A stretch of DNA of 64,000 nt, taken from positions 62,001 through 126,000 of the forward strand of contig NZ_LWSK01000001.1 in assembly GCF_001642955.1 (NCBI RefSeq), written 5' to 3'. The notes beneath the pieces are model-generated. The model made no database searches. It was not told the DNA's origin and worked only from the letters and a program-made list of their open reading frames with translations. Both the position numbers and the translations under genes were made by a program. Source of the DNA: Rubripirellula obstinata (GTDB lineage: Bacteria; Planctomycetota; Planctomycetia; Pirellulales; Pirellulaceae). Below are positions 1 through 64,000 of this stretch, piece after piece (position 1 is the stretch's first letter; each line of letters opens with the position of its first letter).

Positions 1-1
1 C

Positions 2-631
2 TGGTTCCAGCCATGCCGTAGCGATCTGATCGCTTGGGCCAAGCGGTACAGCAATCTTGAGATCGCCGCCGTGTGCGGTGTGACCGAGACGACCGTCCGC
101 AATTGGCTCAAACGAATGAAATTCCGGCGGAGCCGTGAATTCAAAGTTTCGACCGGTTCAATTCCTGCTAAGGCGATTGCCAAAGCTAAGGAACGATCCG
201 AGCGAGGCACGGGAAGCGTTGTGACACCACGATCACAGCGACTAACCAAGGACCGTGTGGGCTGCATTATCGCCATGATTGGCGAAGAGGCAGGCGTGAT
301 TGTTCGCACGGAAGATGAGCGAACAAAATCGCGGGTGAAGTACGCCAGTGCTCACGACATTCGTCGCGGCTGTGCCCAGCGTTTAATCAACGCAGGGGTG
401 ACGGCTGAGACGCTGAAGGTCGTGATGCGGCACGCAGACTTTGCCACCACCGAGAAGTACTACGGCGCGACGCGGTCGGCCCAGGCTGCTGCCAGCGAAG
501 TACGTCAAAAGATGACCACTGAAGCACCTACGGATGCATTAGTGGGTCGATTAGTGGGTCGAAAAGAAAAAGCTCCCCAGCTTAACGCTGAGGAGCTTTT
601 GAAGCTAAAGGCTTTGCTTGAAAGGCTTTAG
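2..631 (+). CDS. Tyrosine recombinase/integrase, C-terminal part (5' end outside window)
   Basis: The reading frame is open to the left edge, so this is the 3' part of a longer gene; the GTG at 71 is probably internal. The visible N-terminal stretch (about residues 8-38, DLIAWAKRYSNLEIAAVCGV and following) reads like a helix-turn-helix. The C-terminal half carries the tyrosine-recombinase signature: HDIRRG (HxxR), then RHAD, then the EKYYG tyrosine in the spacing expected for the catalytic H-R-H-Y set. Members of this family cut and rejoin DNA through a 3'-phosphotyrosine to integrate or excise elements. The stop codon is 5 bp from the 3' end of a tRNA-Arg gene on the other strand, a typical integration target. 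The tail contains a duplicated LVGR and a hairpin. Family assignment is confident; whether it is active and what it mobilises cannot be seen. Confidence 0.85.
   Translation, partial: WFQPCRSDLIAWAKRYSNLEIAAVCGVTETTVRNWLKRMKFRRSREFKVSTGSIPAKAIAKAKERSERGTGSVVTPRSQRLTKDRVGCIIAMIGEEAGVIVRTEDERTKSRVKYASAHDIRRGCAQRLINAGVTAETLKVVMRHADFATTEKYYGATRSAQAAASEVRQKMTTEAPTDALVGRLVGRKEKAPQLNAEELLKLKALLERL
568..600 (+). terminator. Hairpin with T-run inside the end of the integrase gene
   Basis: The arms AAAAGCTCCCCAGC (568-581) and GCTGAGGAGCTTTT (587-600) pair with one C-A mismatch around a 5-nt loop and end in TTTT, the form of an intrinsic terminator. It lies within the last 22 codons of the integrase rather than after the stop. 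It would stop transcription before it ran antisense into the tRNA gene. Confidence 0.5.
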
Positions 632-634
632 GAA

Positions 635-710
<76 letters not shown>

Positions 711-828
711 GGGCGGGGATTGCTCGCTTGTGTGGGAATTTAGCAAACCGTTGGGGTGGACGCCAGGGCTGAGGGGCGGGTTCGTTGATTGTGGGTGGGA
801 TTTATTGGTTTCGAAGCTTGGTTCTGTG

Positions 829-1515
829 TTATGCGGCTTTGGGATATGGGTGGTTTGATTGTCGGTGCGTGGCGAAGGATGCGATGGTGATTGGCGATTT
901 TGTGCGTTTTTTGTGGGACGAATTGCTGGCTAGATGTGAACGTATCAGTGGGATGAGGTCTCTGAGACGGCCGCCGGATTGGGTGGCGAAGTTGTTGATG
1001 GTTTTGTTGGAAAATCGTACCAAACGGCCTGCGGTTGTGAAGTTTTGCATTTCAATGAAACGTCGAATCTGTTCTTGGCTGAGTGGTGGCAGTTGCAATG
1101 GTTTGCTTGAATGAGTCGATGTGGCGAACCGCGAAGGTGCGTTCGCTTGAATCCATTGGATTCGATCGGTTTGTAAGGCGAGTGTGCGGGTTTCTTCGGG
1201 CGGGGTCGCTCGGTCGAGCAGGAAGACGATTCGGTGAGTTAGTCGATCGAGTGCGCATGGCAATGACGACTGGGCGGAACGTTGGGTTCGGACCGTTCGG
1301 TAAATGAATTCGATCGGGTGATCGCCAAATCCTTGGTACTGCACGAGTGCTTGGAAGAGTGTCGTTGTTCCGCAACCGCGCGGTGAAAGGAGGACTGTTG
1401 AGGGCTTGCCGCTGCGGACGAAGTCTTCAATCAATGCGATTGCGTTTTGCTGAGTCGGTGCGAGGAGGGGGGGCGTCGGGGGCATGCTTGGTTTTGAAGG
1501 TGTTGGGGGGGACAT
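829..1515 (-). CDS. ExeA-like AAA+ ATPase, degenerate P-loop
   Basis: A 228-residue protein with a proline-rich N-terminus (residues 1-20) followed by a helix and the P-loop-like SPRGCGTTT around residues 44-52, where the usual Walker A lysine is replaced by Thr. The later stretch PLSQEQIRRFIEMQ and then SGGRLRDLIPLI resembles the C-terminal lid of ExeA/GspA-type AAA+ ATPases, where a phrase like SGG-PR-IN-L is typical. Those proteins use ATP in secretion-machinery assembly or transposition. Homology is inferred from these two segments only. The missing lysine suggests weak or no ATP hydrolysis. The start could be ATG 1515 or the internal ATG at 1485. The upstream strand is rich in G-tracts. 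Confidence 0.5.
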   Translation of the reverse strand: MSPPTPSKPSMPPTPPLLAPTQQNAIALIEDFVRSGKPSTVLLSPRGCGTTTLFQALVQYQGFGDHPIEFIYRTVRTQRSAQSSLPCALDRLTHRIVFLLDRATPPEETRTLALQTDRIQWIQANAPSRFATSTHSSKPLQLPPLSQEQIRRFIEMQNFTTAGRLVRFSNKTINNFATQSGGRLRDLIPLIRSHLASNSSHKKRTKSPITIASFATHRQSNHPYPKAA

Positions 1516-1525
1516 GCTGGGGGGG

Positions 1526-1597
1526 ACACGGCCCGGGGGGCCATGCTACTTGTTGGGGTGGGTGGTACACGGCCCGGGGGGCCATGCTACTTGTTGG
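1526..1597. repeat. 31-bp direct repeat, two copies, in G-tract-rich DNA
   Basis: A 31-bp sequence beginning ACACGGCCCGGGGGGCCATG occurs at 1526-1556 and again at 1567-1597, 41 bp apart. Each copy holds the near-palindrome GGCCCGGGGGGCC. The DNA just to the left (1468-1526) has several runs of 5-7 G on the plus strand. Function unknown; it lies between the ATPase start and rsmE. Confidence 0.75.
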
Positions 1598-1696
1598 TTG
1601 TTAGTGGCGGCTGTTGGATGTTAAGATCGGCGAGATGGGGTGGGCAACTTGAAAGTGCTGTAGCAGGCCCCTCTATCTTCTCGTGAAACTGATTCG

Positions 1697-2398
1697 ATGA
1701 CTCGACGCTATTTCTGTAACGAGCTTGCGGCGGCAGGTGGACTGGTTTCGCTTTCCAGTGAGGAGGCCGGCCATGCCAGTCGAGTGATGCGAGCGAATGT
1801 CGGTGATTCGATCACTTTGTTTGACGGCGTGGGGAACGAGGCTGAGGCGACGATCGAGTCGCTGGGGCGTTCGGAGTGCGTTTGTGTGTCGGGTGCTACA
1901 CGCGGAATCACTCGTATGCCATCGGTGGATTTGCATCTGGGCGTGGCACTGCCGAAACCGGATCGCGCGAAGGAGTTGATTGAGCGGTTGACGGAACTGG
2001 GGGTCGCAAGCGTGACACCGATCACGGCGGAGCGAACCCAGCGGGCTGCGTCGCCTTCGTTAATCAACAAGCTGCGTCGAGTGGTGGTCGAAGCGTGCAA
2101 GCAGTGCGAACGTAATGTGCTGATGCGGATTGCAGATCCGATTACATCAAAAGAGTTTTTCCAGAGTCCCCAACAAGGCCGATGCGTGATCGCGCATCAA
2201 GGCGAAGATTGCGTGTCTGGATCTGATTTAAAATCGGAAACCAGGATTGTTTTTGCCGTTGGCCCTGAGGGTGGTTGGACCGATGGCGAGGTTGGGTTGG
2301 CGGGGACGAATGGGTTTTCGCGGATCAATTTGGGCGAGAGAATTTACCGAATCGAGACGGCCGCGGTGGCTCTGGCGTCAGCCCTGGTTACGCGGTGA
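1697..2398 (+). CDS. rsmE: 16S rRNA (uracil-1498-N3)-methyltransferase RsmE
   Basis: A 233-residue SPOUT-class methyltransferase that uses S-adenosylmethionine to methylate N3 of U1498 in 16S rRNA within the assembled 30S subunit. The N-terminal part (residues 1-70) is the small beta-barrel RNA-binding domain. The C-terminal part carries the trefoil-knot signatures GPEGGWTDGE (about residues 194-203) and LGERIYRIETAA (about 217-228), diagnostic of RsmE. Length fits the family (about 230-245). The start is the first ATG, with no obvious Shine-Dalgarno site. It appears to be monocistronic. Confidence 0.95.
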   Translation: MTRRYFCNELAAAGGLVSLSSEEAGHASRVMRANVGDSITLFDGVGNEAEATIESLGRSECVCVSGATRGITRMPSVDLHLGVALPKPDRAKELIERLTELGVASVTPITAERTQRAASPSLINKLRRVVVEACKQCERNVLMRIADPITSKEFFQSPQQGRCVIAHQGEDCVSGSDLKSETRIVFAVGPEGGWTDGEVGLAGTNGFSRINLGERIYRIETAAVALASALVTR

Positions 2399-2415
2399 CG
2401 GAATGCAACCGCGTT

Positions 2416-2443
2416 GCCGGATGTCGCTTTGGTTCCATCCGGC
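2416..2443 (+). terminator. Stem-loop after rsmE
   Basis: GCCGGATG (2416-2423) and CATCCGGC (2436-2443) form an 8-bp GC-rich stem with a 12-nt loop, 17 nt after the rsmE stop. There is no T-run, so terminator function is only a suggestion. Confidence 0.3.
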
Positions 2444-2529
2444 CTGCGAGAGGCCGCTGATTTAGTTGATGGTTGATGCAGCAAGGGAGAGCTGTGGGCC
2501 GTAAGGCACGCATTGGTTTCACCGGGTAG

Positions 2530-3013
2530 GTGCGCGTAGGCCCGGCCGCTTACGCGTCGCGGCTCACGCGGGTGCGGTGTGGGGATAGGGCAAAGGCGCG
2601 GAGGTGCGTGGAGGCCCGGCCGCTTACGCGTCGCGGCTCACATGGGTGTGGTGTGGGGATAGGCAAGGGCGAGGAGGTGCGTGTAGGCCCGGCCGCTTAC
2701 GCGTCGCGGCTCACATGGGTGCGGTGTGGGGATAGGGCAAAGGCGAGGAGGTGCGTGGAGGCCCGGCCGCTTACGCGTCGCGGCTCACATGGGTGCGGTG
2801 TGGGGATTGGGCAATAGCGAGGTGGTGCGCGTGGAGGCCCGGCCGCTTACGCGTCGCGGCTCACGCGGGTGCGGTGTGGGGATAGGGCAATAGCGAGGAG
2901 GTGCGCGGAGGCCCGGCCGCTTACGCGTCGCGGCTCACATGGGTGTGGTGTGGGGATAGGGCAATAGCGAGGAGGTGCGCGGAGGCCCGGCCGCTTACGC
3001 GTCGCGGCTCACG
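2530..3013. repeat. Seven tandem copies of a 74-bp GC-rich repeat (family E)
   Basis: Copies of a unit whose core begins AGGCCCGGCCGCTTACGCGT start at 2538, 2612, 2685, 2759, 2835, 2909 and 2983, a period of 73-76 bp. The core is followed by GCGGCTCAC, then a variable linker with GGTGCGGTGTGGGGATAGGG. The core CCGGCCGCTTACGCGTCGCG also occurs alone, inverted, at 33458-33484, so it is a dispersed element that has expanded here. An open frame across part of the array (2530-2817) is repeat-driven and not considered a gene. The array fills most of the space between rsmE and tRNA-Glu. Confidence 0.9.
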
Positions 3014-3038
3014 AAATTAGCTGCTGCGATTTCAGCAA

Positions 3039-3111
3039 TACCCCCTGCCCGATTCGAACGAGCGTTTCGGGCTGAGAAGCCCGACGTCCTGGGCCGCTAG
3101 ACGAAGGGGGC
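3039..3111 (-). tRNA. tRNA-Glu (probable CTC), enlarged anticodon loop
   Basis: The 73-nt minus-strand sequence has a complete acceptor stem GCCCCCT/AGGGGGT with discriminator A, the tRNA-Glu-like D arm TTCGTCTAGCGGCCCAGGAC and a T arm GCTCG/CGGGC with TTCGAAT. The anticodon arm TCGGG/CCCGA encloses eight bases, CTTCTCAG, instead of seven, and leaves only three bases for the variable region. If the CTC flanked by T33 and A37 is the anticodon, this is tRNA-Glu with one extra T in the loop. The alternative is a 6-bp stem with a 6-base loop. It could be a working tRNA with an unusual loop or a decayed copy. Confidence 0.75.
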
Positions 3112-3118
3112 GGGGGAA

Positions 3119-3207
3119 GGAATTAGGAATTAGGAATTAGGAATTAGCTTAGTAGGTTTTGGAAAAAGCTAATCGCTAATCGCTAATCGCTAACAGCTAA
3201 TCGCTTA
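3119..3207. repeat. Heptamer arrays at the 3' end of clpP
   Basis: Four copies of a GAATTAG-type heptamer (3119-3147) are followed by about six copies of GCTAATC (3168-3207); the last unit contains the clpP stop codon. The two blocks are partly complementary (ATTAGC with GCTAAT) and could pair in the clpP transcript. A matching array lies after glgX at 4565-4662. Confidence 0.8.
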
Positions 3208-3792
3208 CTTTTCGTCGATCTTGGAGACGACTTTGTCGATCAGGCCGTATTCGGTGGCTTCGGCGGCGCTCATGAAACGGTCTCGGTCGGTGTCTTCTTC
3301 GATCTTTTCGAGCGAGTGGCCGGTGTGTTCGATCATGATCTCGTTCATGCGCTGCTTGATGCGGCGTAGTTCGGCGACGTGGATTTCCACTTCACGTGCG
3401 GTGCCTTGCATGCCGGCAAGCGGTTGGTGAATCATGATCCGAGCGTTGGGCAATGCAAATCGCTTGCCTTTGGCTCCGGCGGTCAACAGAACCGCGCCCA
3501 TCGATGCGGCTTGGCCGATGCAATAGGTCGCTACGTCGCACGAGACAAATTGCATCGTGTCGTAGATCGCCATTCCGGCGGTGATCGATCCGCCGGGGCT
3601 GTTGATGTAAAGGTGAATGTCGGCCTTGGGATCGTCGGATTGCAGGAACAACATTTGCGCGACCAACGCGTTTGAAATGTGGTCGTCAACTTGTTGGCCT
3701 AGAAAAATGATCCGGTCTTTGAGCAAGCGACTGTAGATGTCGTAAGTTCGCTCTTCGCGGCCCGACTTTTCAATGACGTAGGGAATGGGCAT
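3205..3792 (-). CDS. clpP: ATP-dependent Clp protease proteolytic subunit (canonical)
   Basis: A 195-residue serine peptidase that forms the two-ring, 14-subunit ClpP barrel and degrades proteins fed by ClpX, ClpA or ClpC in the cytoplasm. The catalytic triad is intact: Ser97 in GQAASMGA, His122 in MIHQP and Asp171 in DTDRDRF, at the same spacing as in mature E. coli ClpP. The N-terminal processing region is short. It lies 90 bp downstream of a second clpP gene on the same strand and is probably co-transcribed with it. The ATG at 3792 is the natural start, since MPIPYVIE is the usual ClpP beginning. The 3' end runs into a heptamer array. Confidence 0.97.
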
Positions 3793-3882
3793 GGTAATGC
3801 TTTGGTATTTTTGGATTGGTGACTTACAAGGGTGCCGAAAGTCTTGGCGACTTCCGCTACGAGTTGGACCGGGCGTCTTTGC

Positions 3883-4527
3883 TCAGTCTTCTTCGCCTTC
3901 GCTTGGTGGCTTGGTCAGGATGTCGTCAACGAGTCCGTAGGCTTTGGCTTCTTCGGCACCGAGGAAGAAATCGCGATCGGTATCGGCCGCAATTTTCTCA
4001 ACCGTTTGACCGCTATGCTTTGCGATAATTTCGTTGAGCACATCGCGATAGCGGAACATTTCGGCAGCTTGGATTTCGATGTCGCTGACTTGTCCACCGA
4101 CGCCGCCCAAGGGCTGGTGCATCATCACGCGGCTGTTGGGCAGGCAGAATCGTTTGCCGGATTCACCGCCGACCAACAACACGGCCGCGCCGCTGCATGC
4201 TTCGCCGACGCAATAGGTCGCGACGGGGCATGACAGCATTTGCATGGTGTCGTAAATCGCCAGGGTTGCGGTCACGGAACCGCCGGGGGAATTCAAGTAG
4301 AAATGGATATCCTTGCGGCGATTTTCGCTCTGCAAGTACAGCAATTTCATCACGATTTCGTTCGCGTTCCCGGTGTGAATCTCGCCCTGGAGAAACACGA
4401 TCCGGTTCTCCATCAACAAGTCGCCGAGCGTCATTTGGCGTTGGCGTTGGTAGTTTTGATACGAACTGGCGGCCATAGGTTGGTCTTTCCGTCGAAGTGA
4501 ATAATGTACGGCGTTAGTGTTCGGCAT
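3883..4527 (-). CDS. clpP: Clp protease proteolytic subunit, divergent paralogue
   Basis: A 214-residue ClpP paralogue, first gene of the clpP pair. The triad is kept: Ser112 in GEACSGAA, His137 in MMHQP and Asp186 in DTDRDFF. The motif around the serine (ACSGAA instead of AASMGA) and the glycine-rich handle after the histidine (GGVGGQVSD) differ from the canonical copy. In bacteria with two ClpPs the subunits may form mixed barrels with different substrate range; that is inference here. The N-terminus is uncertain: ATG 4527 adds a 17-residue extension before the alternative ATG at 4476 (MAASSYQ), which is preceded by GGAAAG. The acidic tail ends in EGEED. Confidence 0.93.
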   Translation of the reverse strand: MPNTNAVHYSLRRKDQPMAASSYQNYQRQRQMTLGDLLMENRIVFLQGEIHTGNANEIVMKLLYLQSENRRKDIHFYLNSPGGSVTATLAIYDTMQMLSCPVATYCVGEACSGAAVLLVGGESGKRFCLPNSRVMMHQPLGGVGGQVSDIEIQAAEMFRYRDVLNEIIAKHSGQTVEKIAADTDRDFFLGAEEAKAYGLVDDILTKPPSEGEED

Positions 4528-4564
4528 TATGCCTGTTTAGACAAGGGGGAGAGGAGATGTTAGC

Positions 4565-4662
4565 TATTAGCATTTAGCGATTAGCAATTAGCCACAAGAT
4601 TTTTGGTACTTGAGCTATTCGCTAACCGCTAACCGCTAATCGCTAATCGCTAATCGCTAGCT
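4565..4662. repeat. Heptamer arrays at the 3' end of glgX
   Basis: Four degenerate TTAGCNA heptamers (about 4567-4593) face seven heptamers of the GCTAATC/GCTAACC type (4614-4662). The second block is the same motif as in the array after clpP. It ends 8 bp before the glgX stop codon, so the arrays sit at the 3' ends of two neighbouring transcription units. The opposed blocks could form a stem in RNA. Confidence 0.8.
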
Positions 4663-4670
4663 GCTTTTTC

Positions 4671-6755
4671 TCACTCACCCTGGGCGACGAACACTCGCAT
4701 CGAGTGGCAGCCCATCGTGATTTCTCGGCCGCCGGGTGGCATCGGGCCATCGACGTCGGGGTAGATGTCGTTGGGCGAATCAGCAGCCGTGTCCAGGAAC
4801 AGGTTCCATCGCATTCCACGCCCGATTTCCGGCAGGTGGAATTCACGGTCTTGGCCGGTGCTGTTGAACATCAACACCATGTCGCGGCCTAATCCTTCCA
4901 GGTCATCAACTTTTGCTGGTGCAGCGATGTAGGCGACCATTGCAAGGTCTTGTTGTCCCCAATCCAAGGGTCGGCCATTGGGCGAGTACCAGGAAACATC
5001 GGGGATCGTTCGACCGTCAACGGGTTGGCCGGTCAGATACGTTTTGCGACGAACGGTGGGTTGATCGCGACGGAACTGAATCAAGGTTTGAACGAACCTC
5101 AACAGACCCTTATTCTTTTCCACCAAACGCCAATCAAAGTAACTCAGTTCGTTGTCTTGGCAGTAGGCGTTGTTGTTGCCCTTTTGCGTTTTGCGAACTT
5201 CATCACCCATCACCAACATGGGCACACCCTGCGACAACATCAACGTGCTGAGCATGTTCTTGATCTGACGCAGCCGGATCGTGTTGATGCCTTTCTTGCG
5301 AGTTGGACCTTCGACGCCATAGTTATCACTGATGTTGTGATTGTCGCCGTCGCGTCCTTCTTCGCCGTTGGCCAAGTTGTGTTTGTCTTTGTACGACACC
5401 AAATCGTTCATCGTAAAACCATCGTGGCTGGTGATGAAATTGATGCTGCAAAACGGTGGACGTCCATCGTGTTCGTACAGATCGCTTGAACCGGCAAGCC
5501 GTGTCGCCAAGGCTCCCAGCGTGCCTGAATCGCCTCGCCAAAAACCGCGAACGTCGTCGCGATAACGACCGTTCCATTCGGCCCAGCGATGGTTACCAAA
5601 ACTGCCAACCTGGTAAGCACCCGCAGCGTCCCAAGCTTCGGCAATGATCTTGGTATCGGCCAGCAAAGGATCTTCGGCGATCAGTTCGACCATTGGCGGG
5701 TTAGGAATCAGGTCGCCGTTTCGGTCGCGGCTAAGGATACTGGCGAGGTCAAAACGGAAACCGTCGATGTGGTAATTGTGGACCCAGTGACGAAGGCAAT
5801 GAAAGATCATTTCGCGGACGACTGGGTGGTTGCCGTTGATCGTGTTTCCGCAGCCGCTGTAGTTACAGTAATGCTGGCCTTCGGACAGAATGTAATAGAC
5901 CTGGTTTTCAAGTCCTTTAAACGACAGCGTTGGTCCCTGTTCGTTTCCTTCGCAGGTGTGATTGAAGACAACATCCAAGATGACTTCGATGCCAGCAGCG
6001 TGCAGCGCCTTGACCATCGACTTGAATTCGTTGACCTGGGCACCGGGAGTCTTGTCATGGGCGTAGCCTCGGTGCGGCGAGAAGAACGCCATCGAGTCGT
6101 AGCCCCAATAGTTGGCGCGTTCGATCTTTTTGCCGTAGATATCCTTGATCGGAAATTCGTTGATCGGCATCAGTTCGACTGCGGTCACGCCGAGCGATTT
6201 CAGGTACGGAATCTTTTCAATCACACCCAAGTACGAACCACCGGCATCGACTTTTGCGGTGCGGCTTTTGGTGAACCCTTTGACGTGCATTTCATAGATC
6301 ACGGATTCGCTGATGTCGTGGCGAACGTGCCGGTCGCCTTCCCAATCAAAGTCGTCTTCGACAACAACGCACTTGGGTGGCCGAATGATTCCATCGGTTG
6401 ATTTTTGGAATTCGCCCGCCAAAGCTTCGGCATAAGGATCGATCAACCGCGCGGTCGAATCGAACCGATGACCGTGCTCGGGATCCCAAGGGCCGCTGGC
6501 TTGGTAGTGGTAAAGCTGGCCTGCTTCCAGACCCGGCACCGTCAAACTCCAGACGTCGCCCCATCGATCGGTTTCGCGATTGAAGTCGATAACTTTCGTG
6601 GGTTCGCGATCGCTGACTTTGTTGTAAAGCAGCAATCGCATTTCGGTTGCCGATCGGCTGAAGACGGAAAACTGGACTCCACCGGCGTTGAGCGACGCAC
6701 CGAAGGGAGGCGAGTAGGCGAATTGAAGGGTGGGGCTCGGTTGACGCATGAGCAT
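4671..6755 (-). CDS. glgX: Glycogen debranching enzyme GlgX (isoamylase-type, GH13)
   Basis: A 694-residue GH13 enzyme that hydrolyses alpha-1,6 branch points of glycogen or limit dextrin in the cytoplasm. An N-terminal CBM48-like domain (about residues 12-110, starting with the SPPFGASLNAGGVQFSVFS type phrase) precedes the catalytic barrel. Conserved regions: DVVFNHT (261-267), GFRFDLAS with nucleophile Asp336, IAEAWD with acid/base Glu373, and SHDGFT with Asp445. The C-terminal beta domain follows. Length matches GlgX/TreX (about 660-720). The start may be Met1 or Met3. It is separated from clpP by about 140 bp with repeats and is probably a separate unit. A long open frame on the other strand (5589-6401) is a shadow. 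Confidence 0.95.
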   Translation of the reverse strand: MLMRQPSPTLQFAYSPPFGASLNAGGVQFSVFSRSATEMRLLLYNKVSDREPTKVIDFNRETDRWGDVWSLTVPGLEAGQLYHYQASGPWDPEHGHRFDSTARLIDPYAEALAGEFQKSTDGIIRPPKCVVVEDDFDWEGDRHVRHDISESVIYEMHVKGFTKSRTAKVDAGGSYLGVIEKIPYLKSLGVTAVELMPINEFPIKDIYGKKIERANYWGYDSMAFFSPHRGYAHDKTPGAQVNEFKSMVKALHAAGIEVILDVVFNHTCEGNEQGPTLSFKGLENQVYYILSEGQHYCNYSGCGNTINGNHPVVREMIFHCLRHWVHNYHIDGFRFDLASILSRDRNGDLIPNPPMVELIAEDPLLADTKIIAEAWDAAGAYQVGSFGNHRWAEWNGRYRDDVRGFWRGDSGTLGALATRLAGSSDLYEHDGRPPFCSINFITSHDGFTMNDLVSYKDKHNLANGEEGRDGDNHNISDNYGVEGPTRKKGINTIRLRQIKNMLSTLMLSQGVPMLVMGDEVRKTQKGNNNAYCQDNELSYFDWRLVEKNKGLLRFVQTLIQFRRDQPTVRRKTYLTGQPVDGRTIPDVSWYSPNGRPLDWGQQDLAMVAYIAAPAKVDDLEGLGRDMVLMFNSTGQDREFHLPEIGRGMRWNLFLDTAADSPNDIYPDVDGPMPPGGREITMGCHSMRVFVAQGE

Positions 6756-7431
6756 TGGGCGGGAGACTCCGGAAGGTAGGCAAAACGTTGGTCGATCGGA
6801 TTGCGATCGGACGTATTTTTATGGGTTGTCAGTTGTTCAAGATGGCTTCATCAAGTTGACTTTGAACACTACCACCACGTCCCGAACGTGCCGGGTTTCC
6901 TGGTGTCGTGTTGATGAATTGGCGACTTTGAAAAACACCGACGACGTCTGGCGACTATCTAACGGAGAAACCTTGCATTCTTTTTGGAGAAGAGGGTGGG
7001 GTCAGCGAAACCTTGGCGATCCGCTGCGGCTGTCGTCGGTTTATCCAAGACAGCAGTTAGCGAACCGCACCGACGCAAGATACCCCATTTCGGGCTGCTA
7101 CTGAATCGACCCACCAACGGCCCCCGAACAACAACGGGATTAACACCGTTAGCAGCGAAAATGCGGCGGGAAGTCGATTTAGACGCTGATGACCAGATGG
7201 GGGAGGGGAAAGATAGGGACTCTGCGGTGTCTATTCCGTTGCCATTTGGATTGGTCTGGTCTGGTCACACCGATTGTGTGAATCAACCCGGGTGAAACGG
7301 CCGAAGCCAAGAGTGCGGTGAATCAGTTTTCGATTCGCTGGCAGAAACGAAGTCTGACAACACCCGCACACTTAAAACAACCCACGTCCGCATACTCGAT
7401 TGCGGCACGGCGTTTCCCGAAGGATATCGCA
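6756..7431. other. Long intergenic region without a recognisable gene
   Basis: This 676-bp stretch lies between the divergent glgX and lipoprotein genes. Open frames here (for example 6748-7104 and 6984-7295, plus strand) have no motif, no plausible start signal and no family resemblance. It presumably holds promoters in both directions, but no convincing -35/-10 pair was found. Confidence 0.4.
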
Positions 7432-8082
7432 ATGGCTCGACAACGACTTGGACTGCAGCTTCCACAAAATCAATTCCTGGTTTCCCGCATCCTTGGATTG
7501 GGGCTGTTGGCGATCATCCTGGTCGGATCGACCGGCTGCCTACGTCATAACACTCGCGGCGGTGATTGCGGTAGTTGCCAAACCGGCACCTGCAACACTG
7601 GATCCTGCGGGATGGGTGACTGCGGGATGGGTGATTGCGGCATGGGTGATTGCGGATCAGGCGATTGCGGCGGCTGCGAAACCTGCGGCGGAACTTCGTC
7701 TGGCATTTTGACCAAGATGGCGAACCGTCGTCCGTGCGGCTGCTCGACTTGCGGCAGCGGAATCCTGGGCCGAATCGGCGGCATCGCTGGTTTCAAATGC
7801 AAGAATGCCAACTGCAATGGCGGCTATGGTTCATGCCAGGGCGGAAATTGTGGCGGCTGCGGCGGACCAGGCTGCATCGCTGGACCTTTCGGATGGCAAC
7901 AAGGCGGTCTGGGATACAGCCAACACCTCAACCCGGGGCCGTTGGGTCACAACGCGGGTGCTCAATTGAACAACCGAGCTTTCACGCCCGGACCACCCAC
8001 CGGACAGACCGCTTACCCCTACTACACGACTCGCGGTCCACGTGACTTCCTGATGGCGAACCCACCATCGATCGGACGCTAG
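7432..8082 (+). CDS. Cys/Gly-rich lipoprotein with pentapeptide-like repeats
   Basis: A 216-residue protein with a signal sequence (hydrophobic LGLGLLAIILVGSTG) ending in STGC, a permissive lipobox, so probably membrane-anchored and exported. The mature part is very rich in Cys and Gly. Between about residues 42 and 80 it has 5-residue repeats of the form CGMGD (coded by about 15 bp of tandem DNA, 7606-7670), later CGGCGGPGC. The C-terminus is proline/tyrosine-rich. The chosen ATG has GAAGGAT 8 nt upstream; the frame is open to 7318 but that extension has no export signal. No known family is recognised beyond similar Cys-rich lipoproteins of planctomycetes. Cysteines may bind metal or form disulfides; this is inference. 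Followed by two hairpins. Confidence 0.7.
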   Translation: MARQRLGLQLPQNQFLVSRILGLGLLAIILVGSTGCLRHNTRGGDCGSCQTGTCNTGSCGMGDCGMGDCGMGDCGSGDCGGCETCGGTSSGILTKMANRRPCGCSTCGSGILGRIGGIAGFKCKNANCNGGYGSCQGGNCGGCGGPGCIAGPFGWQQGGLGYSQHLNPGPLGHNAGAQLNNRAFTPGPPTGQTAYPYYTTRGPRDFLMANPPSIGR

Positions 8083-8093
8083 TTAAACCGTCG

Positions 8094-8154
8094 CTGATCC
8101 CGCCAGGGTTCAGTTGGGCTAGACCGATCGAGGACTGAGCCCTGGCGGGATCAG
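8094..8154. repeat. 20-bp inverted repeat after lipoprotein gene
   Basis: The arms at 8094-8113 (CTGATCCCGCCAGGG and on) and 8135-8154 (ending CTGGCGGGATCAG) are complementary with one mismatch around a 21-nt loop, 11 bp after the stop codon. It looks like one of the dispersed palindromes and may also attenuate transcription. Confidence 0.75.
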
Positions 8155-8198
8155 CTACATTTTGATGCCGCCTGTAAACTCGCTCGAGAAAACAAATT

Positions 8199-8231
8199 GA
8201 CCAGCGAGGGATCACCTTGCTGGTCTTTTTT
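8199..8231 (+). terminator. Rho-independent terminator
   Basis: GACCAGC (8199-8205) pairs with GCTGGTC (8219-8225) and is followed at once by TTTTTT. It ends the lipoprotein transcript 87 bp before cysE. Confidence 0.8.
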
Positions 8232-8317
8232 GTATCCTGATTTAAGTATCCAACAAACCAGCCACCGAACGTTCGCCCTTTTCACGCATTGTCTTAGGCA
8301 CAGCACAGGTCATCGAC

Positions 8318-9292
8318 ATGGCATCCGACTTTCGACTCAAAGAACAGCTTCCTCGGTTGACCGAGCAGATCGTGGCGACCTACACGCCCGAAGATTCGAT
8401 CAACCATCTGGGGCACTGCGCACTGCCGAGTTACACCGGCGTGGTCGAAATTTTGATGAACCTGAAAGATATCCTGTATCCGGGATACCGACGAAAAGTG
8501 GGGCTGCACCTGGGCAACATCGAATATCACGTCGGCGGTTTGATCGATACGCTGCACGATCAATTGACGACTGAGATTGCACGGGCGCTGCGTCACGAAC
8601 AACGTGTTCATAACAATCATGCCGATTGCGAAACCGACGTCGACTTCGAGGCCAAAGGCCAAGCGATGGCGATCGAGTTGTTAAAACGTATTCCAGACTT
8701 GCGGCGCACGTTGGCGACCGATGTGCAGGCGGCCTACGACGGTGACCCTGCGGTTCACACGACCGACGAGATCGTTTTCTGCTATCCCGGATTCGAGGCG
8801 ATCACGATTTACCGCATCGCCCACCAATTGGTGATGCTGGACGTTCCCTTCATTCCTCGCATGATGACAGAATGGGCGCACAAGGAAACTGGCATCGATA
8901 TTCACCCTGGTGCAACGATTGGTGATTACTTCTTCATCGATCACGGCACCGGTGTGGTCATCGGTGAGACTTGCGAAATTGGCGAGCATGTCAAGTTGTA
9001 CCAAGGCGTGACGTTGGGCGCACTCAGTTTTCCGACTGATGCTGACGGTCAATTGATTCGCGGATCGAAGCGTCATCCAACGATTGAAGATCGCGTGGTG
9101 GTTTACGCCAACGCAACGATCTTGGGTGGCCGAACCATCGTTGGCCACGATTCGGTGATCGGATCAAGTGTTTGGATTACCCGATCGGTGTCGCCCAGCA
9201 CGACGGTGGTGCTAGAGAAACCTCAATTGAAGGTTCGCGGCGCGGCAAGCGATAGCGAAGTGTTCGAGGACGCGATGAATTTTCAGATTTAG
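8318..9292 (+). CDS. cysE: Serine O-acetyltransferase
   Basis: A 324-residue enzyme that transfers acetyl from acetyl-CoA to L-serine, the first step of cysteine synthesis. An N-terminal helical domain of about 190 residues precedes the left-handed parallel beta-helix with hexapeptide repeats: [20 protein letters not shown] (about 199-218) and GVVIGET, with the catalytic His/Asp region, followed by GVTLGALSF and a C-terminal tail. The long N-terminal domain is of the type found in plant-like and EpsC-like enzymes rather than the shorter E. coli form. ATG 8318 follows a terminator by 87 bp; no strong Shine-Dalgarno site is visible. It is a monocistronic unit converging on lhgO. Confidence 0.93.
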
Positions 9293-9318
9293 AGTTTTGG
9301 TTTAACGTAAACTGAAAC

Positions 9319-10575
9319 CTACCAACCTTCTTGTTCGGCAAATCGATCGACGATCGTTTCGGCAATCGCCAGCGACGCGGTTGCGGCGGGCGATGGTGCG
9401 CTTAAGACGTGAATCGCGCCCGGCGTTTGTTTGAACAGGAAATCGTCGATCAGGTTTCCGTCTGCGTCGATCGCTTGAGCACGCACGCCTGCTCGCCCTG
9501 GTTTCAAGTCGCGACCGCGAATTTCTGGGATCAGCTTTTGTAACGCTTTGACGAAGGCTCGCTTGGAAAGAGAACGGTGGATTTCGCCAAGCCCCTTTCG
9601 CCAATGCTTTTTGGCAAGTGACTGGAACCCCGGATAGCTCAACGATTCCAGCGTGTCGCGAAGGTTGATGTCGGTCCATCGATAGCCGGATCGCGACAAC
9701 GCAAACACCGCGTTCGGACCGCATTCGACGCCGCCATCGATCATGCGAGTGAAATGGACGCCGAGGAAAGGGAACGATGGATCGGGTACTGGATAGATCA
9801 AGTTCCGACAAAGACCTTTCGCCTGATCGGTCAGTTCGTAGTACTCGCCGCGGAACGGCACGATGCGGATGCTGTTTGCTTCGCCGCTGGCATCGGCAAT
9901 GCATTGCCGGTAAATGCGATCGCTGTGGAGTCCGCCACAGTTGATCAGGTGGCGACACTGGATTGAGTCGCCTTTGTTTGAAACTAAACGAAGCGTGTTG
10001 CCAGTTCGCGTGATTTCAGAAACTTCAAATTGCATTCGGACGGTTGTCCCGTCGGCTTTGATCAGTTCGGCCAAGTGCCGACAAACCTGGGCGTAATTTA
10101 CGATCCCAGTTTCGGGAACATGAAGCGCCGAAATCCCGGCAGCGGATGGTTCCAATTCTCGAAGCGCGACCGAGTCAATCTGTTCAAAGCTGACGCCGTT
10201 TTCACGTCCTCGCTGAGCGATCTTGTCAAGCTGATCCAGTTCCCCAGGCGTGGTTGCCACAATCACTTTGCCACACCGATCCCACGGGATTTGATGCTGC
10301 TGACAGAAGGTTTCCATCAGCGTTTTTCCGCGACGGCACAGAGCTGCTTTCTGGGAACCAGGTTTGTAGTAGATGCCTGAATGCAAAACGCCCGAGTTAT
10401 GGCCGCTTTGATGCCGTGCAACCTCTTTCTCTGCTTCTAGGAGCGCGATTTGAGCATCGGGAAAACGGTCCTGCAGGGTGCGAGCCGTTGCAAGTCCGAC
10501 AATCCCACCTCCAATGACACCGATATCGACGACGCCGAGTTCTGCTTTGACGGATTGTTCGGATTGGATGGACAT
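9319..10575 (-). CDS. lhgO: L-2-hydroxyglutarate oxidase
   Basis: An FAD-dependent oxidoreductase of the DAO family, 418 residues from the chosen start. It oxidises L-2-hydroxyglutarate to 2-oxoglutarate, usually feeding electrons to the quinone pool. The FAD-binding GxGxxG appears as VIGGGIVGLATARTL near the N-terminus. LhgO-type phrases follow: RHQSGHNSGVLHSGIYY, ETGIVNYAQV, NCGGLHSDRI, VPFRGEYYEL and the C-terminal KPGRAGVRAQ. The frame extends to ATG 10680, but the 35 extra residues have no family counterpart. Met36 (10575) sits just before the Rossmann motif, so it was chosen. Divergent from the HD-GYP gene, with a shared intergenic region. Confidence 0.9.
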   Translation of the reverse strand: MSIQSEQSVKAELGVVDIGVIGGGIVGLATARTLQDRFPDAQIALLEAEKEVARHQSGHNSGVLHSGIYYKPGSQKAALCRRGKTLMETFCQQHQIPWDRCGKVIVATTPGELDQLDKIAQRGRENGVSFEQIDSVALRELEPSAAGISALHVPETGIVNYAQVCRHLAELIKADGTTVRMQFEVSEITRTGNTLRLVSNKGDSIQCRHLINCGGLHSDRIYRQCIADASGEANSIRIVPFRGEYYELTDQAKGLCRNLIYPVPDPSFPFLGVHFTRMIDGGVECGPNAVFALSRSGYRWTDINLRDTLESLSYPGFQSLAKKHWRKGLGEIHRSLSKRAFVKALQKLIPEIRGRDLKPGRAGVRAQAIDADGNLIDDFLFKQTPGAIHVLSAPSPAATASLAIAETIVDRFAEQEGW

Positions 10576-10722
10576 AACGAGTGCGATTTGAGCACCTCGG
10601 CGGCCATCAAACCACCCGTGAAAGTTCGCAAAATCAGCGTAGTCGATCGTTGTCCCCATTGTGGCGGTGTACGCATCCACAATTCCACGTTGACGCTACC
10701 TGAGTTGACATAGGCTTGCGAT

Positions 10723-11979
10723 ATGGCAGGAAAACTCATCTCCATTTCGATTGACGACATTTCTGTAGGCGTGTCCTGCAGCCGTCCGATCGTAGATGAA
10801 TCCGAAGTCTTGCTGGTCGGTGCGAATACGCGGATCAGTGAGCATGTGATCAACGGTTTGCGAGACCGCGGCATCACGACGATCGAAGTTGATCCACGCG
10901 ACGCTGCCTTATTGAAAGGCGGGAATCGTAAGAAGCCAAAACCGAAGACTGATAGTCGTCAGACCAAGGCGGCGATGTTTAGTCGGCCGTTGAAGGACAT
11001 GATGGTGGATCGGTTCGACGAAGACCTGAACCCCGAAAACACAAAGGTTCTTGAATCGAATCTGGCGAAAGCTTCCCAGCAGATTGATTTGGTTCGGAAC
11101 CAGTTGTGTACACAATCGCTCCGCAGCGTTTCATCTCTTGTCAGTCTTTCGGATCAATACGTTCACAGCTTGGTTGATGATCAAGACCACGCGGTCGGAA
11201 TGTTGGGGCAATCGCTAGAGGACGAAGAATTGTCTCGCCGCAGCACTCGTTTGTCGGTGCTGGGAATGGCGGTCGCTGCCGAGGTCGGGTTGAGTGGTCA
11301 GAAAACTGCTGAGTGTGGCCTGACCGGATTGCTGCATGATGTTGGGTTGATGGTAATGGATCGATCCTTGCGACAGCCCTATGACTGGATGAGCGATGAA
11401 GAACGCTGGGAATATAAGAAGCATCCGCTGGTGGCCGCTGCTTGCGTCGAAAGCATGATGGAAGTTCCGCATAGCGTTTCGCTGGCGATCACTCAGTTGC
11501 ACGAGCAGTTTGACGGATCGGGATTCCCACGCGGTTTGCACAAATGTCGAATCCATCAGTACGCAAGAATCTTGAACGTGGTTGACAGCTACCTGCTGTT
11601 AACGTCACGCACTCGCCATCGTCCGGCGCTGGTGCCCCATGACGCGCTCGCGTTTTTGTTGCACCAAGCAGCCAAAGGAATGTTTGATCCAGAAGTGATT
11701 CGAGCTTTCTTGAAAGTCGAATCGTTGTTTCCACTGGGCAGTCAAGTCGAGCTGAGTAACGGAGAAGCCGCTACCGTGATCCGCCGCCCGCGAAACGGAT
11801 TCAGCTTGCCGGTCGTCACTGATAGCGATGGCAAGCGAATCGAATTGGAAAACGCGGATGTCAAAATCGTGCGACCGATCGTCGAGGACGATTCGTCGGC
11901 GGTCCGAATGACTCAAGAGCTGATGAAAGAAATTGAGTGGACGCCGCTGACGCCTGTCTTCGCAGAAGCGACAGCGTGA
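10723..11979 (+). CDS. HD-GYP-like phosphodiesterase domain protein, degenerate metal ligands
   Basis: A 418-residue soluble protein. The first 65 residues form a small N-terminal domain, then a basic linker (about 66-80) and an HD domain with LLHDVGL (HD at 205-206), a KHP histidine (about 234), QLHEQFDG (about 259) and GFP (267-269) in place of GYP. HD-GYP enzymes hydrolyse cyclic-di-GMP using two or three metals. Here the usual HS-R-A histidine before the HD appears to be replaced (RRSTRLSVL) and the Lys after HD is Leu. Catalysis may therefore be altered or lost, leaving a sensor role. A C-terminal beta-rich segment (about 335-395) is of unknown function. Divergent from lhgO. Confidence 0.8.
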   Translation: MAGKLISISIDDISVGVSCSRPIVDESEVLLVGANTRISEHVINGLRDRGITTIEVDPRDAALLKGGNRKKPKPKTDSRQTKAAMFSRPLKDMMVDRFDEDLNPENTKVLESNLAKASQQIDLVRNQLCTQSLRSVSSLVSLSDQYVHSLVDDQDHAVGMLGQSLEDEELSRRSTRLSVLGMAVAAEVGLSGQKTAECGLTGLLHDVGLMVMDRSLRQPYDWMSDEERWEYKKHPLVAAACVESMMEVPHSVSLAITQLHEQFDGSGFPRGLHKCRIHQYARILNVVDSYLLLTSRTRHRPALVPHDALAFLLHQAAKGMFDPEVIRAFLKVESLFPLGSQVELSNGEAATVIRRPRNGFSLPVVTDSDGKRIELENADVKIVRPIVEDDSSAVRMTQELMKEIEWTPLTPVFAEATA

Positions 11980-11994
11980 TAGGTTCGCAATCCC

Positions 11995-12081
11995 GTAGGC
12001 CGGAACAAGCTCCGCGCTGTTCCGGCAATTGAGTCGTAGGTTATCGGATTGCCGGAACTGCGCGGAGCTTGTTCCGGCCTA
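11995..12081. repeat. Palindrome family C, copy 1
   Basis: A long inverted repeat with outer arms GTAGGCCGGAACAAGC and GCTTGTTCCGGCCTAC and inner TTCCGGCAAT/ATTGCCGGAA. It lies between two convergent genes, so it may end transcripts from both sides. A second copy is at 61878-61973. Confidence 0.85.
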
Positions 12082-12102
12082 CTTGGTGGCCTACTTGTAC
12101 GT

Positions 12103-12825
12103 CTATTCAGCCGCGGGGCGTTTGGGGCGATCGCCACCAGGCGTGCCGGCAACCTTGGCTTCGCCCTTTCGTCCGCCTCTCTGGCCCATCTTTGACATCG
12201 CCGATTGCATTTCTTCGAGCGAGACTGCGCCGTCTTGGTCGGTGTCAACGCGGTCGAGGCGGCCTTGCATACGTTCAGGAATTTCGTCGCCCGACAGTTT
12301 GCCGTCTCCATCGCTGTCACGATTGTCAAAGAACTTTGACATCATCGCTGGATCACGTTGGCCAGCACCTTTTCCGGCTGCGTTGCCTTCGCCGCGTTTC
12401 CCTTTGCCCGCTTTTCCTTCGCCACGTTTCCCCTTGCCACGCATGCCGTCTGCTGGACGGTCGCCTTGCCGGTTTCCACGTCGCTTCATGTCGCCGTTTC
12501 CAGCATCTTGACGTCCCATGCCGCGACCGGCTGGCATCAATTCGCGAACGGAAAGCGATCCATCGCCATCTTTATCGAGACTCTTTAGCGATGCCGTTGC
12601 ATTTTCGATTTCTTGGGCACTGATGGTCCCATCCGAGTCCGCATCAAGAGCAGCAAAGAGTGGCGCTGCCATCCGTTGCGGTCCCCGTTCACCGCCCGGA
12701 CCTCGACGTTCAGGGCGATCCGGCCGTTCAGGGCGATCTTCCGGTGGTGCCGCGGACACGGTCGAAGCGATCAAGCTGGCCGCAAATAAAGAGACGAGGC
12801 TGGTTCGGGAAAGCATGTGACGCAT
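12103..12825 (-). CDS. Secreted EF-hand calcium-binding protein
   Basis: A 240-residue exported protein. The chosen ATG (12825) has GGAG 6 nt upstream and leads into a signal peptide (SLVSLFAASLIASTVSA, cleavage after SAA). An upstream in-frame ATG at 12894 would add 23 unlikely residues. Four EF-hand loops of 12 residues are seen: DADSDGTISAQE (about 61), DKDGDGSLSVRE (about 84), DSDGDGKLSGDE (about 170) and DTDQDGAVSLEE (about 194), in two pairs. They are separated by a basic Gly/Lys/Arg-rich linker with KGKRGEGKAGKGKRGEG repeats. A PERPDRPERR segment follows the signal peptide. It probably binds calcium at the cell surface; its partner is unknown. It converges on the HD-GYP gene across a family C palindrome. 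Confidence 0.85.
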   Translation of the reverse strand: MRHMLSRTSLVSLFAASLIASTVSAAPPEDRPERPDRPERRGPGGERGPQRMAAPLFAALDADSDGTISAQEIENATASLKSLDKDGDGSLSVRELMPAGRGMGRQDAGNGDMKRRGNRQGDRPADGMRGKGKRGEGKAGKGKRGEGNAAGKGAGQRDPAMMSKFFDNRDSDGDGKLSGDEIPERMQGRLDRVDTDQDGAVSLEEMQSAMSKMGQRGGRKGEAKVAGTPGGDRPKRPAAE

Positions 12826-12940
12826 GGTGGGCTCCAACGTGCGAAGGGTGTTCTTGGAAATAGAATCGGAAACGTTGTTCCGATACTCATTCAACCTCGC
12901 CCTTCGCGCTAGGTTCCGAAAAAACTTTCAGAATGCCCAA

Positions 12941-14224
12941 TCAACTATCGACGCAGGTTTCCAGGAACCGAGCCAGGCGATGAAAGTCACAATTGGGCTG
13001 GATAAACCGAACCTTGGTCACCAATGTCTTCGGATCCACCAGCTCTTCAAACGGGACGTAGTGCAAATCGAGTTGTCCCGAAACGGAAACCATTACGCCG
13101 TTTAGTCTTTCTTCCACCAATGCTCGGTAAGCCCCAACACCAAGCTGCGAACCCAGCATCACGTCGTAGGCATGCGGCGGCGCACAACGGGCTTCGTAAC
13201 CCATTTGCAAACCATTGACCTTGCGAGTCTTGCCTGTTCGCTCGTTGTAGCGATCGGCAAGCAATCGCGACATGATCGCGCACAAATTGATCGTTGCGAT
13301 GTTGATGTGTCCGTGATCGTCTCGCGTGACGCCTTCCAGATATTTCGTTGGCAAGTATTCCGCCATCCCTTCGGCAACCACGATCGTTCCGTATTCGCGT
13401 CCTTCACGTTCGCGGGCCAGCATCATATCGACCATGCGATCGATCACGCGGTCCATCGCCATCACCTTTCGTGTTTCGCCCGTTTCAGCGTTGATGACTT
13501 CTTCGTCAGCAAGCGAACCGGCAACGTCTTCGACACTTAGGACCATTGAAGCTTCGCCCGCGATCGCAGCACCATAAGCGAGCCATCCGGCGCTTCGCCC
13601 CATCGCTTCGCACAAGAAATAAGCACGCCCCGCGGCAGCGTCATAGTTGAGATTGCGGATTTCTTCAGCCAGCGTTTCGACGGCGGTAAAGAATCCAAAC
13701 GTAAAGTCGATTCCCGAGTAATCGTTGTCGATCGTTTTGGGCAGGTGAACGATTGGGAACTTGCGTGAACCGGCGGGCAGCAGATCTTGGAAAAGTTTTA
13801 ATTTGTTCGCCGTCTTCAGCGTGTCATCGCCACCGATCGAAATCAGGGCATCGACTTCTAAACTGCACAGGCCTTCGTAAACCCGACGCAGCGGCGCGAC
13901 CAGTTCGGGGTCTTCCAAATGCTCGGGTGCACTGACATGTTTTCCGGGGTTGGTGCGAGCCGTACCGATCAGGATCCCGCGACTGCAACGCATGTTGGTT
14001 AGCGTGTCTTGGGTGAACCGAATGTAGTCTTTGCCTTCGGTTAAAGGACCGGCTGCGGTGTACTCGGCCAAACGGCTGTACCCGTGCTTGATGCCGAATA
14101 CCTGTGCACCTTCTTCGAGGAACGAAAACGCGGCAGTTGAAATCACCGCGTTGGCAGCCGGAGCTGGACCACCCGCAAAGAGAATGGCGACGCGTTTGAT
14201 ATCGCGTGGAGCGTTTTCAGGCAT
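12941..14224 (-). CDS. pfp: 6-phosphofructokinase, pyrophosphate-type
   Basis: A 427-residue phosphofructokinase-family enzyme that converts fructose 6-phosphate to fructose 1,6-bisphosphate. GGDDT (131-135) and PKTIDND (162-168) are the two positions that distinguish PPi-dependent enzymes (GGDDT and PKTIDND) from ATP-dependent ones (GGDGS and PGTIDND). The donor is therefore predicted to be pyrophosphate and the reaction reversible. The catalytic TIDND aspartates are present, and the substrate region CEAMGRSAGWLAYG follows. Length fits the short PPi-PFK group. Start is ATG 14224. Upstream lies a MITE-like element. The PPi assignment rests on these residues and not on an assay. Confidence 0.9.
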   Translation of the reverse strand: MPENAPRDIKRVAILFAGGPAPAANAVISTAAFSFLEEGAQVFGIKHGYSRLAEYTAAGPLTEGKDYIRFTQDTLTNMRCSRGILIGTARTNPGKHVSAPEHLEDPELVAPLRRVYEGLCSLEVDALISIGGDDTLKTANKLKLFQDLLPAGSRKFPIVHLPKTIDNDYSGIDFTFGFFTAVETLAEEIRNLNYDAAAGRAYFLCEAMGRSAGWLAYGAAIAGEASMVLSVEDVAGSLADEEVINAETGETRKVMAMDRVIDRMVDMMLAREREGREYGTIVVAEGMAEYLPTKYLEGVTRDDHGHINIATINLCAIMSRLLADRYNERTGKTRKVNGLQMGYEARCAPPHAYDVMLGSQLGVGAYRALVEERLNGVMVSVSGQLDLHYVPFEELVDPKTLVTKVRFIQPNCDFHRLARFLETCVDS

Positions 14225-14315
14225 AGTTTTCGTTGGGGGATGTAAAAGGATTCTTAACCGTCACTGTGGCTAAGCATTTTAGCGCAAAAGCGACTCCAAG
14301 GGCAGGGGACACTTG

Positions 14316-14495
14316 CAACGCGGTAAAGAGATTTGATCCAGCAAAACCCTTATTTCGTTTAACCGCGTGGGCATCGCCCCGCGCGTTTTGGGGCCGCGTG
14401 TTTGGTTCAGTGTTTCGTTCAGCACGTTTCCTTCAGCACGACGCGCGGGGCGATGCCCACGCGGTTAAACGGTTTAGGATCGCTTCGCGGCGTTG
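14316..14495. mobile_element. MITE-like palindromic element family A, copy 1 (expanded)
   Basis: The ends CAACGCGGTAAAGAG and CGCTTCGCGGCGTTG are imperfect inverted repeats. The inner palindrome is TTTAACCGCGTGGGCATCGC (14358 on) with its complement ending at 14470. This copy is 180 bp because the loop is enlarged; the other complete copies are 142-143 bp. It lies between pfp and the oxidoreductase gene. Confidence 0.7.
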
Positions 14496-14513
14496 GGACA
14501 CGTTCGTGACGAG

Positions 14514-15929
14514 CTATTCCTTCGCTGCCTTCAATAATTCCCGTTCGGGCATCGCCTTGTAATATGGATCAAGCGGGTAGCAGCCGCTGATCATTCCCTT
14601 GCGAGGCGCGGTGGTGCAATCGCTGAATGTTCGGCAAACCTTTTTTCGCGTCATCGGCGTTCCCTCGATCACGTCCGCGGGCAGGTCCGGGTAAGACAAA
14701 ACCATGCGGCCCAAGCCAACCGAATCCACCATGCCTTGGCGAACCACGGCCTGCGCGACGTTGGGCAACCAATCTTGCAAATACGTGTAACCAGACCCAA
14801 CAAACGTCATGCCAGGATGGCGACGTTTCAAGTCGGCGGTCGCTTGAACTTGCCGAGCAACGCCGACCAATGGATCTTCCGGCGGTCCGTAGCCGTCGCT
14901 CGGCGGAAAGTAGGCTGGCCGTTGAATGTGAGGGTTGTAATAGGGGCTGCCGGCGGTGGTGCAAACCATTTCGATGCCAAGCTGCTCCATCAATTCCATC
15001 AGCATCGATGGCTCGTCAAAATTGATGCCCAAACCTTGCTCATCGCCGCCAAACGCCAATCTTGGGTCGCCGTCGTCAGGCACGCCAACCTTGTCTTCAC
15101 CGCTGCGGTAAGGCAGGTAATCAAAAATGCTAACGCGCACGCCGATCTTCAAACCTGGTGCTTCGGCATGAATGCCCGAAACGATCTCACGCAAAAATCG
15201 TGTCCGATTTTCAAAGCTGCCGCCAAAACGTCCCGGCCGATCAACCGCAGACAAAAGTTCGTGCCCAAGGTATCCATGACAATGCTTGACATCGACGAAA
15301 GCGAAGCCAGCTTTTTGGGCCATCACCGACGCCGAAACAAAAGACTCGATCAAGTGCGATAAATCATCGTCAGTCAGCATCGATGAATCGTCGTTGATTC
15401 CCAGACGTTTGTCCAAGACCGGATTTCGCTGAGCCGTTTTGGGTTCGGGCTTCGTCTTGTCGTTAGGTTTTGCCCAGCGACCCGAATGCGTTAGTTGCAA
15501 CCCAACCAGCAAGTCATCAGTCTTTCCAAACCGCTCCGCATGAGCTTCAAACAAATCGTCCTTCAACGATTCGATATCGCCGACGTTCTCTTTGTTCATC
15601 ACCAACTGATTCGGATTCGCACGACCGTCGTGTTGCACCGCAACCGCCTCGCCGCCCCATATCCACTTGGCACCACTGATCCCAAAATTCCGCCATCTAC
15701 GCCGCGTCAAATCCGTGGGCTTTCCATCGACGGTTCCATCCCAACCTTCCATCGGCAAAATGCAAAACCGATTTCCAACATCAAGTCCATCGACGCGAAT
15801 CGGCGATGCCAAAGGCGACTGATCACCAGCAAACATTTCAGCATCGCTGGGAAGGTCGATTTCAAGTTGCGTCAAACGATCGACAAACGCTTCGTGCGAC
15901 TTAAAGCTGGCAACGCGAGGATAAGCCAT
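14514..15929 (-). CDS. NADH:flavin oxidoreductase, old yellow enzyme family
   Basis: A 471-residue FMN-dependent TIM-barrel oxidoreductase of the OYE/2,4-dienoyl-CoA reductase class, which reduces activated C=C bonds with NAD(P)H. Family features: [12 protein letters not shown] in the first strand (FMN site), LQLTHSGRW (about 145), [20 protein letters not shown] with the H-x-H substrate pair, [17 protein letters not shown] (typical GGS-ENR-RF phrase) and [15 protein letters not shown] near the C-terminus. The C-terminal region has [19 protein letters not shown], with Cys spacing reminiscent of the Fe-S cluster zone of larger relatives, but the second flavin domain is absent. Substrate unknown. 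Start is ATG 15929. Gene order gives no pathway. Confidence 0.88.
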
Positions 15930-16134
15930 TTAGGGATACTTTCAAATTTGTTCGGGTGTTTTCTTGGGCGAGCATGATGATATCAAATTTCGGCTCTAAC
16001 GTTTTGCAGAAGTCTAGAAGCCTTTCAAGCCAAGCCGCAGGAATGCATGCGAAAACTATCCTGACGGAGCATCGCTTCAATACAAATAAGTAGAAGATCC
16101 TTCCTGGCCCAGACCGATGCTGACGGTCCAACGC

Positions 16135-17139
16135 CTACAACTCGAAGCGTTCATTTTCGACGGCGAGATGGTGTCCAGCTTGGCGGACTGTTTTGGCGGC
16201 ATCGCTTTTCGGATCGAGAACTGGATTGGTGTGGTTGAAATGCAAGAAACGCACTTTGGATCGTTGGTCATCCGGCAGGCTACTGAAACGCTTGATACTG
16301 TTTTCGATGAAAGGGTGCGGGATTGTTGACATGTCGCGGCCCGGTAATTCGCCGTTGCCGAAGAACGTCCCATCCAAATAAGCCACGTCGCACGATCGCA
16401 GAACGTCTTCGATTTTCATTTCCCATCGTTCCCATTTGTCGATGTCGGGAAGAAAGATCGCTGTTCGATTGGGGCCTTCGATGCGAAAGCCGACCGTCTC
16501 TGAATACTCGTCACGATGCGGAACAAGAATCGGCGTGACGCGGACTCGTTCGCTGATCCTTTCGGGTCTGGATTCGAGGAGTTCGTGAATCTTGATATTG
16601 TTTGCCGAAACCAATTGGCTCCATGGACCGTTTGATTCAAGAAAGTGCTTCATTCGTGGCATCGCAAAAACCGATATCGCGCCGGCCCCGATGACTTCAC
16701 GGCCCAGGTGCATCAATCCGGTGTAATGCCCAATGTGTGCATGGGTCAGGAAAACCCCATCGATACCAAGACCACGTTTGGGCGGAACGATCGCGTCAAG
16801 TTGATGGAACTGTTCGCGAAAGTCCGGCGTGCATTCGATCAACCATCGCTGGCTGCTGATGGGATCCACAATCGCCAGGCACGATGCATGTCGTCGCAGA
16901 CTCGGTTCATTCCACGCTTTTGCGCAGCACGGCTTGCGACAACCGGCCTGCGGGTAACCCGCATCTTGTGCAATGCCAAGCACGATAACGAACGGCGATT
17001 CGGCGGCAGTTACTGGCGACTGAGCAAACGCAGTGCAATGGCAGGAAACGGCGAACACTACAAAACCGACGAGATTCACCATCTGCACAACGGTTCGATT
17101 GAATTGTTCAGTCATTGTCTGTCCAGTTTGCAAACGCAT
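16135..17139 (-). CDS. Secreted PqqB-like metallo-beta-lactamase-fold hydrolase
   Basis: A 334-residue protein with an N-terminal signal (VNLVGFVVFAVSCHCTAFAQ, cleavage near AFAQ) and an MBL fold. Near the start of the mature part are GIAQDAGYPQAGC and the CRKPCC cysteine pair typical of PqqB-like proteins. The metal motif is LTHAHIGHYTG (131-141), which has Ile where HxHxDH enzymes have Asp, as in PqqB. A C-terminal LHFNHTNP is present. PqqB helps in cofactor PQQ formation, but no other pqq gene is in the window and the export signal is unusual, so a different hydrolase role is likely. Met9 (17115) or Met20 are alternative starts. Confidence 0.8.
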   Translation of the reverse strand: MRLQTGQTMTEQFNRTVVQMVNLVGFVVFAVSCHCTAFAQSPVTAAESPFVIVLGIAQDAGYPQAGCRKPCCAKAWNEPSLRRHASCLAIVDPISSQRWLIECTPDFREQFHQLDAIVPPKRGLGIDGVFLTHAHIGHYTGLMHLGREVIGAGAISVFAMPRMKHFLESNGPWSQLVSANNIKIHELLESRPERISERVRVTPILVPHRDEYSETVGFRIEGPNRTAIFLPDIDKWERWEMKIEDVLRSCDVAYLDGTFFGNGELPGRDMSTIPHPFIENSIKRFSSLPDDQRSKVRFLHFNHTNPVLDPKSDAAKTVRQAGHHLAVENERFEL

Positions 17140-17302
17140 GTTTCAATTTAATTGATTCATTGTGATATTGCATTCATCTGTTGTGCTACCCAGAGATCGC
17201 AATAATTAGAAATCAACTAGAAATAGGTGCTGGCGCGTTACCCGGCTTGTCGCTTTGTCCCAGCCACTGCCGGCCCTGATGAAAATCATTGCAACGCAGC
17301 AT

Positions 17303-17702
17303 GTAGGCCGTAGCGAGCCAAAGCGAGTTACGGCAATGTGCGCACCGCCGTAACTCGCCATGGCTCGCTACGGCCTACTTTCTTAGAAACTGGTTATGCT
17401 CCGCCAGCATGTAGGCCGTAGCGAGCCAAAGCGAGTTACGGCAATTCGCGCCCCGCCGTAACTCGCTATGGCTCGCTACGGCCTACTTTCTTAGAAACTG
17501 GTTATGCTCCGCCAGCATGTATGCCGTAGCGAGCCAAAGCGAGTTACGGCAATCTGCGCACCGCCGTAACTCGCCATGGCTCGCTACGGCCTACTTTCTT
17601 AGAAACTGGTTATGCTCCGCCAGCATGTAGGCCGTAGCGAGCCAAAGCGAGTTACGGCAATCTGCGCACCGCCGTAACTCGCTATGGCTCGCTACGGCCT
17701 AC
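17303..17702. repeat. Four tandem 108-bp units, each a family B palindrome
   Basis: Units start at 17303, 17411, 17519 and 17627, with an exact 108-bp period. Each contains a palindrome with arms GTAGGCCGTAGCGAGCCAAA and its complement ending CGCTACGGCCTAC. The spacer is TTTCTTAGAAACTGGTTATG and then CTCCGCCAGCAT. The copies are nearly identical, differing at a few loop and arm positions, which suggests recent expansion or gene conversion. The array fills most of the 600 bp between the PqqB-like gene and the next gene; the rest (17140-17302) shows nothing recognisable. Confidence 0.95.
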
Positions 17703-17740
17703 TTTCAAGGGGCGTGACAAGTTGACAACGAAAGCCGACT

Positions 17741-18385
17741 CTACTTTGACGGCACGACCTGAACATCCACCGGCGGACGTAGCGCTGGGATAAACCACTG
17801 AACCTTCACATCGGCTTGCGTTGCGACTAACGCGTCAAACAGTGCGTTGGTTGCATCGCGTCGCAGTTTCGCCTGGTCAGTCAACTCGTCAAACGTTGGA
17901 TCGCCAGCACTCACATTCTGGTCATAGAAACGACGCAAGTTCTTCTCGGTCAGCCGAGTTTTGACGTAGAGATTCCATGCGGCTTCCCACGCCCAGCTTC
18001 GCAAAAGCGATTCCTGATTCGCGGACTGTTTCGACGCTATTTCGCCGGCGCTGGATCCGATTCGTTCCAGCTCCTTTGTTTTTTCGGTAACGTATCGGTC
18101 AACTGCGGTTTCCACCACGCTGCCACCTTTTTGGCGCAGCGCTCGTAGTGCCAGATGTCGGCGAACCAGCACGACCGCTGCCGCACGTTGGACATCGATC
18201 GGTAACTCGTCAATTGATCTTCCTCGCGCCATTGGCCGAAGGATCAAATTCAGCTCACCCAAAAAAACTGGCTTGCCATCGACCGCCGCCACGGGATCGT
18301 CCGGACCAAATTTCTCTTCCGCAATCGCGGTTGAGATCGAAAGAAGTGCGCAAGCAGTGGCAAAGAATCTTGAAACAAAGATCAT
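17741..18385 (-). CDS. Exported SurA-N-like protein without PPIase domain
   Basis: A 214-residue protein with a signal peptide (SRFFATACALLSISTAIAEE). The segment DPVAAVDGKPVFLGELNLIL followed by an alpha-helical region (VLVRRHLALRALRQKGG, then YVTEKTKELERIG) resembles the N-terminal chaperone part of SurA/parvulin-type peptidyl-prolyl isomerases. No parvulin catalytic domain follows. Resemblance is by pattern only. The start overlaps the stop of the upstream gene by ATGA (18382-18385), so the two are translationally coupled and probably act together at the periphery. Confidence 0.6.
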   Translation of the reverse strand: MIFVSRFFATACALLSISTAIAEEKFGPDDPVAAVDGKPVFLGELNLILRPMARGRSIDELPIDVQRAAAVVLVRRHLALRALRQKGGSVVETAVDRYVTEKTKELERIGSSAGEIASKQSANQESLLRSWAWEAAWNLYVKTRLTEKNLRRFYDQNVSAGDPTFDELTDQAKLRRDATNALFDALVATQADVKVQWFIPALRPPVDVQVVPSK

Positions 18386-19842
18386 GGCATTGGGATGTCT
18401 TGAATCACGAAGGAAACCTCGTTTTGGATTACCGCGGTCGGCGACTTGTAGATCAACGTTGATTCACCAACCGTGTCGCCCAGATCAAACAGATAACCGA
18501 TGCCTACGCCTGAACTCGTTTGACGATAGGTTTCATAACCAAGGTGATCGGCACGAGAACCATCTTTACGTAAGACATGCACCGCGTTCTCAAAGATCCA
18601 TTGTCGATGACTTTCCAACGACCGGTCCGCGTTCTTCAATTCCACGCCGACACGAATTTCATGAAGCGGTCCGTTCTTGCGAACCGCCTCGACCGTCACC
18701 GTCATTGCATCGATCGTCTTCGACGCAGCGGTTTCTGACAATGCAAGCTCGAACGTTTGTCGCTTACCAGGCAACATTGCACGCACCACACCTGACAGAG
18801 ACTTGATTGTTTTGGGTTGGTCGGCTGGCAACTGCATTGGCAAATAGAATTCGCTCATCGCCAGATCGCTGTTGGTGGCCACGTCAATTTTGTCGCTAGT
18901 GGTTTGCGGTTTCAAACGCGATGAATCACTCAGCCTGCCGGACAATTGAGGAACGGGAATGATCAAGCCAATCGGTGTTGTCGTGGGTTGCCAAGAAATT
19001 TTCACGGCCACGTTTAAACCGCTTAGATCGGGTTGGTTCAGATTTCGGCGAGCTGTCACCGCAGTCGGCTCGATTCGATAGACGCCTGCGTAAGCCGCCG
19101 AGTCCACTCGCGAAGGCCTGCCTTTGGCGCGAGCGATTAATTTCAACGTGTTTTCATCGCCGCCGTAAAAGTTGATATCCAATTTTGCCGCGTCTAAGAC
19201 GAAATCAAGAGCGTGCCAGAACGGAAGTGGTGTGGGAATCGGTGACACGGCGATCGATTCATCAGCGTCGTGTTCAAACTCGACACCGCTATCACGACTG
19301 ATCGCTTCGAGAGCTTCACCGAGGTTTGAAATTTTCCCCAATCGAATTTGGCTAAATTCCAACTTCGATTCATTCTTGGTTCGGATCTTTGTCAGCTTTT
19401 CACGGATACGATCGAGTCGTTCCACGGTCTCGATGGAAAGCCGATCGCCCGATTCCGGAAGCCACTTTAAGACGTCTGGCCCCGCCTCAATCAGCTTCTT
19501 TTCGGATTCCGTCCGACGTGCGCGACTGGATGCATTCAAGCCATCAACCCAATCCAAAACATCAGCCTTCTTGATTTCGCGGTCCGCTTCAGGGGCCGCG
19601 ACTTCTTGTGACCAAACTGGACTGATTAACAGCCCCCACGCAAAGGCTGTCAAAAACAAACCGGCTTTGCACCGCAATTCACCTCTCCCGCTTGCGGGAC
19701 AGGTCGAGCCTAAGCGAGCGAGAGGGTTGCGATCGATTGCGTTCCCTCCGCCCGCTGCGCGGCGCAGGAGATATCCCGCGATCAGCAAAATCTTGTTGGG
19801 TTTTATAGTCATTTTCGTCACCATCGCTCCAATCCGAACCAC
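18382..19842 (-). CDS. Exported protein of unknown function, repeat-derived N-terminus
   Basis: 486 residues. A second hydrophobic segment (about residues 60-76, KAGLFLTAFAWGLLISPVWS) looks like the real signal peptide. The 60 residues before it contain a stretch coded by a palindromic repeat (19681-19770). The mature part has a helical section (about 85-150, KKADVLDWVDGL and charged helices) and a beta-rich region with a DUALISDSGVEFEH-like phrase (SRDSGVEFEHDAD) that recalls secretin-associated short domains, then FWHALDFVLDAAKLDINFY. No family is recognised with confidence. It ends in an ATGA overlap with the SurA-N-like gene. Start codon is uncertain: ATG 19842, 19824 or 19812. Confidence 0.55.
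   Translation of the reverse strand: MVRIGAMVTKMTIKPNKILLIAGYLLRRAAGGGNAIDRNPLARLGSTCPASGRGELRCKAGLFLTAFAWGLLISPVWSQEVAAPEADREIKKADVLDWVDGLNASSRARRTESEKKLIEAGPDVLKWLPESGDRLSIETVERLDRIREKLTKIRTKNESKLEFSQIRLGKISNLGEALEAISRDSGVEFEHDADESIAVSPIPTPLPFWHALDFVLDAAKLDINFYGGDENTLKLIARAKGRPSRVDSAAYAGVYRIEPTAVTARRNLNQPDLSGLNVAVKISWQPTTTPIGLIIPVPQLSGRLSDSSRLKPQTTSDKIDVATNSDLAMSEFYLPMQLPADQPKTIKSLSGVVRAMLPGKRQTFELALSETAASKTIDAMTVTVEAVRKNGPLHEIRVGVELKNADRSLESHRQWIFENAVHVLRKDGSRADHLGYETYRQTSSGVGIGYLFDLGDTVGESTLIYKSPTAVIQNEVSFVIQDIPMP
19681..19770. repeat. Palindromic repeat inside a coding region
   Basis: The near-perfect hairpin ACCTCTCCCGCTTGCGGGAC continuing to 19704 is followed by AAGCGAGCGAGAGGG and a GC-rich CGCCCGCTGCGCGGCGCAGG. 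It reads like a dispersed intergenic palindrome but lies in frame, coding about residues 25-54 of the exported protein just ahead of its signal-like segment. Confidence 0.55.
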
Positions 19843-20378
19843 GCCTGCACAACGACCGTGGTCATTCTTGCCCGGTCACTTATCGAGTTCCAGCGTTCCC
19901 TGATTCTAACCTACCGTTGCAATAGCCGTATGCGTAGAGACACGTGGCCAAAGTCGCTAGCAGACTTTTGTTCTCGTGTGTCTCGTGCGCGTAAGAAAAC
20001 GTCCGGCTTAGAAACGCCATGAATGCTTCGCAAAACCAGCCCTGGAGCGGTGACAGCCCTTTGCCGGGTGCGTCACGGCTTATCGATTCAATGATAGTCG
20101 CCTTTCGCTCCGCGAAAGTTGCGTCCACAAACGCTGCTTTTGCGGAGCAAAAGGCGACTATCAATTTGGATTTACTATTCAATCGACAAGCGGGTCAGTA
20201 CCCGGCACCGAGCTTTCGTCTTTCCAGGACTAACAGAGCTTGGCCCGGTCGGCATGCTCAGGTTCTAAACCGGACATTCTCGTAAGTGGCCGGGCTTCTC
20301 GTTATGCCAATCAGTAGTTGAACTCGACCAGCCAAAACTCCTTACAACCGACGCTACAAAAGAAACCATCTGCTTACC
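19843..20378. other. Intergenic region with imperfect inverted repeats
   Basis: 536 bp between divergent genes. It contains the family D palindrome (20093-20162) and, further out, an imperfect inverted repeat pairing CGTAAGAAAACGTCCGGCTT (from 19990) with the complement of AAACCGGACATTCTCGTAAG (about 20267-20286). Open frames here (19880-20182, minus) are produced by the repeats. Promoters for both neighbours must lie here but none is clear. Confidence 0.5.
20093..20162. repeat. Palindrome family D, copy 1
   Basis: The arms GATAGTCGCCTTTCGC... and ...AAAAGGCGACTATC are complementary over about 27 bp, with inner CTCCGCGAAAG/CTTTTGCGGAG. Other copies are at 39508-39574 and 44236-44297. Confidence 0.85.
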
Positions 20379-21470
20379 ATGACAAATCTAAACCTCACCC
20401 GCGTTTGTCTGCTTTGCGCCTGCATTCTAGCCTGTAATTCGGCCAACACCGCACCCGCGGTAGGCCCGCCTGGAATGGTGGAGTTCTTTGCGTCGGGCAA
20501 AACACGTCAGGGCCTGAAACTACTCGATGTAACCGGAGAAATGATTGTCCTGGGACGCGACGGTTGGATGCACTCGTTCAACCCCGCTGACAAGAAGTAC
20601 CAAGTTCGAACGATTGAAGACGAGTACTCGCCGATCGAGGTTTCGCAAATGCGAACTGAACTGGGCGGCGAGTTTGGCAACCAATTTGAAATCAAGTCAA
20701 CCAAAAACTTCTTGCTCGTTCAGCCCAAGGGGCGTGGCAACAAATGGTCCAACCTGTTTGAACAATCGCATCGAGCGTTCACCAGTTACATGACCCGCCG
20801 TGGCGTCAACGTTCGGCAAGGGAATTTCCCGATGGTCGCGGTCGTCATGCCCGACGAAGCCGCGATGTACCGCGAATTCAAACGCATTGGCATTCAGATG
20901 AACCGTGTCGCCGGTGTGTATGCGGGACAGAGCAACCGCGTGATCACTCATGACGGCGGTCGGCAAGACTTCATCGCCGCGACCGTGCGTCACGAAGCCG
21001 CTCATCAATCGGCATTCAACAGCGGCGTTCACAGCCGATTAACCGACACGCCCAAGTGGATCAGCGAAGGCATCGGCCAAATGTTTGAAACCGCCGGCAT
21101 GACCAACGCAGCGACAGGGGCATCGCGAGAAGAGCGGATCAATCGAGACAGCCTGACCTTCATCAAGCGAACCTACAAAGGCCGCAGCGACACCGATTTC
21201 AGCGCGGACGTCATGGAACTACTCTCGGGCGACACCATGTTCGACAACCCACGAACAGTCTCGAAAGCCTACGCAGTCGCCTGGGCAATGATGTTCTACC
21301 TAGGCGAACGCGAACCCAAACACTTCGCCCAGCTCCTCAACAAAACCGCCACCCGCCCCCCCTTCCGAAACTACCCCCGAAAAGACCGCATCAACGACGT
21401 CGAAAGAATCCTAGGCTGCGACACGTTTGAATTCAGCAAACGAGTCAGTTGGTACGTTCATGGGTTGTAG
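20379..21470 (+). CDS. DUF1570-type exported metallopeptidase-like protein
   Basis: 363 residues. The N-terminal signal peptide (LTRVCLLCACILACNSANT) may be a lipoprotein-like sequence. A small beta domain (about residues 33-90) precedes the peptidase-like region. The gluzincin motif is RHEAAHQ (His205, Glu206, His209) with KWISEG and Glu230 as the likely third ligand, followed by GIGQMFE. This is the pattern of DUF1570 proteins, abundant in planctomycetes and of unknown substrate. A paralogue with the same layout lies at 43037-44191. No neighbour in the same operon; it converges on a PEP-CTERM gene. Confidence 0.85.
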   Translation: MTNLNLTRVCLLCACILACNSANTAPAVGPPGMVEFFASGKTRQGLKLLDVTGEMIVLGRDGWMHSFNPADKKYQVRTIEDEYSPIEVSQMRTELGGEFGNQFEIKSTKNFLLVQPKGRGNKWSNLFEQSHRAFTSYMTRRGVNVRQGNFPMVAVVMPDEAAMYREFKRIGIQMNRVAGVYAGQSNRVITHDGGRQDFIAATVRHEAAHQSAFNSGVHSRLTDTPKWISEGIGQMFETAGMTNAATGASREERINRDSLTFIKRTYKGRSDTDFSADVMELLSGDTMFDNPRTVSKAYAVAWAMMFYLGEREPKHFAQLLNKTATRPPFRNYPRKDRINDVERILGCDTFEFSKRVSWYVHGL

Positions 21471-21578
21471 GGAACGTGACATGCACCGCGTGCAGATATA
21501 AGAGATCCAAGGTCTACTGACAAAAATGCAACCGTAAGATTTCGTCAATCACCCACCCCGACCTGGAGCGCCTTAGGG

Positions 21579-22304
21579 TCAAAGAGAGTTCCTGCGTCTG
21601 CGACGCAGCGCGATCAAACCAGAGCCCAAGAACACTACGGCGAGCGAAGAAGGTTCAGGTATCACATTAATGGTACCGCCTGACAAGACGAAATCGCTAC
21701 GGCGTCCTGTAGTACCCGCCAGATTCCCAGGAGAGTCAGCCGTCAGGAAATCAAATGCCTCTGGATTAATAATTGAAATCGCCAAAGGACCTCCGGTGAA
21801 AGCATCGTCGACTGAGAGCGAAAAAGTGAAGATCGAACCAGACGCGCCATCAGTCAGAAGGTTAGATACAGAGCCAGCAGCAATTGGGCGCAGACCGTCG
21901 TCTGTAAAGTTGTTGTTCAATGTCGCGAAGGTGGCTAGCGGTTCGAGAGGGGCGATTGGCGTCTGGAGGAACGCTTGCTCCCGAGGGGCTCCTAGTGGCG
22001 GCGCGAAGATCAAAGCATCGGGACCACGGTTCAGAAATTCGTCGAAAACCAAATCAAGGCTGTAAGAAGTCAAGCCGGTGTCACCGGGAGTTTGTCCGGG
22101 CCTATCCAACATTGTGTTACGTAACTCCATGAAAACGGATGCAATGATATTCTGGCCAGGCACCGCGTCAATCGTGTCCTGAACCCCATCTTCATTGGGA
22201 TTTAAGTCGATCGACAAAAAGATGTCAGCAAGGGCAGGCGATTGACTGGTGAGAATCAGAAAGGCTAGAAGAGTTGTCGCTAATGTTGTGGATCGATTTA
22301 ACAT
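21579..22304 (-). CDS. PEP-CTERM anchored extracellular protein
   Basis: About 241 residues from the chosen ATG, which starts the signal peptide (TTLATTLLAFLILTSQSPALA). An upstream ATG at 22352 adds 16 residues. The mature domain is beta-rich and acidic (LSIDLNPNEDGVQD at its start). The C-terminus is a full PEP-CTERM signal: PEPSSLAVVFLGSGLIALRR with a following arginine cluster. Such proteins are sorted by an exosortase to the cell surface or matrix. The domain resembles cohesin-like secreted modules but is not assigned. No exosortase gene is in the window. Confidence 0.85.
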   Translation of the reverse strand: MLNRSTTLATTLLAFLILTSQSPALADIFLSIDLNPNEDGVQDTIDAVPGQNIIASVFMELRNTMLDRPGQTPGDTGLTSYSLDLVFDEFLNRGPDALIFAPPLGAPREQAFLQTPIAPLEPLATFATLNNNFTDDGLRPIAAGSVSNLLTDGASGSIFTFSLSVDDAFTGGPLAISIINPEAFDFLTADSPGNLAGTTGRRSDFVLSGGTINVIPEPSSLAVVFLGSGLIALRRRRRNSL

Positions 22305-22608
22305 AATCTTAGATAACCAGGCAAAGTTGATTCGGAAGTGTGGGGCCCGCAATTGCGTTTACGTTCTGACTGCGCTGCGATGTCACAAGAAAACAGTGTA
22401 ACTGACGGAATAGACAAGACAAAAGCATTCGCAACAAATTGGGCACTTTTTCATTAAATTCACTTGCGAGCCGAAGACTTGAATGCTGTAAAGGATTAAG
22501 GACATCAGGCTCGCTGTTATTTGATCGCTTTTTGATCAAACAAGTACCCACTTCAAGTAGTCTTTTTTGTCCTCGAAAACCCTTCTGAATTAACCTAACG
22601 TTGGATTT

Positions 22609-24375
22609 TCATGCGACGCTCCCCCCTCCGAAGTGGAGGGCAAAAGAGTTTTCTCGCAGATCTTCCCTATCAAGTTTCCAGCTTGCCATTACTAGATCCA
22701 CCACAAGTTTGCTGTTCGATTGCTTTTTCAACATCTCTACCCCTACTCTTTCGGGTGTCATTATGGAGAACTTCGCCAGTCTTTGGGTTTCATAGTCGGG
22801 CCCACCAAATTCAATCAAAAGAGATTCATCTTTAATAAGATCGGCAAACGCGACCGACGCTGGTTCCAATTTGTCAACTTGGAAGAGGTTTGGATTCGCT
22901 TGAAGTTGGGTTGGAGCGATTTCCGCTTCTAAGGTTCTAGTACTTCCAACTGCAGCATTTTGGATCTCGTTGATTACCAGCAGTGCGTCTAATGCAGTAA
23001 TTTCACCATTTCGATTTACATCCAAAAATTGGCCAAGCGGAATCATTGAAGCTTGGGAGCTTAGGAAATTAACAATTTGCAATGCGTCAATCGCCGTAAC
23101 TCTTCCGTCACCGTTGGTATCGCTTGGCTGTAAAAAATTGACGGAACCACCGAACGAGAACTCAGTATTCACTTGAGAAACCGTAATCGCGTAGTTCTGA
23201 TCGATTTCGCTCGAAGGAAAGATTACCGCGTAAGAAATGCCTTCGGACAATAGCCCGGAGGTAATAACGCCGTTGGATGAGCTAACGAGTTTGCCTTGCT
23301 GATCCACGATCAACACCGGACTCGTAATGACTTGTGAGCCACTGGCTCGAATTGTCAGTTGAGTGGCAGCGTCAACTTCGAATATCACAGCCGATGGTAG
23401 AGGTTGGACAGGAGGACTTGAAGAGACCAAAAACGGTCCAACAATCTGTTGTGGAACCAAGATTGTGGAGGTCAAATCGACTGAATCGTCGTTTTGAATC
23501 AAAGCAGTAGCGACTGAGGAAATGATCGCGACATCGCCGTCAACGCTAGACAGTTTCACTTGAAATATCTCATCCGGTTCGAAATCTAGATCACTACGCA
23601 CTTCAATGAAAAAAGACTGGATGGTGTCCCCATCGGCGAAAACAACTTGCCCGTTGGGTAGGATGCCGCCGACGAAATCCTCCGGAGATACAGTAAGTGG
23701 ACCGACGGGTTCGACCACATAGTTCACTACCGCCTCACCAGACGTCACGACATCTCGTGTCACATCGAATTGAAACTGTGTGCCGCCCATATCGCCTTCA
23801 AGCAAGCTTGAGGTAGCAGCAAATAAATTCAGGTTTGGAACATCATTTGTTTCAATAACTCGAATTGTCAAATCACCAAAATCAGTGATGCTAAGTGAAC
23901 CACCATCGGTCGCGATCACATCGGTAATTTGATTGTTAGGGTCAGAGACCCGATTTGCAGTTAAGAGATGATCACCTGCGTCAGTGGGAACCATCACAGT
24001 AAACGTACCAAGCAGGATTGCCGGTGGGGCCCCACGATCGTTGAACGAGCCACCGACGACATAAAAATCACCGGACGATGGATCAAAGATATCGTCGGTC
24101 AGGTCATTGAAATTGCCACCGCGTCGGTAGTTGCTCAGTTGCAGGCTTGCATCTGAATTCGATAAATTCGCTTGAAATCCAAGTACCAAGCGTTCTGTTT
24201 CTATCAGCTCCAAAGTCACGTCGAAAGTTTGTCCAGGGCTGACCAAAACGATGCGCTCACCATCCTCATCGATAGTCGGAAGACTATCCACCGGCTCAAA
24301 CTTCAAAGCTGCCAAAAGACGCCGGTGTTCAAGGCTTTCAACGGAAAGCCGGCGTCTAATAGTGCTGGTTTTCAT
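22609..24375 (-). CDS. Extracellular Calx-beta and dockerin-like repeat protein
   Basis: 588 residues. It begins with the planctomycete surface-protein motif LEHRRLLAA (residues 15-23), thought to mark exported proteins. A cohesin-like or cadherin-like first part (about 25-170) is followed by a Calx-beta domain (about 180-290: EGDMGGTQFQFDVTR, then DFEPDEIFQVKL) and a linker. A dockerin-I-like pair of calcium loops is at about 425-470 (DTNGDGRVTAIDALQIVNFL and DVNRNGEITALDALLVINEI). The C-terminal 110 residues are unassigned. Dockerins bind cohesins in cellulosomes; in planctomycetes they occur in large surface proteins of unknown assembly. AT content is higher than in the neighbouring housekeeping genes. 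Start is the ATG at 24375. Confidence 0.85.
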   Translation of the reverse strand: MKTSTIRRRLSVESLEHRRLLAALKFEPVDSLPTIDEDGERIVLVSPGQTFDVTLELIETERLVLGFQANLSNSDASLQLSNYRRGGNFNDLTDDIFDPSSGDFYVVGGSFNDRGAPPAILLGTFTVMVPTDAGDHLLTANRVSDPNNQITDVIATDGGSLSITDFGDLTIRVIETNDVPNLNLFAATSSLLEGDMGGTQFQFDVTRDVVTSGEAVVNYVVEPVGPLTVSPEDFVGGILPNGQVVFADGDTIQSFFIEVRSDLDFEPDEIFQVKLSSVDGDVAIISSVATALIQNDDSVDLTSTILVPQQIVGPFLVSSSPPVQPLPSAVIFEVDAATQLTIRASGSQVITSPVLIVDQQGKLVSSSNGVITSGLLSEGISYAVIFPSSEIDQNYAITVSQVNTEFSFGGSVNFLQPSDTNGDGRVTAIDALQIVNFLSSQASMIPLGQFLDVNRNGEITALDALLVINEIQNAAVGSTRTLEAEIAPTQLQANPNLFQVDKLEPASVAFADLIKDESLLIEFGGPDYETQRLAKFSIMTPERVGVEMLKKQSNSKLVVDLVMASWKLDREDLRENSFALHFGGGSVA

Positions 24376-24771
24376 AAATAAGGCTCGTCAAACTGACGTA
24401 TATTCCAAAAGCTCTCGAAAAGATGACAATGGTGACTCACAACGCTTTTCTATTCGCTTCTGCCGTGCTGTGCTGCACACCCATTTTACATAACGATTGA
24501 ATCGGCAAGAAAGAACCTAGTCAAATCAGGAAACTCCTGCAGTATTTAGCGGATCTCCACCAAATAACCGGTTTAGGATACAGTGATTTGTGTTCACCCA
24601 TCAGAGGTTTTTCTTACGGCCCAAACGGATCCACCTAACGTAAAGAGCAGCTGGCCGGGAGCCAGTTTGCTTTCGGTAGATACAGCTGCGAGCCCCAGCC
24701 CGAAAGACATTCCGTTCGCCAAACTACCGAAACTGACCCGGTTTCAATAATATGGTGCCACCCACCAACTG
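24376..24771. other. Intergenic region upstream of the split transposase
   Basis: About 400 bp between divergent genes. No gene, tRNA or strong repeat was seen, apart from the promoter listed separately. Confidence 0.4.
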
Positions 24772-24800
24772 TTGACATTTGGGTAGGCGAGTCGTATATT
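24772..24800 (+). promoter_or_regulatory. Sigma70-type promoter of the transposase gene
   Basis: TTGACA (24772-24777) and TATATT (24795-24800) are separated by 17 bp, close to the vegetative consensus. The gene starts 34 bp further on with GTG, preceded by GGGGGTGA. Such a consensus promoter is rare among the genes here. Confidence 0.7.
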
Positions 24801-25404
24801 CTTGGCTTACTTGGTTCTTAATGGGGGTGAATTGTGCCGCGACCTGCTCGGAATGAACAATTTGACGCGTCGGAAGTTTGCATCGTCCATGTTGTCCAAC
24901 GCTGCGTGCGTCGGGCGTTTCTTGCTGGCTTGGATCAGGCGACTGGTCGGGACTACTCCTATAGAAAGGAGTGGATTCGCCGGCGGATGGAAGCACTTGC
25001 GTCCGTTTTTGCAGTCGATGTTCTGTCTTATGCGGTGATGAGCAATCACCTTCACCAAATTCTGCGCACTCGACCTGATGTGGTCGCAGAATGGAGTGAC
25101 GAAGAGCTTGCGATTCGTTGGTTGCGCGTATTTCCCGGTCGTAGGCTTGAGGAACACTTGGCCGAACCGACCGAGAACGATGTCAAAACGCTGTGTCAGG
25201 ATCAGGATCGTTTGGCTGAGATTCGCAGGCGAATCTCGGATATTTCCTGGTTCATGCGGGCTCTAGCGGAACCGATCGCTCGGATGGCAAATCGCCAGGA
25301 TGAATGCACAGGTCGGTTTTGGAATCGTCCGATGCCATGCGTCAAAACTCTCGATTGGATGAAGCGAAGCACTGCGTTGGACTGTGCTATCGCGGGCTAG
25401 GTTT

Positions 25405-27558
25405 CTACGGGGTTTTTCGGTCATTTCTTGTTGGCGTCCGTAAAGATTCTGTTGGCCCCATGCACCCTTTTCGGCTTTGGCTGACTGATAACTGACGTAA
25501 CCGCGTCAACTCTACGGCGTCCGCCCAAAACACCCACACGCGACCAAACGGGCGTTGGTCTGCAAGAACCCACCCACGGCGCACCCAATCCTTGAGCTTC
25601 TTCGTGGTGACGCCGATCGCTGTTGCCAAATCGATGGTCAGCCATTGATGTTCCGAAAGTATTGGAGTCGTTAGTTGTTGATGACTGGCCGGATCATCGT
25701 TGAGCAACTTACCAATCATCGAGGCGGAGATCGGCTTGTTGTGGCGAGGCGAACGATAGCCCTCTTCTGCAAGTATCGACGCAACTGCTGGCGAACGATT
25801 TCCATCAAGCACAAGCTGAAGCATTCGGTCCATCAGTTCACGGTAGTTGTCTAGCTGCGGATAGACGGTGACAGTTCGCATGATCTCGTGTACGCTTTCG
25901 TAACCGCCTCGCCATTGCAATCGAACATCGACGCGTTGCGTGTTGCCTTGAACTGCGACGTTCACCTGTTTCAATAGCAAGCGAGCGACTTCCTTGCGAT
26001 CAACCACTCCTAAGTGCCGCTGCCATAGCGTCACTACATCGCCAGCACATTGTTCAATGGCTTCTCGCTGCGCGTCGTCGATCTCTGTCGACACCTGAGA
26101 CAGAAGTTCGTTCAACTGTTGCTGAGCATCTTGTTGTGCAACAAGCGCCTGCTCCCAGCTTTCTTCTAAGCTCGCCGCGACTAAGCGATTGGCCGGATCA
26201 ACATGGCGGTAACCTCGCTCGGCGACTTCAACCGCATAGCAAGCTTGTTGCACGCGATCGGTATAGATCCGCTGCATCTGAATCCGACGTGTCTCCTCGT
26301 CCTGGATCACTTGTAAGCTGAGTTCTATTCCCGCTGGCGACAATGCCTCAAGAAGCTTATCGCTGATCAGTGCATCTAAAATTTCACAGCGAATCGAGCT
26401 GTTGCACGGAGTAGCGCCTGCGACGGTGCTGTGGCGAGCGCATCGGTACACCGGAGATGAATTTGAAGGGTAGCTGACTGCCAAACGGCGACCACATTTT
26501 TCGCAGTACACGATTCCACTTAGCAACGCCACTCCTGTGCGTGCTGGCCCCATGCGATCGGGGCGAGAGTCGTTTTCTCGCAGGCGTTGTTGATTGTCGC
26601 AGAACTGCTGCCATGTGATGTAGGCGGGGTGTCGATCGATCAACAGCACTTTCCATTGTTCGGGAAGAAGGTGCTTTTTCGTCGCTTTTGACGGCATTTT
26701 CGTGCCATATCGCTTGGTGCGTCCATAACCGTACGCGCCCGCATAAAGCGGGTGCTTCAGTAATCCATAGACGGTCGTCTTGGCAGCAAGACGCCACTGG
26801 ATATCACCGGAGACTCCGCCGCGTCGCTGACGAAACGGAAGACGGATATTGTGTTCGGCCAAGTACTGAAACAGGGCGTGCGAAGATCCGGTGATTTCGA
26901 ATTGGTCAAAGAACAACTGCATCACTCGGCGAGCGGACTGGTCCGGATCAAGCTGCGGAGAACCTTGCGCATCGAGTACATAGCCAACCGGGACGTCATG
27001 GAACAGTTCGCCACGCTGCGCTTTGCTTAGCCGACCTCGCTCCAGTCGAACCTTCATCGTGTGCAACTCCATCTCGCTGATAATTCCCTTGAGTCCCAAG
27101 ACGAGTCGATCATTTGGGTCGTGCGGATCAAAGACTCCATCTTCATCAGCGATCAATGTATTGAAAATTGCGCAGACTTCGAATAGATCGCTCCAGTCTT
27201 TCGAGTTGCGAGCCAAGCGACTCATCTCCAGTCCTGCGACCAGCCCAACCTTCTGATCGGTGATAAGCTTCAAAAGTCGCCGAAAGCCTTCACGATCGGC
27301 GTTGCCGCTGCCGCTTAGACCAAGGTCGTCATCAATAACAATTACACTATCCTGAGGCCAACCCAATGCAACAACACGATCCTTCATCGCGTACTGCCGC
27401 GCAGTCGATTCTTGGTGCTCCCTGAGTTGCGCCGAAGTGGATTGACGAACGTACACAGCCGCCAAAAAACCCAAGTGCCGATCGGTAACCTTGGGGTGGA
27501 ATAACCCCGTAGGCTTCGCGACGCGAACGGCCTCGCCAGCGATTGCAATTTCATTCAT
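25405..27558 (-). CDS. Large serine recombinase
   Basis: 717 residues. The N-terminal resolvase domain has YVRQS with catalytic Ser40 and the EMSRLARN region (111-118); a recombinase domain follows (about 195-330). A zinc ribbon has CEKCG (Cys352, Cys355) with Cys373 and Cys385. A coiled-coil segment spans about 405-500. The C-terminal part has a second DNA-binding-like region with an HTH flavour (TIDLATAIGVTTKKLKDWVR, about 646-665). Such enzymes integrate DNA by a 2-bp staggered cut with a phosphoserine bond. It starts with ATGA overlapping the small upstream gene. The Shine-Dalgarno is a perfect AGGAGG at 27565-27570, much stronger than at native genes, which fits foreign origin. The stop is 83 bp from the left boundary. 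Confidence 0.93.
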   Translation of the reverse strand: MNEIAIAGEAVRVAKPTGLFHPKVTDRHLGFLAAVYVRQSTSAQLREHQESTARQYAMKDRVVALGWPQDSVIVIDDDLGLSGSGNADREGFRRLLKLITDQKVGLVAGLEMSRLARNSKDWSDLFEVCAIFNTLIADEDGVFDPHDPNDRLVLGLKGIISEMELHTMKVRLERGRLSKAQRGELFHDVPVGYVLDAQGSPQLDPDQSARRVMQLFFDQFEITGSSHALFQYLAEHNIRLPFRQRRGGVSGDIQWRLAAKTTVYGLLKHPLYAGAYGYGRTKRYGTKMPSKATKKHLLPEQWKVLLIDRHPAYITWQQFCDNQQRLRENDSRPDRMGPARTGVALLSGIVYCEKCGRRLAVSYPSNSSPVYRCARHSTVAGATPCNSSIRCEILDALISDKLLEALSPAGIELSLQVIQDEETRRIQMQRIYTDRVQQACYAVEVAERGYRHVDPANRLVAASLEESWEQALVAQQDAQQQLNELLSQVSTEIDDAQREAIEQCAGDVVTLWQRHLGVVDRKEVARLLLKQVNVAVQGNTQRVDVRLQWRGGYESVHEIMRTVTVYPQLDNYRELMDRMLQLVLDGNRSPAVASILAEEGYRSPRHNKPISASMIGKLLNDDPASHQQLTTPILSEHQWLTIDLATAIGVTTKKLKDWVRRGWVLADQRPFGRVWVFWADAVELTRLRQLSVSQSRKGCMGPTESLRTPTRNDRKTP

Positions 27559-27863
27559 CGCTTACCTCCTTGCCGCGAGGTGTTTTGACAATTGCGTTTG
27601 CCGCCGCCTGTGACATGATTCTCAGAATCTGTCGCTTGGTCTTTGGATCGATCGCTTGATCCCAAATGCGATCCAGAGGAACCGTTTTCGCTATCGGTGT
27701 TGACCGTCGGCGCGGGGGGGGACAATGGCGGGGTTTCCGTCAGGACGCATGGGACACCTTCCATGATTTGTTGTTGATACCGCTCCACCCAGAAAACGAG
27801 CGATTGAAGTGCGGAAAGATCAATTATCCCGATTTGCTTACGTCGGCCAATGTCGATTTCCAT
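27555..27863 (-). CDS. Small unknown protein of the serine-recombinase element
   Basis: 102 residues, first gene of the element. The start ATG lies 23 bp inside the right boundary, and the stop overlaps the recombinase start (ATGA). The first 45 residues may fold (IDLSALQSLVFWVERYQQQI, helical). The rest is hydrophilic, rich in Ser, Asp, Thr and Pro and probably unstructured, ending in basic GGGKRNCQN. The position suggests a regulator or directionality factor for the recombinase; no family is recognised, so this is speculation. Confidence 0.6.
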   Translation of the reverse strand: MEIDIGRRKQIGIIDLSALQSLVFWVERYQQQIMEGVPCVLTETPPLSPPAPTVNTDSENGSSGSHLGSSDRSKDQATDSENHVTGGGKRNCQNTSRQGGKR

Positions 27864-28573
27864 CGCATTGTGAAGGTCGGTTTTGGGAAGGGCGTTTTAA
27901 GGCTCAGCGAATCGTGGACGAAGCTGGCTTGTTGGCGTGCAGCATGTACGTGGACCTAAACCCTGTTCGGGCAGCAATGGCTGGCAGTCCTGACGATTCG
28001 ATCCACACGTCAGCGTATGATCGCATCGAAGCGGAGAAAGGAAAGCAGATTCCTTCGGCGGCGTTTGACCTGAAGGCGATTCCGGCGAAAGAAGCTGGTC
28101 GGAAGATTCGCGAGACTTCGGTGGAAGAATTGAAACAAGAACGCAAGGAGGCTCGCAAGAACCCAACCGGTCGAAAGGTTCGTCGCGATGGTTGGCTTGC
28201 GCCCCTGTCGATGACGCACGGCACCTTGGAATCTGACCCCGAGGTTCATCAAGATGGTTTTCGTGGCAGTGACAAGGGTTTTCTGAATATCGACTGGAAG
28301 GACTACAAGCGATTGCTTCGCTGGACGGCTCGCCAGGGGGTTGAAGGAGTGACGTCTAAGGTCCCATCAGCGATGGCCAAAACCCTACAGGAACTTGGGA
28401 TTGATGCATTGATGTGGCGAGACTTGGTTTGGAATTGGCAGAAGTATTTCGGCAAGTCATCATGCGTCGGCCGTCCAGAATCAATGAAGGCGGACGCCGA
28501 GCGAATCGGTCACCATCATCACCGCGGGCAAGCAAGTGTCGCAGAGTGTTTCGCGATCACATGATCTTTTCGT

Positions 28574-28613
28574 CAGCATGATTGGCGGCAGCATGATTGG
28601 CGGCAGCATGATT
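28574..28613. repeat. Short tandem repeat of 15 bp
   Basis: CAGCATGATTGGCGG is present 2.7 times (28574-28588, 28589-28603, 28604-28613) directly after the transposase stop. Downstream, CGCAACCGCT (28660-28669) and AGCGGTTGCG (28689-28698) form a 10-bp hairpin that may end the transcript. Nothing else is seen between the transposase stop and 28849. Confidence 0.7.
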
Positions 28614-28849
28614 CAAAGCTGGGTGAAAGAAAACACCAGCGTATTCTTTCAATCTTCCGCGCAACCGCTTCTTCGCATAAAGTTGACCAGCGGTTGCGAG
28701 AGGTACACAGCAAACTCGATCCGATAAACCCTAGCAGTCCCCAGGAACGACCAAAACGTCACCGCGTAGCAATCTCTCTCTGATCGCTTGTTATGGTAAA
28801 GTAGGGATTGGCATGACAGTCTTCGCACCTTCATTGGTTTGGTCATAAA

Positions 28850-29152
28850 ATGAACAGCAACGCGGATTTTCGATACCAACGCCCTAACGCATCAATCGCC
28901 GTGTCTACTGTTTCGTCGCCAATCGAACTTGCGTATCAAAATCGACTTGATTCAATGGCTCCTGCGGAGCGTCTTGCTCGTTCGGCAGCTATGTTTCAAT
29001 GGACTCGCGATCAAATTGCTCGGCAACTCACGAAGGAGTTCGGCGAAATGAGTGATGAATTGCTAAAGTGGAAAGTTGCTTTGAGGCTGTACGGGAATGA
29101 ACCTCAAGTGCGTAAAATGATTGAGGATAAATTAGCTGATGTTTCCGGTTGA
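28850..29152 (+). CDS. Small protein of a nucleotidyltransferase two-gene cassette
   Basis: 100 residues, soluble. A variable N-terminus is followed by SAAMFQWTRDQIARQLTKEF and a helical end. No known domain is recognised. The gene overlaps the following nucleotidyltransferase by 14 bp, a typical two-gene toxin-antitoxin or defence-cassette layout. It could be the antitoxin partner or a regulatory subunit; this is inference from position only. Start is ATG 28850. Confidence 0.65.
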   Translation: MNSNADFRYQRPNASIAVSTVSSPIELAYQNRLDSMAPAERLARSAAMFQWTRDQIARQLTKEFGEMSDELLKWKVALRLYGNEPQVRKMIEDKLADVSG

Positions 29153-29711
29153 AATTTTTCAAACGACGTTAGCAAAATTGACAGTCATCCTTCGAGAGCT
29201 CGGCATCCCGTTTCACCTAACAGGTGGGCTGACTGGCACCGTTTACGGCGAGCCTCGAATGACGCAAGATATCGATGTGGTCATCGGTCCCGAGCAGTCG
29301 CGTCGTCAGCTAGATGCATTCGTAAAGTGCATCTCAGAATCGGATTTTATGTTTGATGAAACTTCAATGCGACGCGCTGTTAAATCTGGTGGATTGTTTC
29401 AACTGCTCGATCAAGAAGAATGCCTGAAGCTTGATATTTATCCGCGAGAAATGATTCCCGGTGAATTGGGGCGTAGCGAAATGCTTGAGATTTTTGCTGG
29501 CGAAGTCTTGCCGGTTGTGTCTCGCACTGATGCCGCCGCATCCAAATTAGTTTGGATTAGCAAGGGAAGCCACAAAAGTCGCCGAGACCTGAAGGCAATC
29601 TTCCGAACTTGCAGTGATGAACAAAAACTGTCGATCCGGAAACAAGCTGAAGCATTTGATCTGGCCGAGTTGCTAAATGAAGTGCTTGCCGAGTCTTACG
29701 AAATTGAATGA
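29139..29711 (+). CDS. Nucleotidyltransferase-fold protein
   Basis: 190 residues. The motif GGLTGTVYG followed by RMTQDIDVVI (about residues 28-48) is the G-G...D-x-D core of the minimal nucleotidyltransferase fold, as in AbiEii/DUF-type and MNT-like proteins. The rest (LDIYPREMIPGEL, then SRTDAAASKLVWI and a basic stretch KSRRDLKAIF) agrees with stand-alone antitoxin/toxin nucleotidyltransferases that act on small substrates or tRNA. The start GTG/ATG lies inside the preceding gene, so translation is coupled. The exact target is not inferable. Located on the accessory island beside the split transposase. Confidence 0.75.
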   Translation: MFPVEIFQTTLAKLTVILRELGIPFHLTGGLTGTVYGEPRMTQDIDVVIGPEQSRRQLDAFVKCISESDFMFDETSMRRAVKSGGLFQLLDQEECLKLDIYPREMIPGELGRSEMLEIFAGEVLPVVSRTDAAASKLVWISKGSHKSRRDLKAIFRTCSDEQKLSIRKQAEAFDLAELLNEVLAESYEIE

Positions 29712-29766
29712 CTGATCTATCTGCCAACTGTTGATTCGTCACCTGGGGCCAATCGTTGCACCTTTC

Positions 29767-32700
29767 TTAACGATAACTGCCTGGTTTTGGTCTGGATAGG
29801 TTCGCGGGCGTGGCCATGTTGACGCTTTCCATTTCCATGGATTCGATCATCATTGTTGATGGTCTTACGACGGCGGATTTGACGGCCATGTTGATTCTTA
29901 GTTGGCCGGCGGGGGTGAATTGCTTGATGACGGCCGGGCGGTTGGGGGTTCCGTACAGCGTGAATAGGTCTTTGGACGCTGCGTAGGATGCTCGGTTGGC
30001 CGTGGTTTCTAACAGGCCTCGCTCGCTTCTTGTTCGCAGGATGATTCCCGATATCGCCTGGACCTGCCACGGCATTGGGGCACCTGGTCGGCCGTAGGAT
30101 GTGGGTGCGGCGGGCTCCATTGCAAGTTGTAGTTGTTCGCAATCCATGGTCGATTCGCCGATCGCCAACGTGTTCATTTCGGCGGCACTGAAGGCGTCGT
30201 CCCAATGGCTGACTGGCTTGATGCCAATCCGTACGCCGCGTCCGAACGTCAATCGACGGTTCTGCATGTCGGCTTCCATTGCGTTGTTGAACGTTAAATG
30301 AATTCCGGTAAGAGGTCGGTCGGCGTCGTCAATCATCGTCGCGGTGGCGTCGGATCGCAGCGGTCCGCTGGTGGTCGGTTTGCGTGATGGCATCCAACCG
30401 CGATACCAGCCGGGGCCGCTGCCGATCAGGGTTCCCGATTGGGGTGCCGTGACATCAGCCTGGCCGGGCAACATTGTCAGCTCAGCAGCTTGGATCAAGT
30501 GCTTTGCTTCCAGCGCCCCGTCGGCGGCTCGCTGCATGGCTTTGACCAGAACGGGGCGAGCGTCGGATTGCTGAATCGCGATCGATTGAATCTCTGCATT
30601 CTTCAGCGAGACAAAGTCGCTCAATGAAACACCGTCCGCGAGGTTCACCTTCAGACGGTCTCCTTTGATGTTGAAATCCCATTGCTCGCGAGCCCGGATC
30701 ATGGTCGCTGTGATATCGACGCCGTCGGACAACAGGATCGATTTTCCGTCGAAGGTCATCTCGCCCTGCCAGCGGCAGTACGGCGGCCGTGACCAGCGGA
30801 TATCGTTGGCGGTATTTTCCGCCTGCGTTGGGTCGCTGTTGGCCATGCCGGTTGGCAAGACCTGAGTCGGGATTTGGAATTCGCCTGATTCGGGAATCCA
30901 GATCATGTTTTCGGTTGGGCGAACTTGAATGGTTCGTCCAATGAAAAAACCGTCGCCTATGTCAAACCGTGCTGGCTGTTCAGGGCTGCTGGTTAGTTCC
31001 AAAACATCGTCGCCTGCACCATCGAGCAAACGAAGTCGGTCGGCGGACAACCGCACCGGCATCATCGCGTCGGCGGTCGCTAGTGAGTGGTCGACTTGTA
31101 CGTTCCCTTCAACTCGCAGGCTCTTTGCACTCAGCCCTGCGGTGTTGCGACGCAAAACTGCTTGAATCGAATCGCCACGCATGACCGGTCTCGCCCGAGC
31201 GGCAGGAACTTCCATCGCGCCGCCAGATTGTGAATCAGCTTGTGACATTGATTCGGGTGTGGGCTGCGAAACCCATTGCCGCAGCGGCGACGGTTTGGCT
31301 TCTTCGCGTCCGAGTGTTTTCTGAACCGGATCCGCTTCGCTGACGAACAGCAACCGCAGGAAATCCGTCTTTGCAATGATCGCTGACGTATCAACCTCGA
31401 CGTTTCCGGTAACGTTGAACTCGCTAGGAACCAACGTTGTTTCTGCCTGGCCACTGCTGTTCAAGTTAACCGCACCCGGCGCAGGCTGAACTTTCTCTGG
31501 CGTTAAAATCGCGTGCAGCGAATCAGCTTTGAACGTTCCTCCGTCGACAAACTCGGCCTCGAAATCACCCTCGACGTTGATGTCAATGTCCACATCTAAG
31601 TTGTCGATCGTTGGCATGCCACGCGGACGCACTTGCAGGCTGTTGTTCCAATGAGCCTGTTTGACGGCGATCTTTGGATCATCAATTTTGACGACTCCGG
31701 CACCCAATACGCTAAGCGTGCCGATGGATTGCGGGCGAGTCGGATCGAAGTCGTAATCAAGTCCTGCCAAACCAGCCCAGATCGGTCCGCGACTAAGCCA
31801 AATGCCTTTCTGGCCCGACGCACGGACTTTGCCGGCCCGCGAATCCAGCATGATTTCGTCGGCGGTAATGGAAGTGTCAAAGCTTGGCAGCACTGCCATC
31901 GCCGGACGATTCTCTTCCGATTTGCCAACGGCGATCAACTTGTTGACCCAGTCCAGTGGACCGCTGCGAACGAGTGACTGATTGGCCGGATCGTTGAGCC
32001 AAAGCTGTAAGCGGTCGCAATCAAAACGATCGACCAGACCGGTCGAAGATTGATGCACCAGCGACACGGAATCGCTTAGTTTCAGGTGATCGAGTGCAAA
32101 GTCGTATTCGATCCGGCCTTTGCATCCGATCGAAACGATGCCTTTGTCCGGGCTTGATGGATCGACTGATTGGGCTTGGCTAAGCGGAAGGGTAAGTTCG
32201 TCGAGGTAAAACAGTTCCATTCGATCCATGATTGAATGGGCATCGCCACCGCCTTTGGATGGATCGCGAGCGAAGTGGATCGTCAAGTCGCTGCCGACCA
32301 AGCGAGCTCCACCGACCTGCATTGTGATCGAATCGGTGGTCCAGATTTTTCGTTTATCGATACCGACGTTGGACGTTAGCAGGTCAATCGTGCGACCGGC
32401 TTCTTCGCTGTTACTTTTACCAGGCACGCCTTCCGACGCTTTGCGATACAAGTGAACCGGACCAATCATTCGCCCGCGTTCGATCGGCGGCGCACCGCCG
32501 CTCATCACGTCGAGCGAAGCACTGAATTTGATTTCGGCTCCCTGGTTGGCTTCCAAGATCAGCGGCTCAGACGATTTTTTGCTGGACATGCCGCGGCCCA
32601 TCACCACGGCGACCGGCCAAAGTTTCCATTGATCGCTGGAGGTCTGTTCCCATTTTTCAAACAGCAACATTCCGTCGGCGGTTTGCAGAACCTTGCACGA

Positions 32701-32889
32701 ACCACGCTGCCAACTGCCTTCGGGGAACAGATCCGTCAGCGACGCATCCATCCGCAGACTCTGCGCCGGTTTGATCGGGATCGATTCGGCCACGGGTGGC
32801 TGGATCAGCGGCACGAGCGTGTTTTGGTAAACGACGGCCAGGGCTGACAACAGGATCAGTGCGGAAAGGTATTGCGTCAGCCGTTTCAT
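29767..32889 (-). CDS. Very large Lpt-like (LptC/LptA-type) protein in the Kdo cluster
   Basis: 1040 residues from the ATG at 32889, which overlaps the kdsC stop by ATGA. An N-terminal membrane anchor (LTQYLSALILLSALAVVYQN) is followed by long beta-strand-rich sequence with repeating short strands (for example FNVTGNVEVDTSAIIAKTD, MTFDGKSILLSDGVDITATM), the form of OstA/LptA/LptC jellyroll repeats that carry LPS across the periplasm. Gene order kdsD-kdsC-this gene matches kdsD-kdsC-lptC-lptA of Proteobacteria, which supports the idea; the length (five to six times LptC) suggests a fused, extended bridge. Sequence identity to LptA or LptC is not obvious by eye. No lptB follows. Confidence 0.6.
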   Translation of the reverse strand: MKRLTQYLSALILLSALAVVYQNTLVPLIQPPVAESIPIKPAQSLRMDASLTDLFPEGSWQRGSCKVLQTADGMLLFEKWEQTSSDQWKLWPVAVVMGRGMSSKKSSEPLILEANQGAEIKFSASLDVMSGGAPPIERGRMIGPVHLYRKASEGVPGKSNSEEAGRTIDLLTSNVGIDKRKIWTTDSITMQVGGARLVGSDLTIHFARDPSKGGGDAHSIMDRMELFYLDELTLPLSQAQSVDPSSPDKGIVSIGCKGRIEYDFALDHLKLSDSVSLVHQSSTGLVDRFDCDRLQLWLNDPANQSLVRSGPLDWVNKLIAVGKSEENRPAMAVLPSFDTSITADEIMLDSRAGKVRASGQKGIWLSRGPIWAGLAGLDYDFDPTRPQSIGTLSVLGAGVVKIDDPKIAVKQAHWNNSLQVRPRGMPTIDNLDVDIDINVEGDFEAEFVDGGTFKADSLHAILTPEKVQPAPGAVNLNSSGQAETTLVPSEFNVTGNVEVDTSAIIAKTDFLRLLFVSEADPVQKTLGREEAKPSPLRQWVSQPTPESMSQADSQSGGAMEVPAARARPVMRGDSIQAVLRRNTAGLSAKSLRVEGNVQVDHSLATADAMMPVRLSADRLRLLDGAGDDVLELTSSPEQPARFDIGDGFFIGRTIQVRPTENMIWIPESGEFQIPTQVLPTGMANSDPTQAENTANDIRWSRPPYCRWQGEMTFDGKSILLSDGVDITATMIRAREQWDFNIKGDRLKVNLADGVSLSDFVSLKNAEIQSIAIQQSDARPVLVKAMQRAADGALEAKHLIQAAELTMLPGQADVTAPQSGTLIGSGPGWYRGWMPSRKPTTSGPLRSDATATMIDDADRPLTGIHLTFNNAMEADMQNRRLTFGRGVRIGIKPVSHWDDAFSAAEMNTLAIGESTMDCEQLQLAMEPAAPTSYGRPGAPMPWQVQAISGIILRTRSERGLLETTANRASYAASKDLFTLYGTPNRPAVIKQFTPAGQLRINMAVKSAVVRPSTMMIESMEMESVNMATPANLSRPKPGSYR

Positions 32890-33434
32890 AAGGCGTCGAG
32901 ATGCTCCTGCCAACGACCGGATTCTCGCAGTATCGATTCGACCAATTCGCGGATCACGCCGGTTCCACCGTCACGTTTCAGCACCCAATCGGCGGCCGCC
33001 ATCACGTCCGACGCGGCATCCGCCGGTGCGACCGACAGGCCCACATGTTTCATCACTGCCAGGTCAGGCAAGTCGTCACCGATGTAGCAAACTTGATCGG
33101 GCGTCAGATTCCAATCGGCAATCGCGTTGGAGGCGGCCGACCATTTCTGCTCGAAACCCTGCATCACCGTTTCAATCCCAAGCTCATCAGCGCGGCGCTG
33201 AACAATGGGGCTGTTGCGAGCGGTCAGAATGCCAAACTGAAAACCGGTCTTCATCCACAACTTGATCGCGAGTCCGTCACGAGCATGGAATTGCTTGGTT
33301 TCAATTCCCGCGGAATCGTAAGTGATCCGTCCGTCCGTCATCACTCCGTCAACGTCCGACAAGATCGCTCGGATCGGAGCAACCTTGGATCGGAGGTGGT
33401 CGGAGACTGGTACAAGCGAAGGATTGAGATTCAT
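32886..33434 (-). CDS. kdsC: 3-deoxy-D-manno-octulosonate 8-phosphate phosphatase
   Basis: 182 residues. A cap-less HAD phosphatase that removes phosphate from Kdo-8-phosphate in Kdo synthesis for lipopolysaccharide. HAD motif I is LSDVDGVMTDG (about 26-36; nucleophile Asp28, acid Asp30), motif II ILTARNS (Ser/Thr), and motifs III/IV include GDDLPDL. Length fits the tetrameric KdsC family (about 180). It is followed by the Lpt-like gene with ATGA coupling. Upstream, 212 bp with two repeats separates it from kdsD. Confidence 0.93.
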   Translation of the reverse strand: MNLNPSLVPVSDHLRSKVAPIRAILSDVDGVMTDGRITYDSAGIETKQFHARDGLAIKLWMKTGFQFGILTARNSPIVQRRADELGIETVMQGFEQKWSAASNAIADWNLTPDQVCYIGDDLPDLAVMKHVGLSVAPADAASDVMAAADWVLKRDGGTGVIRELVESILRESGRWQEHLDAL

Positions 33435-33457
33435 GGCGTTATTGGTCGATTAAGTGA

Positions 33458-33484
33458 GTGAGCCGCGACGCGTAAGCGGCCGGG
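33458..33484. repeat. Single inverted copy of family E core
   Basis: GTGAGCCGCGACGCGTAAGC and the next 7 bases are the complement of the core in the 74-bp tandem array at 2530-3013. It lies just upstream of kdsC. Confidence 0.85.
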
Positions 33485-33536
33485 CATTCCACAGTGTTCG
33501 AGCTTTCTTTGACTAAAAATAAACTGATTCAGCACA

Positions 33537-33641
33537 CAATTTTTTTGACAACAATTTTTTTGTCAAAACACTCGCATCATTCGCTCAACCTGCTGCGAGT
33601 CCAACGTAAATTTGACAGAAAAATTGTTGTCAAAAAAATTG
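33537..33641. repeat. AT-rich inverted repeat family F, copy 1
   Basis: The arms CAATTTTTTTGACAACAATT... (33537-33567) and the complement ending ...AAAAAAATTG (33611-33641) match at 30 of 31 positions. Inside, ACTCGCA (about 33569) and TGCGAGT (about 33594) form a second stem. It stands between kdsD and kdsC. A copy with similar build is at 36805-36895. TTTTTTTGTC within the arms is shared. Confidence 0.85.
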
Positions 33642-33646
33642 AGAGT

Positions 33647-34738
33647 CTAGGTGGGAGTTTGTTTTTTTGGTGAAAACGGTACTGCCATCGGTTTGGCGAA
33701 ATCTTCTTCGCGATAACCATCCGCCAATCCGATCACGTCCGTGATATCGACCAGCCCTACCGGTTTGCCGTCGGCATCGACCACTGGCAGTTCACTGATG
33801 CGACGTTTGGACATCATGGCGATCGCGTCCTGTAACAGCATGTCTGAATCGACGGTCGTTGGTGATGCGGTCATGCGATCGGCAATCGGACGGTCCAGCG
33901 CCGATTCATCTCGGGATTCCAGCAAGCGAGCCAGGTCACTGTCGGTGAAAATGCCGCACAAGTTTTTGTTGTCGTCCACCAACATGATCGCTCCGGTGCG
34001 ACGACCGGTTTTGGTCTGCGACACCATGGCTTGTCGGATCGTCGTTTGCTGATCGGCGATTCGGCATTGAGCCAGCGGACGCATGATCTGGTGAACGTTG
34101 GCAAGCTTTTTTCCGAGGGCTCCGCCGGGATGAAATTTGGCGAAGTCTTGTGGTGTGAATTTTCGCAGACGGCTGGCCAGCATCGCGATCGCGTCGCCGA
34201 CGGCCATCATGACGGTGGTGCTGGTGGTCGGTGCGAGTCCGTGGACGCAGGCTTCGTCGTGTTTTCCGATCGCGACGACGACGTCCGCGGCGGCGGCTAG
34301 CGGGTTATCGTCGCTGGCGGTGATTGCGATCAGTCCGGCGCTGTGACAACGCAGGTGAGAGGCGATTTGAACGACTTCTTCGCTGCGACCTGAATTGCTG
34401 AGTGCCCATACGACATCGTTGTCTCGCACGCGGCCCAGGTCGCCGTGAATAGCTTCGGTCGGATGCAGGAAATGGGCTGGCGAGCCGGTGCTGGCCAGGG
34501 TGGCGACAAGTTTCTGTCCAACCAAACCTGCTTTTCCAACGCCGGTGACGACAACGTTTCCTTGGCAGTTGGCGGTCATTTCCGCGGCCGTGACTGCTTG
34601 CGGCGACAGCGATTTACTGGTCGCGATCAACGCGTGGCCCTCATCCGCGACAATCTGACGAATCGCCGCCAAACGCTCAATCAGCGTCGCCGGAAACGGC
34701 AATTCGGTCGTCAATTTCGATGCAGCAGATGATGACAC
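33647..34738 (-). CDS. kdsD: Arabinose-5-phosphate isomerase
   Basis: 363 residues. A SIS domain (about 45-205) with GKAGLVGQKLVATLASTG and SNSGRSEEV phosphosugar motifs is followed by two CBS domains (about 230-350: the MSKRRISELPVVDADGKPVG type phrase lies in the second). It interconverts ribulose-5-phosphate and arabinose-5-phosphate, the first step of Kdo synthesis. First gene of the Kdo/Lpt unit. Length fits KdsD/KpsF (about 320-340) with short extensions. Start is ATG 34738. Confidence 0.93.
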   Translation of the reverse strand: MSSSAASKLTTELPFPATLIERLAAIRQIVADEGHALIATSKSLSPQAVTAAEMTANCQGNVVVTGVGKAGLVGQKLVATLASTGSPAHFLHPTEAIHGDLGRVRDNDVVWALSNSGRSEEVVQIASHLRCHSAGLIAITASDDNPLAAAADVVVAIGKHDEACVHGLAPTTSTTVMMAVGDAIAMLASRLRKFTPQDFAKFHPGGALGKKLANVHQIMRPLAQCRIADQQTTIRQAMVSQTKTGRRTGAIMLVDDNKNLCGIFTDSDLARLLESRDESALDRPIADRMTASPTTVDSDMLLQDAIAMMSKRRISELPVVDADGKPVGLVDITDVIGLADGYREEDFAKPMAVPFSPKKQTPT

Positions 34739-35067
34739 GTCGAGCGATCCTTGCTCTAGCGGGGTTGGCCTGAAATCGGTTCTGTCCTCTTTCTTCCTGG
34801 TTCGGATCCTACCTAGAAGCCAAAGTTGATATCAAGCCAGATCCAAAGCTGTGAAACTCGTTGGTCACAGGCAAGCTGATCGATTTGCTTGCCGCCACAT
34901 CCCAAAACGCTTTCAAACGCGGCGTCATCGTGACAAAACTGTACACAAGTTCCCTAAAATGGCTCTGTACAGCCGAATCACGATTTGCCGCCTTGCCAAA
35001 AAACTTGGATTTCCGTATCTTCTCGAATCTGAAATCACTTTGAAACCAACCGATCCGGGTATTTTTG
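34739..35067. other. Intergenic region between kdsD and small basic protein gene
   Basis: 329 bp between divergent genes. A minus-strand open frame (34809-35300) overlaps the small basic protein and has no domain; it is judged a shadow. Promoters must lie here but no consensus pair is clear. Confidence 0.4.
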
Positions 35068-35274
35068 ATGACAATGGACCAGAGTCTCCGCGTGAAAGCC
35101 GGGGCGATTAAGAACCGCAATGTAATGACTCGCGCCGAACGCGTCGCGCGGTTGAAGGAACTCGGCCAATTCGACGAGAGCAATTCGATCGTGGGCATGC
35201 CCAAAGTCCGCGTCGTGAAGGTTTCGCTGAAGCGTAAGAAGAAGGTTAAGAAGGCCGACGACGAAAAGAAGTAG
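35068..35274 (+). CDS. Small basic protein of the Planctomycetes-Verrucomicrobia-Chlamydiae family
   Basis: 68 residues from the ATG at 35068 (a TTG at 35065 is also in frame). The pattern MDQSLRVKAGAIKNRNVMTR followed by AERVARLKELGQ, then GMPKVRVVKVSLKRKKKVKK matches the small basic protein family known from NCBIfam TIGR04137 in Chlamydiae, Verrucomicrobia and Planctomycetes. It is suspected to be ribosome-associated, but its job is not established. The C-terminus is a lysine tail. A strong terminator follows, so it is a stand-alone transcript. Confidence 0.85.
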   Translation: MTMDQSLRVKAGAIKNRNVMTRAERVARLKELGQFDESNSIVGMPKVRVVKVSLKRKKKVKKADDEKK

Positions 35275-35298
35275 CCTTCATTGGTCAACCCACCGTTC

Positions 35299-35343
35299 AA
35301 AGCCGATGCTGTGTTCCCTCGCGAATACCATCGGCTTTTTTTA
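35299..35343 (+). terminator. Rho-independent terminator of the small basic protein gene
   Basis: AAAGCCGATG (35299-35308) pairs with CATCGGCTTT (35329-35338), followed by TTTT and more T. It is the most canonical terminator in the window, which suits a highly expressed small gene. Confidence 0.9.
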
Positions 35344-35400
35344 TTGCGGGACAGATCGAGTTACCCGTTTCTTTCGGCAACGGTTCCACTGATAAAAGCG

Positions 35401-35477
35401 GTAGACCGTGGGGAGCTCTGCGACACACGGCAGCGAGGGTGAAAACGCCGTGCGGCGCAGAGCTCCACACGGCCTAC
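35401..35477. repeat. Palindrome family G
   Basis: The arms GTAGACCGTGGGGAGCTCTG... and ...GAGCTCCACACGGCCTAC are complementary over about 31 bp with a few mismatches. The outer GTAGRCCG resembles families B and C. It lies between the small basic protein gene and the desaturase gene. Confidence 0.8.
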
Positions 35478-35544
35478 GAGGTGGCGGTCACCAAGAAGCG
35501 TTTTGAAATTCATTTATCGACATTATTCCTAACCATCAATCAGG

Positions 35545-36582
35545 ATGATTCGCATGAGCGAGTCTGTTTGCGAAGAAACCGGAACCGCAACCGGAGCCGA
35601 AATCGGCGACAAGACCAACTTGGTCAATGACATTGCTGGCGATGCGATGCCAGCCGATGGCAACATTGGTATCGATCCGCAGGCATTGCCGCGCCCGGAA
35701 GCGACCAACCCGTACAAGTTGATGTGGTCCTACACGATCGTTTTGGTCGCGGTTCACGTGATCGCCTTGTACGCGATCCTGCCCTGGACTTATTCCTATC
35801 TGTTCACATGGTCGGGTTTAATCCTGGGGATCCTCGGCCATTTTGTGTTTGGGATGCTCGGCATCACGATTGGTTACCATCGATTGCTGACACACCGTGG
35901 GTTCACGTGCCCGAAATGGCTGGAGCACTCGCTGGCAATTTTGGGGATGTGCAATTTGCAGGATTCGCCGGCCCGCTGGGTTGCGATTCACCGCATGCAC
36001 CACCAACACAGCGACCATCAACCCGATCCGCATTCGCCGCTGGTCAGTTTTTTGTGGGGACACATGGGTTGGGTTATTTGCCGACACAAAGAACTCGATC
36101 GTACATCGCACTACGAACGTTATGTACGCGACCTGCTGCGTGACCCGTTTTATCTAAAGCTAGAACGTCGCGACGGTTGGTTTTTTGTGTTCTTGGCCCA
36201 CAGTTTTGTGATCACGTTGGCCGGTTTAATTTTCGGGTACGCCATCAGCGGTGGTGTTGGCAGCGAAGCGGTGCGTTACGCCGCCAGTTGGACCGTTTGG
36301 GCGGTTGCTGTTCGTACGGTGTTTGTGCTGCATGGAACCTGGTCAGTCAACTCGTTGTCGCACGTGTTCGGATATCGCAATTACAAAACCCGCGATCACA
36401 GCACCAACAATTGGTTGGTCGCATTGATTTCTCATGGCGAAGGTTGGCACAACAACCACCACGCTCAACCACGTTCAGCCGCCCACGGTCACCGTTGGTG
36501 GGAATTCGACATGTCATGGCGAATCATCCAGGGCCTAGAAATGGTCGGCTTGGCAAAAGACGTCGTCCGACCAAAACGTTAA
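35545..36582 (+). CDS. Fatty acid desaturase (acyl-CoA delta-9 type)
   Basis: 345 residues. An integral membrane di-iron desaturase that puts a cis double bond into acyl chains. Three histidine boxes: HRLLTHR (112-118), HRMHHQHSD (149-157) and HNNHHAQP near the C-terminus, in the order and spacing of the stearoyl-CoA desaturase group. Four hydrophobic segments (WSYTIVLVAVHVIALYAILP, LILGILGHFVFGMLGI and others) span the membrane. A 50-residue soluble N-terminal part precedes the first one. Start ATG 35545 has TCAGG upstream; Met4 (35554) is possible. Confidence 0.9.
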   Translation: MIRMSESVCEETGTATGAEIGDKTNLVNDIAGDAMPADGNIGIDPQALPRPEATNPYKLMWSYTIVLVAVHVIALYAILPWTYSYLFTWSGLILGILGHFVFGMLGITIGYHRLLTHRGFTCPKWLEHSLAILGMCNLQDSPARWVAIHRMHHQHSDHQPDPHSPLVSFLWGHMGWVICRHKELDRTSHYERYVRDLLRDPFYLKLERRDGWFFVFLAHSFVITLAGLIFGYAISGGVGSEAVRYAASWTVWAVAVRTVFVLHGTWSVNSLSHVFGYRNYKTRDHSTNNWLVALISHGEGWHNNHHAQPRSAAHGHRWWEFDMSWRIIQGLEMVGLAKDVVRPKR

Positions 36583-36638
36583 ACACAACGGTCGCCCACG
36601 GTTTTCCACCGTCACATATCTCGATAGGCAGTAAAGCC

Positions 36639-36780
36639 CAACGCAGTGAAGAGTTTCTAAGTTGTTTAACCGCGTGGGCATCGCCCCGCGCGTTCGGGGC
36701 AGCACGACGCGCGGGGCGATGCCCACGCGGCTAAACGAACTAACATTTGTTTTCCGCGACCAAAACTCTTCACGGCGTTG
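36639..36780. mobile_element. MITE-like element family A, copy 2
   Basis: 142 bp. The termini CAACGCAGTGAAGAGTTT and AAACTCTTCACGGCGTTG are inverted repeats with one difference. The inner palindrome is TTTAACCGCGTGGGCATCGC with its complement ending GCCCACGCGGCTAAAC. No coding capacity, and no clear target duplication is seen. It lies 57 bp after the desaturase stop. Confidence 0.85.
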
Positions 36781-36804
36781 AGTAACGCCCCCTACGAAGC
36801 AAAT

Positions 36805-36895
36805 GTTTTTGTCTCTAATTTTTTTGTCTAAATCTCATCCGGGTTTCGTGATGGCTTGCGCAGTAGTTTTAGACAAAAAATTAGAGACAAAAAAA
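36805..36895. repeat. AT-rich inverted repeat family F, copy 2
   Basis: TTTTTGTCTCTAATTTTTTT followed by GTCTAAA (36806-36832) pairs with a complementary arm at 36867-36893 apart from one T. The arm build (T-run, GTC, AAT, T-run, GTC) repeats that of the copy at 33537-33641, though only the TTTTTTTGTC sub-motif is identical. It lies upstream of the oligoendopeptidase gene. Confidence 0.8.
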
Positions 36896-37051
36896 TGCAT
36901 TCTCGAAGGGATGTTTTTGTCAGAACTGGGCTCGGGTGGATCGTAGGTTCTGGGTTTTTCGGGTGGGCTTACCCAGGTTTCATCCGACGGTTCGGATGTT
37001 TAATCTGTCAGTGACTTTATCACCATTCTTTTTGCACGGACGACACACCAA

Positions 37052-38863
37052 ATGAGTACTGCTGCCGCCACATCGACGCTTCCCAATCGCAGCGACGTTG
37101 CCGCCGAAGACACCTGGGATCTTTCCAGCCTGTATGCCGATGACCAGGCTTGGGAAAAAGATTTTGCGGAGCTCGAAGCACTGATCCCGACCTTCGATTC
37201 GTTTAAGGGCAAGCTTGGTGAATCGGCGGCGATGTTGGCGAAGGCTTTGAATTTTGATAACGACTTTGACAAGATCGCTGAGAAGCTTGGCACCTATGCG
37301 TTCTTGAAAACGACCGAAGATCAGGGCGATAGTCACTATCAAGGAATGAAGTCGCGGTTCCAGAACCTTGCCGTTCGTGCCGGGCAAGCGGCGTCCTACA
37401 TGCGACCAGAATTGTTGGCGATCGACGAAGCAACCATGGCGACGCTTTTGTCGGATTCGGAAGTCGAACCTTATCGTTTGCAGTTGGAACGATTGGTCCG
37501 ATACCGACCTCACACCTTAACCAATAACGAAGAACGTTTGTTGGCGATGCAGGGCGAGATGGCGGCAGCGGCGGGCAACGCGTTCCGCCAACTCAACGAT
37601 GCGGACATGAAGTTCGGCGAAATCGAAGACCACAAAGGTCGCACGATGGAACTGTCGCACGCCACTCTTGGTCAACTGATGATCAGCCCGGATCGCAAAG
37701 TTCGTAAAGCTGCGTTTCATCAGTACTACCAAGAAATCGAAGCTCACGAAAACACGCTCTCGGCGACACTGACCGGTTCGATCCATCGTGACGCCTACTA
37801 CGCCAAAGCGAGAGACTATTCCAGCAGCCTAGAATCGTCGCTGTTTTCCGACAACGTTCCGGTTGCCGTGTACGACAATTTGATTAACGCCGTTCACGAT
37901 TCGCTCCCGTGCGTCCACCATTACCTGGACGTCCGTCGTCGCAAGATGGGCTTGAAGGACATTCATTTCTACGACACCTACGTGCCGATCCTGTCGGATA
38001 TTGAAAAGCATCACACTTGGGACCAAGCCGTTGATGTGGTGATCGAATCGCTGCATCCGTTGGGCGATGAGTACCGGCAAACACTGGAAACCGGTCTTCG
38101 CGGGCGTTGGTCGGACCGTTACCCAAATCGCGGCAAGCAAAGTGGTGCGTTCAGTTGCGGTTCGTTCGCCGCGGATCCCTATATCTTGATGAACTTCAAG
38201 CCGGAAGTGTTGAACGATGTCTTTACGCTGACCCATGAAGCTGGGCATTCGATGCACAGTTGGTATTCGTCATCGAATCAACCGTTCCAGTATTACAACT
38301 ACACCATCTTTGTCGCCGAAGTAGCCAGCACGTTTAACGAGCAATTGTTGACCGAACATTTGTTGAAGAACGCGACGGACGACAACGAGCGAGCTTATTT
38401 GATTAACAACGAACTGGACAGCATTCGTGCGACGGTGGTGCGTCAAACGATGTTCGCCGAGTTCGAGAAGATCACTCACGAAATGGCGGAAGCTGGCGAG
38501 CCGTTGACGGTCGATTCTTACAAGAAGGTTTACCGCGGCTTGCTGGATACTTATTTCGGTCCTGAATTTGTGATCGACCAAGATTTAGAGCTGGAGTGTT
38601 TCCGCATTCCGCACTTCTATCGTGCTTTCTACGTCTACAAGTATGCGACCGGTTTGTCGGCCGCGGTGGCGCTGTCGCGCCGCGTGTTGGACGGCGGGCA
38701 GTCCGAGTTGGACGATTACCTGTCATTCCTAAAGGGCGGGTGCAGCAAAGATCCTTTGGACTTGTTGAAGGATGCAGGCGTTGACATGACGGTTCCCACG
38801 CCGGTGGAAACGACTCTTGCAAGGTTCAAAACGTTAACTGAAGAGTTGGATTCATTGATCTAA
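37052..38863 (+). CDS. pepF: Oligoendopeptidase F (M3B zinc peptidase)
   Basis: 603 residues. A cytoplasmic zinc metallopeptidase cutting peptides of about 6-20 residues. N-terminal helical domain WDLSSLYADDQAWEKDFAEL (about 22-41). Zinc motif THEAGHSMHS with His395, Glu396 and His399, and third ligand EVASTFNEQL (Glu, about 424). Typical ending with LSFLKGGCSKDPLDLLKDAG. Length agrees with PepF (about 600). Start is ATG 37052; an F-type inverted repeat and a family A element lie upstream. The downstream glycosylase gene begins 38 bp on or overlaps it. Confidence 0.95.
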   Translation: MSTAAATSTLPNRSDVAAEDTWDLSSLYADDQAWEKDFAELEALIPTFDSFKGKLGESAAMLAKALNFDNDFDKIAEKLGTYAFLKTTEDQGDSHYQGMKSRFQNLAVRAGQAASYMRPELLAIDEATMATLLSDSEVEPYRLQLERLVRYRPHTLTNNEERLLAMQGEMAAAAGNAFRQLNDADMKFGEIEDHKGRTMELSHATLGQLMISPDRKVRKAAFHQYYQEIEAHENTLSATLTGSIHRDAYYAKARDYSSSLESSLFSDNVPVAVYDNLINAVHDSLPCVHHYLDVRRRKMGLKDIHFYDTYVPILSDIEKHHTWDQAVDVVIESLHPLGDEYRQTLETGLRGRWSDRYPNRGKQSGAFSCGSFAADPYILMNFKPEVLNDVFTLTHEAGHSMHSWYSSSNQPFQYYNYTIFVAEVASTFNEQLLTEHLLKNATDDNERAYLINNELDSIRATVVRQTMFAEFEKITHEMAEAGEPLTVDSYKKVYRGLLDTYFGPEFVIDQDLELECFRIPHFYRAFYVYKYATGLSAAVALSRRVLDGGQSELDDYLSFLKGGCSKDPLDLLKDAGVDMTVPTPVETTLARFKTLTEELDSLI

Positions 38864-38901
38864 AACTCAGTCGCGAATCGATCCGAGTCGCTGCTGAACA
38901 A

Positions 38902-39489
38902 TTGGCGGCGAGCGATCCAGTTTTGGCGTCGGTGCTGAGTGAATTGGGACCGCCGCCACTTTGGAAACGCCCGGCAACGCTGGCGACATTGGTTCGCATC
39001 ATCCTGGAACAACAAGTGTCGTTGGCGTCCGCCAAGGCGACGTTTGATCGCCTGGTTCTTGCGTGCGATGGCAAGGTGACGCACCACGCAATTCTGGAAA
39101 TGGGCCAGCAGCAGTTGGCAGCGCTGGGATTCAGCCGTCAAAAAGCTCGCTACACCCACACATTGGCCCAACAAGTTGACCGGGGCAATTTCAAGATCGG
39201 CGGATTGTCGCGAAAGTCAGACGAGGATGTCCGAGCAGCAATCACGGATCAGTTGGGCATGGGCAACTGGACCGCTGATGTGTTCTTGATGATGGCGTTG
39301 CTAAGAAGCGATCTTTTTCCAACAGGCGACTTGGCGCTAGTCAAAGGGCTGGAAGAACTGGAAGGAAAGTCGTACGCAACAGCCGACAGTTTGTTGGCCC
39401 GTGCTGAACACTGGCGACCCTATCGTTCCGTCGCAACGCGAATGATTTGGCAAAGTTATTTGCACAAACGATCCAAGGTGATTCCGTAG
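38902..39489 (+). CDS. HhH-GPD DNA glycosylase (AlkA-like)
   Basis: 195 residues from TTG 38902. Signature of the HhH-GPD superfamily: ILEQQVSLASA (substrate-side helix), then the hairpin and catalytic region LGMGNWTADVFLMMAL followed by FPTGDLAL, the Asp of which is the catalytic base. Such enzymes excise alkylated bases. The homologous sequence continues upstream of TTG in the same frame (to 38842: RESIRVAAEQLAASDP); no ATG or GTG lies there, but ATT at 38854 is possible. The true start is therefore uncertain and may overlap the pepF end. Probably an operon with pepF. Confidence 0.85.
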   Translation: MAASDPVLASVLSELGPPPLWKRPATLATLVRIILEQQVSLASAKATFDRLVLACDGKVTHHAILEMGQQQLAALGFSRQKARYTHTLAQQVDRGNFKIGGLSRKSDEDVRAAITDQLGMGNWTADVFLMMALLRSDLFPTGDLALVKGLEELEGKSYATADSLLARAEHWRPYRSVATRMIWQSYLHKRSKVIP

Positions 39490-39507
39490 GGATTCGAGAA
39501 GTGTCGA

Positions 39508-39574
39508 ATAGCGTCGCCTTTCGCTCCGCAAAAGTTAGCAAAACCGCAGCTTTCGCGGAGCGAAAGGCGACTAT
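39508..39574. repeat. Palindrome family D, copy 2
   Basis: GTCGCCTTTCGCTCCGCAAA and its complement ending GCGAAAGGCGACTAT form a long stem between the convergent glycosylase and UbiB-like genes. Bidirectional termination is possible. Confidence 0.85.
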
Positions 39575-39590
39575 GAAGAACGCTTGTTCC

Positions 39591-41348
39591 CTAATCGTCG
39601 TTGCCGCGAGTCAGGTGGCCTGATCGATTGATGGCGATCACCAGCCACATCATCACCGAAATGCTGCCCGCAATTCCGATCAGCCCGATCAGGCTTAGGT
39701 CTTGCATCGCCAAGAACGTTGGCTGGGTAAACAACAGCGGTGGAACCTTCATCGCCAACAAAAGCGAAGAGCCCAGGAAGACGGCACTGGCAATCAGCCC
39801 CAACACGATGCGGTTAATCGATGGGCCAAGACTTTGATGTTCCAGCGAAACGCGAACTTCACCACGCCTGACTTGTTGGACCAATGAGATCAATTCATCG
39901 GGGGCGGTCTCCAGAAAGTTTTCCGCTTCCAGATAGATTCGTCTCGCTTGGCGAATCCGTCGGCGAGGACTCAAACGCCTGGCCACAGATTTGCGAACGA
40001 ACGACTTGACGACATCCAGCGAATCGAACCCCGCACCCAATTCCCGCAGCGTGCCTTCCAACGAAATCAACATCTTTAGCAGCAGAGCCGATTGGTTGGG
40101 CAGCTTGATCGCGTGTCGGTGAAGAATGTCACTGAGTTCGTTCAGCGCACCGGTTAAATCAAATTCGCCTAGATCCTGACGTCCATAGGTTGCGATGAAG
40201 TCGGCGACATCGACCGCTAGCCCGGATTCATCCAAGGAAGGCGGTGCTTCACCGATGCGACGAATCAATCGAGTCAAACGGTTCTGGTCACCCGAAGCGA
40301 TCGCCACCAACATCTCTTCGATTGTTTCGCGAAGAGTTTCATCAATGCGACCGACCATTCCAAAGTCTAAAATCCCCAGCGAACCATCTTCTAAGACAAT
40401 CAAGTTGCCCAAGTGTGGATCGGCGTGAAAGAGAGCTTCGTCAAAGATCATCGCCAAATAAACGCCTGCGATCGTTTCGCATAACGAGTCGCATACTTGT
40501 TTTGACGTCAGGACTTTCGTGGTTCCCTTGGCAGACGGGACCGTGATCGTGTGGTTCGATTTTGGTGCGTTCTTCTCTGAAATAAAATCGGCAAGCGTGG
40601 TGCCCACCAATTCATCCATCACCAACACTCGCTTGGTGCAGTACTGTTTATGCGGCTTTGGAATCTTGACCGAGGTGTTGGTCTTGCGAACGATCTCGGC
40701 AAAGATTTCCAGGTTTTGACGTTCACGGCTAAAGTCTAATTCTCGCGTAATCATCGGCGCGAATTGGCGGACCATTTCGACTGGTCGCCAATTCGACAAG
40801 CCTTCGACTCGTTGAGCCAACTGGGCCAATCCGCCGAGCACATCGATGTCTTGCCGAATAATCTTTTCGATATCCTGGCGTTGGACCTTAATCACGACAC
40901 GAGTTCCATCGCCAAGCACGGCCCGATGGACTTGGCCAATCGATGCGGTCGCCAGCGGAACTGGATCGATCGAGGTGAAATACTTTTTGTAGTCGTCGCC
41001 GAGTTCTTCTCGCAGGGTTGCACGAACCTGTTCGATCGCATCGGGCCGCACGTTGGCTCGCAACCGTTTTAGCTCTTCGCCAAGTTTCGGACCGACCAAA
41101 TCAGGACGCGCGGCTAGGATCTGGCCCAATTTGATGAACGTCGGCCCCAGGTCCGTCAGCGCCATTCGCACCCGTTGTTCTCGCGTGTAATTCGATAGCG
41201 GAACGCCCCGCGGGTCTTTTAATGCATCGCGGAACGGCAAGCGAAAACTTGATAACCAATCAGCCAACCCGTACCGGCGCAGCACCGTTAAGATCTCTCG
41301 CCATCGCTTGAGATTTCGGTACAGTTGAGGGATCGCCGTGATTTTCAT
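39591..41348 (-). CDS. UbiB/ABC1-family atypical protein kinase
   Basis: 585 residues. ABC1/ADCK atypical kinase: TFIKLGQILAARPDL (KxGQ motif, about 90-104), ATASIGQVHRA (Ala-rich loop), VVIKVQR (ATP lysine), HADPHLGNLIV (catalytic loop) and LDFGMVG (metal-binding DFG-like). Two C-terminal hydrophobic segments (IVLGLIASAVFLGSSLLLAM and LSLIGLIGIAGSISVMMWLV) anchor it to the membrane. In E. coli UbiB takes part in quinone synthesis; the exact substrate here is unknown. Start is ATG 41348. Divergent from the permease gene. Confidence 0.92.
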   Translation of the reverse strand: MKITAIPQLYRNLKRWREILTVLRRYGLADWLSSFRLPFRDALKDPRGVPLSNYTREQRVRMALTDLGPTFIKLGQILAARPDLVGPKLGEELKRLRANVRPDAIEQVRATLREELGDDYKKYFTSIDPVPLATASIGQVHRAVLGDGTRVVIKVQRQDIEKIIRQDIDVLGGLAQLAQRVEGLSNWRPVEMVRQFAPMITRELDFSRERQNLEIFAEIVRKTNTSVKIPKPHKQYCTKRVLVMDELVGTTLADFISEKNAPKSNHTITVPSAKGTTKVLTSKQVCDSLCETIAGVYLAMIFDEALFHADPHLGNLIVLEDGSLGILDFGMVGRIDETLRETIEEMLVAIASGDQNRLTRLIRRIGEAPPSLDESGLAVDVADFIATYGRQDLGEFDLTGALNELSDILHRHAIKLPNQSALLLKMLISLEGTLRELGAGFDSLDVVKSFVRKSVARRLSPRRRIRQARRIYLEAENFLETAPDELISLVQQVRRGEVRVSLEHQSLGPSINRIVLGLIASAVFLGSSLLLAMKVPPLLFTQPTFLAMQDLSLIGLIGIAGSISVMMWLVIAINRSGHLTRGNDD

Positions 41349-41472
41349 GGACGAGACGTTATCTTGATCGATAGAAAAATTGGTTCAGGCTTGAATCGGA
41401 TTCGATGATTCAATCCACGTCTACTATTGTGATCGGTTTTACCTATTCGTTCTCACTTTCGAGCATTTTCTT

Positions 41473-43002
41473 TTGGTTTGGCTTGAGCCTTTTATTGCTA
41501 CCGTCGTTTTGATAGCCGTTTCGGTGACGATCGCAACGGTTATCGGGATTCCTACCGCATGGGCGTGTACGGTCCTGCGTGAATCGAATCGACGGATGCG
41601 AACCATCGCGAATCTGGCTGTTGCCATTTTAGGCATCGTCGCTTTTGTGCCGCTGGTATTGCACGGAGCGGCCTGGGAGGCAACGGCGGGCAAATTTGGC
41701 TTGACCATGCTGACTCAAACCGGGACCAGCACCAGTGCGTCTGGCAACTATGTCTTTTTCTCAGGCATGATCGCAACGGCCTGGATCCACGGTGTCTACG
41801 GTTCGTCGATCGTCGCGCTTGCCACTCTGTATGGTGTTGAAAGGATGCCGCGATCTTTGATTGATCAATCACGTTTGGATGCTGGGCCAGTCGAACGATG
41901 GTGGAAGATTCGTTTGCCAGTCGCGAAGCCTTGGTGCGTGATCGGGATGATGGCTGTCGCCGGAATCGCAGTAACAGAAATGACGATCGCCGACTTGTAC
42001 GGCTACCGAACGATCGCCGATCAGTTCTACCTGAACTATGCGCTACGTCCAACGGTATCGGCCATTGCCTGGACGACAGTGCTACCGCTGATTTTGGCGT
42101 TGATGTTGATCTTTCATTGGTCAGGATCCAGCAGTGGTCGAGTGTTCCAAAACGAAAGCCGAAGAGAATCGGTTTCGAGTTCGGAAAATGAAAACTATCA
42201 TCCGCTCGTTCGGGTTTCTGCACTTTCAATTTTGTTAGCAGCGATTCTGGTTGCGGCCGTCGTTCCCATCACCGGCTTGATCACGAATCTTGGCCGCGAA
42301 GTGATTCAGGCGGACGGTCAATTCACCGCGACTTGGTCGATAAGATTGGTGTTGGAACGCGTCACGGTTGCACCGACCGTTTTTGCGTCGGAATACCAAT
42401 GGACGGCGATGATTGCGGCGGTGACCAGCTTGACATCGGTGGCGATCGCTTGGCCGCTTGCTTCGCTGGGTCGGCGTCGTGATCGAGTGGGAAGGCTGAT
42501 TGATTTTGCGACCATTGCAATGGTATGCGTTCCTGGTCCGATCGTCGGATTGGCCGTGGTGACCCTGTTTCAAGCCGATGTCCCAGGGTTCCCGTTTCTG
42601 TATCAGCAAACGATTCTGCCGACGACGATCAGTATGCTGATGCGAGGCATTCCGGTTAGCTATTGGATCATTCGCAGTGGCTACCGTGCGATCGCTTCAC
42701 AAACATTGGATCTGGCGAGACTTGATGCGAGTCCAGTCCGCCAATTCTGGTCCATCGAACGCCCGCTGGTGTTTCGCAGTCTGATTGCTGCAGCCTTGGT
42801 TTCAGCCGTGGTCACGTCCGGCGACTTGCCAGTATCATTGCCGGTAATTCCTGCTGGCGTAACGACGGTTCCGGTGCGTTTGTTTGGATTATTGCACAGC
42901 GGTGCGAGATACCAAGAAGCAGCTTTGGTGTTTTGGTATGTACTGGCAATCGTGTTCGTTTTTGGTTTACTACGTTTGGTGTACACTACAAAGACGGATT
43001 GA
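41473..43002 (+). CDS. ABC transporter permease with two fused BPD domains (FbpB-like)
   Basis: 509 residues from TTG. Two permease modules follow each other, with about 10-11 membrane segments in total. Each has an EAA-type loop: SRLDAGPVERWWKIRLP (about 136-152) and LARLDASPVRQFWSIERP (about 415-432). This layout is that of the iron(III)/thiamine importer permeases. No ATPase or binding protein is adjacent. The start is weak (TTG 41473; frame open to 41395 with no ATG/GTG) and the first membrane segment seems missing. An ATG at 41405 in another frame codes a 35-residue hydrophobic peptide that could be that segment, so a frameshift is possible. Confidence 0.75.
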   Translation: MVWLEPFIATVVLIAVSVTIATVIGIPTAWACTVLRESNRRMRTIANLAVAILGIVAFVPLVLHGAAWEATAGKFGLTMLTQTGTSTSASGNYVFFSGMIATAWIHGVYGSSIVALATLYGVERMPRSLIDQSRLDAGPVERWWKIRLPVAKPWCVIGMMAVAGIAVTEMTIADLYGYRTIADQFYLNYALRPTVSAIAWTTVLPLILALMLIFHWSGSSSGRVFQNESRRESVSSSENENYHPLVRVSALSILLAAILVAAVVPITGLITNLGREVIQADGQFTATWSIRLVLERVTVAPTVFASEYQWTAMIAAVTSLTSVAIAWPLASLGRRRDRVGRLIDFATIAMVCVPGPIVGLAVVTLFQADVPGFPFLYQQTILPTTISMLMRGIPVSYWIIRSGYRAIASQTLDLARLDASPVRQFWSIERPLVFRSLIAAALVSAVVTSGDLPVSLPVIPAGVTTVPVRLFGLLHSGARYQEAALVFWYVLAIVFVFGLLRLVYTTKTD

Positions 43003-43036
43003 ACACGCCTCATCTCATCTTCATCGGGTCTTCTTT

Positions 43037-44191
43037 ATGCCACGGTTGGTTATTGCATTCCTTCGCAGTGGCGGCCTTGCTCTGTGCCTGGGCTGTTTCA
43101 TCAGCATTGTTTGTCAGGCTGAATCGCTGGCGACGGGAAAAACAAAACAAAATCCAGCCGTCGAAGAGGTGACCTTCAGGGACGGCGACGTAAAGCCAGC
43201 GAAACGACGCACCGTCGTGGGCGAAGTTATGATCGAGGCACAAGACGGCGGGATCATGTTATTGGCCGACGACGGACATTTATGGACGCTGCAACCCGAA
43301 CAGATTCAAAAACGAAGCCCGGTTGATGTTCCGCTGAAAGTCGCATCACCGGCGGAAGTCGAGGCCCGGCTTCTGAAAGAACTCGGGGCAGAGTTTAAGA
43401 ATGGAGGCTTCGCCGTTCATCAGACTCAGCACTATTTGATCGCCTACAACTCATCCGAAGAATACGCCAAACGCGTCGGCGGCTTGTTTGAATCTCTTTA
43501 CCGGGCGTTCTTTACCTACTGGAAAAACCAGCGATGGGAGCTTTCGGAACCACGATTTCCGATGGTCGCCGTTGTGCTCAAGGACCACAAAGCGTTTCTG
43601 ACTTATGGACGTTCCGAAATTGGTGACGCGGCATCGAACATGATCGGCTATTACAATTTGGCCTCCAATCGCATGGCGACATTCAACGTCCCGAACTGGG
43701 AACGGAACGTGTCGACCATCATTCATGAAGCAACGCATCAGTTGGCATTTAATTGCGGGTTGCAGCAACGTTTTGCTGACAATCCGATGTGGGTAAGCGA
43801 AGGCCTTGCCACCTTTTTTGAATCGCCCGACATGCGAAACCCAGGCAAGTGGCGCGGCGTCGGTCGAGTCAACCGAACTAACCTAGGACGTTGGCGACGT
43901 TACCAACAAAATCGACCCGCGGATTCGCTTGCCACCTTGTTATCGGCTGACACCCGATACCGCGATCCCAAGACGGCGTCCAATGCCTACGGCGAAGGCT
44001 GGGCGCTGACCTATTTTCTGTTGAAGACCAAACGCAAAGAGTACATCGCGTACTTGCGGAAGCTAAGCGAAGGCAAGCCGCTGGCAGTCCAATCACCACG
44101 TCAACGAATCAAGGATTTCGAAACGGCGATGGGAGATGAACTACCGGTCATCGAACAAAAATTCAGCAAGTTTATGATGCGAGTCAGGTAA
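43037..44191 (+). CDS. DUF1570-type exported metallopeptidase-like protein, paralogue 2
   Basis: 384 residues from ATG 43037 (the frame is open further up, to 42884, without an export signal). Signal peptide LVIAFLRSGGLALCLGCFIS, cleaved near VCQA. A beta domain (VGEVMIEAQDGGIMLLADDG) is followed by the gluzincin motif IHEATHQ (His230, Glu231, His234) and MWVSEGLATFF with the third ligand Glu. Same architecture as the protein at 20379-21470, with a longer C-terminus. It starts 34 bp after the permease stop and may be co-transcribed with it. The peptidase activity is inferred. Confidence 0.85.
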   Translation: MPRLVIAFLRSGGLALCLGCFISIVCQAESLATGKTKQNPAVEEVTFRDGDVKPAKRRTVVGEVMIEAQDGGIMLLADDGHLWTLQPEQIQKRSPVDVPLKVASPAEVEARLLKELGAEFKNGGFAVHQTQHYLIAYNSSEEYAKRVGGLFESLYRAFFTYWKNQRWELSEPRFPMVAVVLKDHKAFLTYGRSEIGDAASNMIGYYNLASNRMATFNVPNWERNVSTIIHEATHQLAFNCGLQQRFADNPMWVSEGLATFFESPDMRNPGKWRGVGRVNRTNLGRWRRYQQNRPADSLATLLSADTRYRDPKTASNAYGEGWALTYFLLKTKRKEYIAYLRKLSEGKPLAVQSPRQRIKDFETAMGDELPVIEQKFSKFMMRVR

Positions 44192-44235
44192 CCGCAAAAC
44201 GACAGCATGCGATGCACCAGTAATAAGCGAAGCGT

Positions 44236-44297
44236 GATAGTCGCCTTTCGCTGCGCGAAAGTGTGAACTGACGCACTTCCGCTGAGCGAAAGGAGAC
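44236..44297. repeat. Palindrome family D, copy 3
   Basis: GATAGTCGCCTTTCGCTGCG pairs with a complementary arm ending GCGAAAGGAGAC; more mismatches than in the other copies. Confidence 0.75.
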
Positions 44298-44345
44298 ACC
44301 AATTTTGACGTTCGATCTCAACGGATCTCTCAACGATCAATCAAC

Positions 44346-44436
44346 GTAGGCCGTAGCGTACTTCCAGCGAGTTACGGCATGGCAAAGAAGATGCCAGGCA
44401 GATGCCGTAACTCGCTGGAAGCTCGCTACGGCCTAC
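44346..44436. repeat. Palindrome family B, single copy
   Basis: The arms GTAGGCCGTAGCGTACTTCC and its complement ending GGAAGCTCGCTACGGCCTAC, with GCGAGTTACGGCAT/ATGCCGTAACTCGC inside. Together with the family D copy it fills much of the 330 bp between the DUF1570 gene and the rhamnosidase gene. Confidence 0.85.
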
Positions 44437-44521
44437 GTGCTGAGATTTAGCGTACCGTCTCGTGTATCCTCTAACGCTTAACTAGAATCCACCCACATAA
44501 TGCGACAAAGGCGGCTTGAAA

Positions 44522-47140
44522 ATGATGAATAAGATTGGAATGTTTCTATTAGTTGTTTTTTTATATTCCAGCGTTGCCAATGCAGACCGCGATTCGGTAT
44601 CGCAGAAAATTGGTCTGGGACATTCCTTGACCGTTGGTGATGGCTCGGTTGATCCTGTTGGATTTCACGACGCAACGCCTAGTTTTTCTTGGAAGCTTCC
44701 CTTGGGAGTCGAGAAGCAAACGGCCTATCGCATCGAGGTGACAGGTGAGTCGTTGAAGTGGGATAGCGGTTGGGTTGAGTCCGACCAATCGGTTTTCATT
44801 CCCTATGAAGGTGGAAAGCTTCGATCGCGTCAACAGCTCCAATGGCGTGTTCGCTTCAAGAATGAAGATGGATTGGATTCTGGTTGGAGCAAGTTTGCAA
44901 AGTTTGAGCTGGGGTTGCTTTCCAATAGTGATTGGACCGCGAAGTGGATCCGTCCCGCTGCCAAGGCTCCAGCAAAAGTGGAGAAGGTGGCCTGTTTGCG
45001 GCACCAATTCGTGGTTGACGGTAGCGTCAAGCAAGCTCGATTGTATGCGACAGCTAGGGGCCTTTTTGAAGTCAACTTAAATGGTAAGAAGGTTGGCCAA
45101 GACCATTTCGCCAATGGTCAGACTTCTTATTCGAACCGACTCGACTCGCTGACTTATGATGTGACTCGCGATTTAGTCGAAGGGAATAACTCGTTTGATG
45201 TGTTGCTTGGGTATGGTTGGTACGCAGGCCGGTTTGGTTGGCAAGGGCAACGCCAAGTGTTCGGCAAGTTCCCAGAATTGCTGCTGCAGCTTGAAATTGT
45301 TTACCAAGACGGACGCAAAGAATCGATCGTCTCTGACGAAGACTGGACCGCGACTATCGACGGCCCGATCCTTTCGTCAAGCATTTACGACGGCGAACAT
45401 GTGGACGCGACGAAGGAATGGTCTGATTGGAAACCGGTCGTTGCGAGATCTGATCTTGGGGCCGCGCGGATCGTGCCCAAGCCGTTCGCCACGGTGAAGG
45501 AAACTGAATTGCTTTCGGTTCAAGAAATCACCGAACCGGAAGAAGGTCGTATTGTTTTCGATCTTGGGCAAAACATGGTTGGCTGGCCAAGGCTGTCGAT
45601 TCCGGTAGAAGAAGGAAAAACCGTCAAGCTACGATTTTCCGAGATGCTCAATTCCGACGGTACGGTTCACACTAAGAACTATCGCGCCGCAAAATCGACG
45701 GACTCTTACACAGCGTCGAAAACTGGGACGATCAATTGGGAGCCAAAATTCACCTTTCATGGTTTTCGTTATGTCGAACTTTCTGGTCTGCCGGCGAATG
45801 CCAAGCCGGCGAAGGATTGGGTCAAAGGCGTTGTGCTTCACACGGAAATGGAAAAAATTGGAACGTTTGAATCGTCGCACGCGAAGCTAAATCAACTGCA
45901 AAGCAACATTTCGTGGGGCCAGCGCGGGAACTTTCTGGACATCCCCACCGATTGCCCACAACGGGATGAACGGGCGGGTTGGACCGGTGATTCGCAAGCC
46001 TTTGCACCGACATCGATGTTCAATTTTGATTGTCACGGCTTTTGGAAAAGCTGGCTCGATTCGATGCGGGACGACCAGTTGGAAGACGGAAACATTCCTC
46101 ATGTGATTCCAGACATTGTCGGTCGCGGTGGCAGCCCCGGTTGGGTCGATGCCGCCACGATCGTTCCCTGGGAAGTCTACCTTCGCACCGGTGACATTGA
46201 GGTACTTTCGGACAATTATTCGATGATGGGGCGACTGGTAGGCTGGTACCGAAACCAAACGGTCGATGGATTGTTGCCTAACATCGAAGGCTACGGCGAT
46301 TGGCTTCAGCCGAATTCAGAGAACAAGCGGGGCGATACTCCGTCGCCACTGTTGGGTTTGGCATTCTACGGAAACAGTTGTCGGATTCTGGCCGACAGTG
46401 CTCATTTACTCGGACGAACTGAAGATGCAACGAAGTATGCCGAAGAAGCAGATTCCATCAATCACTCATTTGCGGAACACTATTTCGACAGTGATGGAAA
46501 ACTACAGAACGCACCAGAGACGCAGACTGGATACTTGTTGGCGATCGCGTTCGATTTGATTCCTAATTCGATGAAGCCGAAAGCTACCGAACATCTCGTT
46601 CGTCTGATTGGCGAAGCAGACGGCCATCTGCGAACCGGGTTCCTCGGCACCCCGTACATCGTCAGCGTGCTTGATCAGATGGGTCACAGCGATCTGGCAA
46701 TGACGATTTTGCTGAAAGAAACCTATCCGTCGTGGTTCTATTCAATCAACCAGGGTGCGACGACGATGTGGGAGCGATGGAACAGCTATTCCAAACAAGA
46801 TGGCTTCAGCGGCGACCGAATGAACTCGCTAAACCACTACGCTTATGGTGCGGTTGGTCAGTGGATGTACGAACGGCTCGCAGGCCTCTCGCCCGACCCA
46901 GATCATCCGGGCTACAAGCACTTCTTCGTTCGACCCCTCGTCACGAACGAACTCGATTGGGCACGTGCGGAATTGGAAACCAATTACGGAAAGGCCGTCA
47001 GCGCGTGGAAACGCGAAAACGGCCGCGTTGTCATGGAAGTTGTTGTTCCACCCAACGCCACCGCAACGGTCGAATTCCCCAGCGAACGAAAATCTGAATC
47101 AGTGGAAGCGGGAACGTACCGTTACTTCCTTAAGATGTGA
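44522..47140 (+). CDS. Alpha-L-rhamnosidase (GH78)
   Basis: 872 residues from the ATG at 44522, which follows AAAGGCGG by about 10 nt; TTG 44516 is less likely. Signal peptide MNKIGMFLLVVFLYSSVANA, cleavage before DRDS. An N-terminal beta-domain has SFSWKLPLG and WDSGWVESDQS phrases typical of GH78. It continues through GWYAGRFGWQGQ and WTAKWIRP to the (alpha/alpha)6 catalytic barrel. The catalytic region is DIPTDCPQRDERAGWTGD, with the acid Asp/Glu in it. It ends in a C-terminal beta-sandwich. It removes L-rhamnose from polysaccharides or glycosides outside the cytoplasm. Fits the sulfatase and esterase downstream. Confidence 0.93.
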   Translation: MMNKIGMFLLVVFLYSSVANADRDSVSQKIGLGHSLTVGDGSVDPVGFHDATPSFSWKLPLGVEKQTAYRIEVTGESLKWDSGWVESDQSVFIPYEGGKLRSRQQLQWRVRFKNEDGLDSGWSKFAKFELGLLSNSDWTAKWIRPAAKAPAKVEKVACLRHQFVVDGSVKQARLYATARGLFEVNLNGKKVGQDHFANGQTSYSNRLDSLTYDVTRDLVEGNNSFDVLLGYGWYAGRFGWQGQRQVFGKFPELLLQLEIVYQDGRKESIVSDEDWTATIDGPILSSSIYDGEHVDATKEWSDWKPVVARSDLGAARIVPKPFATVKETELLSVQEITEPEEGRIVFDLGQNMVGWPRLSIPVEEGKTVKLRFSEMLNSDGTVHTKNYRAAKSTDSYTASKTGTINWEPKFTFHGFRYVELSGLPANAKPAKDWVKGVVLHTEMEKIGTFESSHAKLNQLQSNISWGQRGNFLDIPTDCPQRDERAGWTGDSQAFAPTSMFNFDCHGFWKSWLDSMRDDQLEDGNIPHVIPDIVGRGGSPGWVDAATIVPWEVYLRTGDIEVLSDNYSMMGRLVGWYRNQTVDGLLPNIEGYGDWLQPNSENKRGDTPSPLLGLAFYGNSCRILADSAHLLGRTEDATKYAEEADSINHSFAEHYFDSDGKLQNAPETQTGYLLAIAFDLIPNSMKPKATEHLVRLIGEADGHLRTGFLGTPYIVSVLDQMGHSDLAMTILLKETYPSWFYSINQGATTMWERWNSYSKQDGFSGDRMNSLNHYAYGAVGQWMYERLAGLSPDPDHPGYKHFFVRPLVTNELDWARAELETNYGKAVSAWKRENGRVVMEVVVPPNATATVEFPSERKSESVEAGTYRYFLKM

Positions 47141-47260
47141 GCGTTTGTTCCGGCTTACGTGCTGATGCGTTTGGAAACGCGTTCGGAAACGCAGCAGATG
47201 ACGAGCCTTCTCGGTGAACGCCACCATCCACCTCCACCGCGGGGCGGCGTAGGTGGGGTC

Positions 47261-47403
47261 CAACGCCGTGATGGGTATCTAAATCGTTTAACCGCGTGGG
47301 CATCGCCCCGCGCGTTCGGGTACAGCACAACGCGCGGGGCGATGCCCACGCGGTTAAACGAACTAACACGTATTTTACTGGACCAAAACTCTTCTCGGCG
47401 TTG
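47261..47403. mobile_element. MITE-like element family A, copy 3
   Basis: 143 bp. Ends CAACGCCGTGATGGG and CTCTTCTCGGCGTTG; inner palindrome TTTAACCGCGTGGGCATCGC and its complement. It lies between the convergent rhamnosidase and surface-protein genes. Confidence 0.85.
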
Positions 47404-47519
47404 CGTGGGATCCCTTGAAAAATACGCTCTGGATGCTGCTCACACAGAAACCTACATGGTGCCGTTCACCGAGAAGTGTCCAGATTACGAGACAATCCAT
47501 CCGCAGTGGCGCTGTCCAG

Positions 47520-50500
47520 CTAAACCAAAATCACTCGCCACAAGTCATCGGGATTTAAGGCACCTGGATCCCAAGCGACATCGGTGCTGACACCGTTGGC
47601 GTCCACATATTCGTCATGGAACGGATTGAACAAGTAGAATAGCCCATCGCCTTGATCAATGAATCGCCAATCGGTTCCCGTCGCGAAGGAACGACTACTG
47701 GTGTCGATCCCCGAACGATCTCCGTCAAGGTATCGCCCGCTATCGGCGTTCAGAAGCTTGAAATCGCCACCAGCAACTTCGATCAAATCCCACTGGGTGC
47801 GAAGATTGTTGGCGGTCGATGTTTCGGCGTCTGACCCGATCGATGAAAGGTAGCTGTTGAATTCAAAGTTGAACAATTGAATTCGATTGCCATCAGCTAA
47901 CAAGGTCGGCGGCTCGATAACGATATCGCTGGCGTATTGGAAATATCCATCGGCATGAAGGATCTCACTTTGGCGGAATCCTGGCACAATTCCATCGGCC
48001 GCCAAGTAGGTGCCGGTGGAAAAGACATCATCCGCTTCGGTTTCGTAGACTTGTCCGTCGATTTCAATTCGATCGATAGCCACGTTAAAGTCGATCCCGT
48101 TATCTGGATCATAAGTGTCGTTGATGAAGTTGATACGCACGTCACTGACATCAATGGTTTCGTCACTGGACCAGGTCAATTCAACGAAGTTCCGCGCTGC
48201 CAAGTCACCCGGTTGGCCGCCAAAGGATGCCATATCAAAAACCGCAACCTGTTGGCCAGCAACTTCGACTGTAATGATTTCGTTGCTAGTCGATCCGGCT
48301 GCAAAAACAGTGAGGACTGACTGTGGGGGTTGCGAATTCTGAACCACGCCGGGCGTCCCATTGATCTGACTGCTTGCAATCCAACTAGATGCAAGGCTGT
48401 TGTCCAAGCTTGGATCAATCAGGGAAAGAGTAAACCCATCTCCGTCAGGTTCGCTTGGCCATGGATCGCTGTCGTCGTATTCGACTTCGTCGATCAAATT
48501 GCCGTCGGCATCTGAAAGCGTGATTCGTTCGCCACCGCCGCTGAGGCCGCCAGAATACTGACCGCCGATGAAAATGTTGCCCGGTGATTGAGCCACAAAT
48601 TGCGGTAGGTCGTCAGTAAACACGATCGTTTGTCCGGGCAAGATTACTGTGCCGAATCCAATCGTCAGATCGACACCATCAACCGTCCAACCCGACAGGT
48701 CGATCGATTCGGTTTGCGATCGATTGTACAGTTCTAGGAATTCCGCATCGCCATCTAATGGGTTGTAATGCAGTTCGCTGATTACGATATCAGCGGAACC
48801 ACTAAAGGATCCCGGCATGCGAGTTTCAGCTTCATAGGCTGCGGCACGTTGATCCAATGCAACCACCAATTCATTTCGCCAGAAATCGTTGGCGAAAATG
48901 TCGTTGCGTTCCCACTTCGCAAATTCAAGTGCCGAGTTGGTTGCACCAATCTCGTTGACACGTTGGTCATAGGTGGCAATGAAATCAGCTCGCGCGTCCT
49001 CTGTCAGGTAGGTGTCCACCAATGTCTGCATGCGACGCCAATACATGTCGCGAAACTCAGCGACTTCCCAAACGGACGTCAACAGTTCTTGATTGATCGA
49101 TTCAGTCGTCGTGAAAGGTCCGGGCGTTTCGTCACCTGATTCAATCCACAAACGATCCAGATCCCATTCAACGATGGACCACAAACCGGTATCGCCACTT
49201 CGTTTCATGTAAAAGTTTTGAACTTCCTGGTCATCGTGACGCACTAACGTACTGAGCGCCATGTGGTTAACCACGTTGGCAACGTCAACGTTGTTGTACA
49301 GGTAGGCCGTTTTGGCATCCGACGGCGGTGCGGTCACCACATCGTTCAGTTCATCAATCAGCGTGAAATCGCCATCGTCGGGTGACTTCTTGTCAAAGTT
49401 TGCATTGAACCCAAACCCGCCGCCGCCTGCTTTGTAGAATTCGTCATCGTCGCCGATACCATTGGCATCGCGCCACGCACCGTCATAGAGTTCTTGGAAA
49501 CGGAACACACCATGGAAATCGCCGTTGATTTCAGCTCGAACGAAAAACGAAGTCGTGAATGAATCGGTTTCTGCGTTGAACACATCCCAAGTCACGTCGG
49601 GTGTCGCGACTGACCAATCACCAAAGTCTGCGTTGATCCCGAATTCATCGATCGGGTATGAGCCTTCGTCACCAACGTCAATGGTTTGTCCATCAGGCAA
49701 TTCAAACTTCAGGCTTTTCTTTGCAAAGTTGGTTCGAGAGAAATCGCCGCCACGCACTCGGACGGTTGCATTGTCGATCACTCTGCCATCGTAGTAGACG
49801 ACCGCGGCAATCTTTGTATTGGTCAACGCTAAGTCGGTCGTTGTTAGCTCGGTAAACTCGTCTTCATCAACGAAGAATTGAAATAGCGGTAATTCGTTGC
49901 CTTGAACATCCGTCGGTGAAACGACTAAACCAAAGTAGTTGATCGTGTCATTGAAGGGAGCAACAGCGACATCGGATTCGATCCGATAACGAATCAAGGA
50001 TCCAGCATCCGCGCCGGGCAGAGTGGCTTGCCATGTATCGTCACCAAGATTGCTCATCGCGATCGTCTGCTCTTCACCAAACATCACTCGGTAAACGAGG
50101 TTGGCTGACGTTGCACCTTCGATATTGGCACTGATCGTAAACTCTTGGCCTGGCAACACTTCACCAGGGGCAACGACGATGTCGGTCACGGGCGCGGGCG
50201 CTTCGACGCCAAAGATTGAATTTTCGGCAGCCGGCGTAGGGTCGCCTTCCGATGCACTCCAATTTTCAGCTAGCGAATTATCAAGTGCCCAGTCGCGAAG
50301 CTCAAGCGATGGGCCATTTCCATCGGGAAGCGGTGTCCAAGGGGCTTCGTCCAGATAGCTGACCTCGTCGATCACCGTGACTCCGTCGGCCGCGATCAGT
50401 TGGATCAATTCGCCGCCGCCAGAAATGCCACCGGATTCAAACTCGGCGATCGGTGTCACGCCCCAAGTCGATTCTGCTAACGAGATTGATGGCGAAACGA

Positions 50501-51779
50501 TTGCATATTCGCCGCCACCGATCGTGGTGCCAGCGGCGAATGTAAGATTAAAACCAGTGAACGATAGCCCGCCCAAATCGACGGCCTGATCGCCGGAGTT
50601 GTACAGTTCAATAAATTCGGCGTCGCCATCAACGACTCCGTCTGGTCCGGGATTGTAGTGAATTTCATTGATCACCAGGCCGCTTGGATCACCATCTCCC
50701 ACCGGCGGATTCGATCCCGCAAATTGAAAGTAGCCGTTGGTGTGCAGCGTTTCCGATTGCCTGAATCCAGGCACGATACCGTCGGCGGACAACCAAGTCC
50801 CCGTCGAGAATACTTCTGGAGCTTCCGTTTCGTACACCAAGCCATCCACCGTGATTCGATCGACAATCAAGTTGCGATCAATGTCATTGGCTGGATCGTA
50901 AAGATCATTGGTAAAGACGACTCGAATCTGATCAGCGTTGATGCCATCCAAGTCAACGGTGTAGTCCTGGAAATCTAATCCGACATCATCAAACGTAGCG
51001 ACCGTTGTTTCATCAACCTGCAACGACATTTGTGTTTGTGCAATCGTTCCAGCGGCTCGGATCGTGATCGGTAAGTGATTCCGATAAGCGTTGCGGCTGG
51101 TGGCATTGAACGCCAGCCCGGCTTCGATCACGCCGACGTGTCGTTCCAGATCCCAGTCAGCATTCAGGTCAGCAGCACCGGTTCGATCTGTTGACGCCGC
51201 AACATCGGCACCCGTTAATTCCGCCAACCGCTCGATCAGTTGCAAACCCTCGTTACCCGCACCTGTATCGCAGCCGTAGATCAAAATGTCGGCTTGATCG
51301 GTCAATGCGTTTGACCAACGCCCGATGTCAGCTTGAAAACGGTTGACTGAATCCAAATCAAGGATCTGATTACCGAGTTGTAACTGCCCGGCTTTTCCGT
51401 GAGCGACAATGTGAACGCTGGAAACACCATGGCGTTGGGACAAGACTTGATTGATTTGCGAGAGACCTGATTGGTCGGGTTGCAGCAAAACCAGTTCGTG
51501 ACCTTGTTCGATACCTTGCGTCAAAGTAGCAATGTCTGTGACTCCAGCATCGATAAACACGATGCCTGATGCCGTCGTCCTGGCTGCGGAGGTTCCTTCG
51601 GCCTGCATCGAAGTCGGAGCGAACAATGCGGGCGTTGTTCCGGCTTCCGCGACCGCGACGCCACAATCGGCCGCCAACATCACACGCTTTTCTAAGGTGG
51701 TTAAGTCCCATCGTTTCGCAGTATTTCGGGGCTTGTTCTGCTGTGAGTGATGGGACAACAAGGAGCCAAAGGATTTCAT
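47520..51779 (-). CDS. Giant surface protein: DUF4347, CBM, lamin-tail and CotH domains
   Basis: 1419 residues. LEKRVMLAA (about 29-37) is the planctomycete export motif. A DUF4347 domain (about 70-235: GIVFIDAGVTDIATL, VHIVAHGKAGQLQLG, YGCDTGAG) is followed by a xylan-binding CBM-like module (about 240-355: NDLYDPANDIDRN). Then come a lamin-tail domain (about 363-500: INEIHYNPGPDG), a CotH spore-coat-like kinase domain (about 640-1000), a second lamin-tail domain (ISELHYNPLDGDAEFLELYN), a second CBM (about 1180-1295) and a beta-trefoil-like end (about 1305-1419). CotH proteins are kinases in Bacillus spores and appear in bacterial surface proteins. Function and partners unknown. Confidence 0.85.
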   Translation of the reverse strand: MKSFGSLLSHHSQQNKPRNTAKRWDLTTLEKRVMLAADCGVAVAEAGTTPALFAPTSMQAEGTSAARTTASGIVFIDAGVTDIATLTQGIEQGHELVLLQPDQSGLSQINQVLSQRHGVSSVHIVAHGKAGQLQLGNQILDLDSVNRFQADIGRWSNALTDQADILIYGCDTGAGNEGLQLIERLAELTGADVAASTDRTGAADLNADWDLERHVGVIEAGLAFNATSRNAYRNHLPITIRAAGTIAQTQMSLQVDETTVATFDDVGLDFQDYTVDLDGINADQIRVVFTNDLYDPANDIDRNLIVDRITVDGLVYETEAPEVFSTGTWLSADGIVPGFRQSETLHTNGYFQFAGSNPPVGDGDPSGLVINEIHYNPGPDGVVDGDAEFIELYNSGDQAVDLGGLSFTGFNLTFAAGTTIGGGEYAIVSPSISLAESTWGVTPIAEFESGGISGGGELIQLIAADGVTVIDEVSYLDEAPWTPLPDGNGPSLELRDWALDNSLAENWSASEGDPTPAAENSIFGVEAPAPVTDIVVAPGEVLPGQEFTISANIEGATSANLVYRVMFGEEQTIAMSNLGDDTWQATLPGADAGSLIRYRIESDVAVAPFNDTINYFGLVVSPTDVQGNELPLFQFFVDEDEFTELTTTDLALTNTKIAAVVYYDGRVIDNATVRVRGGDFSRTNFAKKSLKFELPDGQTIDVGDEGSYPIDEFGINADFGDWSVATPDVTWDVFNAETDSFTTSFFVRAEINGDFHGVFRFQELYDGAWRDANGIGDDDEFYKAGGGGFGFNANFDKKSPDDGDFTLIDELNDVVTAPPSDAKTAYLYNNVDVANVVNHMALSTLVRHDDQEVQNFYMKRSGDTGLWSIVEWDLDRLWIESGDETPGPFTTTESINQELLTSVWEVAEFRDMYWRRMQTLVDTYLTEDARADFIATYDQRVNEIGATNSALEFAKWERNDIFANDFWRNELVVALDQRAAAYEAETRMPGSFSGSADIVISELHYNPLDGDAEFLELYNRSQTESIDLSGWTVDGVDLTIGFGTVILPGQTIVFTDDLPQFVAQSPGNIFIGGQYSGGLSGGGERITLSDADGNLIDEVEYDDSDPWPSEPDGDGFTLSLIDPSLDNSLASSWIASSQINGTPGVVQNSQPPQSVLTVFAAGSTSNEIITVEVAGQQVAVFDMASFGGQPGDLAARNFVELTWSSDETIDVSDVRINFINDTYDPDNGIDFNVAIDRIEIDGQVYETEADDVFSTGTYLAADGIVPGFRQSEILHADGYFQYASDIVIEPPTLLADGNRIQLFNFEFNSYLSSIGSDAETSTANNLRTQWDLIEVAGGDFKLLNADSGRYLDGDRSGIDTSSRSFATGTDWRFIDQGDGLFYLFNPFHDEYVDANGVSTDVAWDPGALNPDDLWRVILV

Positions 51780-51843
51780 CGAATAATCTTTTCAGGAGAG
51801 GCATAAAGCGGTGTTTGACCCGAGATCCACCGGCAGAAAACAG

Positions 51844-51985
51844 CAGCGTCGTGAAGGGGGCCTAAATCGTTAATCCGCTGGGCATCGAACTGCGCGACAT
51901 GGTGCCGCACGTCGCGCGGGGCGATGCCCACGCGGCTAAACGAACTAACACGTGTTTTCCGGGACCAAAACTCTTCACGGCGTTG
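51844..51985. mobile_element. MITE-like element family A, copy 4 (degenerate)
   Basis: 142 bp. Left end CAGCGTCGTGAAGGG, right end CTCTTCACGGCGTTG. The right half keeps GGCGATGCCCACGCGG, the left half has diverged (TTAATCCGCTGGGCATCG). It lies in the 571-bp divergent region before the chemoreceptor-like gene; the rest of that region (51986-52350) has no gene or clear signal. Confidence 0.75.
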
Positions 51986-52350
51986 GGGAAACAGGCTAGT
52001 TGCAACGCATGCGAGAATGAACCCGAAAAACACCATAAAGACTCAATCGCCAAAGAATGCACGCGTACCGAGAAAAGCAGCTTTCTGAAGGGCATCTGCT
52101 GATGACTTGAGCAAAAATGCTGGGATAACGATTGCACTGAAAAATCCAACGTGTTCCGCTCTAGCGCAATTGGATTCCACCGACTTTCCTTGAACGATTT
52201 GACTTCTTTAAACCAAGCTGCACTTTTCAAACAGAGGCTCCCACGCTCAACTTCACGTTGCAAATCTAGGCGGAAAGCACCGTAAAGGAACGGTTGTCGT
52301 CACCCCAGGCGGAACCATCCTTCCATCCCCACAAAGCCCCATCAAGCCCC

Positions 52351-53499
52351 ATGTCCACCGCCACCAATAGCGGCGAGAACTACGACTCGCACGCAAGTTC
52401 GTCAAATCAAGACGACCGATCAACAAATACGTCACCGCAGAGTCAGGCGGTTGAGACGCCTGAAAACCATTCTGAAGAAGACGTGACGCAGATGGTCAAA
52501 GATCTGTCAAACGCGCTGGAGTCAGCGATCGAAGAGATCGAAAGTGTCAACTCCGAAACCAAGGTCTTGGCGCTCAATGCACGCATCGAAGCAGCTCGAG
52601 CCGGATCTGTCGGCGCGGCGTTTGGTGTTGTTGCTCAAGAAATGCAAACGCTTTCAGCAAAAACGTCAACGATCGCACGCGACATGTCGCACCGAACGCG
52701 TGAAAAGACCGCGAATTTGATGAGCTTAATTGATGTCACCATCCGCGGAACTCGGCTTAGTGATCTTGCTTTGGTGAACATCGACTTGATCGACCGCAAC
52801 CTCTACGAACGCACCTGTGACGTTCGCTGGTGGGCGACCGACGCCAGCCTGGTGGATGCACTCACCGACCCGAATGCTGATCGGTGCAATTTTGCATCAA
52901 AACGGTTGGGCGTCATCCTGGATGCGTACACGGTCTATCACGATCTGGTTCTTTGTGACCAAACGGGCATGGTTGTCGCTAATGGTCGCCCCCGAGAATT
53001 TGCCAGTGTCGGAAAATCGGAAAGTCACGCGGAGTGGTTTACGGAGGCGGCGGCTAGCCGATCAGGTGACGAATATGGATTCCAATCTGCACACGTTTCG
53101 CAGCTTTGCAACAACCAACCGTCGTTGATTTATTCCTGCGGCGTTCGCCGCGATGGAAACGCCAACGGCGACTTGCTTGGCGTGCTGGGCATCTTGTTCA
53201 ATTGGACCGGGCTTGCCGAACCAATCTTGACTCAAATGCCGATTCATCCATCGGATCAAGCAAAAACAAAAGCGTACATTTGCGATCAACAAGGACGGAT
53301 TCTGGCGAGCAACCAGAACGATGCGATCAACAGCAAGTTGTCCTTGCCCGAATTTGACAAAGTGGTTTCAAGCGAAAAAGGTTTTTACGTTGCCGAGTAT
53401 GGGAAAGAAACCATGTGCATCGGACACGCTTCTTCGCCAGGCTTCGAAACCTACAAAACCGGTTGGGTCTCGATCGTAATGCAACCGATCGAAGACTGA
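52351..53499 (+). CDS. Soluble chemoreceptor-like protein with reversed domain order
   Basis: 382 residues from ATG 52351 (a TTG at 52294 opens the frame but has no match). After a 40-residue polar N-terminus comes a helical hairpin with SETKVLALNARIEAARAG and GVVAQEMQTLSAKTS, the tip region of methyl-accepting chemotaxis proteins where CheA and CheW bind. It is only about 70 residues long. A Cache-like sensor follows at the C-terminus (about 150-370: LVLCDQTGMVVANGRP, AYICDQQGRILASNQ). No membrane segment is seen. In standard chemoreceptors the sensor precedes the signalling hairpin. Whether it signals to CheA is unknown. Confidence 0.75.
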   Translation: MSTATNSGENYDSHASSSNQDDRSTNTSPQSQAVETPENHSEEDVTQMVKDLSNALESAIEEIESVNSETKVLALNARIEAARAGSVGAAFGVVAQEMQTLSAKTSTIARDMSHRTREKTANLMSLIDVTIRGTRLSDLALVNIDLIDRNLYERTCDVRWWATDASLVDALTDPNADRCNFASKRLGVILDAYTVYHDLVLCDQTGMVVANGRPREFASVGKSESHAEWFTEAAASRSGDEYGFQSAHVSQLCNNQPSLIYSCGVRRDGNANGDLLGVLGILFNWTGLAEPILTQMPIHPSDQAKTKAYICDQQGRILASNQNDAINSKLSLPEFDKVVSSEKGFYVAEYGKETMCIGHASSPGFETYKTGWVSIVMQPIED

Positions 53500-53517
53500 G
53501 AAGCGAGATAACTGCAG

Positions 53518-53547
53518 ACGTAGAACGGAATTCATTCCGTTCTACGT
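53518..53547. terminator. Perfect palindrome between convergent genes
   Basis: ACGTAGAACGGAAT (53518-53531) and ATTCCGTTCTACGT (53534-53547) are perfect complements around TC. It lies between the chemoreceptor-like gene and the convergent PEP-CTERM gene and is suited to stop both transcripts, although no T-run is present. Confidence 0.5.
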
Positions 53548-53583
53548 TCACCTGAGTGCTTCTAGGTCAACATCTAGCCGGCC

Positions 53584-54228
53584 TTAAATCGCTCGACGCC
53601 GACGTCGAGTCGCCATCAGAAGCGAAGCGGCACACATGGCCGCCAGACCAGTTGGCTCCGGAACAGCGGTGATTGCAAAGTCGATCGAGTTATTCGGGAT
53701 GACGATGTTCAGGGACGAGTTGGCAGGCGCGTTAATCCAATCAAACTCAAACCGTCCTTCCCATGTTCCAGTTCCCGCAGTCGTTGCAGTGAGAGCCAAT
53801 TCGGAGAATGTAAAGTTATACAGACCCGGATCTGTAATCATTTCGGTGTTGGACAGGGTCTCTGTCACGCCGTCAAAAGTAGTGATCGCGGTGGTGGTCA
53901 ACGAAACTGTACCACCGCCAGCCAAATTGACGTTGTAATCGTAGGCAAGTGTGAAAGCTTCACCCGGGTCCAAGGTAACGTCACCAACAATCACGAGTGA
54001 ATTATTTAAGCTCGATCCATCGTCTGAGCTGGTTAAATTAATATCACCAACAAATTTTATCATTGCCGAGTTAGCAACGGCTCTAACACCGTTGCTGGCG
54101 CTGCCTCCACCTGTCGGGGCGTTGACGTTAGCAACAATGCTGCCCCCCGCGACAATTGCCGCGTTGGCAACAGAGGGCAGGCAGGACACAGCAAAGCAAG
54201 CGAGTGTGGGGAAAAGTAGTCTGTTCAT
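53584..54228 (-). CDS. PEP-CTERM anchored protein, second copy type
   Basis: 214 residues. Signal peptide LLFPTLACFAVSCLPSVANA, cleavage after ANA. The mature domain is Gly/Ser/Thr-rich beta. The PEP-CTERM signal is PEPTGLAAMCAASLLMATRR with an arginine cluster. Surface-sorted by exosortase/archaeosortase-type machinery not present in the window. Unrelated in sequence to the PEP-CTERM protein at 21579, except for the signals. Start is ATG 54228. Confidence 0.82.
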   Translation of the reverse strand: MNRLLFPTLACFAVSCLPSVANAAIVAGGSIVANVNAPTGGGSASNGVRAVANSAMIKFVGDINLTSSDDGSSLNNSLVIVGDVTLDPGEAFTLAYDYNVNLAGGGTVSLTTTAITTFDGVTETLSNTEMITDPGLYNFTFSELALTATTAGTGTWEGRFEFDWINAPANSSLNIVIPNNSIDFAITAVPEPTGLAAMCAASLLMATRRRRRAI

Positions 54229-54459
54229 TGCTTCTCAATCGAAATGGGACAAGGACTTTGGAAATCGGACGACACGGCGAGATTCATACTGACCTGAAAA
54301 GGTTCTTCAAAAGGCCCGCTCTCGTCGTCTGACCTACTTGAGTCTATCGGAAAAGAATAGTGTTTTTACATCATTCCGTTTCAAGTTCCATCATTGCTAA
54401 AGAAGGATCAATCGTCTTTATCAGGAGTGCAAGCAAGCTAATCGGCCGGAGTCCCAAAA

Positions 54460-55404
54460 GTAGGCCGTAGCGAGCGGAGCGAGTTACGGCAATTGCATAA
54501 TGCCGCGACGGATTGCCGTAACTCGCTTTACTCGCTACGGCCTACAAAACGCACAAAGGCGTCCGATGGTTGGTGTGCCTGAAGCCTTTTGTTGGTGAAC
54601 CATATTCGCACGCTTGCTAGACCGATCGACTAGACTCTTGTGTCGTTCATTGTTTTCCGTCCCACTGTTTCAAAGTCTGATTTCTGATGCCAGAATAGTA
54701 GGCCGTAGCGAGCGGAGCGAGTTACGGCAATTGCATGATGACGCGTCGGATTGCCGTAACTCGCTTTACTCGCTACGGCCTACAAAACGCACAAAGGCGT
54801 CCGCCAATTGGCGTGCCTGCAACCCTTTGTCGGTGAACCAACTTCGCACACTTGCTAGACCGATCGACTAGACTCTTGTGTCGTTCATTGCTTTCCTCCC
54901 ACCGTTTCAAAGTCTGATTCTGATGCAAGAAAAGTAGGCCGTAGCGAGCGGAGCGAGTTACGGCAATTGCATAATGCCGCGACGGATTGCCGTAACTCGC
55001 TTTACTCGCTACGGCCTACAACGCGCACAAAAACGTCCGCCAATTGGCGTGCCTGCAACCTTTTGTTGGTGAACCATATTCGCACGCTTACTAAACCGAT
55101 CGACTAGACTTTTGTGTCGTTTATTGCTTTCGTCCCACTGTTTCAAAGTCTGATTCTGATGCAAGAAAAGTAGGCCGTAGCGAGCGGAGCGAGTTACGGC
55201 AATTGCATAATGACGCGACGAATTGCCGTAACTCGCTTTACTCGCTACGGCCTACAAAACGCACAAAAACGTCCGATGGTTGGTGTGCCTGAAGCCTTTT
55301 GTTGGTGAACCATATTCGCACGCTTGCTAAACCGATCGACTAGACTCTTGTGTCGTTCATTGCTTTCGTCCCACTGTTTCAAAGTCTGATTTTGATGCCA
55401 GAAA
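54460..55404. repeat. Four tandem 236-bp units with family B palindromes and duplicated gene leader
   Basis: Units start at 54460, 54698, 54934 and 55170 (periods 238, 236, 236). Each holds a palindrome (GTAGGCCGTAGCGAGCGGAG and complement), the sequence GTGAACCATATTCGCACGC, then GACTAGACTCTTGTGTCGTT and TTTCAAAGTCTGATT followed by ATGC(C/A)(A)GAA. The last unit runs into the true start of the esterase gene (ATGCCAGAA at 55395). The array thus repeats the leader and the first codons of the gene. The stretch 54229-54459 before it has no recognised feature. Confidence 0.92.
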
Positions 55405-57008
55405 TTTGTAAAACTCGATGCCTCGCGTTACTCCTTTTGTTATCGATTCTTTGGCCCGCTTCGGCCCCGGCCGACCAGCTTGCTGGTGATTCCACTAAGG
55501 CGATCCAAGTTTCGCGAAGCCTATCGATGCCAAATTTCTTTGCCGATCACATGGTTATTCAGCGAGACCGACTGGTTTCGATCTGGGGGACTGCCGCCGC
55601 TGGTGCGGACGTGAAAGTCCAGTTCAAAGATTCGACCGCAAGCACGTTGGCGGACGCAGCAGGTAATTGGCGGGTAGCTTTCCAATCAGGCGAAGCTGAT
55701 CCCGTGGGTGCTTCGATCATTGTCACGTCGGGAACTGTTTCGAAGACGATCGAAGATGTTCTCGTCGGCGAAGTTTGGTTGGCGTCCGGTCAATCCAACA
55801 TGGCTTTCACGATGAATAGCGTGCCCATGTATCGTGAAGTCATTTTGGCGGCGGACTATCCAGGCATTCGAATGTTCAACGCACCAACCGTAACCGCCGT
55901 TGAGCCTCAGGATGACATCGATGGAGAATGGACCAAGTGCGGGCCCGACACGACCGGCAACTACTCCGCCGTTGCCTTTTTCTTTGCACGTAAGTTGCAT
56001 CAGGAACTGGGCGTTCCAATTGGGGTGATCAAAACCGCGTGGGGCGGCAAGCCAGTGGAAACCTTTACCAGCCGCGAGGCATTGAATACTCTGCCAGCGA
56101 CCAAGAAATTGGTGGATCGCGTTTTGAAATTTGACTCAGGATTCGATGAGCAAAAAGCAACTCAGCGGTATCAAAAACAACTTGAAGCCTGGAAGACGAA
56201 ACAAGCTGAGTGGCGAAAAACACCAGCCGACAAGCGTGGCAAGCTGGCCAAAGAACCCACCAAACCCAAGCGACCACTCAACACTGAAGGTCGCCCCGGA
56301 GTTTTATTCAATTCGATGATCCATCCATTTGTTGGGTACACGATGCGAGGTGCGATTTGGTACCAAGGCGAATCAAATGCAAAGCCGAACGCGGTTCCCT
56401 ACGACAAAACACTACCGCTGATGATTCGCGATTGGCGTCAACGCTGGGACGACGACTTTTCATTCCTGTTCGTTCAATTGGCGAACTTTCGTCAACCATC
56501 CACACAACCCGGGACTGCCGACGATTGGGCTCTGTTGCAAGATCGCATGCGACAACTGTTAGATACGACTCCCAAAACCGGGATGGCGGTCATCAATGAC
56601 GTCGGCGAGGCGAACGACATCCACCCAAAGAACAAAAAGGATCCTGGAGAACGGTTGGCGTTGTGGGCTTTGGCGAATGACTACGATCGCGATATCGTTT
56701 TCTCTGGCCCGCTGTATCAGTCCAGTGAAGTGACCGGCGACTCGATCAAAGTCACCTTTGACCACGTTGGATCGGGGCTAAAGAGTCGAGACGATCAACC
56801 GCTGGGACGTTTCGAGATCGCGGGTGCCGATCAGGTTTGGCGATGGGCCGATGCAGAAATCAGCTCCACAAATCAGGTCAGCGTCAGCCATCCCGACATC
56901 CCCAAACCCGTCGCAGTTCGATACGCGTGGGCATCGAATCCTGAAGGCGCGAATCTTGTCAACAGCGAGGGATTGCCAACGTCCGTCTTCCGCACCGATG
57001 ACTGGTAG
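55395..57008 (+). CDS. Sialate O-acetylesterase-like SGNH hydrolase
   Basis: 537 residues from ATG 55395 (a GTG at 55350 also opens the frame but lies in the repeat). Signal peptide LALLLLLSILWPASAPADQ. A first beta domain (about 45-120) precedes the SGNH catalytic domain: EVWLASGQSNMAFTMNS with the nucleophile Ser in GQSN, then WYQGESNAK and DIHPKNKKDPGERLAL, which holds the His/Asp. SASA-type esterases remove O-acetyl groups from sialic acids or plant polysaccharides; in planctomycetes they accompany sulfatases. It is directly upstream of a sulfatase (55 bp), probably one operon. Its own leader is amplified in the preceding array. Confidence 0.9.
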   Translation: MPEICKTRCLALLLLLSILWPASAPADQLAGDSTKAIQVSRSLSMPNFFADHMVIQRDRLVSIWGTAAAGADVKVQFKDSTASTLADAAGNWRVAFQSGEADPVGASIIVTSGTVSKTIEDVLVGEVWLASGQSNMAFTMNSVPMYREVILAADYPGIRMFNAPTVTAVEPQDDIDGEWTKCGPDTTGNYSAVAFFFARKLHQELGVPIGVIKTAWGGKPVETFTSREALNTLPATKKLVDRVLKFDSGFDEQKATQRYQKQLEAWKTKQAEWRKTPADKRGKLAKEPTKPKRPLNTEGRPGVLFNSMIHPFVGYTMRGAIWYQGESNAKPNAVPYDKTLPLMIRDWRQRWDDDFSFLFVQLANFRQPSTQPGTADDWALLQDRMRQLLDTTPKTGMAVINDVGEANDIHPKNKKDPGERLALWALANDYDRDIVFSGPLYQSSEVTGDSIKVTFDHVGSGLKSRDDQPLGRFEIAGADQVWRWADAEISSTNQVSVSHPDIPKPVAVRYAWASNPEGANLVNSEGLPTSVFRTDDW

Positions 57009-57063
57009 TTCGCCGATCCTAGCTGGACAGTGTTACGTTGTTTAACCGTTAACAAGAGAAACC

Positions 57064-58518
57064 ATGAGAACGATACTGAAATTCTTGGTGCTGGGGATTG
57101 CGTTCGCTACGCCGTCCGTCCATGCGGAAAGCAAGCCAAACGTGATCTATATTCTTGCCGATGATTTGGGATACGGCGATTTGAGTTGTTACGGCCAGAC
57201 ACGTTTTCAAACGCCCAATATCGATGCCCTGGCAAAGCATGGCATGAAGTTTACGCAGCACTATTCCGGCAGCACCGTTTGCGCTCCATCGCGGTGCGCG
57301 TTGTTGACCGGAAAGCATATCGGACACGCCGTCGTTCGCGGTAACTCTGAAGTGCAACCAGAGGGCCAACGCGCGATGCCGGCGGACACCTTCACGATGG
57401 CGCACCTGTTTCAAAACGCGGGTTACGCCACCGGTCTGTTCGGTAAGTGGGGACTTGGTGCTCCGGGCAGCGTTAGCGAACCGCTGAAAATGGGTTTCGA
57501 TCGCTTCTATGGATACAACTGCCAGCGACAGGCACATCATTATTTCCCGTACTTTTTGTGGAACGATGACAAGCGTGACATGCTGTGGGGCAATTTTGGA
57601 ACAGAGACAAACGACTACGCGCCCGATCTGATTCAAGAACAAACGTTGGAGTTTATTGAAGCCAATAAGGACCAACCATTTTTCTGCCACTACGCGCTCA
57701 TTCAACCGCATGCCGAAATGGTCGCGCCGGAAGACAAGATGGCCAAGTACAGAGGCAAGTTTCTGCCCGAGAGTTCGTATCGGGGAACGGATTCTGGCCC
57801 CAGGTTCCGCAAGTCTGCTTATGGTTCGCAACCCGAAGCCCACGCAGCATTCGCCGCAATGGTTGACGTCATGGATGAAGACGTCGGAGAACTCGTTGCC
57901 AAGCTCAATGAGCTTGGAATTGCTGAGAATACATTGATCCTGTTCACTTCCGACAACGGCCCGCACCAGGAAGCCGGACATGATCCTGCTTACTTCAATT
58001 CCAATGGTTCACAGCGTGGTTTCAAGCGAGATCTTTACGAGGGCGGCATCCACGTTCCGATGATTGCACATTGGCCGGGCAAAGTTGCCGCAGGTTCAGA
58101 AACCGATCACCTGTCTGCGTTCTGGGATGTCCTTCCGACGGTAGCGGATTTGATCGGTCAACCGACTCCTGCGGACATCGACGGAATTTCATTCCTGCCG
58201 ACGCTGTTGGGTGTGCAGGGACAAACGAAACACGATTATTTGTATTGGGAATTTCACGAAAAACGCGGCCGCGTTGCGTTGCGTCAAGGCAAATGGAAAG
58301 CAGTCCGCTACAACGTCGCACAAAACGCAGCTTCTCCGATCGAACTTTACGATCTGTCTACTGATCCAAAAGAATCTAACGACGTCGCGGAGCAAAATCC
58401 TGAAATGGTTGCTCAACTGGAAGCGTTGATCAAAGAAGCCAGAACCGAATCTTCAGATCCAGACTTCAACTTCCCGCTCAAGCGAAACAGACACCGCGCT
58501 GCGATGACGGACCGATAA
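57064..58518 (+). CDS. Sulfatase (formylglycine type)
   Basis: 484 residues. Signal peptide LKFLVLGIAFATPSVHA. The sulfatase signature is VCAPSR, where Cys73 (CxPSR) is oxidised to formylglycine by a formylglycine-generating enzyme. Metal ligands include Asp33-Asp34 in ILADDLG and FTSDNGPH near residue 300. The C-terminal subdomain has ELYDLSTDPKESND, typical of arylsulfatases. It probably acts on a sulfated polysaccharide at the cell surface. It follows the esterase by 55 bp in the same direction. A long reverse frame (57049-57981) is a shadow of it. Confidence 0.94.
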   Translation: MRTILKFLVLGIAFATPSVHAESKPNVIYILADDLGYGDLSCYGQTRFQTPNIDALAKHGMKFTQHYSGSTVCAPSRCALLTGKHIGHAVVRGNSEVQPEGQRAMPADTFTMAHLFQNAGYATGLFGKWGLGAPGSVSEPLKMGFDRFYGYNCQRQAHHYFPYFLWNDDKRDMLWGNFGTETNDYAPDLIQEQTLEFIEANKDQPFFCHYALIQPHAEMVAPEDKMAKYRGKFLPESSYRGTDSGPRFRKSAYGSQPEAHAAFAAMVDVMDEDVGELVAKLNELGIAENTLILFTSDNGPHQEAGHDPAYFNSNGSQRGFKRDLYEGGIHVPMIAHWPGKVAAGSETDHLSAFWDVLPTVADLIGQPTPADIDGISFLPTLLGVQGQTKHDYLYWEFHEKRGRVALRQGKWKAVRYNVAQNAASPIELYDLSTDPKESNDVAEQNPEMVAQLEALIKEARTESSDPDFNFPLKRNRHRAAMTDR

Positions 58519-58592
58519 CGCTGGCAGGAAATGGTGAAAAAATAATGATCGAAATCGTTTAGAAAAATGTCACGTAAGCGGGAACAGGGGCG

Positions 58593-60491
58593 CTAACTTT
58601 CCATTCGGTCTACCAGTGCAACCAACTCGTCGTCGAAGACTTGCCCGCCGTACCTGGCTGCTCGATATCGATCGATGAACTCGTTCGCCGACTTTGATCG
58701 CGATGGTTCCCCCATTTCCTCCAGCCGATCAATCAGCTCTTGATCCGATTCCCAGTCGCCCGGGTTGATCCCAAATTGCTTGAGCGATTGAAGGTAGCGA
58801 CTGTAGATTTCGCGAAGATCGGGATCAACCGAATCGACGGGGGCTCTGGAACGAACGGGCTGGGAACGCCTGAATCGGTAGACGCCCCAGACGGTAAGGG
58901 CGACGACCGTCAGCCACGCATACGGTGACGTGATTAACATCGACAGCAAGCGGATGGGATCTTGCCGGGCGATCAACCACAGACGGCGAACGGTGGAGCG
59001 GATTGCCTGTACCAGGTTTGCCAAATAGCTCTCCGGTTCGTCCAGGCCGATGGTTTGAAGCCGCGATGAACCGGGGGTGGGATCGAATGCGTCATAGCGT
59101 TTGTTCTCCGGCGACCAAACTTCAACCCAAGCGTGCGAATCTCGCTCTCGAATCGTGACTCGACCCGTAAGCGGGTTCACTTCGTTGGGAACAAAACCGC
59201 TGGCGACTCGAGCGGGAATTCCTTGGCTGCGCAGCATGACGGCCATCGCGCTGGCAAAGTAGACGCAATAGGCAGGCCGTCGCTGTTTCACCAGAATCAC
59301 CAATGGATGATCTTCTCCGCTGAGATCAGTGGTTAGCGAATACTCAAAGTTGTTCTGGAAAAACGCCGCGATGGCTAATGCGTTCTCACGGTTCGTATTT
59401 GTCGGAACCGTTAGCTCAGCAGCGATTGGGCCGAGACCTTCGCGCAGCACATCGGGTAAAGCGGTCAGGTTCTTGATTGGCTCTGGTTCACTCGGCAAAG
59501 TCTCATCGGCGCTGCCAACCAACGTCACGGTGACGCGATCTGGTTCGCCTTGCAAAACCCAACCACCCGAAATTCGTGGCGTTGCATCGATGACCTGATA
59601 GGTTCCCGCCGGTGAGGGAATCGCGTTGTTGATGTCATCCAAAAACAACATCTCAATTTGACGCTTGGGCCCGGAATGAACGGCGACTTCGTCGAACGAA
59701 TTGGTGGCAGAATTCAATTGCGCCGATGTCGTCCATCGCAGCCCGTCGAAATCGTCCATCACCTTGGTGCGTAGGACTCCTGACATTTCAGATAGTTCAA
59801 GCAACGGCAGCGGAGACGGCCTGATTTGACTTCGCTCTCCCAGCGTGATGTTGCTGCTTAGACCTGTGATTGATGACGTTGGGTTTCTGGTCATCAGGTT
59901 TTCAACCGTGTTTACCAGTGCGCGATCAATGCGTTTCAACGCAAACGATGCTCCGACAGTACAGACCGCGGTGATGGCTGCGAAGATGCTTATCGCTAAA
60001 AGCGATCGAACCAATGAAGAGCGGGATTTGTATCGAAGCACTTTTGCATTCGATGCAGCGGCGATCAACGAAACCGCTAGGAAAATAAACAAAACAAAAT
60101 TTAGCTGACCATTGATTCCATGCTTCCCCGACATCGCCAAGATGGCCCACGCCGCAACCCAGGCAACAGTGGTCCTGTTCCCAAACGTTGCGACGATGGC
60201 AATCGCAATCGCAATTCCGGCGACCACAGCGGCAATGCCTGGCGGAAGCGGGCCGGCTGAAATCATGCCCGGGGGCGCGAACAAACCGATCAACGCGCCT
60301 GCAATAGCCGCCAAATACCAATGACGCGAACTTGGTGCAAAGCCTGGGTTCCGAAGTACCGCAATACTAAGCACGGCGATCGCAGGCCCAACGACCAGCC
60401 ACCGATTCAGTGCGATCGCATGAAAAACCAACGCAATCAAAACGGGTGACGTGTGCAGGAATCGTTTCAGGAATACTGTTTCGCTATTCAC
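58593..60491 (-). CDS. Transglutaminase-like membrane protein (DUF3488/TGase/DUF4129)
   Basis: 632 residues. N-terminal part with about six hydrophobic segments (DUF3488 type). A central transglutaminase-like domain has Cys409 (RRPAYCVYFASA), His453 (RDSHAWVEVW) and Asp470 (DAFDPTPG), the cysteine-protease-like triad. A later membrane segment (MLITSPYAWLTVVALTVWGV) precedes a soluble DUF4129-like tail. In bacteria it forms an operon with DUF58 and MoxR ATPase genes, whose joint role is unclear. Start overlaps the DUF58 stop by ATGA. Confidence 0.9.
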   Translation of the reverse strand: MNSETVFLKRFLHTSPVLIALVFHAIALNRWLVVGPAIAVLSIAVLRNPGFAPSSRHWYLAAIAGALIGLFAPPGMISAGPLPPGIAAVVAGIAIAIAIVATFGNRTTVAWVAAWAILAMSGKHGINGQLNFVLFIFLAVSLIAAASNAKVLRYKSRSSLVRSLLAISIFAAITAVCTVGASFALKRIDRALVNTVENLMTRNPTSSITGLSSNITLGERSQIRPSPLPLLELSEMSGVLRTKVMDDFDGLRWTTSAQLNSATNSFDEVAVHSGPKRQIEMLFLDDINNAIPSPAGTYQVIDATPRISGGWVLQGEPDRVTVTLVGSADETLPSEPEPIKNLTALPDVLREGLGPIAAELTVPTNTNRENALAIAAFFQNNFEYSLTTDLSGEDHPLVILVKQRRPAYCVYFASAMAVMLRSQGIPARVASGFVPNEVNPLTGRVTIRERDSHAWVEVWSPENKRYDAFDPTPGSSRLQTIGLDEPESYLANLVQAIRSTVRRLWLIARQDPIRLLSMLITSPYAWLTVVALTVWGVYRFRRSQPVRSRAPVDSVDPDLREIYSRYLQSLKQFGINPGDWESDQELIDRLEEMGEPSRSKSANEFIDRYRAARYGGQVFDDELVALVDRMES

Positions 60492-61702
60492 GATGCAACC
60501 TCGATGATTTCGGGTTCATCTAGGCCGCTGGGGCTGCATCCAGGTTTCATGCAGATGACACGAACGGCCAAACCGTAAGCCTTCAATTGCTGAACCAATT
60601 CGCTGCGCCGTTCATCCCAATCCATCAACACCAAAATCACAGCGGACAAACGCGCCGCTTCGGGTAACAGCACTGATTCAAGTGCCTGGATGTCCAATCG
60701 ATTGCCCGATTCTAGGCAGGCGAGCAATTCGAGAATGTTATCCAGATGCGCAAGCGCCCTGCCTGCCTGGAAATGGTAGACGTCGTTACCAGCAGCAAAG
60801 ATATCAACGATGTATTCCTGCCGAGCCAACGCGTCGGTGATTCCAGCGGTCAACGAAACCGCCTTCTCTAGCCTCGGTTCGTCACGTCTTCTGGGGGCAT
60901 CAACATCCAAAATGATCGCCAGCCGGACGAAGTATTCTTCCTGATACTCGCGCGTGATCAAACGACCAGTCCGGGCGGACGATGGCCAATGGATATCTCG
61001 CAACCGGTCGCCTTGCCGCCAATCACGCGTTCCTAAAAACTCCGTCGATTCACCCACATGCGAAGCGACCGCAATGCCACCGGGTTGGTGGTTGCGTGAA
61101 TGCGGCACATCAAAAGCCCCGACATCAGTAACCTTGGGGTAAACGACCAAACGATCGGACTGCTTTGACTTCTTCCCGGACTTTACCAACCCCATCGGGT
61201 ACGTCGTCGCACCCTGCAACCGATCAAGTTCAAAACTATCGCGGCTGATACAGAGTAGTTCCAGCGTGACCGATTTCGTCTCGCCAGGTAAAAGCGAATC
61301 AATCGCCGGTAGCTGACCATGGGGTCTCAAATCAGGCGGAAGCCCGCGTTCTTCAATCACCAAATTTCGTGCGATACGACTGCCAGTGTTCTGCACATCA
61401 ACCCGATACTGATAAACCTCACCAGCCGACGGGTAAACATTGATGTGCCGAGTCATGCGGAGTTGTGGGCGAAAGAAAACGCCGGCGATTCCTGCGACCA
61501 CCAGTGCCGATGTGCAAAACCCAAAGCAAACCGCTTGCGGCTGCGTCAGACCGCCCATCAACATCGCCGCGGAACCCAGCATCCCCCAGAACATCGCCCT
61601 GCCGCCGACCGTCAACTCGCTACGGTGGAATTCATCGAACCAGCGAACGCCACGATTTTCAAGCGGCCCCATAAAGAACGACCAGCGTTTACGTCTCGGC
61701 AT
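60488..61702 (-). CDS. DUF58 protein
   Basis: 404 residues. Two N-terminal membrane segments (MFWGMLGSAAMLMGGLTQ and FGFCTSALVVAGIAGVFF) are followed by a soluble part with the DUF58 hallmark RDWRQGDRLRDIHWPSSART and an adjacent REYQEE. A vWA-like ending (LAIILDVDAP) follows. The usual MoxR ATPase gene is not present directly upstream in the window. Overlaps the transglutaminase-like gene by ATGA. Confidence 0.9.
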   Translation of the reverse strand: MPRRKRWSFFMGPLENRGVRWFDEFHRSELTVGGRAMFWGMLGSAAMLMGGLTQPQAVCFGFCTSALVVAGIAGVFFRPQLRMTRHINVYPSAGEVYQYRVDVQNTGSRIARNLVIEERGLPPDLRPHGQLPAIDSLLPGETKSVTLELLCISRDSFELDRLQGATTYPMGLVKSGKKSKQSDRLVVYPKVTDVGAFDVPHSRNHQPGGIAVASHVGESTEFLGTRDWRQGDRLRDIHWPSSARTGRLITREYQEEYFVRLAIILDVDAPRRRDEPRLEKAVSLTAGITDALARQEYIVDIFAAGNDVYHFQAGRALAHLDNILELLACLESGNRLDIQALESVLLPEAARLSAVILVLMDWDERRSELVQQLKAYGLAVRVICMKPGCSPSGLDEPEIIEVAS

Positions 61703-61764
61703 CTTCGATCCTTATCGCGCGGGCATCAACCTTTTGTTCCGTCCACCATGTTCCAATTCTAACC

Positions 61765-61824
61765 GTTAAACCACGTCGCGCATCGCCCCTAGCGACATGC
61801 CGCCCCGAACGCGCGGGGCGACGC
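61765..61824. repeat. Fragment related to family A
   Basis: TTAAACCACGTCGCGCATCG and a later CGAACGCGCGGGGCGACGC match the inner palindrome of family A, but the terminal repeats are missing and the arms are scrambled; a decayed copy. Confidence 0.6.
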
Positions 61825-61877
61825 ATCATTCCTAGCTATTTTAACGTCAAAGTTTGCGGGAAGTTTTGTGAATTGAC

Positions 61878-61973
61878 GTAGGCCGGAACAAGCCGCTTCG
61901 GCGCAGTTCCGGCAATCCAACGCAGGGTCATGCAATTGCCGGAACTGCGCCGAAGCGGCTTGTTCCGGCCTAC
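61878..61973. repeat. Palindrome family C, copy 2
   Basis: GTAGGCCGGAACAAGCCGCT and its complement ending GGCTTGTTCCGGCCTAC, with inner arms TTCCGGCAAT and ATTGCCGGAA. It differs from copy 1 in the variable middle of the arms, with compensatory changes that keep pairing (CGCTTCGGCGCAG against CTGCGCCGAAGCG). It lies in the 389-bp gap before acs. Confidence 0.88.
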
Positions 61974-62091
61974 ACAGGTTTCCAAGCTCTTGGTCAGTTC
62001 GCCACGATCTACTTTCAACTGAAACCTGGGGGCCAGCTATGGGAGAGCGCGGTGGGGCAGTTCAGGGAATTTGTTTGGTCAAGCTCTGACG

Positions 62092-64000
<1,909 letters not shown>

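Follow-up and report, generated by a model that had tools for sequence, protein, structure and literature searches.

How did a transposase gene of Rubripirellula obstinata come to be divided by a gene for a large serine recombinase (LSR), and what is the role of the small gene beside that recombinase? Both questions arise from a window of 64,000 nucleotides, the whole stretch of DNA analysed here. The 5′ half of a Y1/RAYT-like transposase gene (24834..25322, plus strand) ends in the left copy of a 13 bp direct repeat, AGGTCGGTTTTGG (25310..25322, plus strand), and the right copy (27874–27886) opens the 3′ half (27874..28564, plus strand), which contains YVDLNPVRAA, which we take to be the catalytic tyrosine motif. 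The two copies are spaced by 2,564 bp and, with one core copy counted, the integrated element occupies 25323..27886 (unstranded). Joining the flanks restores one uninterrupted reading frame, 388 codons long, that includes …TGRFWEGRFKAQ…, and an uninterrupted orthologue in a genome of the same genus (L130) is identical at 292 of 386 residues (76%), aligns across the junction without a gap and carries the junction DNA CACAGGCCGGTTTTGGGAAGG. The presence of the core at both junctions together with a matching empty site is characteristic of an element moved by an LSR. The sequence-only reading had proposed an element that cuts this gene precisely, with halves that rejoin in frame at the repeat; it was right to the base, and the uninterrupted copy that it suggested looking for is the L130 orthologue, with the predicted junction sequence. 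Its description of the gene as a REP-associated transposase holds in so far as a Y1/RAYT-like gene is split, but the term 'REP-associated' derives only from matches below threshold: for the uninterrupted orthologue the scores are 39.5 bits against a cut-off of 80 for NF047646 and 14.4 bits against a cut-off of 23 for Y1_Tnp.

The LSR, of 717 residues as had been read from the sequence, is encoded on the minus strand (25405..27558) and matches the Pfam families Resolvase, Recombinase and Zn_ribbon_recom above their cut-offs; the resolvase domain lies at residues 33–184 and is followed by the Recombinase domain and the zinc ribbon, which is the architecture of an LSR. According to the ORF list and Pfam, the only likely genes in the 2,564 bp element are the LSR gene and a small gene, here called orfA, and the list contains no second large ORF. 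Relaxase and transfer genes are absent from the element, in which the LSR and the small gene leave no room for them, and there are no terminal inverted repeats, as none of the 16 listed inverted pairs joins both ends. A tRNA attachment site was considered and rejected, there being no tRNA nearby. One full-identity copy of the element is present in the R. obstinata draft genome. Among its relatives, L071 and L072, from one genome, are 100% identical over 2,517 bp, and L073 and L074, also from one genome, are 99.9% identical over 2,645 bp. Several copies per genome are typical of an insertion sequence (IS), and these duplicates bear out the earlier view that the element behaves like an IS with a phage-type integrase.

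The relatives recur in the same kind of gene. A RAYT gene is cut at the same codons at both borders of L021 and at the one border of L022 that lies within the sequence examined, and RAYT fragments border L077 and L084; in the search for the recombinase at matching flanks, proposed as a check, these relatives, located by their LSR alone, have the same boundaries in homologous genes as the R. obstinata element. Other relatives cut genes of the IS3, IS4, IS5, ISAs1, IS21, IS66, IS630 and IS701 families, often at the catalytic-glutamate motif. The break points on one family model coincide between unrelated elements: at 225, 224 and 224 of 258 on IS5_3 (L074, L132 and L134), at 324 and 324 of 363 on IS701 (L133 and L139) and at 331 and 330 of 369 on IS3 (L094 and L083), while on the ISAs1 model of 314 positions one match ends at 276 (L127) and another starts at 275 (L076). 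Most of the transposase fragments do not reach the cut-offs that their models set for whole proteins, and the flank tally covers 281 of the 287 listed ORFs and the best 25 of 30 and the best 25 of 28 families. The clade to which the R. obstinata element belongs has 52 rows, and in 26 of them the search assigned no IS gene; the family search assigned no target to L020, L027, L070, L078, L089, L090 and others. The two sides of L082 and of L083 belong to different genes. A group II intron reverse transcriptase, suggested by eye at L103, L106, L111 and L115, was not counted as a target because the submitted ORFs matched no family, and L112, taken for IstB, was assigned to DUF5372 by the family search.

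Transposase genes are both dispensable and abundant, and a recombinase of low specificity could therefore produce such a pattern through selection after random insertion, with insertions persisting mainly in these genes. The twins L071 and L072 are in keeping with this, the former lying in what by eye is a TPR-like gene and the latter in an IS4 gene, as are the insertions of L125 in an HNH gene and of L086 in an ArdC-type gene. However, random insertion would not be expected to make unrelated elements break one family model at the same place, nor to cut the same RAYT codons with the orientation also the same. At matched control sites 3.4 kb away, Y2_Tnp was found twice and RVT_1 twice among 149 ORFs, counted over the best 25 of 147 families, so that single transposase matches could have escaped this control; 16 of 165 control ORFs (L075 and L076) had been excluded, as these places contain a second element. 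On balance, selection after random insertion is an improbable explanation. Even less probable is a role in host defence, with the elements domesticated or selected because they silence transposons by splitting the catalytic motif: the split does separate conserved catalytic portions of the transposase, but the duplicated copies, and the stops in the LSR of some copies, look like the traces of a selfish element.

The small gene presents a second division. A 102-residue ORF (27555..27863, minus strand) overlaps the LSR start by four bases and has its own ATG inside the element. The ORF and its overlap are as the sequence-only reading had them, but the partner gene probably does not consist, as was supposed, of this ORF alone: the ORF appears to be one frame of a frame-changing gene, comprising the N-part of orfA in the zero frame and a zero-frame continuation past a run of C residues. 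The proposed start of orfA is an ATG at the 3′ end of the element (25336..25338, minus strand), which comes into frame when the ends are joined in a circle, giving the joined reading MASDDSKTDLHNAMEIDIGRRKQIGIIDL; no Shine–Dalgarno motif of our list precedes it. The predicted attP is thereby located within the element's own small gene and, with attP inside the 5′ coding part of orfA, integration places the start and the remainder of the gene at opposite ends of the element. The circle join is in frame at 14 of 17 loci, or 12 of 15 distinct elements, and at 13 of 16 distinct elements when L138, with a 15 bp repeat, is added, compared with a chance expectation of one third; the exceptions are L088, which has no recognizable start at its end, and L076 and L128, which are out of frame. 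This comparison needs no core, is confined to loci with both flanks in one gene and uses peptides chosen by eye. It takes the start codon with a Shine–Dalgarno-like motif nearest to the junction (for L001 and L129, an ATG that has no such motif), and alternative starts within these stretches are often out of frame. It replaced the placing of junctions by the longest shared k-mer, which was rejected on account of many wrong joins in GC-rich loci. A weak sigma70-like site, TTGGCC-16-GATAAT (27823..27850, minus strand), was discarded as evidence of a promoter since it is no better than chance (one found, where shuffled sequences averaged 1.4).

The start codon at the end of the element could instead serve as an outward start for the interrupted downstream gene, its match to orfA being incidental. 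The end ATG of L082 and of L083 does lead directly into an IS3 OrfA-like frame (Pfam HTH_Tnp_1 in L082). This reading is nevertheless very improbable, as it does not account for the excess of in-frame circle joins, the R. obstinata target gene is antisense to the end ATG, and in L021, L071, L075 and L091 the zero frame contains no ATG, GTG or TTG between the border and the C-run. The C-run itself, a conserved C8 followed by GCGC (27714..27721, minus strand), is the proposed site of the frame change. The C-part of orfA (27551..27712, minus strand; RRRSTPIAKTVPLDRIWDQAIDPKTKRQILRIMSQAAANAIVKTPRGKEVSDE) lies in the +1 frame and stops just past the LSR start codon, and a short leader ORF in the third frame (27691..27750, minus strand; MRPDGNPAIVPPRADGQHR) runs into the C-run. 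Runs of this kind occur at 48 of 81 loci and in 47 of the 52 clade rows. Upstream of the run, substitutions favour the zero-frame wobble position (324/689 versus 231/688 and 193/688), and downstream of it the +1-frame wobble position (697/1589 versus 523/1590 and 466/1589). By group, the frame signal is present in 7/7 between 123 and 51 nt before the run and in 6/7 after it, the pattern of selection that marks a programmed frameshift, whereas the 42 nt from 51 to 9 nt before the run give no signal (197/438, 200/439 and 205/440). The position of the C-part in the +1 frame and the switch of substitution phase at the run led us to reject the 102-residue ORF as a complete gene, and orfA probably changes frame at the conserved C-run, which may act by transcriptional slippage or by ribosomal frameshifting. 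A hypermutable tract, switching orfA between on and off states at the DNA level with no programmed recoding, would accord with the variation in run length among close relatives (7 and 6 in L075 and L076, 8 and 7 in L090 and L028, and 9 in L095 versus 7 in its sisters); the variants L076 and L028 fuse both orfA parts, and L095 does not. Among 43 loci with a recognized N-part, this part is directly in frame with the C-part in five and in the third frame in two, which also suits phase variation, but in 36 it is not in frame with the C-part, so that most copies would be 'off', and we consider phase variation rather unlikely.

The element probably represents a family of IS-sized, LSR-moved elements in which attB is a conserved transposase motif and attP splits a frame-changing orfA that is whole only in the circle. 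The LSR would recombine attP on an excised circle, which presumably exists, with an attB consisting of a strongly conserved piece of transposase coding sequence. In the Y1/RAYT-like gene this would be the stretch that encodes GRFWEGRFK, and sister clades would frequently use the catalytic-Glu motif of a DDE transposase; recombination at such a motif would cut the transposase gene precisely. Integration would part the orfA start codon from the rest of the gene and circularization would rejoin them, after which orfA would shift frame at the C-run ahead of the conserved C-part, whose end falls at the LSR start codon. The long form of orfA would be made only from the circle, and may raise LSR output or favour re-integration. 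The recurrent transposase targets, the splitting of the partner gene by attP and the frame change at the C-run go beyond the sequence-only reading. A wider proposal, which we put forward tentatively as the case for it is nearly but not quite balanced, is that cross-phylum, cargo-free, IS-sized LSR elements are hyperparasites of insertion sequences, each clade having as attB a catalytic or otherwise invariant transposase motif, so that insertion silences the transposase. In one large clade attP would lie in an accessory gene that exists only in the circle, and circle-joint and internal starts would feed one C-terminal part via opposite slips at one C-run, yielding a state-dependent protein pair that sets the direction of recombination.

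Literature searches found no description of such elements. Tn4451 and Tn4453 carry cargo, unlike the R. obstinata element, and in these TnpX transposons it is a promoter that is assembled, whereas here a second gene would acquire its start codon and frame. Members of the IS607 family have a small serine recombinase with an N-terminal DNA-binding domain, and often tnpB. They resemble the R. obstinata element in being IS-sized, in using a serine recombinase and in lacking terminal inverted repeats; membership was rejected in view of the 717-residue LSR, with its resolvase domain at residues 33–184 and a zinc ribbon, the want of a second large ORF and the recurrent targets of the family. The sections of the IS607 literature cited here describe an inverted domain order and minimal target specificity (PMC4058570, PMC6188088). 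The part of the LSR atlas drawn on describes site-specific LSRs, including those of phages and ICEs, for which attB is a conserved coding sequence, as in the R. obstinata element, and also a multi-targeting clade; the targets that it names are Mg-chelatase, prolyl isomerase and competence genes, with no transposase genes among them, and it makes no mention of IS-sized elements or of a split helper gene (PMC10083194). ICEclc and ICEKp1 are described, in the portion used, as having state-dependent integrase promoters, the joining of the circle ends altering integrase gene expression; they are conjugative, with a transcriptional switch only, and have in common with the R. obstinata element the joining of circle ends, here presumed (PMC13023037). 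Helper-embedded PICIs in prophage late genes, in the portion cited, provide an integrase clade that repeatedly enters the genes of another mobile element; PICIs are phage satellites with a helper phage, and repeated insertion into another mobile element is common to both (PMC10111431).

If our reading is correct, these would be a new class of small autonomous LSR-moved elements, and the genes that they interrupt would reveal their targets. LSRs for conserved transposase motifs would form a natural set of enzymes from several phyla, with readable attB, attP and cores, that is useful for studies of target choice, and a gene assembled from two halves only in the circle, combined with a frame change, would be a compact sensor of the integration state. 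The elements may also act as a brake on transposons that has so far escaped notice, as their precise insertion at catalytic codons suggests. The viral contigs searched contained no relative. A cut IS gene borders all nine of the plasmid relatives retrieved (of 447 records), in three other phyla.

The 13-bp repeat AGGTCGGTTTTGG is found twice in the window, at 25310–25322 and 27874–27886, and the 2,564-bp element occupies 25323–27886. Between the two repeats lie a large serine recombinase (LSR) of 717 amino acids, encoded on the minus strand, and a 102-aa ORF that overlaps the LSR start by four bases. Pfam matches in the LSR to Resolvase, Recombinase and zinc-ribbon domains all exceed the cut-offs. 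The sequence-only reading held that the halves of the surrounding transposase gene rejoin in frame at this repeat, and joining the element's flanks indeed yields a single frame of 388 codons. The interrupted transposase is similar to REP-associated Y1 transposases (RAYTs), yet scores below the curated cut-offs. That reading had also proposed a search for an uninterrupted copy. Among 21 other genomes of the genus the sole match at E 1e-20 was an orthologue (L130), which is uncut and identical at 292 of 386 residues with no gap, the DNA at the junction being CAGGCCGGTTTTGGGAAGG. Three paralogues in the element's own genome are likewise uncut across the junction.

With the LSR alone as query, a pattern scan of a species-genome collection returned four relatives. 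At E 1e-60, 13 of 392 genomes from the phylum contain the family, and at E 1e-80, 50 of 397 from the class; both counts include the window's genome. The fetched loci (L numbers; L001 is the window's own) hold 87 distinct LSR places, 81 of them with the N-terminal part; 80 entered the LSR tree, in which the window's clade comprises 52 rows. Paired copies within single genomes delimit the element free of assumptions: L071 and L072 are 100% identical over 2,517 bp, L073 and L074 match at 99.9% over 2,645 bp, a stretch that may run a few bases into target genes resembling each other, and L075 and L076 share a 2,769-bp match at 99.2%, L075 having a further copy close by. The window's genome also contains a full-length relative, 40% identical, within a DDE_Tnp_1 gene (contig C244, 24472–26523; L002/L024) and two relative fragments (C266, 24032–24808, L003/L025; C116, 4225–5343, L004/L026).

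Two of the four pattern-scan relatives, both from other planctomycetes, adjoin RAYT homologues that are interrupted at the same positions as in the window and in the same orientation, at both borders in L021 and at the single border that the stretch includes in L022. A border RAYT fragment in L077 starts GPFFEGRYK. In L084, from a genome of the same class, RAYT fragments (15–575 and 3100–4207) lie on both sides on opposite strands, each directed away from the element; this looks like an inversion of the kind that recombination between two occupied sites would produce, with the DNA between them flipped. Together with the window these make five RAYT loci. The other target genes of the clade were named by family search of border flank ORFs, many of which are fragments below whole-protein cut-offs. 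They are of IS4 type (L072, L082, L087; DDE_Tnp_1 in L024 and, weakly, L092), ISAs1 (L076, L127; DDE_Tnp_1 in L065, L075, L091, L128), IS5 (L074), IS630-type DDE_3 (L129), IS3/rve (L083, L088, L093, L094, L122; weak in L080) and IS66 (TnpB in L081, transposase in L126). In all, an IS gene stands at the border in 26 of the 52 clade rows, RAYTs included, some rows being near-identical copies. The assigned IS gene was identified on one side only in L082, L083, L093, L094 and L122, and the opposite side of L082 and L083 holds a different gene, an IS3 OrfA-like frame. On this downstream side the element's end ATG runs straight into that frame (HTH_Tnp_1 in L082), so that the element may supply the start of a neighbouring gene. 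Three clade members lie in non-transposase genes, namely HNH (L125) and ArdC-type (L086) by family search and TPR-like (L071) by eye; for the remaining rows, some of them truncated elements or at contig ends, family search gave no target.

Outside the clade, IS families were recognized in five of ten searched flank ORFs (Y1 in L035, rve in L036, IstB in L107 and L110, IS66 in L123). In an initial tally the main families among 281 flank ORFs were HTH_21 (8), DDE_Tnp_1 (7), rve (6) and IstB (5); for 149 ORFs at 39 matched control sites 3.4 kb off, the best 25 of 147 families included Y2_Tnp (2) and RVT_1 (2). LSR relatives also turn up on plasmids, with 447 records matching at E 1e-40, for the most part from rhizobia. 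Nine records were taken from the best 15 of the 447, omitting three more from Leptolyngbya boryana with the same match as well as hits H8, H12 and H13, and a cut IS gene adjoins the element in all nine, which span Cyanobacteriota, Actinomycetota and Pseudomonadota. The targets are IS5 (L132; L134, weak at 17.7 bits), IS701 (L133, L139), IS4 (L138), IS66 TnpB (L135) and IS21 (IstA in L136, IstB in L137 and L140), one gene being recognized on both sides in L133, L137 (partly from annotation) and L138 and on one side in the others. Break points in the family models coincide between unrelated elements: 225, 224 and 224 of 258 in IS5_3 (planctomycete, cyanobacterium, Streptomyces), 324 and 324 of 363 in IS701 (Streptomyces, Skermanella), 276 and 275 of 314 in ISAs1, and 331 and 330 of 369 in IS3. 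The IS4, IS5, IS701, ISAs1 and IS630 genes are broken at an I/V-E motif, which we take to be the site of the catalytic glutamate. The element's target gene is probably no accident.

At 48 of 81 loci the small gene 5′ of the LSR, orfA, contains a run of six to nine C with a G after it. These are 47 of the 52 clade rows plus L025, which was too short to enter the tree; the 28 other rows lack the run. Substitutions 123 to 51 nt before the run favour wobble positions of the zero frame, that of the N-terminal part (324/689 versus 231/688 and 193/688; seven of seven groups), and those after it favour the +1 frame of the C-terminal part (697/1589 versus 523/1590 and 466/1589; six of seven groups), pairs inside one group not being independent; over the 42 nt from 51 to 9 nt ahead of the run there is no wobble preference (197/438, 200/439, 205/440). 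The +1 part, with a common pattern like LWxxLPxxRRxxLxxLLxxLLAR, ends at the LSR start. Of the 43 N-terminal parts found by motif, 36 use the zero frame, five already share the frame of the C-terminal part and two use the third frame. At 45 of the 48 loci a second start codon with a Shine–Dalgarno-like motif precedes the run end by 17 to 70 nt; at 38 it belongs to the third frame, and in the window it yields MRPDGNPAIVPP.

From the known border to the C-run, the zero-frame small ORF of L021, L071, L075 and L091 contains no ATG, GTG or TTG; the window's, unlike these, has its own start codon there. Just inside the junction at the opposite element end stands a start codon (ATG or GTG), in most cases preceded by a GGAGG-like sequence, and when the two element ends are joined this codon is in frame with the small ORF, the reading in the window being MASDDSKTDLHNAMEIDIGRRKQIGIIDL. 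The comparison was confined to loci in which a single gene supplies both flanks; that gene fixes the frame of the join, and no core has to be chosen. The circle join is in frame in 14 of 17 loci, or 12 of 15 distinct elements; the cyanobacterial L138, with a 15-bp repeat, is also in frame and brings the total to 13 of 16, the chance expectation being one third. The exceptions are L076, which has one base fewer in the C-run than its near-identical copy L075; L128, a copy whose LSR contains a stop; and L088, in which no such end start codon was found. An in-frame reading is possible for L020, joined at a 9-bp repeat, and for L089, joined at a 14-bp repeat, the 9-mer being present twice. These joins indicate that attP, the site on the proposed excised circle, splits the element's own small gene.

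The element most likely works as follows. The LSR would recombine the attP of the circle with a conserved transposase motif, and integration would separate orfA from its outer start, so that the long form is switched off. Excision would restore this form, which may boost LSR output for re-integration through its overlap with the recombinase gene. While the element is integrated, the short leader form could be at work. Work on the Tn4451 circle promoter is reportedly among the nearest in mechanism. The other nearest papers are an LSR atlas (PMC10083194) and a study of state-dependent integrase promoters (PMC13023037). In a prokaryote-wide survey of conserved frame changes (PMC3711429) the main text lacks the words recombinase and Rhodopirellula. 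No account of such elements was found in the literature searched, which misses most subscription papers and ISfinder, and an earlier description is possible.

Further ORFs accompany some relatives. In other clades, four flank ORFs 5′ of the LSR match DUF5372 (PF17342; e.g. L112, 1628–1891), possibly an accessory gene of LSR clades without the C-run. In L079 and L124 a related ORF (MLTERYPAVAADIDECARG...) immediately follows the LSR stop and is perhaps cargo. In the window itself, a 15-bp unit (CGTCAGCATGATTGG and variants) occurs three times in a head-to-tail array at 28571–28615, immediately 3′ of the transposase gene, and at 3039–3111 ARAGORN calls a tRNA-like gene whose two-base anticodon is undetermined.
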